Below, in pieces: positions 1 through 37,607 of a stretch of 37,607 bases of DNA. The notes below the pieces were generated by a model, which had not been told where the DNA came from, made no database searches, and saw only the letters and a program-made list of their open reading frames with translations. Origin of the DNA: Ignavibacteria bacterium (GTDB lineage: Bacteria; Bacteroidota; Ignavibacteria; Tepidaquicellales; Tepidaquicellaceae); NCBI GenBank assembly GCA_016873795.1, contig VGWA01000010.1:1-37607 (forward strand), given 5' to 3'. Both the position numbers and the translations under genes were made by a program. Position 1 is the first letter of the stretch, and every line of letters starts with the position of its first letter.

Positions 1-160
1 AAATGTTAAATTCCAAATGTCAAATGCAGGTAATGTATCTTTAAAAATATATGATGTTTTAGGAAAAGAGGTTACTACGCTTGTTAATGAAAGATTTCAG
101 CCGGGGACATATCAGGTAAGCTTTGACGGCAGCGGATTACCGAGCGGAGTATATTTTTAC
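1..160 (+). repeat. Direct repeat copy 1 of T9SS sorting-domain DNA
   Basis: Bases 1-120 match 1314-1433 without a mismatch. Bases 121-156 carry three differences (at 121, 139 and 151), and from about 157 the copies diverge. The left edge of the repeat lies outside the window. Confidence 0.93.
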
Positions 161-214
161 AGACTTACTGCGGGGGAATTCACAGCAGTGAAGAAAATGG
201 TTTTGATACGTTAA
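1..214 (+). CDS. T9SS cargo protein, C-terminal end only
   Basis: This is the 3' end of a gene that begins before the window. The reading frame is open from base 2, and the ATG at 17 is only an internal methionine. The visible 70 or so residues are a type IX secretion type A sorting domain: a beta-rich segment with YDVLGKEVTTLVNE, then GTYQVSFDGSGLPSGVYFYR, ending in the basic KKMVLIR. Such domains send proteins through the outer membrane and are normally cleaved off at the surface. Bases 1-120 are identical to 1314-1433 in the next gene, so the two are paralogues or have exchanged this segment. The function of the mature protein cannot be seen. Confidence 0.85.
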   Translation, partial: NVKFQMSNAGNVSLKIYDVLGKEVTTLVNERFQPGTYQVSFDGSGLPSGVYFYRLTAGEFTAVKKMVLIR

Positions 215-300
215 CGACATTTGCTCTTTAAAAACACTAATATATTAATGATATTATGGTATTTACTGATGTATATACTATAATATTATTTTAAAATATA

Positions 301-1527
301 ATGACATTACGGAATATTATATTATTTTTTGTATTAAGCCCGATTTGTGCTAATAGCCAATGGTTTACACAGACTTCCGGTACATCAAGGCATCTTTATG
401 GAATGGATGTAGTTGATCCTAATGTAGTATATTGTGCCGCTGAATTAGGTACAAATGTAAAAACTACGAACGGTGGTACAAATTGGTTTAATATTCCACC
501 ACCTACAACAGGTGATGATTACGGAGATTGTTCATTTATCAATATTAATACTGGAGTATTTGTAGGTCCTGGAGGTATACTAATAAGAACAACTGACGGA
601 GGTAATAGCTGGGCTATTATTTTTCACCAGTTATCGGGACTAATAGATGTTCAATTTGTAAATTCAAATTGGGTATATGCTTGCGGAACATCAGGTGTAA
701 TTCGTTCTACAAATGGAGGATTAAATTGGATTTTATTAACCAACTTTAGCCAATTAGTTGGCAGAAAATTATTTTTTACCGATTCATTAACCGGTACACT
801 TGTCGGTTTGAATGGTTTTATAATAACAACGACAAATGGTGGAATAAATTGGACACAACGATATATGATGCTACCAGTGCAGTTTGGGGATAGTAGTCTT
901 TATGATATTCAATATATTAATTCATCGACCGGTTTTATCGGTGGGAACAATGGCATTTTTATAAAAACCACTAATGGAGGAATTAACTGGTCTTATTTAC
1001 CGACCGGAACAATTACACAATTAATAGCAATATATTTTCTTAACGAAAATACGGGATATATAGCAGGAACAGCAGGTAATATGTTTAGAACAACAAACGG
1101 TGGTATAAATTGGGTTCAGCAAACCACAGGTGTTTCCGATTATTTTTTTGATATTGAATTCATAAATATAAATACAGGATGGGCTTGTGGTTTAAACGGA
1201 TTGATTCTTAAAACAACTAACGGAGGTTCTACATGGATAAAACCGATTAACACGGAGGTTCCGGGAAGTTATAAATTATACCAAAACTATCCAAATCCGT
1301 TCAATTCAATGACAAATGTTAAATTCCAAATGTCAAATGCAGGTAATGTATCTTTAAAAATATATGATGTTTTAGGAAAAGAGGTTACTACGCTTGTTAA
1401 TGAAAGATTTCAGCCGGGGACATATCAGGTAAGTTTTGACGGCAGCGGATTGCCGAGCGGAGTTTATTTCTGCAAATTTGAATCGGGTGATTTCTCTGCG
1501 GTTACAAAAATGATATTACTCAAATAA
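301..1527 (+). CDS. Secreted YCF48-like beta-propeller protein with T9SS sorting domain
   Basis: A 408-residue secreted protein. Residues 1-20 form a signal peptide (MTLRNIILFFVLSPICANSQ). Seven repeats follow, each ending in a TTNGGxNW-type motif with the Trp near residues 62, 104, 143, 184, 230, 271 and 312. This spacing of about 40 residues fits the blades of a YCF48/BNR-like seven-bladed propeller. Residues 324-408 are a T9SS type A sorting domain (YKLYQNYPNPFN...KMILLK). In FCB bacteria such proteins are surface or secreted proteins, often of unknown ligand. The start at 301 is chosen because it gives an intact signal peptide; there is no Shine-Dalgarno, as for most genes here. Its sorting domain is nearly identical in DNA to that of the preceding gene. 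No enzymatic motif is visible. Confidence 0.88.
   Translation: MTLRNIILFFVLSPICANSQWFTQTSGTSRHLYGMDVVDPNVVYCAAELGTNVKTTNGGTNWFNIPPPTTGDDYGDCSFININTGVFVGPGGILIRTTDGGNSWAIIFHQLSGLIDVQFVNSNWVYACGTSGVIRSTNGGLNWILLTNFSQLVGRKLFFTDSLTGTLVGLNGFIITTTNGGINWTQRYMMLPVQFGDSSLYDIQYINSSTGFIGGNNGIFIKTTNGGINWSYLPTGTITQLIAIYFLNENTGYIAGTAGNMFRTTNGGINWVQQTTGVSDYFFDIEFININTGWACGLNGLILKTTNGGSTWIKPINTEVPGSYKLYQNYPNPFNSMTNVKFQMSNAGNVSLKIYDVLGKEVTTLVNERFQPGTYQVSFDGSGLPSGVYFCKFESGDFSAVTKMILLK
1314..1473 (+). repeat. Direct repeat copy 2 of T9SS sorting-domain DNA
   Basis: Partner of the repeat at 1-160, offset by 1313 bases, lying in the sorting domain of the YCF48-like gene. After the repeat the two genes encode different residues (FYRLTAGEF versus FCKFESGDF). 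The short string taacgacattt is shared again just after both stop codons. Confidence 0.93.
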
Positions 1528-1683
1528 CGACATTTATCATAATAGTAAATAATTTTGCCGTTATTTTTTAAAAAACTGTTTTTTCGTAATTTGTTTCTTT
1601 ATATTTATAACGTTAAAAGTATCTTGATATAGAAAAATAAATAGTTTATTTTTGTATAGCTAAGTTCGATGTCTTATAATATG

Positions 1684-1710
1684 AGTGGGTTTCTTGCCCA
1701 CTTTTTTTTT
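1684..1710 (+). terminator. Terminator-like hairpin in the rimP-nusA-infB leader
   Basis: AGTGGG (1684-1689) pairs perfectly with CCCACT (1697-1702) around a 7-base loop, and a run of nine T (1702-1710) follows. This is the form of an intrinsic terminator. It lies only 17 bases before the rimP start and about 157 bases after the previous stop. It may end upstream transcripts, or work as an attenuator for an operon that encodes NusA, which promotes pausing and termination at hairpins. A TATAAT at 1675-1680 with TTGTAT 17 bases upstream is present, but a start from it would fall inside the stem. Confidence 0.7.
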
Positions 1711-1726
1711 GCAAATATGGACTGAG

Positions 1727-2185
1727 ATGAATGAAGAAATTTTAAATATTATAGAAAATTTTTTAAAAAATACTGATTACTCTCTGATTGATTTTATATT
1801 AAGAGGCGAAAGAAATTCAAAAGTGCTCGAAATTTTTGTTGATAGCCGAAATCCTGTTTTAATTGATGAACTTTCTTTGATTAATAAGAAAATATGGAAG
1901 GAGCTTCAGCAAAATGAACTTTCATCCGGTATTATTAAATTTAATGTCTCTTCTCCCGGTGCCGATAAACCGTTTAAATACCTCTGGCAAATACCGAAAC
2001 ATACAGGCAGGGTAGTGGAAATAAAAATGTTTTCGGGAGAACTGATTACGGGTAAATTACTGAAAATCAATGAGTCAAATAATGAAATTTTAATTGAGAA
2101 TTATATTGAAAAGGAATGCAGAGAGAGAGTTATTAAATACGAAAACATTAAAGAGATAAAAGTAAAAATATCATTTAATAAATAA
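1727..2185 (+). CDS. rimP: Ribosome maturation factor RimP
   Basis: About 152 residues, the usual RimP length. RimP binds the 30S subunit and helps its late assembly. The sequence shows the two-domain pattern: an N-terminal alpha/beta domain with LEIFVDSRNPVLIDELSLINKK, the VSSPGADKPFK segment that corresponds to the family's conserved SPGxxRPL, then a C-terminal Sm-like beta domain (GRVVEIKMFSGELITGKLLK). The start at ATG 1727 is preferred. The frame is open back to a GTG at 1685, but that would begin inside the terminator hairpin. It is the first gene of rimP-nusA-infB-rbfA-truB, a very common bacterial order, and nusA follows 12 bases later. Confidence 0.93.
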   Translation: MNEEILNIIENFLKNTDYSLIDFILRGERNSKVLEIFVDSRNPVLIDELSLINKKIWKELQQNELSSGIIKFNVSSPGADKPFKYLWQIPKHTGRVVEIKMFSGELITGKLLKINESNNEILIENYIEKECRERVIKYENIKEIKVKISFNK

Positions 2186-2197
2186 ATTTTACGTAAT

Positions 2198-3319
2198 ATG
2201 AAGTCTGACATTATTGATGCTTTCTCCCAGATGGTCAAAGTTAAAAATATGGACAGGGATGTACTTGAAAGCGTCATTAAAGATTCTTTTTCCAAGTTAA
2301 TGGAGAAGAGATACGGTCCCGAAGCTTCGTTTGATGTACTTGTTAATATGGATAAGGGAAGCATTGAGATTTATTTATATAAAAAGGTTGTTGCTGAAGT
2401 GACCGATAGTTCTACCGAAATAGATGTGGAAACGGCAAGGGAAAAATCAGGTGAAGAACTTGAGCCCGGAGATGATTATATCGAAGAAATTCCGGTCGAA
2501 GATTTCGGCAGGCGACTCGTATTAAACCTCAAACAGAATCTGAATCAAAAACTCAGAGAAATCGAGAAGGAAGTTAAATATAAAAATTATTCCGAACTTG
2601 TAAATACAATAATTGTAAGCGAGGTATATCAGATTAAACAGAACGCAATGCTGTTGATTCATAACGGTAATGAAATCCTGTTTCCGAAATCGGAACAGAT
2701 TCCGAAGGAAAAGTTTAAAAAAGGCGATACCGTACATGCACTGGTAAAATCTGTCGATAAAAAAACTTCCGGACCTCCCGTCATAATCGTTTCAAGGGCA
2801 GATGATAATTTTTTGATGAAACTTTTCGAGAATGAAATTCCGGAAATCTATGACGGAATAATAGAAATTAAGGCAATTGCCAGAGAACCGGGAGAAAGAG
2901 CCAAGGTAGCCGTTTATTCGAATGATGACAGAATAGATGCGGTCGGAGCCTGTGTAGGTATGAAAGGCATAAGGATACACAGTATAGTAAGAGAGTTAAG
3001 CAACGAAAATATAGACGTAATAAATTTTACTGATGATATGCCGCTGTATATAGCAAGAGCGTTGGCTCCCGCAAAAATACAGGATATTTATATAGACGTG
3101 GAAAACAAAATTGCCCAGATTCACGCCGATGAAGACCAGCTTAGTTTGATTATAGGAAAAAACGGTCAGAATATAAAGCTTGCGACAAAATTAACAGGAT
3201 TTCAAATTGACGTGATTAGAGAAGATACCGGGAAAGAAGAAGAATCTGAAGAAAGCACCGATGAAATCATTAATGAGATTGAAGAAGTCAATGAAAACAG
3301 TACGGAAGAAGAGGAATAA
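2198..3319 (+). CDS. nusA: Transcription termination/antitermination factor NusA
   Basis: A 373-residue NusA, which binds RNA polymerase and nascent RNA and controls pausing, termination and antitermination. In order it has the N-terminal polymerase-binding domain (about 1-125), an S1 domain (about 130-200), KH1 with GACVGMKGIRI (about 249-259) and KH2 with IGKNGQNIK (about 318-326). It ends in a short acidic tail rich in Glu (about 345-373). It lacks the long C-terminal acidic repeats of the 495-residue E. coli protein, as many NusA proteins do. Between rimP and infB, with 12 and 31 base gaps, it is surely cotranscribed. The leader hairpin upstream of rimP could allow feedback by NusA itself (inference). 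Confidence 0.96.
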   Translation: MKSDIIDAFSQMVKVKNMDRDVLESVIKDSFSKLMEKRYGPEASFDVLVNMDKGSIEIYLYKKVVAEVTDSSTEIDVETAREKSGEELEPGDDYIEEIPVEDFGRRLVLNLKQNLNQKLREIEKEVKYKNYSELVNTIIVSEVYQIKQNAMLLIHNGNEILFPKSEQIPKEKFKKGDTVHALVKSVDKKTSGPPVIIVSRADDNFLMKLFENEIPEIYDGIIEIKAIAREPGERAKVAVYSNDDRIDAVGACVGMKGIRIHSIVRELSNENIDVINFTDDMPLYIARALAPAKIQDIYIDVENKIAQIHADEDQLSLIIGKNGQNIKLATKLTGFQIDVIREDTGKEEESEESTDEIINEIEEVNENSTEEEE

Positions 3320-3350
3320 ATAACACACAAAGGCAACAAGAAGAATATTA

Positions 3351-6300
3351 ATGGTAAACGAATCTAAAATAAAGAAACAAAAATTAGGAGTACTTGTCAG
3401 GGAAATAAACATTCCTAAAGAGGATATTATCAAGTATCTGAATTCGATTGGTATTGATAAAATTACTATTAATACAACGCTTGAACCAAACGTAGTTGAG
3501 AAAGTATATCTGTATTTTAAAAGAAACATCGAGGAAAAGGACAAGCACCTTAAAAGAGTAAAGGAATTTTCCGATAAAGTCGGAGTTGATTTCAGTGAAG
3601 TTGAGAAAAAGAAAAAGCAGGAAGAAGAAGAAAAAAAGATAAGGGAAGAGCAGGAGAGAATCAGAAAGAATCTGGAAGAGGAAATAAAAAGAAAAGAAGC
3701 AGAACGAAAGAAACAGGAACTTCAGGCAATAATAGAAAAGGAGAAAAAGGAAGAAGCCAAGAAGCAAAAAGAAAAGCAGGAGAAGATGTTACTGGAAAAG
3801 ATGCTTGAAGACCAGAGAAGAAAGAAGGAAGAAACAAAGAAAGCAAAGGAAAAGAAATTAAAAGGAAAAACCGAGGAACAGGCGGAAGTTAAGAGTAAAA
3901 TTGCAGAAAAGGAAACTGCGTCGAAGGTTGAAAAACCGAAAAAAATTGAGATTAAAGAAAAAGAAGAACAGGTAAAGACAGAACAGAAACTGACTTTCCC
4001 TCAGAGGAAGGAAAAACAGGCTGTTAAGACGGAAGAAAGAATAAAATCCGCAGAGCAGATAAAACAGGAAGAGAAATCCAGACTGAAGCAGGGTATAAAG
4101 CAGAAAAGTGAAATATCGTCTGAAGAGAAAAAGAGTGAAGCAGCCGACAAGTCCAGGTACAAGCAGGAAGCATCTAAAACTGTTAAGAGCAGATTCGAAA
4201 GATATCCGATTAGAGATATAAGAACAGACAGAAAAAAATCTGCTAAATCTTTTCCGAAACCGGGAATAAGAAAAGAAAGAACCGACAAAGCCAAAATTAC
4301 AGACCCGGTAACTCCCGCAATTTCATCGAAAGTAACATTAAAATCGGATGTCGAGAAAAGAGAAAAACTAAGAAAGTTAAAAAATGAAATTGAAGTCGAG
4401 AGGAAGAAAAAACACAGGCTGAAATCACAAAAAGTCAGAGAACCTTCGAAGCAGGAAATTGAAGAAGCCATAAGAGATACCTTTGCGAAAATTGAAGAAG
4501 ATGCGGGAGCATCGGCAAGGACACTTGCAAGGAAGAGAAAAAGAAAAGAGCGGATGGAGCTCGAGCAGAAAAAGCAGGAAATTGCGGAAGCAAGAAAGAA
4601 CATAATCGAAGTAACGGAATATCTTTCGGCGAATGAACTGGCAAATTTAATGGGAGTAGATACAAACGAAGTTATTGCAAAATGTTTCGGGCTTGGACTA
4701 ATGATTACAATTAATCAGAGGTTAGACAAGGATACAATAATATTGCTGGCTGACGAATTCGGTTTTAAAGTAGAATTTAAGGACCAGTTTGAAACGGAAG
4801 TCTTAAAAGACATTGAAGATGACGAAAAATCGCTGAAACCAAGGCCTCCGGTAGTAACAGTTATGGGACATGTAGACCATGGAAAGACATCTTTGCTGGA
4901 TTATATAAGGAAAACAAATGTCGTAGCAGGAGAAGCCGGAGGAATTACACAGCATATCGGGGCATATAAAGTTGAACTTGAAAACGGGAAGTCAATTTCG
5001 TTTCTCGATACTCCCGGACATGAAGCCTTTACAGCCATGAGAGCAAGAGGAGGACAGGCATCAGATATAGTAGTACTTGTAGTTGCTGCTGATGACAGTG
5101 TAATGCCGCAAACCGTAGAAGCGATAAATCATGCTCTTGCAGCAAACGTAAAAATAATTGTAGCTATTAATAAGATCGATAAACCGGATGCCAATACTGA
5201 CAGAATCAGGCAGCAGCTTGCCGAGAAGAATATTCTTGTAGAAGAATGGGGAGGTAAATATCAATGTGTCGAAATTTCCGCAAAATTCGGAAAAAACATT
5301 GAAGAACTTCTCAATAAAATTTTAACCGAAGCCGAAATGCTGCAATTAACGGCAAACCCGGACAGAAATACACGTGGTGTTGTACTTGAATCAAAACTCG
5401 ATAAAGGTAAAGGTATAGTTGCTACAGTACTCGTACAAAAAGGTACTTTGCGGGTCGGTGATGTTTTTATATCGGGAATTTATGCAGGAAAAGTAAAAGC
5501 TATGTTTGATGAAAGAGACAATAAAATTGATAAAGCTTCTCCTTCATCTGCAGCTCAAGTACTGGGATTTGACGGTATGCCTCAGGCAGGAGATACCTTT
5601 ATTGTACTGGACAATGAAAGTGAGGCAAAATCTGTCGCTAATAAGAGACAACAATTAAAAAGAGAACAGGAATTAAATCAGTACCGCTTAAAAACACTCG
5701 AAGACATTTCGAAGCAGATAAAAGAAGGTAAACAAATTGAACTGAATATTATTATAAAAGCCGATACGGACGGCTCTTCCGAGGCTTTATCGGATTCTCT
5801 GCATAAACTAAGCACCGATGAAGCAAAAGTAAGGGTGATACATAAAGCACTTGGTCAGATTGTAGAGTCAGATGTCTTGCTTGCCGAAGCTTCAAACGCA
5901 TTAATAATAGGTTTTAATGTCAGACCTAATTTAAATGCCCGCAAGCTTGCGGAAAAAAGCAATGTGGATATAAGAGTTTATAATATAATTTATAATGCAA
6001 TCGATGAGATTAAAAATGCTCTGGAAGGAATGCTTGAACCCGAAGTTACGGAAGAAATTACGTCAACAATCGAAGTAAGACAGTTATTTAAAGTTCCTAA
6101 AGTCGGTGTTGTTGCCGGCTGTTACGTGCAGGATGGTAAATTTGCAAGAAACAGCAAGGTCAGATTACTTCGCGACGGACTGGAAATATACAATGGAAAT
6201 ATAATATCTTTAAAAAGACACAAAGATGACGTGCGTGAAGTTGAGGCAGGTTATGAATGCGGTATTGCGCTTGAAAATTTTAATGATATAAAAGTCGGTG

Positions 6301-6371
6301 ATATAATAGAAGCTTACAAGACTATTGAAATAAAAAGAAAATTAAATTTTAACCAGGGGAAGAAAACATAA
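3351..6371 (+). CDS. infB: Translation initiation factor IF-2
   Basis: A 1006-residue GTPase that places initiator tRNA on the ribosome. Residues about 8-55 are an IF2 N-terminal module. About 75-415 form a very Lys/Glu-rich low-complexity, probably coiled region, then a second IF2_N module follows (about 415-475). The G domain has G1 GHVDHGKT (506-513), the G3 DTPGHE and the G4 NKID. Domains II to IV complete the protein. The long charged linker makes it larger than the roughly 890-residue E. coli form. The linker's codon bias creates long antisense open frames, which I do not believe. The stop overlaps the rbfA start by one base (TAATG). Confidence 0.97.
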
Positions 6372-6742
6372 TGGCTTACCGTACCGAAAAAGTTGCGGAG
6401 GAAATAAAGCATAAGATAAATACGGCAATGTCTAAAGACCTTACGGAACTGAACCTTGGACTTGTTACAGTTTCTAAGGTTGTTATGTCAGGAGATTTGA
6501 AGCTGGCAAAAGTTTATTTAACGATAATCGGAAACAAAGAGCCGGCGGATAAATGTATTGACAGATTAAACTTTCGTAAGAAACACATCAGATATTTGCT
6601 GGCAAAAAATATTAAACTGAAATACATCCCCGAACTGAATTTTTATTACGATGATACGCTTGAATATGCGGATAAAATAAATAAACTTCTAAAAGAGATA
6701 AATCCCGACCACGATAGTAAAACCGGACAGTTTAACGAATAA
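6371..6742 (+). CDS. rbfA: 30S ribosome-binding factor RbfA
   Basis: A 123-residue protein of typical RbfA length with a single KH-like domain. It opens with RTEKVAEEIKHKINTAMSKDL, has a central SGDLKLAKVYLTIIG segment and the late IPELNFYYDDTLEYADKI segment that matches the family's conserved P-x-L-x-F-x-x-D end. RbfA binds 16S rRNA near helix 1 during 30S maturation and cold adaptation. Its ATG shares a base with the infB stop, so translation is probably coupled. truB follows 14 bases on. Confidence 0.93.
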   Translation: MAYRTEKVAEEIKHKINTAMSKDLTELNLGLVTVSKVVMSGDLKLAKVYLTIIGNKEPADKCIDRLNFRKKHIRYLLAKNIKLKYIPELNFYYDDTLEYADKINKLLKEINPDHDSKTGQFNE

Positions 6743-6756
6743 CACACAAACTCTCT

Positions 6757-7470
6757 TTGGAAATCTTCCCCGATAAATACCGAAATGCGATTATCCTTGC
6801 AGATAAACCCCTCGATAAAACAAGTACATCTATAGTTAACATTTTCCGGAAAAATTTAAAACTCGATAAAGTAGGTCACGCGGGTACTTTAGACCCTAAA
6901 GCCACCGGTTTGCTGATTTTATGTACTGATACAAAAACCAAGTACATAGAAAAAATAATGGAACTGGAAAAGGAATATTCAGGAGTATTTCGCATCGGTG
7001 CCCGCACAAAAAGTTTTGATACCGAAACAGAAGAACAGGATTTTGCGGATACTTCCGGGATTTCGGATGAATTAATAAAAAAATCTGCTGAGACCCTTAC
7101 GGGTGAAATATTTCAATTGCCGCCTATGTTTTCTGCCGTTAAACATAAAGGAAAACCTCTTTATAAACTTGCCAGAAAAGGAAAGACTATTGAAAGAAAA
7201 CTCCGAAAAGTATATATAAAAAATTTTGAAATAAAAAAGATATCAGATACAGAGGTTTGGTTTAATGTTATCTGCAGTAAGGGCACTTATGTAAGAACTT
7301 TAGCGGAAGATCTCGGAAAATTATTGGGTGTTGGAGCATATTTGAAGTCTTTGCGAAGAACAAGAATTGGTAATTATGCATTGGAGGATTCCCGAAGTGC
7401 CGGGGAAAAAAATGTAATTGATTTAAATGAGGATGTATGCGGTATAAAATATAAAGTTATTTCGGATTAA
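6757..7470 (+). CDS. truB: tRNA pseudouridine(55) synthase TruB
   Basis: A 237-residue enzyme that makes pseudouridine 55 in the T loop of tRNAs. The catalytic motif GHAGTLDPKATGLL holds the nucleophile Asp46. The later segments LPPMFSAVKHKGKPLY and CSKGTYVRTLAEDLG are family hallmarks. It is shorter than E. coli TruB (314 residues) because it lacks most of the C-terminal PUA region. The start is the TTG at 6757; no ATG lies near a reasonable N-terminus. It is the last gene of the rimP operon. Its stop overlaps the stop of panB, on the other strand, by four bases. Confidence 0.94.
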   Translation: MEIFPDKYRNAIILADKPLDKTSTSIVNIFRKNLKLDKVGHAGTLDPKATGLLILCTDTKTKYIEKIMELEKEYSGVFRIGARTKSFDTETEEQDFADTSGISDELIKKSAETLTGEIFQLPPMFSAVKHKGKPLYKLARKGKTIERKLRKVYIKNFEIKKISDTEVWFNVICSKGTYVRTLAEDLGKLLGVGAYLKSLRRTRIGNYALEDSRSAGEKNVIDLNEDVCGIKYKVISD

Positions 7471-8291
7471 TAACTTTCCTCGTCTGTCGGGAAACTGTTA
7501 CTCTTGACATCTTTTATGTATCTCTTGAATGCATTTCGAATATCTTTTGCAAGATTCATATATCGTCTGACAAATCTCGGATGAAATTCTTCTATCATAC
7601 CGAGCATGTCGTGAGTAACAAGTACCTGTCCGTCGCAGTGTTTGCCTGCTCCTATACCTATGGTCGGGATTTTTAGTGCTTTTGTAACTTTTTGGGCTAA
7701 CTTTGAAGGAATTTTTTCCAGTACTATAGCAAAGCAACCGGATTTTTCAAGCAGTAATGCGTCACTGAAAATTTGTTCGGCTTCTTCCTTATCCACGCCC
7801 CTTGTTTTATAGCTTCCGAATTTGTTTATTGATTGCGGTGTGAGTCCTAAATGTCCCATAATCGGAATTCCGATTTCTACTATTCTCCTTATTGTTTCCG
7901 CAATAAAATGTCCGCCTTCGAGTTTTAAAGCATTGCAGCCTGTTTCTTTCATAACGCGTCCGCAATTTTCAATTGCCTCTTTCGTTCCGACCTGATAACT
8001 CATAAACGTCATATCGGATACCACGAGAGCATTTTTTACGGCTTTTTGCACAATTTTTGTGTGATATATCATTTCATTGAGAGTCACAGGCAATGTAGTT
8101 TCATTACCCTGAATAACATTGCTTAAAGAATCTCCGACAAGTATTATTTCCACTCCTGCCTGGTCGAGAAATTTTGCCGTGAGATAATCGTATGCAGTAA
8201 GCATCGTAATTTTCTCTCCTTTTTGTTTCATCGAATATAATACTTTCGTGGTTATGTGTTTTGAATCAATATTTGTTTCACTGTTATTCAT
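7467..8291 (-). CDS. panB: 3-methyl-2-oxobutanoate hydroxymethyltransferase PanB
   Basis: A 274-residue enzyme that makes ketopantoate from 3-methyl-2-oxobutanoate and 5,10-methylene-THF, the first committed step of pantothenate and CoA synthesis. The N-terminal TMLTAYDYLTAKFLDQAG, the metal-binding LVGDSLSNVIQG, the catalytic Glu region VLEKIPSKLA and GIGAGKHCDGQVLVTHDMLG are all recognisable. Length is normal. It follows lpxA with a 49-base gap on the same strand. The other two pathway genes in the window, panC and panD, are about 9 kb away in another gene string. Confidence 0.96.
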   Translation of the reverse strand: MNNSETNIDSKHITTKVLYSMKQKGEKITMLTAYDYLTAKFLDQAGVEIILVGDSLSNVIQGNETTLPVTLNEMIYHTKIVQKAVKNALVVSDMTFMSYQVGTKEAIENCGRVMKETGCNALKLEGGHFIAETIRRIVEIGIPIMGHLGLTPQSINKFGSYKTRGVDKEEAEQIFSDALLLEKSGCFAIVLEKIPSKLAQKVTKALKIPTIGIGAGKHCDGQVLVTHDMLGMIEEFHPRFVRRYMNLAKDIRNAFKRYIKDVKSNSFPTDEESY

Positions 8292-8340
8292 TCTTTTTCT
8301 CTTTTGATGTTTCTAAAAGCTGCGTGTAATATAACATTTC

Positions 8341-9099
8341 TCATCCTCTTATTATGCCTCTTGAGCTTGCTTCAATAAAATCTGTTATGGTTTTAATCTC
8401 CGGGGTTTGCTCGATTTCGTTTTTTATTTTCTTAATTGCATCGCTCACATTGTATTTCGATTTATATATTATATTATAGACGTTTCTTATATTTTCTATT
8501 TGTTCGTTTGTGTATCCTCTTCGTTTCAGCCCGACAAAGTTTAATCCCTCGTATTTTAAAGGAACATTCCCTGCCAGTATAAAAGGCGGAACATCTTTAA
8601 CCGCTCTGAATCCACCGCCTATTATTGCATGTTTTCCGATTCTGCAAAACTGATGTATTGCTACAATTCCTCCGATAATAGCCCAGTCGTCAATAATTAC
8701 ATGTCCTCCCATATTTACCGCATTTGCGATTATTACATTATCTCCGATTTTACAATCATGTGCAATGTGAGAATAAGCCATCAAAAAACAATTTTTTCCG
8801 ACTACTGTCATATAACTGTGTTTTGTTCCCCGATTCAGCGTAGCATATTCTCTGATTACCGTGTTTTCTCCTATTTCAAATGTTGTAATTTCACCTTCGA
8901 ATTTTAAATCCTGCGGAGGCGTTGAAATCACCGCACCGTGATGTATTATTACGTTATTTGATATTCTGGCGCCGTTATCAATAAGTACATTTGAACCTAT
9001 TTTGACGTCATTTCCAATTATAACATCATCCTTGATAACTGTATATTCGCCTATTATAACGTTTGTTCCTATCCGGGCTTTTTTACTTACTGAATTCAT
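8341..9099 (-). CDS. lpxA: UDP-N-acetylglucosamine O-acyltransferase LpxA
   Basis: A 252-residue left-handed beta-helix acyltransferase for the first step of lipid A synthesis. Hexapeptide repeats run through the first 180 or so residues (IGNDVKIGSNVLI, ISNNVIIHHGAVI). MAYSHIAHDCKIGDN contains the catalytic His seen in LpxA. The C-terminal helical part with LKRRGYTNEQIENIRNVY is the LpxA-specific region. A QDLKFEGEIT segment also fits LpxA. The length matches the 262-residue E. coli protein. It has a 14-base gap from the upstream glycosyltransferase, so both likely share a transcript. It supports a Gram-negative, LPS-bearing cell. Confidence 0.94.
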   Translation of the reverse strand: MNSVSKKARIGTNVIIGEYTVIKDDVIIGNDVKIGSNVLIDNGARISNNVIIHHGAVISTPPQDLKFEGEITTFEIGENTVIREYATLNRGTKHSYMTVVGKNCFLMAYSHIAHDCKIGDNVIIANAVNMGGHVIIDDWAIIGGIVAIHQFCRIGKHAIIGGGFRAVKDVPPFILAGNVPLKYEGLNFVGLKRRGYTNEQIENIRNVYNIIYKSKYNVSDAIKKIKNEIEQTPEIKTITDFIEASSRGIIRG

Positions 9100-9113
9100 A
9101 AATCTAAAATTTA

Positions 9114-10043
9114 CTAAAATTCCGTTTCTATGGATATATCATCTTCCGGAGGTCTTGTTCTGGTTATCATTTCGCCTAGCAGACCCAACGAAAAAAATTG
9201 AATCCCCACTATAATGGATAACACCCCTGCAAACAGCAATGGTCTGTTGCTTATATAAGAATCGAGAAAAATTTTCAGATATGTTAAATATAATGTTATA
9301 ATCAGACCGAGTAATATAAAGACCAACCCGGCAAATCCGAACAGGTGCAATGGTCTTCTGATAAATTTTGAGGTAAAATAAACAGTAAGCAAATCAAAAA
9401 AACCATTTAAAAATCTGCTGAATCCGAATTTTGTTTTTCCGTATTTGCGGGGGTGGTGTTTAACAATTTTTTCCGTTACTTTAAATCCTGACAGATGTGC
9501 CATTGCAGGAATAAACCTGTGAAGTTCCCCGTATATCTGTACTGATTTAATTACATCTTTTTTGTATGCTTTCAGTCCGCAATTAAAGTCGTGTAATCTG
9601 ACGCCCGAAATAACGGATGTGGAAAAATTAAAAAATTTTGATGTGTGTTTTTTTATAAACGGGTCGTGTCTGATTTTTTTCCAGCCCGATACAAGGTCAT
9701 ATCCTGAATTAATCTTCTCTATCAATTCAGGAATCTCTTCGGGGTCGTCCTGCAAATCCGCATCCATTGTAATTACAATGTCTCCTTTTGCCTTTTTGAA
9801 TCCTGCAGCGAGTGCCGCGGATTTACCGTAATTTCTTCTGAATTTTATACAGTGAACCTTGTTATCGCGTACATTGATATCTTTTATTATTTCATATGAT
9901 TTGTCGGTACTGCCGTCATCTACAAAAATTATTTCATAATCATAATTCAATTTACTGAATGCATTTTTTACCGAATCGGCTAATTCACTTATTGATTCCT
10001 CTTCATTATAAAGAGGTATTATTACGGATATTAAGGAGTTCAT
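9114..10043 (-). CDS. Membrane-anchored family 2 glycosyltransferase, DPM1/ArnC-like
   Basis: A 309-residue family 2 glycosyltransferase. The GT-A domain (about 1-220) has SVIIPLYNEEESI, IIFVDDGSTDKS and the metal-binding MDADLQDDPEEIP. Two membrane helices follow (about 235-262 and 272-297). This layout is that of polyprenyl-phosphate sugar transferases such as ArnC, GtrB or DPM1-like enzymes, which load a sugar onto a lipid carrier on the cytoplasmic face. The sugar cannot be told from sequence. It leads a string with lpxA and panB, and a GT-C-like protein that could use such a carrier lies at 33237-34676. Confidence 0.88.
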   Translation of the reverse strand: MNSLISVIIPLYNEEESISELADSVKNAFSKLNYDYEIIFVDDGSTDKSYEIIKDINVRDNKVHCIKFRRNYGKSAALAAGFKKAKGDIVITMDADLQDDPEEIPELIEKINSGYDLVSGWKKIRHDPFIKKHTSKFFNFSTSVISGVRLHDFNCGLKAYKKDVIKSVQIYGELHRFIPAMAHLSGFKVTEKIVKHHPRKYGKTKFGFSRFLNGFFDLLTVYFTSKFIRRPLHLFGFAGLVFILLGLIITLYLTYLKIFLDSYISNRPLLFAGVLSIIVGIQFFSLGLLGEMITRTRPPEDDISIETEF

Positions 10044-10315
10044 TCTTGACTCGCAGAATTAATTATACTTTTGTTAAAATTAATCTGATGTAAACTAACT
10101 TTAAAAATTGTAAAATTCAATTTATAAAATACTGAAACTGTCAAAAATTTTTGCTTATTTTAAATTAAAAACGAATTAATTATTAAAAAACGTTTGGTAA
10201 TTATTTTAGGTTAAATTTGTTTTAATTATCAGTTTTCTGCAATATTAACAGGATTGATTTTTTTAAAAAATTAAATCATATTAAACGTCAATCTGAAATT
10301 TTAAAATCTTAATTT
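10044..10315. other. Divergent AT-rich intergenic region
   Basis: These 272 bases separate the minus-strand glycosyltransferase string from the plus-strand PorZ-like gene and must hold promoters for both. A TAAATTTG at 10212-10219 matches the Bacteroidota -7 consensus TAnnTTTG for the rightward gene. The nearest upstream TTTG is only 15 bases away, shorter than expected, so the assignment is weak. No open frame, RNA gene or strong hairpin was seen. Confidence 0.4.
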
Positions 10316-12598
10316 ATGCTTAGAAAAACGATTTTTCTGATATTAATTGTATTTTTCATTTTTAGCCTGAATGCTTATACGAATTCCAGATGGGAAACAT
10401 TCACGGATATGAAGGGTATTGTTTCTGTTTCTGTTACGAGAGATAATAATTCGGCTTTCTGCGCAACTAAAGGCGGACTGTTTATGCTTAACCTCAACGA
10501 CGGCAGTATTATACAAAAATATACCAATATTAACGGCTTGATTAATATCGATTTAACCACGTGCATTCTTGATTATCAGGATAGGTTATGGATTGGGGCG
10601 TCTGATGGTTCAGTATCGGTTTTTGATTATAAAAATAATTCCTGGAAATATATTTATGATATTAAAAATTCTTCAGAGAATAATAAATCTGTAAATGATT
10701 TTGTTTTATACGGTACGGATATATATGCGGCAACCGGATACGGTGTGCAAAGAATATCGACGTTAAATTACAATTTTGTTGATGCTCCGTATTATAAACT
10801 GGGTACATTATCCATTAAGACGGCAGTAAATTCACTGACAATAAAAAATGATACGATATATGCCGCTACTTCATCCGGTATTGCTTATGCACCTTTAAGA
10901 AATTCTAATCTGAATAATCCCTCTTCCTGGACAACTTATAACCTGACTCCCTTTAATGTTAATGTAAGAACAAATGCGGTTTTTGACAACAAGGTTTTTT
11001 TCGGCTCTGACGGGGGATTCGGTTATTTTGACGGTATTGCCTGGTATGATTATCCGAATTCACTCGTATCAAGAGCAAAGACTAAATTTGTAACATCTTC
11101 CGGTGATTCATTGTTTTTTGTTTCCAATAATGTTGTTTATTATGCAACCCGTTCTAACTTACCGTTCATTAATGTCTTTTTTAATGCGGCAAACTGGACA
11201 TATATAGATTTTTACGGTTCACAGCAGCGAAACGTATTCGGAGGTACATCTGATAAAGGAATATACATGGATTTGGGGAGCGGATATTCATTTGTTGCTC
11301 CGAACGGACCGCAAAGAAGTTTGTTTGCTTATCTGTCGGTTGATGAGATGGGAACTCTCTGGTGTGCCGGAGGAAGCGCAGATGCGGGTTTTTACAGTTT
11401 CGACGGGGAAACTTTTACTAATTACAGTATTTATCAAACTCCTCAGCTTGGCAGTAGTAATAATTTTCATAAAATTACAACAGACAGAAATGTAGTTTGG
11501 GCATTGAGTCCGGGAGGAGGTCCGACCTTTATGTCGGGAAATGTAATCAGGAATTTTAATACAAAAAATAGTATTCTTCCCGGAATTCCGTCTGACCCGA
11601 ATTATTGTGTACCTAACGGAATAGCTTATGATAATAACGGTGTCGCCTGGTGTACGTTTTATGAGGTTAACAGCGGAAAATCCTTATACGCTTATCTTGG
11701 TGATACGGTATGGTACGGAATTACAAATCCTTCGATTGTTTTGGTGGCTAATTTTGAAGAAATTGCAGTTGATAATTATAATACAAAATGGATTGTTTCA
11801 GGATACCTCTCTCCGCGCGGATTGTATTTCTATAACGAGAATGGTACTCTTCAGCAGCCGCAGGATGATATATACGGAATATACACTACGGCAGATTTCG
11901 GTGAGGGTGTAAATGATGTTTTCGATGTGATTGTCGACAGAAACGGTGAGGTCTGGGCAGCAACCGATAATGGTGTATTTATAATAGCTAATCCTCAGGC
12001 AGTTCTGCAATATCCGGGTCAAAAACCCCCCGCTGTTAAAATGTCTTTAATCTCCGGAAATCTTAAAGTTCCTTTTACGGAATTCTGCTATTGTATTACA
12101 TCGGATATTCTGAACCAAAAATGGATAGGGACTCAAAATAACGGGGTATTCCATATATCTGCAGATGGTTCAACATTAATAGAACAGCTGAACGTGAGCA
12201 ACAGTCCTATACTTAGTAATAATATAAAATCGATAGTAGTAAACGGAAAAAACGGAAAAGCGTATTTTGGAACTTTATCCGGCTTATCTTCATACCAGAC
12301 AAATGCCGTTCAACCGGTAGCGGAATTTGATAAAATTAAATGTTCGCCTAATCCTTACCTTCTTCCCGCTAATGTGGATTTGAAAATTGACGGATTGGTA
12401 GAAAATTCCGTAATAAAAATTATTTCGCTTACAGGTGAGTTAATAAATACTTTCGAATCGCCGGGCGGCAGAATAGCAACATGGAACGGAAGAGATTCCA
12501 AAGGAGATATAGTCCCTTCGGGAATATATATTATAGCTGCATATAACAAGGAAGGAACGAAAGTCGGGACTGGAAAAGTTGCAATTATAAAAAAATAA
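10316..12598 (+). CDS. PorZ-like secreted two-propeller protein with T9SS-type C-terminal domain
   Basis: A 760-residue secreted protein with a signal peptide (about 1-20). It starts with the two-component-regulator propeller pattern also found in PorZ: a WETFTD segment, then GGLFMLNLNDGS, INGLINIDLTTC and LWIGASDGSVSVFD. Further blade motifs (VWAATDNGVFII, KWIGTQNNGVFHIS) continue to about residue 660. The last 90 residues (CSPNPYLLP... WNGRDSKGDIVPSGIYII... GKVAIIKK) form a FlgD-like/T9SS sorting domain. P. gingivalis PorZ, part of the T9SS attachment complex with PorU, has similar architecture and length. PorZ identity is plausible, but other propeller proteins share this build, and no porU is in view. 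The start is supported by the signal peptide. Confidence 0.7.
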   Translation: MLRKTIFLILIVFFIFSLNAYTNSRWETFTDMKGIVSVSVTRDNNSAFCATKGGLFMLNLNDGSIIQKYTNINGLINIDLTTCILDYQDRLWIGASDGSVSVFDYKNNSWKYIYDIKNSSENNKSVNDFVLYGTDIYAATGYGVQRISTLNYNFVDAPYYKLGTLSIKTAVNSLTIKNDTIYAATSSGIAYAPLRNSNLNNPSSWTTYNLTPFNVNVRTNAVFDNKVFFGSDGGFGYFDGIAWYDYPNSLVSRAKTKFVTSSGDSLFFVSNNVVYYATRSNLPFINVFFNAANWTYIDFYGSQQRNVFGGTSDKGIYMDLGSGYSFVAPNGPQRSLFAYLSVDEMGTLWCAGGSADAGFYSFDGETFTNYSIYQTPQLGSSNNFHKITTDRNVVWALSPGGGPTFMSGNVIRNFNTKNSILPGIPSDPNYCVPNGIAYDNNGVAWCTFYEVNSGKSLYAYLGDTVWYGITNPSIVLVANFEEIAVDNYNTKWIVSGYLSPRGLYFYNENGTLQQPQDDIYGIYTTADFGEGVNDVFDVIVDRNGEVWAATDNGVFIIANPQAVLQYPGQKPPAVKMSLISGNLKVPFTEFCYCITSDILNQKWIGTQNNGVFHISADGSTLIEQLNVSNSPILSNNIKSIVVNGKNGKAYFGTLSGLSSYQTNAVQPVAEFDKIKCSPNPYLLPANVDLKIDGLVENSVIKIISLTGELINTFESPGGRIATWNGRDSKGDIVPSGIYIIAAYNKEGTKVGTGKVAIIKK

Positions 12599-12602
12599 TA
12601 AT

Positions 12603-12630
12603 CGTTCCTGCAAAAGCAGGGATATGAACG
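12603..12630. repeat. Small palindromic hairpin between porZ-like and hisA-like genes
   Basis: CCTGC (12607-12611) and GCAGG (12616-12620) form a stem with an AAAA loop. Outer CGTTC (12603-12607) and GAACG (12626-12630) are also complementary. No T run follows, so it is not a standard terminator. The core resembles short interspersed palindromes found in many genomes. Only one such copy was noticed in this window. Confidence 0.45.
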
Positions 12631-12671
12631 AATTTAAAAATCCGCTAATAACAAACCGCTAATCACCGACA

Positions 12672-13433
12672 ATGCTGATAATACCGGTAATAGATATTAA
12701 AAACGAAAGGTGCGTAAGAATAATAGAAGGTCACGGAGAAAAAACAATGTATTATTCTGAAAGACCTCTTCAGGTGGCAAAGTTGTTCAGGAAAGAAAAT
12801 TTTAAAGCTCTGCATATTACTGACTTGGATGCCGCAGTTTACGGGGATACAAAGAATCATAACCTTATCAGAGAAATAACCAAATCTATAGATATTCCCG
12901 TTCAACTGGCAGGCGGAATTAAAAGTTATGAAATTGCAGAGTATTGTTTCAGGGAACTTGGTGTTTACCGTGTTATAGTCGGGACAACTGCACTTACGAA
13001 TCCGGAAATGATTAGAAATATTATAAAGGATTTTTCTAACACTAAAATAGTAATAGGAATCGATGAAAAGCTCAACAATGTGGTTACAAACGGATGGATA
13101 GAATATGCAAATATTACTCCCCTTGACTTTTCAAAATATATGGAAACTCTTGGGGTAAAAAGAATAATATATCAGGATGTTACGAGAGTCGGTAATTTAT
13201 GCGGACCTTTTGTCGATAGAGTCAGGGAAATCGCTCTGAACACTAATTTAAAAATTACCGTAGCGGGCGGGGTGTCCGATTACAGAGATTTAAAAGTACT
13301 TAAGGATTTAAACATACCAAACGTTGATTCGGTTATGATAGGAAGAGCTTTATATGAAAATAAATTTCCCTGTCAGAAGATGTGGAGAGATATAGAGAGT
13401 ATAGATATTTCGCTGGAATTACCCGAGGTCTGA
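12672..13433 (+). CDS. Divergent HisA-like (beta/alpha)8-barrel protein
   Basis: A 253-residue barrel of the HisA/HisF family. HisA isomerises ProFAR in histidine synthesis. The best match is HisA: IPVIDIKNERCVRIIEG with Asp8, VDLD-like TDLDAA (50-55), AGGIKS (80-85), IGIDEKLNNVVTNGW with Asp131 (equivalent to catalytic Asp127 of T. maritima HisA) and AGGV (198-201). The loop that reads TEIEKDG in T. maritima and TDIxRDG in most others is QDVTRVG here (168-174), so the usual Thr and Asp are Gln168 and Val173. It stands alone, away from other his genes. The stop overlaps the hutI stop by 15 bases. Either a divergent HisA or a repurposed paralogue; the fold is certain, the function is not. Confidence 0.75.
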   Translation: MLIIPVIDIKNERCVRIIEGHGEKTMYYSERPLQVAKLFRKENFKALHITDLDAAVYGDTKNHNLIREITKSIDIPVQLAGGIKSYEIAEYCFRELGVYRVIVGTTALTNPEMIRNIIKDFSNTKIVIGIDEKLNNVVTNGWIEYANITPLDFSKYMETLGVKRIIYQDVTRVGNLCGPFVDRVREIALNTNLKITVAGGVSDYRDLKVLKDLNIPNVDSVMIGRALYENKFPCQKMWRDIESIDISLELPEV

Positions 13434-14696
13434 GGTTTTGTAAACTTTACCTTTTTTCATTACCGTAAGTAATTGGTTTACTCCGAAATGATAAATCAGT
13501 TCCTTGTAGGAGTCAAAATCAAAAATAATTAAGTCAGCCTGTTTTCCCTGTTGTATGCTTCCTGTTTTATTTTGCATTTGAAGTGCGAAAGCGGGATTAA
13601 TAGTAACCGAATTGATAATTTCTTCTGCAGTCATTTTCAATTTCAGAGATGCAAGAGACATAATTATCTGCATGTTTTCAGTCATACAGCTTCCCGGATT
13701 GAAGTCAGTTGCAAGTGCAACGGGTACGTTTTTTTCTATCAATTTTCTTGCCGGTGCGTATTTTATATCGAGAAAATATGAAACACCGGGTAACATTACC
13801 GCAACAATATTTTTGTCTCTTAACTTATTTATATCTTTATCGTTTATCACTTCCAGATGGTCAACCGACACACAAGCTGTATTGATTGCAGCTTCGATTC
13901 CGCCCGTCGAATAGAACTGGTCTGTATGAAGTTTCGGCAGTAATCCGAAATTTTTCCCTTCAAATAAAATTTTTTCCGTTTCTTCCGCACTGAAGTAATT
14001 TCTTTCGCAAAACACGTCTATAAAAACCGCAAGTTGCTTTTTAGAAACAGCCGGTATCATTTCTCTTATGATATATTCGATGTAATCTTTTTTTGTTCTT
14101 TCTGCCGGTATGCTGTGTGCTCCGAGGAATGTAGGTATCAGGTCTAAACCGTAAATATTGTTTTTGTTTAAATCATTAATTACTTTCAGCATTTTTATCT
14201 CATTGCTTAAATCTAATCCATAACCTGATTTTCCCTCGATTGTTGTGGTTCCGTATTTTAAAAAATTTGTCAAACGTCTTTCTGTTATTTCTTTAAGCTT
14301 TTTCAATGCAGTCTTTCTGACTGAGTTGACGGTTGCGGATATACCGCCTCCTGATTTTGCAATTTGTTCGTAAGTTTTTCCCGAAATTCTCATTTCGTAT
14401 TCGTTTGCTCTCGAACCGCTGAAAACAAAATGTGTATGACAGTCGACGAAACCGGGCAGTACGGTTTTTTTGCTGCAATCGATTTCGCTGATTTCAGATG
14501 CCGGTATTTTATACTTTTTCAGAAAATATCCCAGCTTATCCATTTTACCGGAATATAATATCCTGCTGTTATTGATTAGTACTGCTCCGTTATTTACAAG
14601 GCCTATATCATTTAATGATTTCCCTTTTTTGGGTGATGTATCAAAATGACAGCATGTGACGAGATTTGATATATCTTTTAATAAAATTGGATTCAT
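13419..14696 (-). CDS. hutI: Imidazolonepropionase HutI
   Basis: A 425-residue amidohydrolase of HutI type. It opens the imidazolone ring to N-formimino-glutamate in histidine degradation. The metal-binding GFVDCHTHFVFSGSRANEYE, the KSGGGI segment, EGKSGYGLDL and the later LHTDQFYSTGGIEAA with VSVDHLE, and ATDFNPGSCMTENMQ are typical. Length matches the family (about 405-420). It is the last gene of the minus-strand string, one base after the phosphohexomutase gene. No hutH, hutU or hutG is nearby. Its 3' end overlaps the HisA-like gene on the other strand. Confidence 0.94.
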   Translation of the reverse strand: MNPILLKDISNLVTCCHFDTSPKKGKSLNDIGLVNNGAVLINNSRILYSGKMDKLGYFLKKYKIPASEISEIDCSKKTVLPGFVDCHTHFVFSGSRANEYEMRISGKTYEQIAKSGGGISATVNSVRKTALKKLKEITERRLTNFLKYGTTTIEGKSGYGLDLSNEIKMLKVINDLNKNNIYGLDLIPTFLGAHSIPAERTKKDYIEYIIREMIPAVSKKQLAVFIDVFCERNYFSAEETEKILFEGKNFGLLPKLHTDQFYSTGGIEAAINTACVSVDHLEVINDKDINKLRDKNIVAVMLPGVSYFLDIKYAPARKLIEKNVPVALATDFNPGSCMTENMQIIMSLASLKLKMTAEEIINSVTINPAFALQMQNKTGSIQQGKQADLIIFDFDSYKELIYHFGVNQLLTVMKKGKVYKTSDLG

Positions 14697-14697
14697 T

Positions 14698-16131
14698 CTA
14701 TATTTTTCTCTTGATGAAATGTTTTATGAAATTTTTTTGAAGTTCTTCCGCCTGTGTTTTTGAATGGGCTTCGGTTATTATTCTGATTATCGGTTCCGTA
14801 TTGGACTTGCGAAGATGTATCCAGTAATCTTTGAAATCGAGTTTTATTCCGTCTTTCAGATTAATGCCGCAGTCTTTTCTGTTCTTAAATTTTTTCTTTA
14901 TGTTTTCCAGAATTTTGTCGCCGCTGTTTAATTTCCTGTTTCTGCCGTCACCGGTGATTATTTTATTTTTTATAATGTGATATTCCGGTAAAGTCTTTTT
15001 ATATTCGCTTAATTTGCCTTTAAATCCGGCAAGTTCATTTAATATTAATACAATACCTGTTATTGCATCTCTTCCGTAATGACCTCCGTATTTGTCCGGT
15101 AATATTATGCCTCCGCTGCCTTCTCCGCCAATACAGGAACCGTTTCTTTTCATTTCGCTGACTACGTTTATTTCTCCGACCGGAGTTGTTATAACTTCGG
15201 CGGAAAAACCGCGTGCGATGTCTCTGACGGCTCTCGTAGTTGATAAGTTTACCGTTACCTTATTATTCTTTGCAGTTATTTTTCTTAATATGTGTTTTAC
15301 TGCAGTAGTTATCGTATTTTCCTCTCCGAACGGTTCTCCTTTGTCTGTTATTAAAACGAGCCTGTCCGAGTCCGGGTCAACGGCTATTCCCATATCTGCT
15401 TTATTTTTCACTACTTCGGACATCAGTATCTTAAGATTTTCAGGTATGGGCTCAGGATTATGCGGAAATATACCGGAACAGTCAGTGAATAATTCAATAA
15501 CCCTGCATCCGAGTTTTCTCAAAAGTTTTGGTACAATAATCGAACCGGAAGAATTAACGGCATCAACAACAACTTTAAATTTTCTTTCTCTTATTGCTTT
15601 TCTGTTTATAAATTTAACATTCAACGCTTTTTCGATGTGCCTGTCTGTCCAGCTTATGTCTTTAACCGTAGATTTCAGTTCACCGAATCGTGTTTCGGAG
15701 AAACGGGTTGACCCTTTTTTAATTAGCCGCAGAATTTTATTTACTTCCTCGATTTGTGGGGTGTCAAGGAATGTTCCGTTACAGTTTAAGAATTTTAATC
15801 CGTTCCATTTCTGCGGATTATGTGAAGCAGTAATTGAAATTCCGCCTGCCGCCTTTAAGTATTCCGTTGCTATCTGTACCGTCGGGGTTGGAACTACACC
15901 TATATCCGTTATATGAAATCCATTCAGGAAAAGATTTGATATCACCAGATTCGCTATTATTTCTCCGTAAAGTCTTCCGTCACGCCCTATAACAATTTTT
16001 TTTGATTTATTTTTTTCTTTGACGTATAATCCGAAAGCATTTGAATATTTTATTATATCGTCAGTTCTCAGAGTTTCACCGTATATTCCTCTCAATCCCG
16101 AAACAGAAAATATTAGTTCCTCTCTTTTCAT
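14698..16131 (-). CDS. Phosphohexomutase, probable phosphoglucosamine mutase
   Basis: A 477-residue alpha-D-phosphohexomutase. Four family motifs are intact: the phosphoserine loop TASHNPQKWNGLKF, the metal loop DPDSDRL, the sugar-binding GEGSGGIILP and the phosphate-binding RKSNTEPIIRI. The best guess is GlmM-type activity (glucosamine-6-P to glucosamine-1-P), because the gene overlaps by four bases (ATGA) a GlmU-type uridyltransferase gene. Phosphomannomutase or phosphoglucomutase activity cannot be excluded. The short ASHNPxxWNGLKF loop resembles the archaeal/Chlorobi type rather than the E. coli GlmM. The 274-residue plus-strand open frame inside it is a shadow. Confidence 0.85.
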   Translation of the reverse strand: MKREELIFSVSGLRGIYGETLRTDDIIKYSNAFGLYVKEKNKSKKIVIGRDGRLYGEIIANLVISNLFLNGFHITDIGVVPTPTVQIATEYLKAAGGISITASHNPQKWNGLKFLNCNGTFLDTPQIEEVNKILRLIKKGSTRFSETRFGELKSTVKDISWTDRHIEKALNVKFINRKAIRERKFKVVVDAVNSSGSIIVPKLLRKLGCRVIELFTDCSGIFPHNPEPIPENLKILMSEVVKNKADMGIAVDPDSDRLVLITDKGEPFGEENTITTAVKHILRKITAKNNKVTVNLSTTRAVRDIARGFSAEVITTPVGEINVVSEMKRNGSCIGGEGSGGIILPDKYGGHYGRDAITGIVLILNELAGFKGKLSEYKKTLPEYHIIKNKIITGDGRNRKLNSGDKILENIKKKFKNRKDCGINLKDGIKLDFKDYWIHLRKSNTEPIIRIITEAHSKTQAEELQKNFIKHFIKRKI

Positions 16132-16901
16132 ATTTGTTTGATTTTGCCTGATTGTTTCTGCATTAATATAAGTTGTTCTAATGTATTGATTCCCGATATT
16201 TCATTTCTGTCTTTAATCCTGAAAGCACCTATCTTATATCCGTTTTTCCGAAAATATTTAAATACGTCGGTCAGATAATATTCCTTCTGAGCATTGTCTT
16301 TTCGCAGTGTTTTAAGTGCCTCGAACAATATCTTACTGTCTGTCAGATATATTCCAGAGTTTATTTCTTTTATTTTCTTTTGTTTTTCGCTTGTATCTTT
16401 TTCTTCTTTTATATCTGTAAAGTTTTTTTGTGAATCCCTGATGATTCTTCCGTAACCCGACGGATTATCCATTACAGCCGATATCAATGAAGCTCTGAAT
16501 TTATTTTCTCTGTGGTATTCAATAAACTTATTCAGAGTTTTTTCTCTTAATAACGGAACATCTCCCGATAATATAAGAACGATTCCTTTATAATTACCGA
16601 GATATTTTTTGGTTTTAATAACCGCATGACCTGTTCCTAACTGTTTGTCCTGATGAGCAAAATAAATTTTTTTAAACTCAGGATTTTCCTTCCCGTTAAA
16701 TTTCTTGTTGATGAATTCTAATACCGATTTTTTTTGGTGTCCTACAACAATAATTATTTTTTCAGATTTTATTTTCAGTGCGAGGTTAACAACATATTCA
16801 ATGAGAGGTTTACCTGCAAGCTCATACATGACCTTTGATTTCTCGGGATTTTTCATTCTTTTTCCTTTGCCTGCTGCAAGAATAACCGTAGCTGTTTTCA
16901 T
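16128..16901 (-). CDS. GlmU-type nucleotidyltransferase, pyrophosphorylase domain only
   Basis: A 257-residue protein equal to the N-terminal half of GlmU, which makes UDP-GlcNAc from GlcNAc-1-P and UTP. It shows the nucleotide-binding ILAAGKGKRMKNPEKSKVMYEL, the GlmU-like KQLGTGHAVI, LSGDVPLL and the late GIYLTDSKILFEAL. The left-handed beta-helix acetyltransferase half of standard 450-residue GlmU is absent, and the next gene begins in the overlapping ATGA. The acetyl step must be done by a protein encoded elsewhere, or the protein uses another sugar phosphate. It is 53 bases downstream of panD. Confidence 0.85.
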   Translation of the reverse strand: MKTATVILAAGKGKRMKNPEKSKVMYELAGKPLIEYVVNLALKIKSEKIIIVVGHQKKSVLEFINKKFNGKENPEFKKIYFAHQDKQLGTGHAVIKTKKYLGNYKGIVLILSGDVPLLREKTLNKFIEYHRENKFRASLISAVMDNPSGYGRIIRDSQKNFTDIKEEKDTSEKQKKIKEINSGIYLTDSKILFEALKTLRKDNAQKEYYLTDVFKYFRKNGYKIGAFRIKDRNEISGINTLEQLILMQKQSGKIKQI

Positions 16902-16954
16902 ATTAACTCAATTAAAAATTGGCAATGACCTTTTGCGAATTGCGAACTGAGGAA

Positions 16955-17305
16955 TTACTTGATTATCCTGTTCTTTTTATCTACCAATATTTTTTTAGGT
17001 TTATAACCGTTTAATTCGCTGTATTCAAAAACGCCGTATGCCATTACGATTATTTCATCGCCGACTTGTCCGAGCCGCGATGAAGGACCGTTCAGGCATA
17101 CTATTCCGCTGTTTCTTTCTCCCTCTATAAGATATGTCTCGAATCTTTCTCCGTTATTAAAATTTACAACATGAACTTTTTCATAGGGATGCATTCCCGC
17201 CGCTTCCATCAGTTCAGCGTCAAGGGTCAAACTGCCCTCATAATGCAATTCCGCCATTGTTACCGTTGCTTTGTGTATTTTCGATTTTAACATTGTTATT
17301 TTCAT
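16955..17305 (-). CDS. panD: Aspartate 1-decarboxylase PanD
   Basis: A 116-residue pyruvoyl enzyme that makes beta-alanine from aspartate for pantothenate. The self-cleavage site Gly24-Ser25 sits in HYEGSLTLD, and Lys9 and later catalytic residues (NNGERFETYLIEG, LNGPSSRLGQ) are present. Length is typical. Unlike most genes here it has a clear Shine-Dalgarno (AAAGGAG, minus strand, around 17315-17321), nine bases before the ATG. It follows panC by 14 bases, and the two enzymes feed one another: PanC uses the beta-alanine PanD makes. Confidence 0.96.
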   Translation of the reverse strand: MKITMLKSKIHKATVTMAELHYEGSLTLDAELMEAAGMHPYEKVHVVNFNNGERFETYLIEGERNSGIVCLNGPSSRLGQVGDEIIVMAYGVFEYSELNGYKPKKILVDKKNRIIK

Positions 17306-17311
17306 ATATAT

Positions 17312-17321
17312 CTTCTCCTTT
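17312..17321 (-). promoter_or_regulatory. Strong Shine-Dalgarno of panD
   Basis: The minus strand reads AAAGGAGAAG here, with AGGAG nine bases before the panD ATG. It overlaps the panC stop codon (17320-17322). It is notable because most starts in the window lack such a site. Confidence 0.75.
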
Positions 17322-18180
17322 ATTTTTCGAATATAACATTATCTATCAATCTTGTTTTTCTGAAATATACAGCCAGAGATATTAGTATTTCGCCTTTGAA
17401 ATTCTCTAAATCTTTTACTTTTCTCAGTGTGCTGTTGTCGGTTATTGAAATATACTGTATTTGTGATAACGGAGCTTCACTTTCGATGTATTTTCTTATT
17501 TCGTCTCTGACAATTTTTGTGTCATTTATTCCGGCTTCCATTATCAGACGTTTTGCTTCATTAAGTGCTCTGTTTAATACCGAAGCTTGTTTTTTTTCGA
17601 TTTCGTTCAGATATAAATTGCGCGAACTCATAGCAAGTCCGTTTTCGTCTCTCATTGTTTTACAGATTCTGATATTGACATCAACGTTAAGGTCATTAAC
17701 CATTCTTTTTATAATTACCGCCTGTTGTCCGTCTTTCTGTCCGAAATATGCATAATGCGGTTTTACGATATTAAAAAATTTCATTACAATCGTTGTCACT
17801 CCGAGAAAATGACCGGGTCTGTATTTTCCTTCCAGTCTGTCGGATATTTCATTAACCGATACGTAAGTACTGTATCCTTCAGGATACATATCTTCTTTTT
17901 CCGGATTGAAAATATAATCTACACCCGCATTTTTACAAATATGAAAATCCCGCAGGAAATCTCTCGGATATTCATTTAAGTCCTCACCGGGCAGAAACTG
18001 TGTCGGATTGACGAATATCGAAACCACGACAATATCGCATTCATCTTTTGCGGCAAGTATCAACGAAACATGTCCTTCGTGAAGATATCCCATAGTCGGT
18101 ACGAATCCTATTTTTTTGCCTGCCGCCCTGTAATAATCGGCAATCTGCTGAAATGCCTTTATGTCTTTTATTACTTTCAT
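17320..18180 (-). CDS. panC: Pantothenate synthetase PanC
   Basis: A 286-residue ligase that joins pantoate and beta-alanine using ATP. The ATP-binding FVPTMGYLHEGHVSLI contains the HIGH-like HEGH, followed by SIFVNPTQFLPGEDLNEYPR, KYRPGHFLGVTT, YAYFGQKDGQQAVIIKRM and MSSRNLYL, all typical. Length is normal. It lies between accD (57 bases upstream in the transcript) and panD (14 bases downstream), so CoA precursor and fatty acid genes are adjacent. Confidence 0.97.
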   Translation of the reverse strand: MKVIKDIKAFQQIADYYRAAGKKIGFVPTMGYLHEGHVSLILAAKDECDIVVVSIFVNPTQFLPGEDLNEYPRDFLRDFHICKNAGVDYIFNPEKEDMYPEGYSTYVSVNEISDRLEGKYRPGHFLGVTTIVMKFFNIVKPHYAYFGQKDGQQAVIIKRMVNDLNVDVNIRICKTMRDENGLAMSSRNLYLNEIEKKQASVLNRALNEAKRLIMEAGINDTKIVRDEIRKYIESEAPLSQIQYISITDNSTLRKVKDLENFKGEILISLAVYFRKTRLIDNVIFEK

Positions 18181-18237
18181 ATTTGTTATTATTAATAATT
18201 TGACTTTAATCCTTTATGGATTATTAACGTCTTGCTG

Positions 18238-19080
18238 TTAATTGGCAAACAGGTTCAGTAATTGAGAAAGTTTTTCTCGCATATCGCGTCTGTCCACGAT
18301 TAAATCAAGAAAACCATGTTCCAGAATAAATTCCGACCTTTGAAATCCCACCGGCAAATCTTTGCCTGTTGCCTGTCTGATTACTCTCGGTCCCGCAAAT
18401 CCTATTAACGCATTCGGTTCGGCAATATTAATATCTCCCAGCATCGAATAAGATGCACTGGCGCCTCCCGTAGTCGGATTTGTTAATATCGAAATGTAAG
18501 GAATTTTTTCTTCGGCTAATTTGGCAAGTCTTGAACTCGTTTTAGCAAGCTGCATCAGGGATACTGCTGCTTCCTGCATTCTTGCTCCCCCGCTCTGGGA
18601 TATTATTATTAAGGGAAAACGTGTTCTGATTGATTTATCTATTATCCTTGCGACTTTCTCGCCTACTACGCTTCCCATACTTCCCCCGATAAAAGCAAAA
18701 TCCATGCATCCTATGGCTATGTCTATACCTTTAATTTTACCGGTTCCGGTTCTTATTGCATCGTAAAGTTTTGTTTTATTAATCGCATCGTCAATTCTTT
18801 TTGCATATGACTTTGAATCCGTAAAGTTTAAAATATCTATTGAACGAATCCTTCTGTCCATTTCCTTAAACGAACCTTCATCGAGCAGTATTTTGAAATA
18901 TTCATTGCTGCCGATTCTGAAATGATTGCTGCATTTGAGACAGACAAATTTATTTGTTTCCCACTGTTTTTTATGCATCAATTCATTGCATGAATCGCAT
19001 TTTACCCACATACCATCCGGTAAATCCTGTTTGGGCTTTTCTGTGGAAATGTTTTCTTTTGAGCGTTTAAACCATGCCAT
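18238..19080 (-). CDS. accD: Acetyl-CoA carboxylase carboxyltransferase subunit beta
   Basis: A 280-residue AccD, which with AccA transfers CO2 from carboxybiotin to acetyl-CoA to make malonyl-CoA. A zinc ribbon is formed by Cys28, Cys31, Cys47 and Cys50. The crotonase-fold core holds FIGGSMGSVVGEK, ISQSGGARMQEA and NPTTGGASASYSMLGD. Length matches the family. No accA is in the window. It follows tsaB by nine bases. Confidence 0.97.
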   Translation of the reverse strand: MAWFKRSKENISTEKPKQDLPDGMWVKCDSCNELMHKKQWETNKFVCLKCSNHFRIGSNEYFKILLDEGSFKEMDRRIRSIDILNFTDSKSYAKRIDDAINKTKLYDAIRTGTGKIKGIDIAIGCMDFAFIGGSMGSVVGEKVARIIDKSIRTRFPLIIISQSGGARMQEAAVSLMQLAKTSSRLAKLAEEKIPYISILTNPTTGGASASYSMLGDINIAEPNALIGFAGPRVIRQATGKDLPVGFQRSEFILEHGFLDLIVDRRDMREKLSQLLNLFAN

Positions 19081-19089
19081 ATATTTTTT

Positions 19090-19803
19090 TTAATTTTTGT
19101 CTTTGATTGTTGTTTTGAACAGGGAAATATCTTTCATATAATAAGGTTCCGAACTTTTATATCCTGATTTCGTTTTTGAAAACTTTCTTTCTTTTATCTC
19201 CGATTCTGTTAAATCAAGCATAGATTCTATGTTGTCTGTATATGATAAATTCGTATAATTACATAATTCAGGAAGGTTTATTTCATCATTTGTTAAATAG
19301 TTTTTATCTGTCTGTCCATCGGATAAACTTTTTCTCAGCTCATCTTTTGTTATTATGTAATAATCTGATATTCTGACTGTAGCGCGGGAGTTTTTACCTG
19401 AATTGTTTTTAACAGTATTAATATGATAGTCAGCGCAATACAATTCTCCTGTCCTCATATTTGAATCAATCAAAACCGTGTAATATCCCTTATTTTTTAT
19501 TTTATTTGCCGTAATGTCGAGTGAATTCAATTCGATTAATTCGCACTTAGTTGAAAAACAAATACCTTTTGCAATTGCAGACCCTATCCGCATACCTGTA
19601 AAAGAACCCGGTCCGTTGGACAATCCTATATAATCCAGTGTTTTAAATTTAATTTTTCTGTTTATAAAATCTGACTTTAACGAAAATATTACTTCATCCG
19701 CGCTCATAAGTTCTTTTAAAGTCTTTCTGAATATAATTTTCCCTTTTTCAGAATAACCATATTCAGCTCTTTTTTCGGATGTATCAATTAATAAGATATT
19801 CAA
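19090..19803 (-). CDS. tsaB: tRNA t6A synthesis protein TsaB
   Basis: A 237-residue actin-fold protein of the TsaB (YeaZ) family, which works with TsaD, TsaE and TsaC in making t6A37 of tRNA. The N-terminal ILLIDTSEKRAEYG and the diagnostic LSNGPGSFTGMRIGSAIAKG are present. The C-terminal half is variable, as usual. The start is the TTG at 19803. It follows tsaE with a 62-base gap; the tsaE-tsaB pair is common. Confidence 0.92.
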   Translation of the reverse strand: MNILLIDTSEKRAEYGYSEKGKIIFRKTLKELMSADEVIFSLKSDFINRKIKFKTLDYIGLSNGPGSFTGMRIGSAIAKGICFSTKCELIELNSLDITANKIKNKGYYTVLIDSNMRTGELYCADYHINTVKNNSGKNSRATVRISDYYIITKDELRKSLSDGQTDKNYLTNDEINLPELCNYTNLSYTDNIESMLDLTESEIKERKFSKTKSGYKSSEPYYMKDISLFKTTIKDKN

Positions 19804-19865
19804 AATAAAATTTATTAAATACGTTAAAATTTATCTTATATTTGCTGTATTATTTAAAAGTTTAA

Positions 19866-20306
19866 TCAGTATCTTATTATTCTTATATTGCTTTCTTTTC
19901 CGTGTTTTAAGATTATTTTCTTCCATTGTTTCATCTTAAATTTTTCGTTCAAAAGCAGTGAAGGCCATTCTATTATGTTTATTGCATTCATATCCGAAAT
20001 ATATTCATCGAATCCGATTGAATGTAACTCCTCGTATGATTTAAGTCTGTAAAAATCAAAGTGATTAATAATAATATTTGTATGGTTCAGGGGATTAATG
20101 CCTTTATACTGGTTTAATATCAGGAAAGTCGGACTGATTATGTCATCCGTAATTCTGAAATATTTCGCGATGCCTCTGACAAGGCATGTTTTTCCGCTCC
20201 CGAGTTCACCGATTAGTCCCAGTATATCCGTGTTTTTTAGTGTTTTTGCATACTCGTATCCGAATCTGACCGTAATTTCAGGACTTGTTGAAATTAATCT
20301 TTTCAA
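19866..20306 (-). CDS. tsaE: tRNA t6A synthesis ATPase TsaE
   Basis: A 146-residue P-loop ATPase of the TsaE (YjeE) family. The Walker A is GELGSGKTCLVRGIAKYF, followed by the conserved ISPTFLILNQY and NHFDFYRLKSYEEL, then NIIEWPSLL. It drives cycles of the TsaB-TsaD complex in t6A synthesis. The start is the TTG at 20306. It is six bases after the porX stop, so it is probably cotranscribed with it. Confidence 0.94.
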   Translation of the reverse strand: MKRLISTSPEITVRFGYEYAKTLKNTDILGLIGELGSGKTCLVRGIAKYFRITDDIISPTFLILNQYKGINPLNHTNIIINHFDFYRLKSYEELHSIGFDEYISDMNAINIIEWPSLLLNEKFKMKQWKKIILKHGKESNIRIIRY

Positions 20307-20312
20307 TTTTGC

Positions 20313-21911
20313 TTAAATCTTTGTTTCAAGGAATACAACAGGTAAAACCATTTCGTCCATTGATATACCGCCGTGCTGAAACGTATCGTTGTACTGATTT
20401 AAGTATTTGTGATAATCGGTCGGATAGACAAAATAAAAATCCTCTTTTGCTATAATATAGCTTACAATCCCGTTGCCTACGGGTAATTGATATTCGGACG
20501 GTTTCTTTATATACATTGCGTTTCGCGGGTCGGCTTTTACGTTATTTCCGAATTTATATCTTAAATTCGGTGATGATTCTCTGTCTCCGTATGCTTTAAC
20601 ACCGTGAAGACATCTGATACTGCCATGGTCGGTGGTTATAATTATTTTTACATCCGGAACAGTTGCTAATTGTTTCAACATACCTAAAAACGATGAATGT
20701 TCGAACCAGGAACGTGTTAAGGAACGGTATGCGGATTCATCAGGAGCTATTTCCTTCAATATTGCAGTATCGCTTCTCGAGTGCGCCATCATATCCACAA
20801 AATTTATTACTATCGCATTCAGATGATTTTTCGTAAAAGATAATATTTTACTTTCTATGTTTCTGCCAAAGTCCGAATCCATTATTTTTACGTATTTCGG
20901 CTCATTTCTGAGTTTTATTTTCTTTCTGTTTATCAGACTTATCAGAAACTCTCTCTCAAAATTATTCTTTGAGTTTTCATCTTCGTTGTTTTTCCACCAC
21001 TTATCCGGAAAATGTTTTTCTATATCGTACGGATACAGCCCTGAAAATATGGAGTTTCTGCAGTATGGAGTAGCTGTGGGTAATAAGGAAAAATAATAAT
21101 CTTTCGATATTCTGAAATATTCCGGCAGATATTTTTCCATCAATAACCACTGGTCAAGTCTCATGCAGTCGATTATAAAGAAGAAAACGGATTTGTATTT
21201 TTGAGTCTCCGGGAATACGAATTTTTCCATCAGTTCATTGGAAAAAACAGGAATATCCGATTCAGAACCTGCTGCTGCTCCGGCAGTGTTTACCCATTTC
21301 TTGTAGTTTTTTTCCACGTATTTGGAAAACTCCACATTACACTCTCGTTTCTGGTCCTTTAATGTCTGTTCAAGACCCAGTTCCGTATGCTCATCAAGTT
21401 CAAGTTCCCAGTTTGACATTTTAATGTGAATATCAATCCAATCCTTGTAACTTAACTCATTCATCAGGGCTACGGATATTTCATTAAATTCCTTAATATA
21501 ATCTTTTGATACCTGTGTTCCTTTTAATTTTTTGGATTCGAATATTTTTTTACATACTAATAATAATTGGTTCGGATTAACCGGTTTAATTAAATAATCG
21601 GTAATTTTTTTGCCTATCGCATCTTCCATCAGACTTTCCGTTTCATTTTTGGTTACCATCACAACGGGCAGTTCGGGTTTTATGTCTTTGATTTCTATTA
21701 GAGTCTGTAATCCTCCTTTTCCGGGCATCATTTCGTCTAAAAATACCATTTCGATGTCATTTTTGCGGATTATATCAAGAGCGTCATCGCCGTTTGTTGC
21801 CTCAAAAATTTCGTATCCTTTCTTCTGTAAAAACAAAATATTGGATTTTAACTGGTCAATTTCATCGTCAACCCAGAGTATCGTATTTTTTATATTAGTT
21901 TGTTCGGTCAT
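20313..21911 (-). CDS. porX: PorX-type response regulator with PglZ phosphatase-superfamily domain
   Basis: A 532-residue fusion. Residues 10-125 are a receiver domain with Asp15/Asp16, phosphoacceptor Asp59 (MVFLDEMMPGKGG), Thr87 and Lys109. About 240-530 is a PglZ domain of the alkaline phosphatase superfamily: Asp248 in IIDCMRLDQW, LLPTATPYCRNS, NFVDMMAHSR with Asp373 and His377, TTDHGS with Asp428 and His429, and His513 in FQHGGIS, a full set of likely zinc ligands. In P. gingivalis, PorX with kinase PorY controls T9SS genes, and T9SS cargo genes occur in this window. No DNA-binding domain is seen. No PorY-like kinase is in view. It is the first gene of the string to hutI. Confidence 0.92.
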   Translation of the reverse strand: MTEQTNIKNTILWVDDEIDQLKSNILFLQKKGYEIFEATNGDDALDIIRKNDIEMVFLDEMMPGKGGLQTLIEIKDIKPELPVVMVTKNETESLMEDAIGKKITDYLIKPVNPNQLLLVCKKIFESKKLKGTQVSKDYIKEFNEISVALMNELSYKDWIDIHIKMSNWELELDEHTELGLEQTLKDQKRECNVEFSKYVEKNYKKWVNTAGAAAGSESDIPVFSNELMEKFVFPETQKYKSVFFFIIDCMRLDQWLLMEKYLPEYFRISKDYYFSLLPTATPYCRNSIFSGLYPYDIEKHFPDKWWKNNEDENSKNNFEREFLISLINRKKIKLRNEPKYVKIMDSDFGRNIESKILSFTKNHLNAIVINFVDMMAHSRSDTAILKEIAPDESAYRSLTRSWFEHSSFLGMLKQLATVPDVKIIITTDHGSIRCLHGVKAYGDRESSPNLRYKFGNNVKADPRNAMYIKKPSEYQLPVGNGIVSYIIAKEDFYFVYPTDYHKYLNQYNDTFQHGGISMDEMVLPVVFLETKI

Positions 21912-22093
21912 TGTTTATTGGTTTAATAATTGTTTCTAAATATAACAATAAATTTGGTTATAAAATTTTATAAAAATATAAATTTATTTTCGTTTTTTAA
22001 AGCTAAATAATAAAAAAATATGCTGTTACACAGGTTTTTCCGTGGATTACAAACCTTCCTGACTTTCAGTTAAATTAATATCAAAAATATATA
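21912..22093. other. AT-rich gap between porX and the DUF5684-like gene
   Basis: Both flanking genes are on the minus strand. It should hold the porX promoter and the end of the upstream transcript. A TATATTTA on the minus strand close to porX is a weak -7 candidate. No gene is seen. Confidence 0.35.
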
Positions 22094-22528
22094 TTATTTT
22101 TTTTGTGCAAGAGATCCTTTGTACTCAGCTTTGCCGAGACCGATAATTGGGATAAAAATGAAAGGCAAAAATATTATCCCGATTCCAAAACCTATACTCT
22201 TGCCGAACGATTTTGCAATATCGATAGATATAATAATCCAGATTATCGGCGCAATTATCATATACAAAAATATCCACCAGTAAGGTCTGCCTATAATTTC
22301 GAGAATAATCCATAAATCAACATAGGGTACTAAAATAGCATAGCCGGGTTTTCCAGCCTTTTTAAACATTTTCCATCCGCCGATAACATATAATATTATA
22401 AAAATTATTGCTATTACTGCTAATATGATGAATAATATTATAACACCGGTTGATGTCTCGTCTTTGTCTATGCTGCTGTATCCGGATTGTAAAAATATCA
22501 GTTGGAGAATTGCTGATAACACGTTCAT
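22094..22528 (-). CDS. Small membrane protein, DUF5684-like
   Basis: A 144-residue protein with about four membrane segments (near 27-49, 60-80, 82-103 and 112-130). The soluble loop GGWKMFKKAGKPGYAILVPY is the signature of a DUF5684-like family often called inner membrane or signal-peptidase-associated, whose role is unknown. A strong Shine-Dalgarno (GAGAGGAGG, minus strand, 22537-22545) lies eight bases before the ATG and supports the start. It appears to be monocistronic, with gaps of over 100 bases on both sides. Confidence 0.75.
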   Translation of the reverse strand: MNVLSAILQLIFLQSGYSSIDKDETSTGVIILFIILAVIAIIFIILYVIGGWKMFKKAGKPGYAILVPYVDLWIILEIIGRPYWWIFLYMIIAPIIWIIISIDIAKSFGKSIGFGIGIIFLPFIFIPIIGLGKAEYKGSLAQKK

Positions 22529-22536
22529 ATTTTTTT

Positions 22537-22545
22537 CCTCCTCTC
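22537..22545 (-). promoter_or_regulatory. Strong Shine-Dalgarno of the DUF5684-like gene
   Basis: The minus strand reads GAGAGGAGG eight bases before the ATG. It is the best ribosome-binding site in the window and fixes the start. Confidence 0.75.
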
Positions 22546-22648
22546 TTATGTAAGTTATACAATAATTCTTAATATATAAACTGAAATTTTTATAACTTTA
22601 ATTACTTTTTTTAAATTTTTTAAAAAGTATTTTTGTTTATATTTAATT

Positions 22649-23359
22649 ATGGAAAAAATAATTCACAGAGCAAATACAAGAGGTTCATTTGATTACGGCT
22701 GGCTTCAGACGAACCATACATTTAGTTTTTCAAAATACTACAATCCCGATAGGATGCAGTTTGGCGCACTGCGTGTGCTGAATGACGATTATATTCAACC
22801 GGGAAAGGGCTTCGGAATGCATCCACATAACGATATGGAAATTATTTCTGTTATTCTGAAAGGTGAACTGGCTCATAAAGATAATATAAAAAACGGTGCT
22901 GTCCTGAAAGCTGGTGATGTGCAGGTTATGTCTGCAGGAACCGGGATTGTTCATTCAGAATACAATAATTCCGAAACAGATGTTGTCAATATCCTTCAAA
23001 TCTGGATTCTGCCGAAAAAAACAAATGTCAATCCCCGCTATGATGAAAAATCTTATTCTCCAAAGGAAAAATATAATAAACTTCTTGAAATCGTCACCCC
23101 TGATAAGTCTAAAGGTAAATTGTGGATTAATCAGGATGCTTATCTTCATCTGGGAGGTTTCGATAAAGATTTTAAGGAAATTTATTCGAAGAAAATTGTA
23201 TCGGGTGGTCTGTACTTTTTTATTATTGAAGGCTCTTTTGAAATATGCGGAGAAAAATTATACCGTCGCGATGGAATGGGAATTCTCAATGAAGACCATA
23301 TAGAAATTAAAGCACTTGAAAAAGGTGAGTTGCTTGTAATTGAAGTCCCTGTAAAATAG
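22649..23359 (+). CDS. Pirin family protein (YhhW-like)
   Basis: A 236-residue bicupin of the pirin family. The N-terminal GSFDYGWLQTNHTFSFSKYY and the metal-binding FGMHPHNDMEIISVILKGEL (His, His, Glu) followed by VMSAGTGIVHSEYN (His) are typical of YhhW-type pirins, some of which show quercetin 2,3-dioxygenase activity in vitro. The physiological substrate is not known. A single gene with divergent and convergent neighbours, so context gives no hint. It has no Shine-Dalgarno. Confidence 0.92.
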   Translation: MEKIIHRANTRGSFDYGWLQTNHTFSFSKYYNPDRMQFGALRVLNDDYIQPGKGFGMHPHNDMEIISVILKGELAHKDNIKNGAVLKAGDVQVMSAGTGIVHSEYNNSETDVVNILQIWILPKKTNVNPRYDEKSYSPKEKYNKLLEIVTPDKSKGKLWINQDAYLHLGGFDKDFKEIYSKKIVSGGLYFFIIEGSFEICGEKLYRRDGMGILNEDHIEIKALEKGELLVIEVPVK

Positions 23360-23365
23360 TAATAC

Positions 23366-23389
23366 AAAATCGATACCGTTTTTACCGAT
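23366..23389 (-). terminator. Weak terminator-like hairpin after the rRNA methyltransferase gene
   Basis: On the minus strand ATCGGT and ATCGAT-side bases pair (six pairs with one G-U) around a nine-base loop, and TTTT follows. It lies 36 bases after the minus-strand stop. On the plus strand the stem has a mismatch, so it favours the minus-strand transcript. Confidence 0.3.
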
Positions 23390-23424
23390 CTGACTTTCAG
23401 TTTTCAACATTAAATTGTACAAAC

Positions 23425-24873
23425 TCATAATGCCCGTTTGAGGGATACGACGTTTTCTATATGATACGTCTGGGGAAACATATCAACAGGCTGCATCTTG
23501 TCAATTTTATAATTTCCGTTTTCACAGATTATTTTGATGTCTCTTGCCTGAGTCGAGGGATTGCAGCTGATATAGATTATTTTGCTGAAATTAGTTTCCG
23601 ATAAAATCCTGCATATTTCGGGATGAAGACCTGAACGGGGCGGGTCTAAAATGATTTTAATTCTGTCTTTTTCGAACCTTTTCCCTCCAAATTCCAAAAA
23701 ATCCGTTTCCTTGAAATTTGTTCTTTTTAAAAAGTCTCTGATGTCGGTTTTTATAAATTCACAGTTTGTGATATTATTTCTAATTGCATTTTTTCTTGCG
23801 TCTTCGACTGACTCCTCAATAGCTTCCGCCCCTATAACTTTATTTACATAATCTGAAATAAAAACGGATATTGACCCTGTTCCGCTGTATAAATCGAATA
23901 CCGTATCAATTTTTGTCAGTTCCGCAAAATTTACTGCTGTGGAATAAATTTTTTCCGCCTGTTTTGTATTTGTCTGAAAAAATGAAAACGGAGATATTTC
24001 AAAAGAAAAATTCTTGTTTTCGGTTTTTATATTTTCTTCTATGCACCCTTTCCCGTATATCGTGTATGTTTCATCTCCCGAAGCCACCTGTGCTTTTTTT
24101 TTCGAAACAGAATTAATGAATGTTGTTACTTCCGGAAACTGATTTCTGAGTAATGCTGCGTATTCTTTGATAATTTCTTTTTCGTGGTAACCTGTAATTA
24201 AGTTAACCATGATATCTTCTGTATAGTACGATTGTCTTATAATTAGAAATCTGAGAAATCCCGAATGGGTTTTTATCGAATATATGGAAATATTTCCCGA
24301 ACGGAAAAAGTCCCTCGTAAAATTTACAATCCGGCTCGATAATTCCGACTGCAGGTAACATTCGATTATGTCGAGTATTTTGGAATGAAATTTGGGTATA
24401 TGCAATCCAAGTGCAAAATTTTTTTTGTTTTCTTCGGTTTTTTTGTCGAGCCATTTGTCTTCGGAAAACGAAAACTCCATTTTGTTTCTGTAAAAGTAAG
24501 AATTTGCCGAAGCAATTGCCGGTTCAACAGTAATATTTCCGAATCCGCCGATTTTTTCAAAGGCAGATTTTACAATTTCGGATTTTATCCGCAGCTGCAG
24601 ACTGTAATCAATATTTTGCATTTTACAACCGCCGCATATACCGAAATGCCTGCATCTGGGTTCTGCTCTGTTATCTGATTTTTTAAGAATTTCGATTAAA
24701 TCGGCTTCACCATAATTTTTTTTGATTTTTCTTATTTTTAATTTTACAATATCTCCCGGTACGGTGTTGCTGGAAAAAATTACAAAACCGCCTTCTGTTC
24801 TGGTTATTCCTTTGCCTTCACTCGAAATGGAATTTACCTTTGCCGTTAATTCGTCGTTCTTCTTTAATTCCAT
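23425..24873 (-). CDS. 23S rRNA (uracil-5-)-methyltransferase, RlmD/RumA family
   Basis: A 482-residue SAM-dependent RNA m5U methyltransferase. Residues 1-62 are a TRAM RNA-binding domain. An iron-sulfur motif has Cys74, Cys80 and Cys83 (CRHFGICGGC) with a later Cys in IIECYLQ. The Rossmann core has VFDLYSGTGSISVF, DPPRSGLHPE and the catalytic cysteine in YISCNPSTQARD. RlmD methylates U1939 and RlmC U747 of 23S rRNA. Relatives with one gene may do both, so the exact site is not assigned. It stands alone between convergent pirin and divergent kdsD. Confidence 0.93.
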   Translation of the reverse strand: MELKKNDELTAKVNSISSEGKGITRTEGGFVIFSSNTVPGDIVKLKIRKIKKNYGEADLIEILKKSDNRAEPRCRHFGICGGCKMQNIDYSLQLRIKSEIVKSAFEKIGGFGNITVEPAIASANSYFYRNKMEFSFSEDKWLDKKTEENKKNFALGLHIPKFHSKILDIIECYLQSELSSRIVNFTRDFFRSGNISIYSIKTHSGFLRFLIIRQSYYTEDIMVNLITGYHEKEIIKEYAALLRNQFPEVTTFINSVSKKKAQVASGDETYTIYGKGCIEENIKTENKNFSFEISPFSFFQTNTKQAEKIYSTAVNFAELTKIDTVFDLYSGTGSISVFISDYVNKVIGAEAIEESVEDARKNAIRNNITNCEFIKTDIRDFLKRTNFKETDFLEFGGKRFEKDRIKIILDPPRSGLHPEICRILSETNFSKIIYISCNPSTQARDIKIICENGNYKIDKMQPVDMFPQTYHIENVVSLKRAL

Positions 24874-25039
24874 GACATACTATGTTATCATTCTGTTGTA
24901 AAATAATAATTCTGTCTTTTATTTAATATTTATAAAAACATTATTGTTTTGTACAAAAACCAAAAGGGAATTTAATTTGTATTATAATTTTAAATTAACA
25001 ATTATATTTTGTATTAGTTTAATTATAAGCATTCTGATA

Positions 25040-26017
25040 ATGAAACATAATATTGTTAAAAATGCCAGAGCGGCAATTTCAAAAGAAAAAAAGGGAATTC
25101 TTGCTCTGGAAAAAAGATTTAGTAATCACGATTTTAAGGAGAATTTTATTTTTGCCGTTGAATCAATATACAGATGTAAAGGAAAAGTAATTGTAACAGG
25201 TATAGGAAAATCCGGAATAATAGCACAAAAAATTGCTGCAACCCTGAATTCAACGGGTACTTATTCGATTTATCTTCATTCTGCCGATACGCTTCACGGT
25301 GATTTGGGTATCATCAGAGAGGGAGATATAGCCATACTGATATCAAAAAGCGGGGATACTCAGGAAATAAAAAAACTCGTACCTGCCTTTAAAAACCTTA
25401 AAATCAAAATAATTCTTATAACGGGCAATGTTAATTCTGCTCTTGCCAAAATCGCCGATATTATTCTCGATGCTTCGGTTGAAGAAGAAGCCTGCCCGTT
25501 CAATCTGGCACCGACTACTTCAACGACTGCAGCGCTCGTTTTGGGTGATGCGGTGGCAATATCCCTTCTTCAAAGAAAAGGTTTTTCCAAAGAAAATTTT
25601 GCTATGTATCATCCGGACGGAAACCTCGGGAAAAAATTACTGCTGAAAATAGACGATATTATGATAAAAGGAGATGATATTCCTGTCGTTAAAAAAAATA
25701 CAAAATTAAAAGATTTGATTTATACAATTTCCTCCAAAAGACTCGGGTGTGCAGTGGTTGTTGACGGAGGCAATATTACCGGAATTGTAACTGACGGCGA
25801 CCTCAGGAGACTGCTTGAAAAAAATCTCGATATAAAAAGTGTTAAAGCAGGGGATATTATGAGTGCAAGCCCGAAAATCATTCGTGAATCTACTCTTGCA
25901 AAAACCGCGCTCGAAATTATGGAAAAAAATAAAATTACCTCGCTCATTGTTGCAAACGAAAAGAAGAAATTAGCCGGTATAATTCACATGCATACGCTCG
26001 TTGAACTTGGATTATAA
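25040..26017 (+). CDS. kdsD: Arabinose-5-phosphate isomerase KdsD
   Basis: About 325 residues, matching KdsD/KpsF. The N-terminal SIS domain has VIVTGIGKSGIIAQKIAATL, SADTLHGDLG and SKSGDTQEI, with the active-site His in a later MYHPDGNLGKKLL. Two CBS domains follow. It isomerises ribulose-5-P to arabinose-5-P for Kdo synthesis. The start at ATG 25040 is preferred over the longer frame from 24944. The extra 32 residues would be an unusual hydrophobic N-terminus for a cytoplasmic enzyme. It is followed by lptC with a five-base gap. The usual kdsC phosphatase gene between them is missing. Confidence 0.93.
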   Translation: MKHNIVKNARAAISKEKKGILALEKRFSNHDFKENFIFAVESIYRCKGKVIVTGIGKSGIIAQKIAATLNSTGTYSIYLHSADTLHGDLGIIREGDIAILISKSGDTQEIKKLVPAFKNLKIKIILITGNVNSALAKIADIILDASVEEEACPFNLAPTTSTTAALVLGDAVAISLLQRKGFSKENFAMYHPDGNLGKKLLLKIDDIMIKGDDIPVVKKNTKLKDLIYTISSKRLGCAVVVDGGNITGIVTDGDLRRLLEKNLDIKSVKAGDIMSASPKIIRESTLAKTALEIMEKNKITSLIVANEKKKLAGIIHMHTLVELGL

Positions 26018-26022
26018 TCTTA

Positions 26023-26571
26023 TTGAAAAAATATTTCGGAAAAATATTGTTTTTATATTTCACTTTTTTAACGGTAATGATTGTATTGATATCTTCGTGC
26101 GGAGAGAAAATTGAACCGGCAAAGACTGAATATAAAAAAGGTGAAATTCCCGACCAGGAAAGCTGGAATACTACTGTTACATTTTCGGACTCGGGTTTGG
26201 TTAAGGCAATACTGCGTGCGGGACATATCTCGGTTTACAACGCAAAGGGATATACTTTAATCGATAGTAATGCTGTAGTGGATTTTTTTAAAAAAAGCGA
26301 GAATGTCTCGAAGTTATCCGGAAAAAAAGGAAAAATCTTTGATGCCACAAAAGATATAGAAGTGTATGACAGTGTTGTTTTTTCAAGCAAGGACGGCAGT
26401 ATATTGAAAACGGAAAAATTATACTGGCATAACGACAGTCAGAAAGTTACATCGGATGTTTTTGTCAGTATTACGACTCCGAAAGAACATATAGAAGGCA
26501 TCGGGTTCGAATCCGACCAGAACCTGAATAATTATACAATTTATAAAGTCACCGGTACTTTCAGCAAATGA
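26023..26571 (+). CDS. lptC: LPS export protein LptC, lipoprotein form
   Basis: A 182-residue periplasmic protein. It has a signal sequence with lipobox LISSC (Cys26), so it is likely a lipoprotein, whereas E. coli LptC is held by a membrane helix. The rest is a short OstA/LptC-type beta-jellyroll with LSGKKGKIFDATKDIEVYDS and LKTEKLYWHNDSQKV. LptC passes LPS from the LptBFG transporter to LptA. The start is the TTG at 26023. It is placed between kdsD and an lptA-like gene, whose start overlaps its stop by four bases (ATGA). Confidence 0.88.
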   Translation: MKKYFGKILFLYFTFLTVMIVLISSCGEKIEPAKTEYKKGEIPDQESWNTTVTFSDSGLVKAILRAGHISVYNAKGYTLIDSNAVVDFFKKSENVSKLSGKKGKIFDATKDIEVYDSVVFSSKDGSILKTEKLYWHNDSQKVTSDVFVSITTPKEHIEGIGFESDQNLNNYTIYKVTGTFSK

Positions 26572-28034
26572 AGAAAAAAGGAAAAAATAATATTAATATA
26601 ATTTCTTTTTGCACTGTGGTACTCATTTTGTTTTTTTCCGTATACACATACGCACAGGAAAAAATCGAATTGAAAAAAGCGGATAAATTAACGGGAAAAG
26701 TAATTGACGGATACAGCGTAAGGGAAGCCACCGGGAATGTTCATTTTATTCATAATAATGTCAATGTCTACTGTAATTATGCGATTCAGTATATTGATTT
26801 AAATAAAGTTGAATTAACGGGAAATGTCAGAATTTATCAGGATACACTCTCTTTGTTTACGGCAAAAGCAGTGTATTTCGGCAACGAACAAATGGCAATT
26901 TGCGAAAACGGAGTTACTCTCAAAGAACCGAATTCATCTTTAAGTGCAAACGGAGGAATTTATTATTTCAATGACGGAAAAGCTATTTTCAAAAAAAACG
27001 TACGAATCGATAATCCGACTTATATTCTTACATCCGATGAACTTACTTATTTCAGATACACTGAAGATTCGTATGCCAAGGGAAACGTCAGGGTAAAAAC
27101 CGATTCGGCTTTAATAACTGCGGAATACCTCGATTATCTAAAGAGACAGGGAAAAACTTTTGCCTATGTTAATGCCGTTATAGAAAGCGATTCGACTATT
27201 ATCAAATCGGATACTTTAAGAAACAACAGTTTCGAAAAAACATCTTTTGCCTCCGGGAATGTAAGAATAAATAACCTGAGAAATAATACGCTTATTTTCG
27301 GGAATTATGCCGAGAATTATGAGTTAAAAAATTATTCATTTATAAGAGGAAATTCACGTCTTGTGAAGTTTGAAGAGAAAGACACATTATATATTTCCGG
27401 AAATATTTTGGAAGCATACAGGGAAAAACCCGAAAGATACAATGCGAAGGAAAATGTTGAAATCCTAAGGGGTAAATTTTCCGGAAGAAGCGGAAACGGC
27501 GTTTTTTCAAAAACAACGGAGGAAGGGAAAGAATGGGTGTCTATGAATCAAAAACCAGTTGTCTGGCAGGATAATATTCAGATGACAGGGGATTCGATTT
27601 ATGCTTTTATCGAAGACGGAAAATTGAGGAAAATTTTTGCAAAACGGCTGCCCGAAACGGAAAATTCTGTAACATCGTTTCTGATATTAACTGCAAAAGA
27701 TTCATTGTATCAGAACAGAAACGACCAGATCAGCGGCACGGATATCGAAATCGAATTCGCGGAGGAAAAAATTGTTAAAGTCACCGTGACGGAAAATTCC
27801 ACGAGTCTTTACTTCCTTTATGAAGACAACGAACCAAACGGAATGAACTTTGTGGAAGGCGAAAATATGTTGATTTTTTTCGATGAAGAACAGAAAGTCT
27901 CCAGAATAAGAGTGGAAAAAAATCCTTCCGGAAAATTTACTCCGGAAGAAAAAATAAATATGCAGGATATGCTGCTCCCTGGTTATAAACTTCAAAATAA
28001 CCGTCCGGAAAAACAGCATCTCGTTTGGGAGTAA
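26568..28034 (+). CDS. OstA/LptA-like LPS transport protein, long form
   Basis: A 488-residue protein with an N-terminal signal or anchor (about 9-30). Many OstA-like beta repeats follow, seen as YAIQYIDLNKVELTGNVRIYQD, AKAVYFGNEQMAICENGV, and later FASGNVRINNLRNNTL. It is much longer than E. coli LptA (185 residues) and lacks the LptD barrel, a form common in Bacteroidota (OstA-like protein). It most likely forms the periplasmic bridge carrying LPS to LptD, or part of it. The overlap with lptC supports a shared role and shared translation. The protein ends in a short low-complexity tail. Confidence 0.8.
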   Translation: MKKKGKNNINIISFCTVVLILFFSVYTYAQEKIELKKADKLTGKVIDGYSVREATGNVHFIHNNVNVYCNYAIQYIDLNKVELTGNVRIYQDTLSLFTAKAVYFGNEQMAICENGVTLKEPNSSLSANGGIYYFNDGKAIFKKNVRIDNPTYILTSDELTYFRYTEDSYAKGNVRVKTDSALITAEYLDYLKRQGKTFAYVNAVIESDSTIIKSDTLRNNSFEKTSFASGNVRINNLRNNTLIFGNYAENYELKNYSFIRGNSRLVKFEEKDTLYISGNILEAYREKPERYNAKENVEILRGKFSGRSGNGVFSKTTEEGKEWVSMNQKPVVWQDNIQMTGDSIYAFIEDGKLRKIFAKRLPETENSVTSFLILTAKDSLYQNRNDQISGTDIEIEFAEEKIVKVTVTENSTSLYFLYEDNEPNGMNFVEGENMLIFFDEEQKVSRIRVEKNPSGKFTPEEKINMQDMLLPGYKLQNNRPEKQHLVWE

Positions 28035-28073
28035 TTCTGATTTTTCAATATCAGATAATTTTAATTTATATAT

Positions 28074-28490
28074 ATGAAATCTTACAGAAAAGAACTGTGG
28101 TTTAATACCGACAGCCGCAGACAGATGATTAATATTACTTCACAGGTTGAAGAATGTCTGAAGGAAAGCGGAATCCGCGAAGGCTTACTGCTTTGCAACG
28201 CCATGCATATTACGGCAAGCGTATTTATTAACGACGATGAAAGCGGACTGCATAACGATTTTGAAAAGTGGCTCGAGAAACTTGCGCCCGAAAAGCCGTA
28301 TTCACAATACCAGCATAACGGATTTGAAGATAATGCCGATGCACACCTCAAAAGAACGATTATGGGCAGGGAAGTCGTTGTTGCGGTAACAAACGGAAAA
28401 CTCGATTTCGGTCCGTGGGAACAGATTTTCTACGGTGAATTTGACGGTAAAAGACGAAAAAGAGTACTTGTTAAAGTAATAGGTGTATGA
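28074..28490 (+). CDS. YjbQ/UPF0047 family protein
   Basis: A 138-residue protein of the YjbQ family (also named secondary thiamine-phosphate synthase enzyme). The conserved [43 protein letters not shown] and [21 protein letters not shown] motifs are clear, with the His residues that are likely metal ligands. The main cellular role is not established; weak thiamine-phosphate synthase activity has been reported for relatives. It is 39 bases after the lptA-like gene and could be read from the same transcript. Confidence 0.9.
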
Positions 28491-28502
28491 ATTTCAACGG
28501 AA

Positions 28503-28520
28503 ACCCGCCTTTTTGCAGGT
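28503..28520 (-). terminator. Hairpin between the YjbQ and trxA genes
   Basis: On the minus strand ACCTGC (28520-28515) pairs with GCGGGT (28508-28503), including one G-U pair, with a six-base loop, 17 bases after the trxA stop. Only a short T stretch follows. It may end the trxA transcript. On the plus strand one pair is lost. Confidence 0.4.
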
Positions 28521-28537
28521 CTCCTGTTTCTTATTTC

Positions 28538-28858
28538 CTATATATGTGAATTTAATTTGTCAGTGATGACTTTCTTGGGGACTGCACCGACAATCTGGTC
28601 GACTATTTTTCCGTTTTTAAAAATGAAAAGCGTAGGGATGCTTCTGATTCCAAGTTTGCCTGCTGTTATTTGATTGTTGTCGACGTCCAGTTTCCCGACT
28701 TTAACTTTACCCTGATATTCTTCGGCAAGTTCTTCTACAATCGGTGCTATCATTCTGCAGGGTCCGCACCAGACTGCCCAGAAATCTACCAGTACCGGAA
28801 TGTCTGAACCTTCTACTTCTGTCGCAAAGTTTGCGTCGTTGAATTCTAATGGATGCAT
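28538..28858 (-). CDS. trxA: Thioredoxin
   Basis: A 106-residue thioredoxin with the WCGPC active site (in FWAVWCGPCRMIAPIVEELA) and the cis-Pro loop GIRSIPTLFIFKNG. It has no signal peptide, so it is the cytoplasmic dithiol reductant. Length is typical. It has a Shine-Dalgarno-like GAAAGGA seven bases before the ATG (28866-28872). Just upstream, ACAGG and CCTGT (28881-28885, 28892-28896) form a five-base-pair hairpin in the leader. dnaE lies upstream on the same strand. Confidence 0.97.
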   Translation of the reverse strand: MHPLEFNDANFATEVEGSDIPVLVDFWAVWCGPCRMIAPIVEELAEEYQGKVKVGKLDVDNNQITAGKLGIRSIPTLFIFKNGKIVDQIVGAVPKKVITDKLNSHI

Positions 28859-28934
28859 TAATCAATCCTTTCTTTTTCAAACAGGTCGTTGCCTGTAATT
28901 ACATTTATATTTTTTTTGTTTTTTATTTTCTGAT

Positions 28935-31900
28935 TTAATTTATTTTCAAATTATTATCTCCGAGTAATTTTTTCAAGTGTGAAATTAATTCTTTTCCCGG
29001 TCTGACTTTATAGCTTCTCGATCTGTACACTATCGATTTGCCGTTGTCAATTATGTTGAAAAACAAATTGCAGCTGCCCGGATATTTTTCTACTGCCTCT
29101 TTTAAACCGCTGATTAAATTTTCATTCAGATTTTTCCTGAAAATGTTAATCGTCAGATTTTTTGAGTACATTTCACGGTAATTTTCTATCGGAAAAACGT
29201 CTTCCACAACCAGTTTTATTTTGTCTCCGTTTTCTTCCGCTCTTCCCTGTGCGAAAATTAAATTGTCATTTTTAAAAAGAGAGTTTTTCGATTCGTAAAG
29301 ATTATTGAACACCACGCATTCACCTGAACCGTAAAAATCAACCAGATTAAAAACTGCAAATTTATTCCCGCGTTTTGAAATTTTTATCTGCAAGTCCTGT
29401 ATTACACCGCACATCTTTGCCGGCTGTATTTTTGTTATGTCTGTTTCGGTTAAATCTTCCCCGAAACTTAAATTAACAAATTTTTCTATTATGTCCCTGT
29501 ATTTGTCAAGCGGATGTCCCGTAAGATAAAATCCTACTATGATCTTCTCGAGATTGAATTTTTCTGTTTCGGAAAAATCTTCATAAGCCGTTAAGTATAA
29601 ATCACTCACGCCGTTGACCGATATATCATCGCTGAAAAGTCCGCTCTGACCGTGTGATTCCGGCATCTCCTTGAATTTTTGGGCATAGAGTGTTGCACGC
29701 TCACAGTTCATATATAATTTGTTTCTGTTTGAGTCAATTTCATCGAATGCTCCGGCAAAAATCAATGACTCGAGTGTTTTTTTGTTTACTACCCTTAAAT
29801 CCACTCTCTTTAAAAAATCCATAAAACCCTTAAACAAACCGTTTTTTTCACGCTCGTTTATTATTTCTTCTGCTGCTTTTTCACCTACGTTTTTTATTGC
29901 GCTTAATCCGTAAATTATCTCTCCTTTTACCGGTGTATTGTTGTACATATTTACTGTCTGCTCCGAAACGCTCTGTAATGTTTCTTTGTCGTCATAATAC
30001 TTAATCGTAAAATCGAGACTGCTCGAGTTAACGTCAGGCGGCTTTAACTTAATCTTCATCTTCTTGCATTCGTATGCAAGAAGTTGAAGTTCCGATTCTT
30101 CTCCTTTTCGGCATTCCATCGAAACAGCAAGGAATTCCAGCGGAAAATGTGTTTTTAAATATGCCGTGTAATATGCAAGTACGGAATATGTTACTGCATG
30201 CGATTTGTTAAATCCGTAATCGGCAAAGTCGAGTATTAATTTGTATATATCGTTAGCTGTATTTTTTGCTACGCCGTTTTTTACCGCACCCTTTACAAAT
30301 TCCTCCTTTATCTGTTTCATCTTTTCCTTGATTTTCTTGCCAATCGCTTTTCTCATATTGTCTGCCTGCGCCATTGTGAAACCTGCTATATCTCTCGCTA
30401 TCTGCATTACCTGTTCCTGATATACTATTATTCCGTATGTTTCCTTTAGTACGTTTTCCATCTTGGGGTGCATGTACGAGATTTGTTTTTTACCCGGGCG
30501 TTTTTCGATGAAATCCGGAATCAGTTTCATCGGTCCGGGTCTGTATAATGCGTTCATTGCAGCCAGGTCTTCGATGTTCTTCGGCTTTAACTTTGATAAA
30601 TACTCGCGCATCTTACTCTTTGAAAACTGGAATATCCCTGTAGTTGAACCGGAAGAAAATAATTCGTAGGTTTTCTCATCATTTAACGGAATTTTTTCTA
30701 CGGTTAAATCTAAATCATAATACCTGTTTATAAGGTCTAATGTCTTCTTTATTACTTTGAGTTCTTTCAGCCCGAGAAAATCTATTTTTATTAAACCGGC
30801 ATCTTCGAGTTTGTTCATGTCGAACTGAGTAGTATAAACTTTATTGTCGCCGAGTATTATCGGTACAAAATCGGTTACGTCCGATGGTGCTATTACTACT
30901 CCCGAAGCATGTATAGAGGAGTTTTTATTGAGATTCTCGAGTACCATAGAATATTCGAGCAGATTCTTTTTGTTGATTTTTTCTTCTTCCGTACCCGTTT
31001 CAAAATATTTCGAAAACTCGGGAACGTCTTTCATGCATTCCTTTAAAGGTTTGATTTTACCGAATAGTACGGGGATAAGTTTCGTCAGGTCATTAATTTC
31101 CTGAAACGGAAAATTCAGGACTCTTCCTACATCTTTTAATACTCCGCGTGGTGCAAGTTTGTTGAATGTGATTATCTGTGCTACGGAATTTTCTCCGTAT
31201 TTTTCCTTTGCATACTCTATTAATTCATCCCGCCTGTCGTCCTGAAAATCAATGTCGATGTCCGGCATAGAAATTCTTTCCGGATTTAAAAATCTTTCAA
31301 AAATCAGATTATAGTCGAGCGGATTAACGCTCGTTATGCCAAGACAGTAACAAACAAGACTTCCTGCCGCACTGCCCCTGCCGGGTCCGACTAATATTCC
31401 TCTTGAACGTGCTGTGTTTATGAAATCCTGAACAATTAAAAAATATCCGGAAAAATCCATTCTTTTTATTATTTCCAGCTCGTGTCTTATTCTATCGGTA
31501 ATTTCCGTATTCTGTACCGTGAATTTCTTTTCTAACCCTCTGTATGTTAATTTTTCCAGATATTCATTGAGGTCTTTTACGCTTTCCGGCTCAGGAATTG
31601 GAAAATTCGGCATGAACGGTTCTCCGATTTCCAAATTCAAATTGCATTTCTCCGATACTTCAAGCGTAGATTTTATTGCTTCGGGAAAATCTTTGAATAA
31701 GTCGCACATTTCTTCCGAAGTCTTGAAATATATCTGGTCTGTACCGTACCGCAAATCACGCGTAATATCCGAAGGGGCAATGTTTTTGCTTTGCCTGGCA
31801 AGAATATGAAGATATATATTATGAGCAATTGAATGTTCTTTCTTTAAATAATGCACGTCATTAGTCGCAATGAGTTTTATTCCGTAATCCTTTGCTATTT

Positions 31901-32540
31901 TCGGAAGTACATTTAACACCTGCTTTTCTGCATCAATCGTTATATGATTTTGTATTTCCAGATAAAAATCTTCTCCGAATATATCTTTGTATATTCCCGT
32001 CATCTTCCGTGCCGTATCTATGTCATCACGGTTTATGTATGTGGATATTATTCCGCCTGCACAGGCGGAAAGTGCCAGTATTCCTTTTCGGTATTTGTTC
32101 AGTATTTCTAAATCGACTCTCGGTTTGTAATAAAAACCTTCGGTGTGTCCGATTGAGTTTAATTTTATTAAATTCCTGTATCCTGTCTCGTCTTTCGCTA
32201 AAAGTACAATGTGTGCGTAGTTAATGTTTGTCGATGTCAAGCGGTCGGTTGAATCTGTATCTATTTCCGGTTCGTAAATTTCCTGATTTTCTTTTTTCTT
32301 ACCCCTGTCGAATCTCGAACCTGACTGTGCAACATATCCCTCAAATCCGATTATCGGTTTGATTTTCTTTTCTTTACATAACTTGTAGAATTCCATTGCT
32401 CCGCACATATTACCGTGGTCTGTTATCGCAACCGCTGTCATCTTGTTTTCTGCGGCTGCCTCTACAAGCCCGTCAACCGTTGCTATCGCATCTAATAATG
32501 AATAATGCGTGTGATTATGTAAGTGTATAAATTCCGGCAA
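28935..32540 (-). CDS. dnaE: DNA polymerase III subunit alpha
   Basis: A 1201-residue replicative polymerase of the DnaE type. The N-terminal PHP domain starts HLHNHTHYSLLDAI and continues VAITDHGNMCGAMEFY. The polymerase core has GPGRGSAAGSLVCYCLGIT, the catalytic aspartates in PDIDIDFQDDRRDEL and a later YRPGPMKLIPDF segment. The helix-hairpin-helix part (KRVDLRVVNKKTLESLIFAGAFDE) and the OB domain (AKMCGVIQDLQIKISKRGNKFAVF) complete it. The start is TTG at 32540; an in-frame stop just upstream excludes a longer form. It is divergent from the CYTH gene. Confidence 0.97.
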   Translation of the reverse strand: MPEFIHLHNHTHYSLLDAIATVDGLVEAAAENKMTAVAITDHGNMCGAMEFYKLCKEKKIKPIIGFEGYVAQSGSRFDRGKKKENQEIYEPEIDTDSTDRLTSTNINYAHIVLLAKDETGYRNLIKLNSIGHTEGFYYKPRVDLEILNKYRKGILALSACAGGIISTYINRDDIDTARKMTGIYKDIFGEDFYLEIQNHITIDAEKQVLNVLPKIAKDYGIKLIATNDVHYLKKEHSIAHNIYLHILARQSKNIAPSDITRDLRYGTDQIYFKTSEEMCDLFKDFPEAIKSTLEVSEKCNLNLEIGEPFMPNFPIPEPESVKDLNEYLEKLTYRGLEKKFTVQNTEITDRIRHELEIIKRMDFSGYFLIVQDFINTARSRGILVGPGRGSAAGSLVCYCLGITSVNPLDYNLIFERFLNPERISMPDIDIDFQDDRRDELIEYAKEKYGENSVAQIITFNKLAPRGVLKDVGRVLNFPFQEINDLTKLIPVLFGKIKPLKECMKDVPEFSKYFETGTEEEKINKKNLLEYSMVLENLNKNSSIHASGVVIAPSDVTDFVPIILGDNKVYTTQFDMNKLEDAGLIKIDFLGLKELKVIKKTLDLINRYYDLDLTVEKIPLNDEKTYELFSSGSTTGIFQFSKSKMREYLSKLKPKNIEDLAAMNALYRPGPMKLIPDFIEKRPGKKQISYMHPKMENVLKETYGIIVYQEQVMQIARDIAGFTMAQADNMRKAIGKKIKEKMKQIKEEFVKGAVKNGVAKNTANDIYKLILDFADYGFNKSHAVTYSVLAYYTAYLKTHFPLEFLAVSMECRKGEESELQLLAYECKKMKIKLKPPDVNSSSLDFTIKYYDDKETLQSVSEQTVNMYNNTPVKGEIIYGLSAIKNVGEKAAEEIINEREKNGLFKGFMDFLKRVDLRVVNKKTLESLIFAGAFDEIDSNRNKLYMNCERATLYAQKFKEMPESHGQSGLFSDDISVNGVSDLYLTAYEDFSETEKFNLEKIIVGFYLTGHPLDKYRDIIEKFVNLSFGEDLTETDITKIQPAKMCGVIQDLQIKISKRGNKFAVFNLVDFYGSGECVVFNNLYESKNSLFKNDNLIFAQGRAEENGDKIKLVVEDVFPIENYREMYSKNLTINIFRKNLNENLISGLKEAVEKYPGSCNLFFNIIDNGKSIVYRSRSYKVRPGKELISHLKKLLGDNNLKIN

Positions 32541-32687
32541 TTTTTATTTTGATTTCTTCAGCCGTATATGATATTCGGCTTTTTCAATTTATTGTTTTCA
32601 AATAAAAATTTAAAGTGAAAAGTATTTTTTTTTAAATAGAATTTTAGTCCGCTATTTCATAAAATTAAATTTAAAAATATTTTGTAA
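32541..32687. other. Divergent promoter region between dnaE and the CYTH gene
   Basis: These 147 AT-rich bases must hold promoters in both directions. AGCCG (32560-32564) and CGGCT (32576-32580) form a small imperfect hairpin about 20 bases before the dnaE start, in its leader. No confident promoter motif was assigned. Confidence 0.4.
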
Positions 32688-33233
32688 TTGAACAATAATA
32701 CGAATATTAATATCGAAATCAAAGCAAAGTGCGGTAATATTTCAGGAATAAAAAAAATTCTTAAAAATCTTAATGCGGAATTTAAAGGAACTGACCTTCA
32801 AACCGATACGTATTTCAAAGTGAATAAGGGTAGATTAAAGTTGAGAGAAGGAAATATTGAAAATAACCTGATTTATTATGAACGCAGAGATAATAAGTTA
32901 CCTGAAAAGTCCGAATTTATTTTACTACCCGTAAGCAATTCCAAAAAGTTGAAAGCTGTTTTAACCCGTTGTATCGGTGTTTTAATTGAAGTTAAGAAGA
33001 AAAGAGAAATCTATTTTTCAGATAATGTTAAAATACATTTAGACGTTGTAAAACCTCTCGGCTCGTTTGTCGAAATTGAAGCAAATAATCAAAACGGAAA
33101 ATTTCACGTCTCTTATCTGAGAAAACAATGTGACTATTATTCAAAACTTTTTGGTATCGGAAAGAAAGATTTGATATCCGAATCGTACAGCGATATGATG
33201 CTGAAAATTAAATTCAAAAAAAACACATACTAA
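32688..33233 (+). CDS. CYTH domain protein (class IV adenylate cyclase-like)
   Basis: A 181-residue CYTH tunnel-fold protein. The N-terminal NINIEIKAK is close to the family ExExK motif, although the first Glu is Asn. KVNKGRLKLREG, IYYERRD, EVKKKREIYFSDNVKIHLDVV and LGSFVEIEA are the expected strand motifs. Families include class IV adenylate cyclases and triphosphatases, which act on triphosphate substrates; the substrate here is unknown. The start is TTG at 32688. It is three bases before the next gene, a membrane protein, so the two probably share a transcript. Confidence 0.88.
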   Translation: MNNNTNINIEIKAKCGNISGIKKILKNLNAEFKGTDLQTDTYFKVNKGRLKLREGNIENNLIYYERRDNKLPEKSEFILLPVSNSKKLKAVLTRCIGVLIEVKKKREIYFSDNVKIHLDVVKPLGSFVEIEANNQNGKFHVSYLRKQCDYYSKLFGIGKKDLISESYSDMMLKIKFKKNTY

Positions 33234-33236
33234 GAA

Positions 33237-34676
33237 ATGAAATATTTTCGTATAGTAATATTGGTAATACTTGCTGTTTCTGTATTTCAATTATTTATAA
33301 TCTTTTCCTATCCTGATATTGATACAGATTCTTACATTCATTTTGTGATATCCCGTAATCTTTTATCCGAACCTTCAAACCTCTCGCTGCACTGGGTCTG
33401 GCTGCCTCTGTTTCACTATGTACAGATGTTTTTCGTTTTCACGGGTATGGGGTTTGAATTTGTCAGAGTGTTGAATGTTATGTTGTATATTTCTTCGGCT
33501 GTGCTTGTTTTTTTGTACCTGAAAAGTCGTCAGCACAAAAATTCATTAAAAATCGCCGCCGTTGCTTCCCTGACCTGCATCCTTTTCCCGCTTGGATTTC
33601 TTATGGGAACAACCGCTCAATCAGAAATACTATTTATGCTTCTTGTTTTTTTGTTTGCCGTACTTTATGAAAAGAAAAAATTTGTTGCAGCTTCAGTAAT
33701 CCTGTCATTTACCGTTATGCTGAGATATGAATCATGGGCTGTTGTTTTCTTTTTTCTGCTGTTGAAAATTTTTGAATCTTTAAAAAATAAAAAGTTTAAG
33801 CCCGACCTGTCTTATCTTTCCGTTATCCTTCCTGTTATTGTCATTTTTATTTGGTCACTCCTGAGAATTCCCTTCGACGGGAAATTCCTCGCCTATATAT
33901 TCGATACAAAAGAATTCGTAACCGGAGCAATCGGAGAAAATTATTCTTATCAAAATGACCCTTTCATAGTTATTGACGAACTCCTGCATTATACTCTCTG
34001 GATTCCGCTGATATATACCGGCTTCACTCTTTTTCTAATTATATTCGGACTCAAAAAAGCAGTTAAAAATCATCCGGCGGTTTTTTTGTGTGGAATTTCA
34101 ATATTATTCTTTATCACACTCTCCTGGATTTTTAAATCGTCACTCGGATTAAACAGGCATTTTACCGCACTCATTCCTTTCTGTTCAGTTTGTGCCGGAT
34201 ACGGATTTTTTAACGTTACCGACTATATCGAAAAAAAAACAGGAAAAAATTATCAGAAGCGGATTCTTATACTGTTCCTGATTAACGCTGTTGTACTTTT
34301 TGCCGCCTGGTCTTATGTCTATCTCGGTGAATTTAAATCGGGTTTTCCTGAAAGAATGCAGACTGCTGAGTTTATCAAACAATTGTCCCCGGATAAAAAA
34401 ATTTTTAATAACGACGCCGTTCTTGAAGTGCTTGGAAATTTTGATAAAAACAGATTTGAAAAATACTGGCTGGTTGATGATGAAAAAACTGCCGTTTATC
34501 TTACTTTAAAAGCAAATGAATATGGAGAAGTATATATAGTTTTGCCGGAAAATTCCTTTGACCGTATTACTTCGATGGGTGATGTTATCTTTTATTCGGA
34601 TTATAACAAGCGTACAAAAACACGCCTGCTGATCGTTGTCATAAAAGCAAAAAACTATGCTCATTTTGTAAATTGA
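33237..34676 (+). CDS. Polytopic membrane protein, GT-C glycosyltransferase-like
   Basis: A 479-residue protein with about ten hydrophobic helices. The first external loop has DIDTDSYIHFVISRNLL, an acidic motif like the catalytic loops of PMT/ArnT-type GT-C enzymes, followed by HWVWLPLFHY. GT-C enzymes move a sugar from a polyprenyl-phosphate carrier to a protein or lipid on the outside. The C-terminal soluble part (about 370-479) may bind substrate. A DPM1-like carrier-loading enzyme occurs at 9114-10043. The donor and acceptor are not known. It follows the CYTH gene closely. Confidence 0.65.
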   Translation: MKYFRIVILVILAVSVFQLFIIFSYPDIDTDSYIHFVISRNLLSEPSNLSLHWVWLPLFHYVQMFFVFTGMGFEFVRVLNVMLYISSAVLVFLYLKSRQHKNSLKIAAVASLTCILFPLGFLMGTTAQSEILFMLLVFLFAVLYEKKKFVAASVILSFTVMLRYESWAVVFFFLLLKIFESLKNKKFKPDLSYLSVILPVIVIFIWSLLRIPFDGKFLAYIFDTKEFVTGAIGENYSYQNDPFIVIDELLHYTLWIPLIYTGFTLFLIIFGLKKAVKNHPAVFLCGISILFFITLSWIFKSSLGLNRHFTALIPFCSVCAGYGFFNVTDYIEKKTGKNYQKRILILFLINAVVLFAAWSYVYLGEFKSGFPERMQTAEFIKQLSPDKKIFNNDAVLEVLGNFDKNRFEKYWLVDDEKTAVYLTLKANEYGEVYIVLPENSFDRITSMGDVIFYSDYNKRTKTRLLIVVIKAKNYAHFVN

Positions 34677-34780
34677 AAATAACATTTTTTATATTCAAAA
34701 AAAGGTGTTTTTTTGGAATTGTTTGGGCATTATAAAAGCAGTAATTTTGTTTTAAAAATAAACTAAAAAATATATTATTT

Positions 34781-37180
34781 ATGAAAATTAGGAATATTAT
34801 TCTTGTTGTCATTATGGGACTTTTTTTATTGTCTTTCGGTTTTATCGGTGAAAAAAATAGTCCGGGAAATTATTCGAGAGTTAAAATCTATTTGAATTCC
34901 GAAAATGATTTGTTAATTCTTCAAAATAACGGTATCACTGTCGATGAATACTGGGGAAGTATAAAAACCGGAATTGAAATAGAAATTAATAAAGAAGAAG
35001 TTCAACGGCTCAAATATACCGGCTTAAGATATGAAATTTTAATACCCGACCTCGATGAGTATTACCTGAACAGACCCGCACCAACCGAAACCGAATTACT
35101 TGCCTCTAAAATTATTATGGCAAAAGACGGCATTAAAGGATATACACTCGGGACAATGGGCGGATATCATAAATATACGGAAATAATAAGCGTACTCGAT
35201 ACTCTTCGTTTATTGTATCCGAACTTAATTACAGCAAAGCAGATAATCGGCAGTTCACAGGAAAGCAGAACAATTTATGCGGTGAAAATTTCCGATAACC
35301 CCGATGTTGATGAGTCGGCGTTTGAACCTGCCGTACATTTTGACGGACTTCACCATGCACGCGAACCAATGTCTATGGAAGTCCAACTGTATTTTATGTG
35401 GTATCTTCTCGAAAATTACAGCACAAATTTAGAAGTGCAAAATCTTGTAGATAACAGAGAAATATTCTTTGTTCCGATTGTTAATCCCGATGGATACGTA
35501 TATAATCAAACTAATAATCCGAACGGAGGCGGGAGCTGGCGGAAGAACAGAAGAAACAGCGGCTCATGTTTCGGTGTCGATTTAAACAGAAATTATTCTT
35601 ACGGCTGGGGAGTCGGAAGCGGCTCGAGCAGCGACCCCTGCTCCGATACTTACAGAGGTCCGTCTGCTTTTTCCGAACCGGAAGCACAGGCTGTAAGAGA
35701 TTTTATTCTTGCCAAACATCCGAAAATTGCGATGTCCCTTCATTCTGCAGCAGGATATAATTTAAATCCGTATAGCTACTGTGATACAGTTGTTTGTTTT
35801 GATGTGTATCAGGATTTCAGTTCCGAGTTCGGCGAGACAAACCAGTTTCTCTATGGAAACGTAATGGAGATGCTGAGCTATTACTCAGCGGGTACAACGA
35901 GGGATTATATGCATGTTAACGGTACTTTTGGTTGGACATCAGAGATGGAAGGTTCGAGTTTCTGGCCTTCTTCATCTCAGATAATTCCTATGTGCAGCCG
36001 TTTTCTTCCGACAATGAAACTTGTAACTTATTTCGGAGGCGGATATGCAAAAATGCAAAATTTCTCAGTTGAAGGCAAAGGCTGGGCTTCTAAGGGAGAT
36101 ACTCTTCAATTGTACTTAGCGCTCAGAAACAAAGGTTTGGGTTTATCCTCAAAGAACGTTGTTGTGGAATTAACGTCAACATTTTCCGGGTTAACTCCGC
36201 TTGTCAGTACGGTTGATTACGACAGTATTCAGACAAGGCAAATGAAAGTTAATACAGGAAATCCTTTCAAATTCATAGTTCCGGCAACAGCCAATATTGC
36301 AGATAATATGAAATTCATTGCTTCTGTCAAACAGGAAAACGCTGTGGTTTCGCAGGACACGTTTTATATAACAGTAGGAAAGATTGACACTCTCTTTGCC
36401 GATGATGCAGAAAACGGAATGGGAAATTGGACAACAACAAGCAATAAACTGTTATGGGATACAAGCTATGTTTCAAGTTGGACAGGTTCAAAATCTTTTG
36501 CCGATTCAAGATACGGAAATTCCAAGAACAGCACGCAGAGTTATTTTAATTTAACTCCTTCGTTCAATTTAGCGGGAAAAATAAATCCGAGACTCGAATA
36601 TGCGGTTAAATTTGCTACTGAGACAGGATATGATTATGTCAGAATACAGATTAGTACAAATAACGGTTCAACCTGGACAAGTATCGCCAGCAGATATACA
36701 ACGACTTTTTCCAGTCAGCCGTCTTATATTGGAGTTAAATATTGGGTTTACGACCAGATTAACCTTTCTCCGTATATCGGTCAGACTATTAAGTTAAGAT
36801 TTTATTTATATACGGATGCCGGTACTCCGGGTGACGGCATTTATATAGATAATTTCAGAATCGTGGAATACAAGGATACATTAACGAATATATCGAATAC
36901 CGGTAGCACAGTACCGCAGACATATTCCCTCTATCAGAACTATCCTAATCCTTTCAATCCCATTACAACAATAAAATTCGATTTGCCAAAAAACACGTTC
37001 ATAACTTTGAGAATCTACGACATACTCGGCAGAAACATAAAAACGCTTGTAAACGAACATCTTAACGCAGGAAGTTATTCGCTGGATTTTGATGCAAGCG
37101 GACTTGCATCAGGTTCATATTTCTACAGAATCGAAACTCCGGATTATACCGACATCAAAAAAATGTTCCTTGTGAAATAA
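34781..37180 (+). CDS. Secreted M14 zinc carboxypeptidase with T9SS sorting domain
   Basis: A 799-residue secreted peptidase. A signal peptide (about 1-21) and a propeptide-like region (about 30-118) precede an M14 domain (about 122-420). Zinc ligands His192 and Glu195 in HHAREP and His321 in SLHSAAG are present, with NPDGY, DLNRNYSYGW (substrate-binding Asn269/Arg270) and catalytic Glu388 in TSEMEG. It removes C-terminal residues from peptides; specificity is unclear. A beta-sandwich domain follows (about 545-700), then the sorting domain (about 718-799) with YQNYPNPFNP and an ending KKMFLVK. It is probably exported by the T9SS. A strong terminator follows. Confidence 0.94.
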   Translation: MKIRNIILVVIMGLFLLSFGFIGEKNSPGNYSRVKIYLNSENDLLILQNNGITVDEYWGSIKTGIEIEINKEEVQRLKYTGLRYEILIPDLDEYYLNRPAPTETELLASKIIMAKDGIKGYTLGTMGGYHKYTEIISVLDTLRLLYPNLITAKQIIGSSQESRTIYAVKISDNPDVDESAFEPAVHFDGLHHAREPMSMEVQLYFMWYLLENYSTNLEVQNLVDNREIFFVPIVNPDGYVYNQTNNPNGGGSWRKNRRNSGSCFGVDLNRNYSYGWGVGSGSSSDPCSDTYRGPSAFSEPEAQAVRDFILAKHPKIAMSLHSAAGYNLNPYSYCDTVVCFDVYQDFSSEFGETNQFLYGNVMEMLSYYSAGTTRDYMHVNGTFGWTSEMEGSSFWPSSSQIIPMCSRFLPTMKLVTYFGGGYAKMQNFSVEGKGWASKGDTLQLYLALRNKGLGLSSKNVVVELTSTFSGLTPLVSTVDYDSIQTRQMKVNTGNPFKFIVPATANIADNMKFIASVKQENAVVSQDTFYITVGKIDTLFADDAENGMGNWTTTSNKLLWDTSYVSSWTGSKSFADSRYGNSKNSTQSYFNLTPSFNLAGKINPRLEYAVKFATETGYDYVRIQISTNNGSTWTSIASRYTTTFSSQPSYIGVKYWVYDQINLSPYIGQTIKLRFYLYTDAGTPGDGIYIDNFRIVEYKDTLTNISNTGSTVPQTYSLYQNYPNPFNPITTIKFDLPKNTFITLRIYDILGRNIKTLVNEHLNAGSYSLDFDASGLASGSYFYRIETPDYTDIKKMFLVK

Positions 37181-37203
37181 TCTTGTGTTTCAGGTTTTAT
37201 TAT

Positions 37204-37238
37204 AAAAAGGTTATATGAGAAGTCATATAACCTTTTTT
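37204..37238 (+). terminator. Intrinsic terminator after the M14 peptidase gene
   Basis: A perfect 15-bp stem (37204-37218 with 37223-37237) around a GAAG loop ends in a run of six T. It lies 24 bases after the peptidase stop. The A tract on the other arm means it could also work from the minus strand. Confidence 0.9.
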
Positions 37239-37607
37239 ATTAATGTTATTTAATATCTAATGAAATTCAGAGTTGTTAACAATAATCCCGGAAGCATCAC
37301 GCTAAATATTATTACACGTAAAAAAAATTGTAGCAATTCAATGTTGATATGATTACAGATTTATTAAGGTCTTAAATTTTGGATACTTGTTTATTTGAGG
37401 TTCAGAGGATAAAGCGGATTAAAATTATTGGTTAATTATTTCTTTATGTTAAAAAAAGAAGCTTTTTTATTAAATAAAATAATACACTGCTGTCCAAAAT
37501 AAAAATGGAACTTGAATAAAACATAAAAAACAATCGATTTTGGACAGATTTTTCGTTAAATAGAGGATATTTTAAAACAAACCCCCCTTATTATTTTTGG
37601 AGTTTAA
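37239..37607. other. Gene-free AT-rich end of the window
   Basis: No open frame or RNA gene was recognised in these 369 bases. The only structure is the inverted repeat at 37490-37547. Stop codons occur in all frames I read. Confidence 0.6.
37490..37547. repeat. 11-bp inverted repeat CTGTCCAAAAT / ATTTTGGACAG
   Basis: CTGTCCAAAAT at 37490-37500 is exactly the reverse complement of 37537-37547, with a 36-base AT-rich spacer. It could be a remnant of a small mobile element with terminal repeats, or a large hairpin. No flanking target duplication was found and no transposase is near. Confidence 0.6.

What the first reader, a model, noticed from the sequence alone, without database searches (positions are those of the whole stretch)
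12672..13433. Lone HisA-like protein with altered catalytic loop
Asp8 and Asp131 match the two catalytic aspartates of HisA. However, the conserved T-[DE]-I-x-[RK]-D-G loop reads Q-D-V-T-R-V-G, so the usual Thr and the second loop Asp are lost, and GGGI is AGGI. The gene is outside any his operon. The protein may be a HisA paralogue with a new substrate.
Basis: partly seen in the sequence, partly recalled or inferred. Interest (0 to 1): 0.5.

Follow-up and report, generated by a model that had tools for sequence, protein, structure and literature searches.

The report
Repurposed HisA kept without histidine pathway
A histidine-making enzyme has lost its catalytic acid yet is kept, with a different part of its surface frozen, by a large group of bacteria many of which no longer make histidine, so it very probably does a different and still unknown job.

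Summary
The ORF at 12672-13433 (+) is a HisA-family barrel keeping Asp8 and Asp131; its loop reads QDVTRVG, so the catalytic Asp (D176 of Salmonella HisA) is Val173, and it scores below NCBI's HisA cut-off. AGGI is peculiar to this genome (35 of 36 aligned order members read GGG).

HisB and HisD were not found in any of 44 order genomes, while 43 carry the gene, under strong purifying selection. IGPS is missing too, so it is not a stand-in TrpF.

It belongs to a Chlorobiota/Rhodothermota/Ignavibacteria HisA lineage with an FxCQxxW last helix. Where it is the only HisA of a HisB-positive genome, D8 and D173 are intact (6 of 6). Where HisB is missing or a second HisA exists, at least one is changed (70 of 70), yet C234 and W238 stay. 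In altered relatives outside the order, conservation has moved from the catalytic face to the opposite face and last helix.

Best reading: HisA kept for a second, non-catalytic role; in this order it follows the secretion gene porZ and keeps its pocket. The job itself is unproven, and an enzyme with a new reaction is not excluded.

The parts
12672..13433 (+). HisA-family (beta-alpha)8 barrel, 253 aa, altered active-site loop, last helix with FPCQxxWRxxE
12693..12695 (+). Asp8 codon (first catalytic Asp of HisA), kept in 36 of 36 aligned order members
12789..12815 (+). R40-x-E42-N43-x-K45-x-x-H48, end of helix 1 to start of strand 2 (face opposite the active site by the model's topology); R40, E42 and N43 invariant among 45 altered relatives outside the order
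12909..12920 (+). AGGI (residues 80-83); GGG in 35 of 36 aligned order members
12969..12971 (+). Arg100, first residue of strand 4, invariant in the tailed sets
13062..13064 (+). Asp131 codon, kept in 36 of 36 aligned order members
13095..13097 (+). Trp142 (aligns with the ProFAR-stacking W145 of HisA/PriA); kept in the order, kept in only 2 of 45 altered relatives outside it
13161..13163 (+). Arg164, first residue of strand 6, invariant in the tailed sets
13173..13193 (+). Loop QDVTRVG (residues 168-174); V173 replaces the catalytic Asp, Q168 replaces Thr
13326..13331 (+). Asp219-Ser220 at the start of strand 8, invariant in the tailed sets
13359..13397 (+). N230-x-F-x-CQ-x-x-WR-x-x-E242, last helix; C234 and W238 in 102 of 102 tailed HisA aligned, C234 in 0 of 28 untailed
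10316..12598 (+). porZ (type IX secretion A-LPS delivery protein), directly upstream on the same strand; within 80 bp in 33 of 43 order genomes, 1.5-4.7 kb upstream in 7 more
13419..14696 (-). hutI imidazolonepropionase, convergent neighbour, 3' ends overlap

Best explanation
The protein is a HisA that stopped being a ProFAR isomerase and was kept for a second function. Shown by sequence: the lineage's HisA has a distinctive last helix (F-x-CQxxW) and a set of invariant polar residues that, by the predicted model's topology, lie at the barrel end opposite the active site. Where it is the only HisA of a HisB-positive genome it keeps its catalytic residues. Where the pathway is missing, or another HisA is present, catalytic residues change but helix and polar set do not. 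Inferred: this second site binds a partner protein, much as the same barrel end of HisF docks HisH (recalled), so the protein works as a scaffold or regulator rather than an isomerase. In the focal order the old pocket is conserved as well (D8, D131, W142, phosphate loops, with Q168/V173 fixed), so there it probably still binds a phosphorylated ribosyl-type ligand without isomerising it, perhaps as a sensor, and is made together with PorZ.
For: No HisB or HisD in 44 of 44 order genomes while 43 of 44 have the gene. D8 and D173 both intact in 6 of 6 sole-HisA, HisB-positive genomes and in 0 of 70 others; C234 and W238 kept in all 76. In 45 altered relatives outside the order, positions at least 95% conserved: catalytic face 2/109, opposite face without the last helix 13/57 (Fisher p 2e-5); in 28 untailed HisA 24/109 against 4/57. 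21 columns invariant among 17 diverse sequences, the very degenerate G052 copy included. dN/dS 0.01-0.11 in the 12 of 18 focal pairs where it could be computed. Tailed lineage set apart at 99% SH-aLRT. porZ upstream on the same strand in 40 of 43. Tail-helix DNA motif in 322 of 379 class genomes against 30 of 379 for the reversed pattern; 197 of 229 HisB-negative genomes carry it.
Against: No partner, ligand or activity was shown. The invariant residues could serve only the fold of this barrel variant. In the focal order both faces are about equally conserved (28/109 and 24/74), which also fits an enzyme with changed chemistry. The D8/D173 rule is strict: with Glu allowed at 8, 131 and 173, 6 of the 70 altered copies would pass, and 2 (G055, L106) if T168 and W142 are also asked for; the HisA part of a fused protein in G052's his region itself has Glu in that loop. 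Two HisB-negative genomes (G081, G086) also keep an untailed HisA with a changed loop, so retention after pathway loss is not confined to the tailed type. Neighbours differ between lineages. 32 HisB-negative class genomes lack the motif, and G042 and G046 gave no match to the protein. Related sequences are not independent counts.
Confidence: 0.5

Rival explanations
1. An active enzyme with a new reaction: the pocket with Q168/V173, D8 and D131 converts another phosphoribosyl-type substrate.
For: In 36 of 36 aligned order members D8, D131, Q168, D169, V173, W142, G104 and T105 are fixed, although pairwise identity goes down to 50%. Purifying selection is strong.
Against: The catalytic Asp is gone, the lineages around it lose the pocket while keeping the other face, and no shared biosynthetic operon was seen beside it in the focal-order neighbourhoods listed.
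Confidence: 0.33
2. An ordinary but divergent HisA in histidine synthesis.
For: HisA fold and profile hit.
Against: No HisB (0 of 44) or HisD (0 of 44) in the order; catalytic Asp lost; below the TIGR00007 cut-off.
Confidence: 0.03
3. A TrpF (phosphoribosylanthranilate isomerase), as in retained PriA of Actinomycetaceae.
For: Precedent in PMC5404923; no PRAI in this genome.
Against: IGPS (TrpC) was not found in any of the 44 order genomes, and the catalytic Asp of PriA (D175) is Val here.
Confidence: 0.02
4. A slowly decaying relic; the invariant helix and opposite-face residues only hold the fold together.
For: Catalytic residues erode differently in different lineages; untailed HisA copies with changed loops also persist in G081 and G086.
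Against: dN/dS 0.01-0.11 in computable focal pairs; the tail motif in 322 of 379 class genomes; C234, Q235, W238 and R239 invariant in a set with median identity 38%, minimum 25%; porZ linkage in the focal order.
Confidence: 0.1

Closest known systems
HisA, ProFAR isomerase (TIGR00007, PF00977)
   Same: Fold (Z 27.5-29.2 to HisF, PriA and HisA chains), D8, D131, phosphate loops, W142
   Different: Catalytic Asp (D176 in Salmonella) is Val173, Thr is Gln168; score below the equivalog cut-off; no HisB or HisD found in the genome
Chlorobi-Rhodothermota HisA with an added C-terminal peptide (PMC8305728, passages read)
   Same: Same lineage and same last-helix motif; the ancestor-like form
   Different: Those aligned here keep the catalytic residues. 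The passages read list extra hisF/hisH copies in M. roseus and do not mention a second hisA
PriA / SubTrpF kept after his and trp gene loss in Actinomycetaceae (PMC5404923, abstract and outline read)
   Same: HisA-type barrel kept after loss of histidine genes
   Different: PriA is kept as a working isomerase; here IGPS (TrpC) is missing and the Asp used by PriA is lost
AdeK and SubTrpF2, PriA expansions (PMC13055916, abstract and outline read)
   Same: Second HisA-type copy beside an expected one, recruited elsewhere
   Different: Actinomycetota only; an isomerase activity is retained
HisF with HisH
   Same: Barrel whose N-terminal end is a docking face (recalled)
   Different: No gene named as HisH was seen directly beside the altered protein in the neighbourhoods listed

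Membership tests
HisA ProFAR isomerase (equivalog) | Score over the NCBI equivalog cut-off | tested here: not met
   219.1 bits against 228.95; altered M. roseus copy 216.3 also fails; tailed canonical HisA of G049 268.3 and of Chlorobium 290.5, and ordinary M. roseus copy 242.7, pass
HisA ProFAR isomerase (equivalog) | Catalytic Asp of loop 6 (D176/D175) with the preceding Thr | tested here: not met
   V173 and Q168, 36 of 36 aligned order members; role of the Asp from PMC9088769 passages
HisA ProFAR isomerase (equivalog) | Asp8, Asp131, phosphate-binding loops, stacking Trp | tested here: met
HisA ProFAR isomerase (equivalog) | Genome encodes the rest of the histidine pathway | tested here: not met
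   HisB and HisD 0 of 44 order genomes; other his genes not searched one by one
HisA ProFAR isomerase (equivalog) | Enzyme activity | not testable with these tools
   needs purified protein
HisA/HisF superfamily (PF00977) | Profile match and (beta-alpha)8 fold | tested here: met
   207 bits over 23.6; model pLDDT 89.8, Z 27.5-29.2 in the 50 rows shown
TrpF / bifunctional PriA | Genome has TrpC and other trp genes but no TrpF | tested here: not met
   IGPS in 0 of 44 order genomes; other trp genes not searched
TrpF / bifunctional PriA | Catalytic Asp175 equivalent | tested here: not met
   V173
Tailed HisA lineage of Chlorobiota, Rhodothermota and Ignavibacteria | F-x-CQxxW last helix and R40/N43/R100/R164/D219 set | tested here: met
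   tree support 99

The most novel reading that the evidence does not exclude
A metabolic (beta-alpha)8 enzyme acquired a second function on the barrel end opposite its active site while it was still catalytic. In one bacterial class that second function alone preserved the gene through repeated loss or replacement of histidine synthesis, giving a class-wide family of pseudo-HisA proteins whose functional site has moved to the other end of the barrel, coupled to the type IX secretion gene porZ in one order.
Probability: 0.42. Interest if true: 0.75.

Novelty: new variant of a known kind. Interest (0 to 1): 0.6.

Why it matters
In 322 of 379 class genomes examined the tail motif of this protein is present, while HisB was found in only 150; annotation that calls the gene hisA will mislead pathway reconstruction. 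It is also a natural experiment on hidden second functions: the same lineage shows HisA in the pathway, beside a replacement, and without the pathway, so residues needed for catalysis separate from residues needed for the other job, and the prediction can be tested residue by residue.

Tried and rejected
Ordinary HisA: rejected because HisB and HisD were not found in the whole order. The control genomes ring in 13 of 14 for each; B. subtilis is the one missed, and HisD was not found in two HisB-positive relatives (G047, G057), so the searches or genomes are not perfect.

TrpF substitute: rejected because IGPS was not found in any of 44 order genomes. PRAI (PF00697) occurs in 12 of those 44 without IGPS, which does not fit a simple trp story either.

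A link to histidine breakdown through hutI/hutU: hutI is convergent in part of one family and hutU follows on the same strand in the other, but neither is kept across the lineage.

A universal operon partner: not found. Of 45 loci given to (3 could not be placed), 18 have a cyclic-nucleotide-binding protein and a universal stress protein directly downstream, 8 have a PfkB-type gene directly downstream, and 8, with intact active sites, have a HisH-like gene directly upstream (HisH named by eye and from PMC8305728, not scanned; cluster names for the others rest on one representative each). porZ is specific to the focal order: 0 of 14 class genomes outside it with a hit show the linkage.

For these I lowered the best reading from 0.52 to 0.5 and the novel case from 0.45 to 0.42, and raised the relic rival from 0.08 to 0.1 and the new-enzyme rival from 0.32 to 0.33. 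In the still-catalytic tailed set both faces are conserved (39/109 and 19/74).

The first genome-contig scan with the single protein found nothing; the second, with alignment A2, gave the named relatives, a capped best 80 of at least 587. Paper searches, listings only: HisA with PorZ (0 papers); HisA with Melioribacter (3); two of HisA, pseudoenzyme, Ignavibacter (35, 20 shown); three of HisA, pseudoenzyme, TIM barrel, histidine biosynthesis (5); Ignavibacteria, histidine, auxotroph (6); four of PriA, HisA, gene loss, histidine biosynthesis, retained (23, 20 shown). None of the titles and abstract starts listed reports this paralogue; only open-licence papers are held.

Rows dropped before counting: fragments L136, L138 and G050; duplicates L092, L094, L095 and G065; the second HisA of G078 (odd frame, read only by eye). 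Eight order genomes with a hit are not in the final alignment under their own handle (G002, G021, G022, G024, G027, G028, G038, G039; L093 appears to be G022 by contig coordinates). Tailed and untailed were told apart by eye, so '102 of 102' restates that grouping; the tree (quick method, 94 of 130 rows, seven active-site columns left out, tail columns kept in) supports it only partly independently, and the place of G052's long-branched row in it is unsure.

Full report
What is there. The ORF at 12672-13433 (+) encodes a 253-residue HisA-family protein. Against solved HisA chains it aligns over nearly its whole length, best E 9.5e-35. The AlphaFold2 model (pLDDT 89.8, pTM 0.87) matches HisF, PriA and HisA chains at Z 27.5-29.2, rmsd 1.9-2.7 A over 216-235 residues in the 50 rows shown. 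In PMC9088769 (passages read) the catalytic Asp is D176 in Salmonella HisA and D175 in PriA; one search places Val173 there. The stacking Trp (W145 in both) is kept as W142.

The genome shows no histidine pathway. HisB (PF00475) has no match in this genome or in any of the 44 order genomes; 5 of 59 relatives have it, all outside the order. HisD gives 3 of 59, none in the order. The HisA-like gene is found in 43 of the same 44 order genomes (three of them incomplete) and in 57 of 59 relatives; some of the class-level hits are ordinary HisA. IGPS (TrpC) was not found in the order (4 of 59), so the PriA-type explanation, retention as TrpF, fails.

It is a lineage, not an oddity. Named relatives carry labels such as Ignavibacteria, Chlorobiota and Bacteroidetes; canonical tailed members include Chlorobium, Salinivenus (Rhodothermota) and MAGs labelled Bacteroidetes. 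PMC8305728 (passages) reports that Chlorobi and Rhodothermota HisA share an added C-terminal peptide, and that I. album and M. roseus have short HisA genes thought to be acquired by transfer. The alignment shows a shared last helix with F-x-CQxxW, also in MAGs labelled Melioribacter and Ignavibacterium. The tree puts the tailed sequences on one side of a branch with 99% support and the focal order in a clade with 99%; the change between intact and altered needs at least two steps, more if lost catalysis cannot be regained.

Catalysis tracks the pathway. In six genomes the tailed protein is the only HisA and HisB is present (G049, G060, G061, G062, G063, G066): D8, D131, T168, W142 and D173 are intact in 6 of 6. 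In nine HisB-positive genomes with a second HisA (G052, G055, G069, G073, G076, G077, G078, G083, G087) the tailed copy has lost D8 or D173 in 9 of 9. In 61 HisB-negative cases with a full sequence it has lost D8 or D173 in 61 of 61. C234 and W238 are kept in all 76 (statuses). Seven of the nine second copies were aligned and keep all five residues; that of G078 was read by eye, and that of G052 is a fused protein with Glu in the loop. If Glu is allowed at positions 8, 131 and 173, 6 of the 70 altered copies pass, 2 of them (G055, L106) also with T168 and W142. Two HisB-negative genomes, G081 and G086, hold in addition an untailed HisA with a changed loop. G076 is the genome of a MAG labelled Melioribacter roseus: altered tailed HisA at C27:50024, ordinary HisA, HisF and HisB at C27:65.9-68.4 kb.

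Conservation changes face. Using strand and helix boundaries of the model, among 45 altered relatives outside the focal order only 2 of 109 catalytic-face positions are at least 95% conserved, against 13 of 57 on the opposite face and 21 of 74 with the last helix and the N-terminus added. In 28 untailed HisA it is the reverse (24 of 109, 4 of 57, 4 of 74); in 21 intact tailed HisA both faces are conserved (39 of 109, 19 of 74). Seventeen very different sequences share 21 invariant columns, among them R40, E42, N43, R100, R164, D219, S220, N230, F232, C234, Q235, W238, R239 and E242. Several (R40, N43, R100, R164, D219, F232, C234, W238) are already invariant in the still-catalytic tailed HisA, so the second site looks older than the loss of catalysis. 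In the focal order both faces are conserved (28 of 109 and 24 of 74), so its pocket is still in use for something.

The gene is under selection. Of 18 focal pairs 12 gave a dN/dS, 0.01-0.11, with 0.01-0.05 in the nine closest of them; six canonical Chlorobium-type pairs gave 0.02-0.06. Six focal pairs had saturated dS, and many of the others have dS over 1. In 379 class genomes (searched with at least 90% completeness asked for) the degenerate DNA pattern for F-x-CQxxWR hits 322, the same pattern read backwards 30; HisB is in 150. Of 229 HisB-negative genomes 197 carry the motif. The pattern misses FPCV variants such as G049, and by the control some hits will be chance.

Context. In the focal order porZ lies upstream on the same strand in 40 of 43 genomes, in 33 within 80 bp; in two of the other three no PorZ over the cut-off was found and the gene lies at the start of its contig, in the third porZ is on another contig. 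PorZ is over its cut-off in 57 of 59 relatives, also where it is unlinked. In other lineages the neighbours are a cyclic-nucleotide-binding protein with a universal stress protein, or a PfkB-type gene. In G055 the altered gene lies next to what look like purE, pfkB and rfbD; purE- and rfbD-like genes also lie downstream in G049's his operon (genes named by eye). This suggests that hisA was spared when the genes around it went.

Judgement. That this is no longer a ProFAR isomerase serving histidine synthesis and that it has been repurposed is well supported (about 0.9). How it works is inferred: a partner- or ligand-binding role on the opposite face and last helix (about 0.5), or a new reaction in the focal order's altered pocket (about 0.33).

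Noticed in passing
G001, G006, G013, G016, G018, G019, G024, G027, G029, G036, G038, G042 (for example L043:1483-2148): A TrpF-like protein (PF00697) occurs in 12 of 44 order genomes although none gave an IGPS match, so a second phosphoribosyl isomerase relative may also be kept for another purpose; G045 and G055 hold both a strong and a weak PRAI match.
   Followed up: partly
L195:1498-2217 and L213:298-1002: HisB-negative genomes G086 and G081 keep, besides the tailed protein, an untailed HisA with a changed loop: a second, separate case of an altered HisA that outlives the pathway.
   Followed up: partly
L002:774-1394 and 1450-1797: HisH followed by a contig-truncated HisF/WbuZ-like protein in this genome, probably a sugar amidation pair rather than histidine synthesis.
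   Followed up: partly
window 13419-14696; L087:4181-5839: hutI (histidine breakdown) overlaps the 3' end of the HisA-like gene here; hutU follows the HisA-like gene on the same strand in the other family.
   Followed up: partly
L055, L062, L063, L064, L066, L089, L091 just downstream of the HisA-like gene: A conserved protein of about 230 residues follows the HisA-like gene by a few bases in seven focal-order loci; the one start read looks like a signal peptide; not identified.
   Followed up: no
L204:1678-2424: G052 holds an extremely degenerate tailed HisA copy without the catalytic N-terminus or loops that still has RKEN and FPCQLIWREME.
   Followed up: partly
L140:4420-5019 and L144:7240-7776: A cyclic-nucleotide-binding protein and a universal stress protein follow the altered HisA directly in 18 of the 45 loci examined.
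   Followed up: partly
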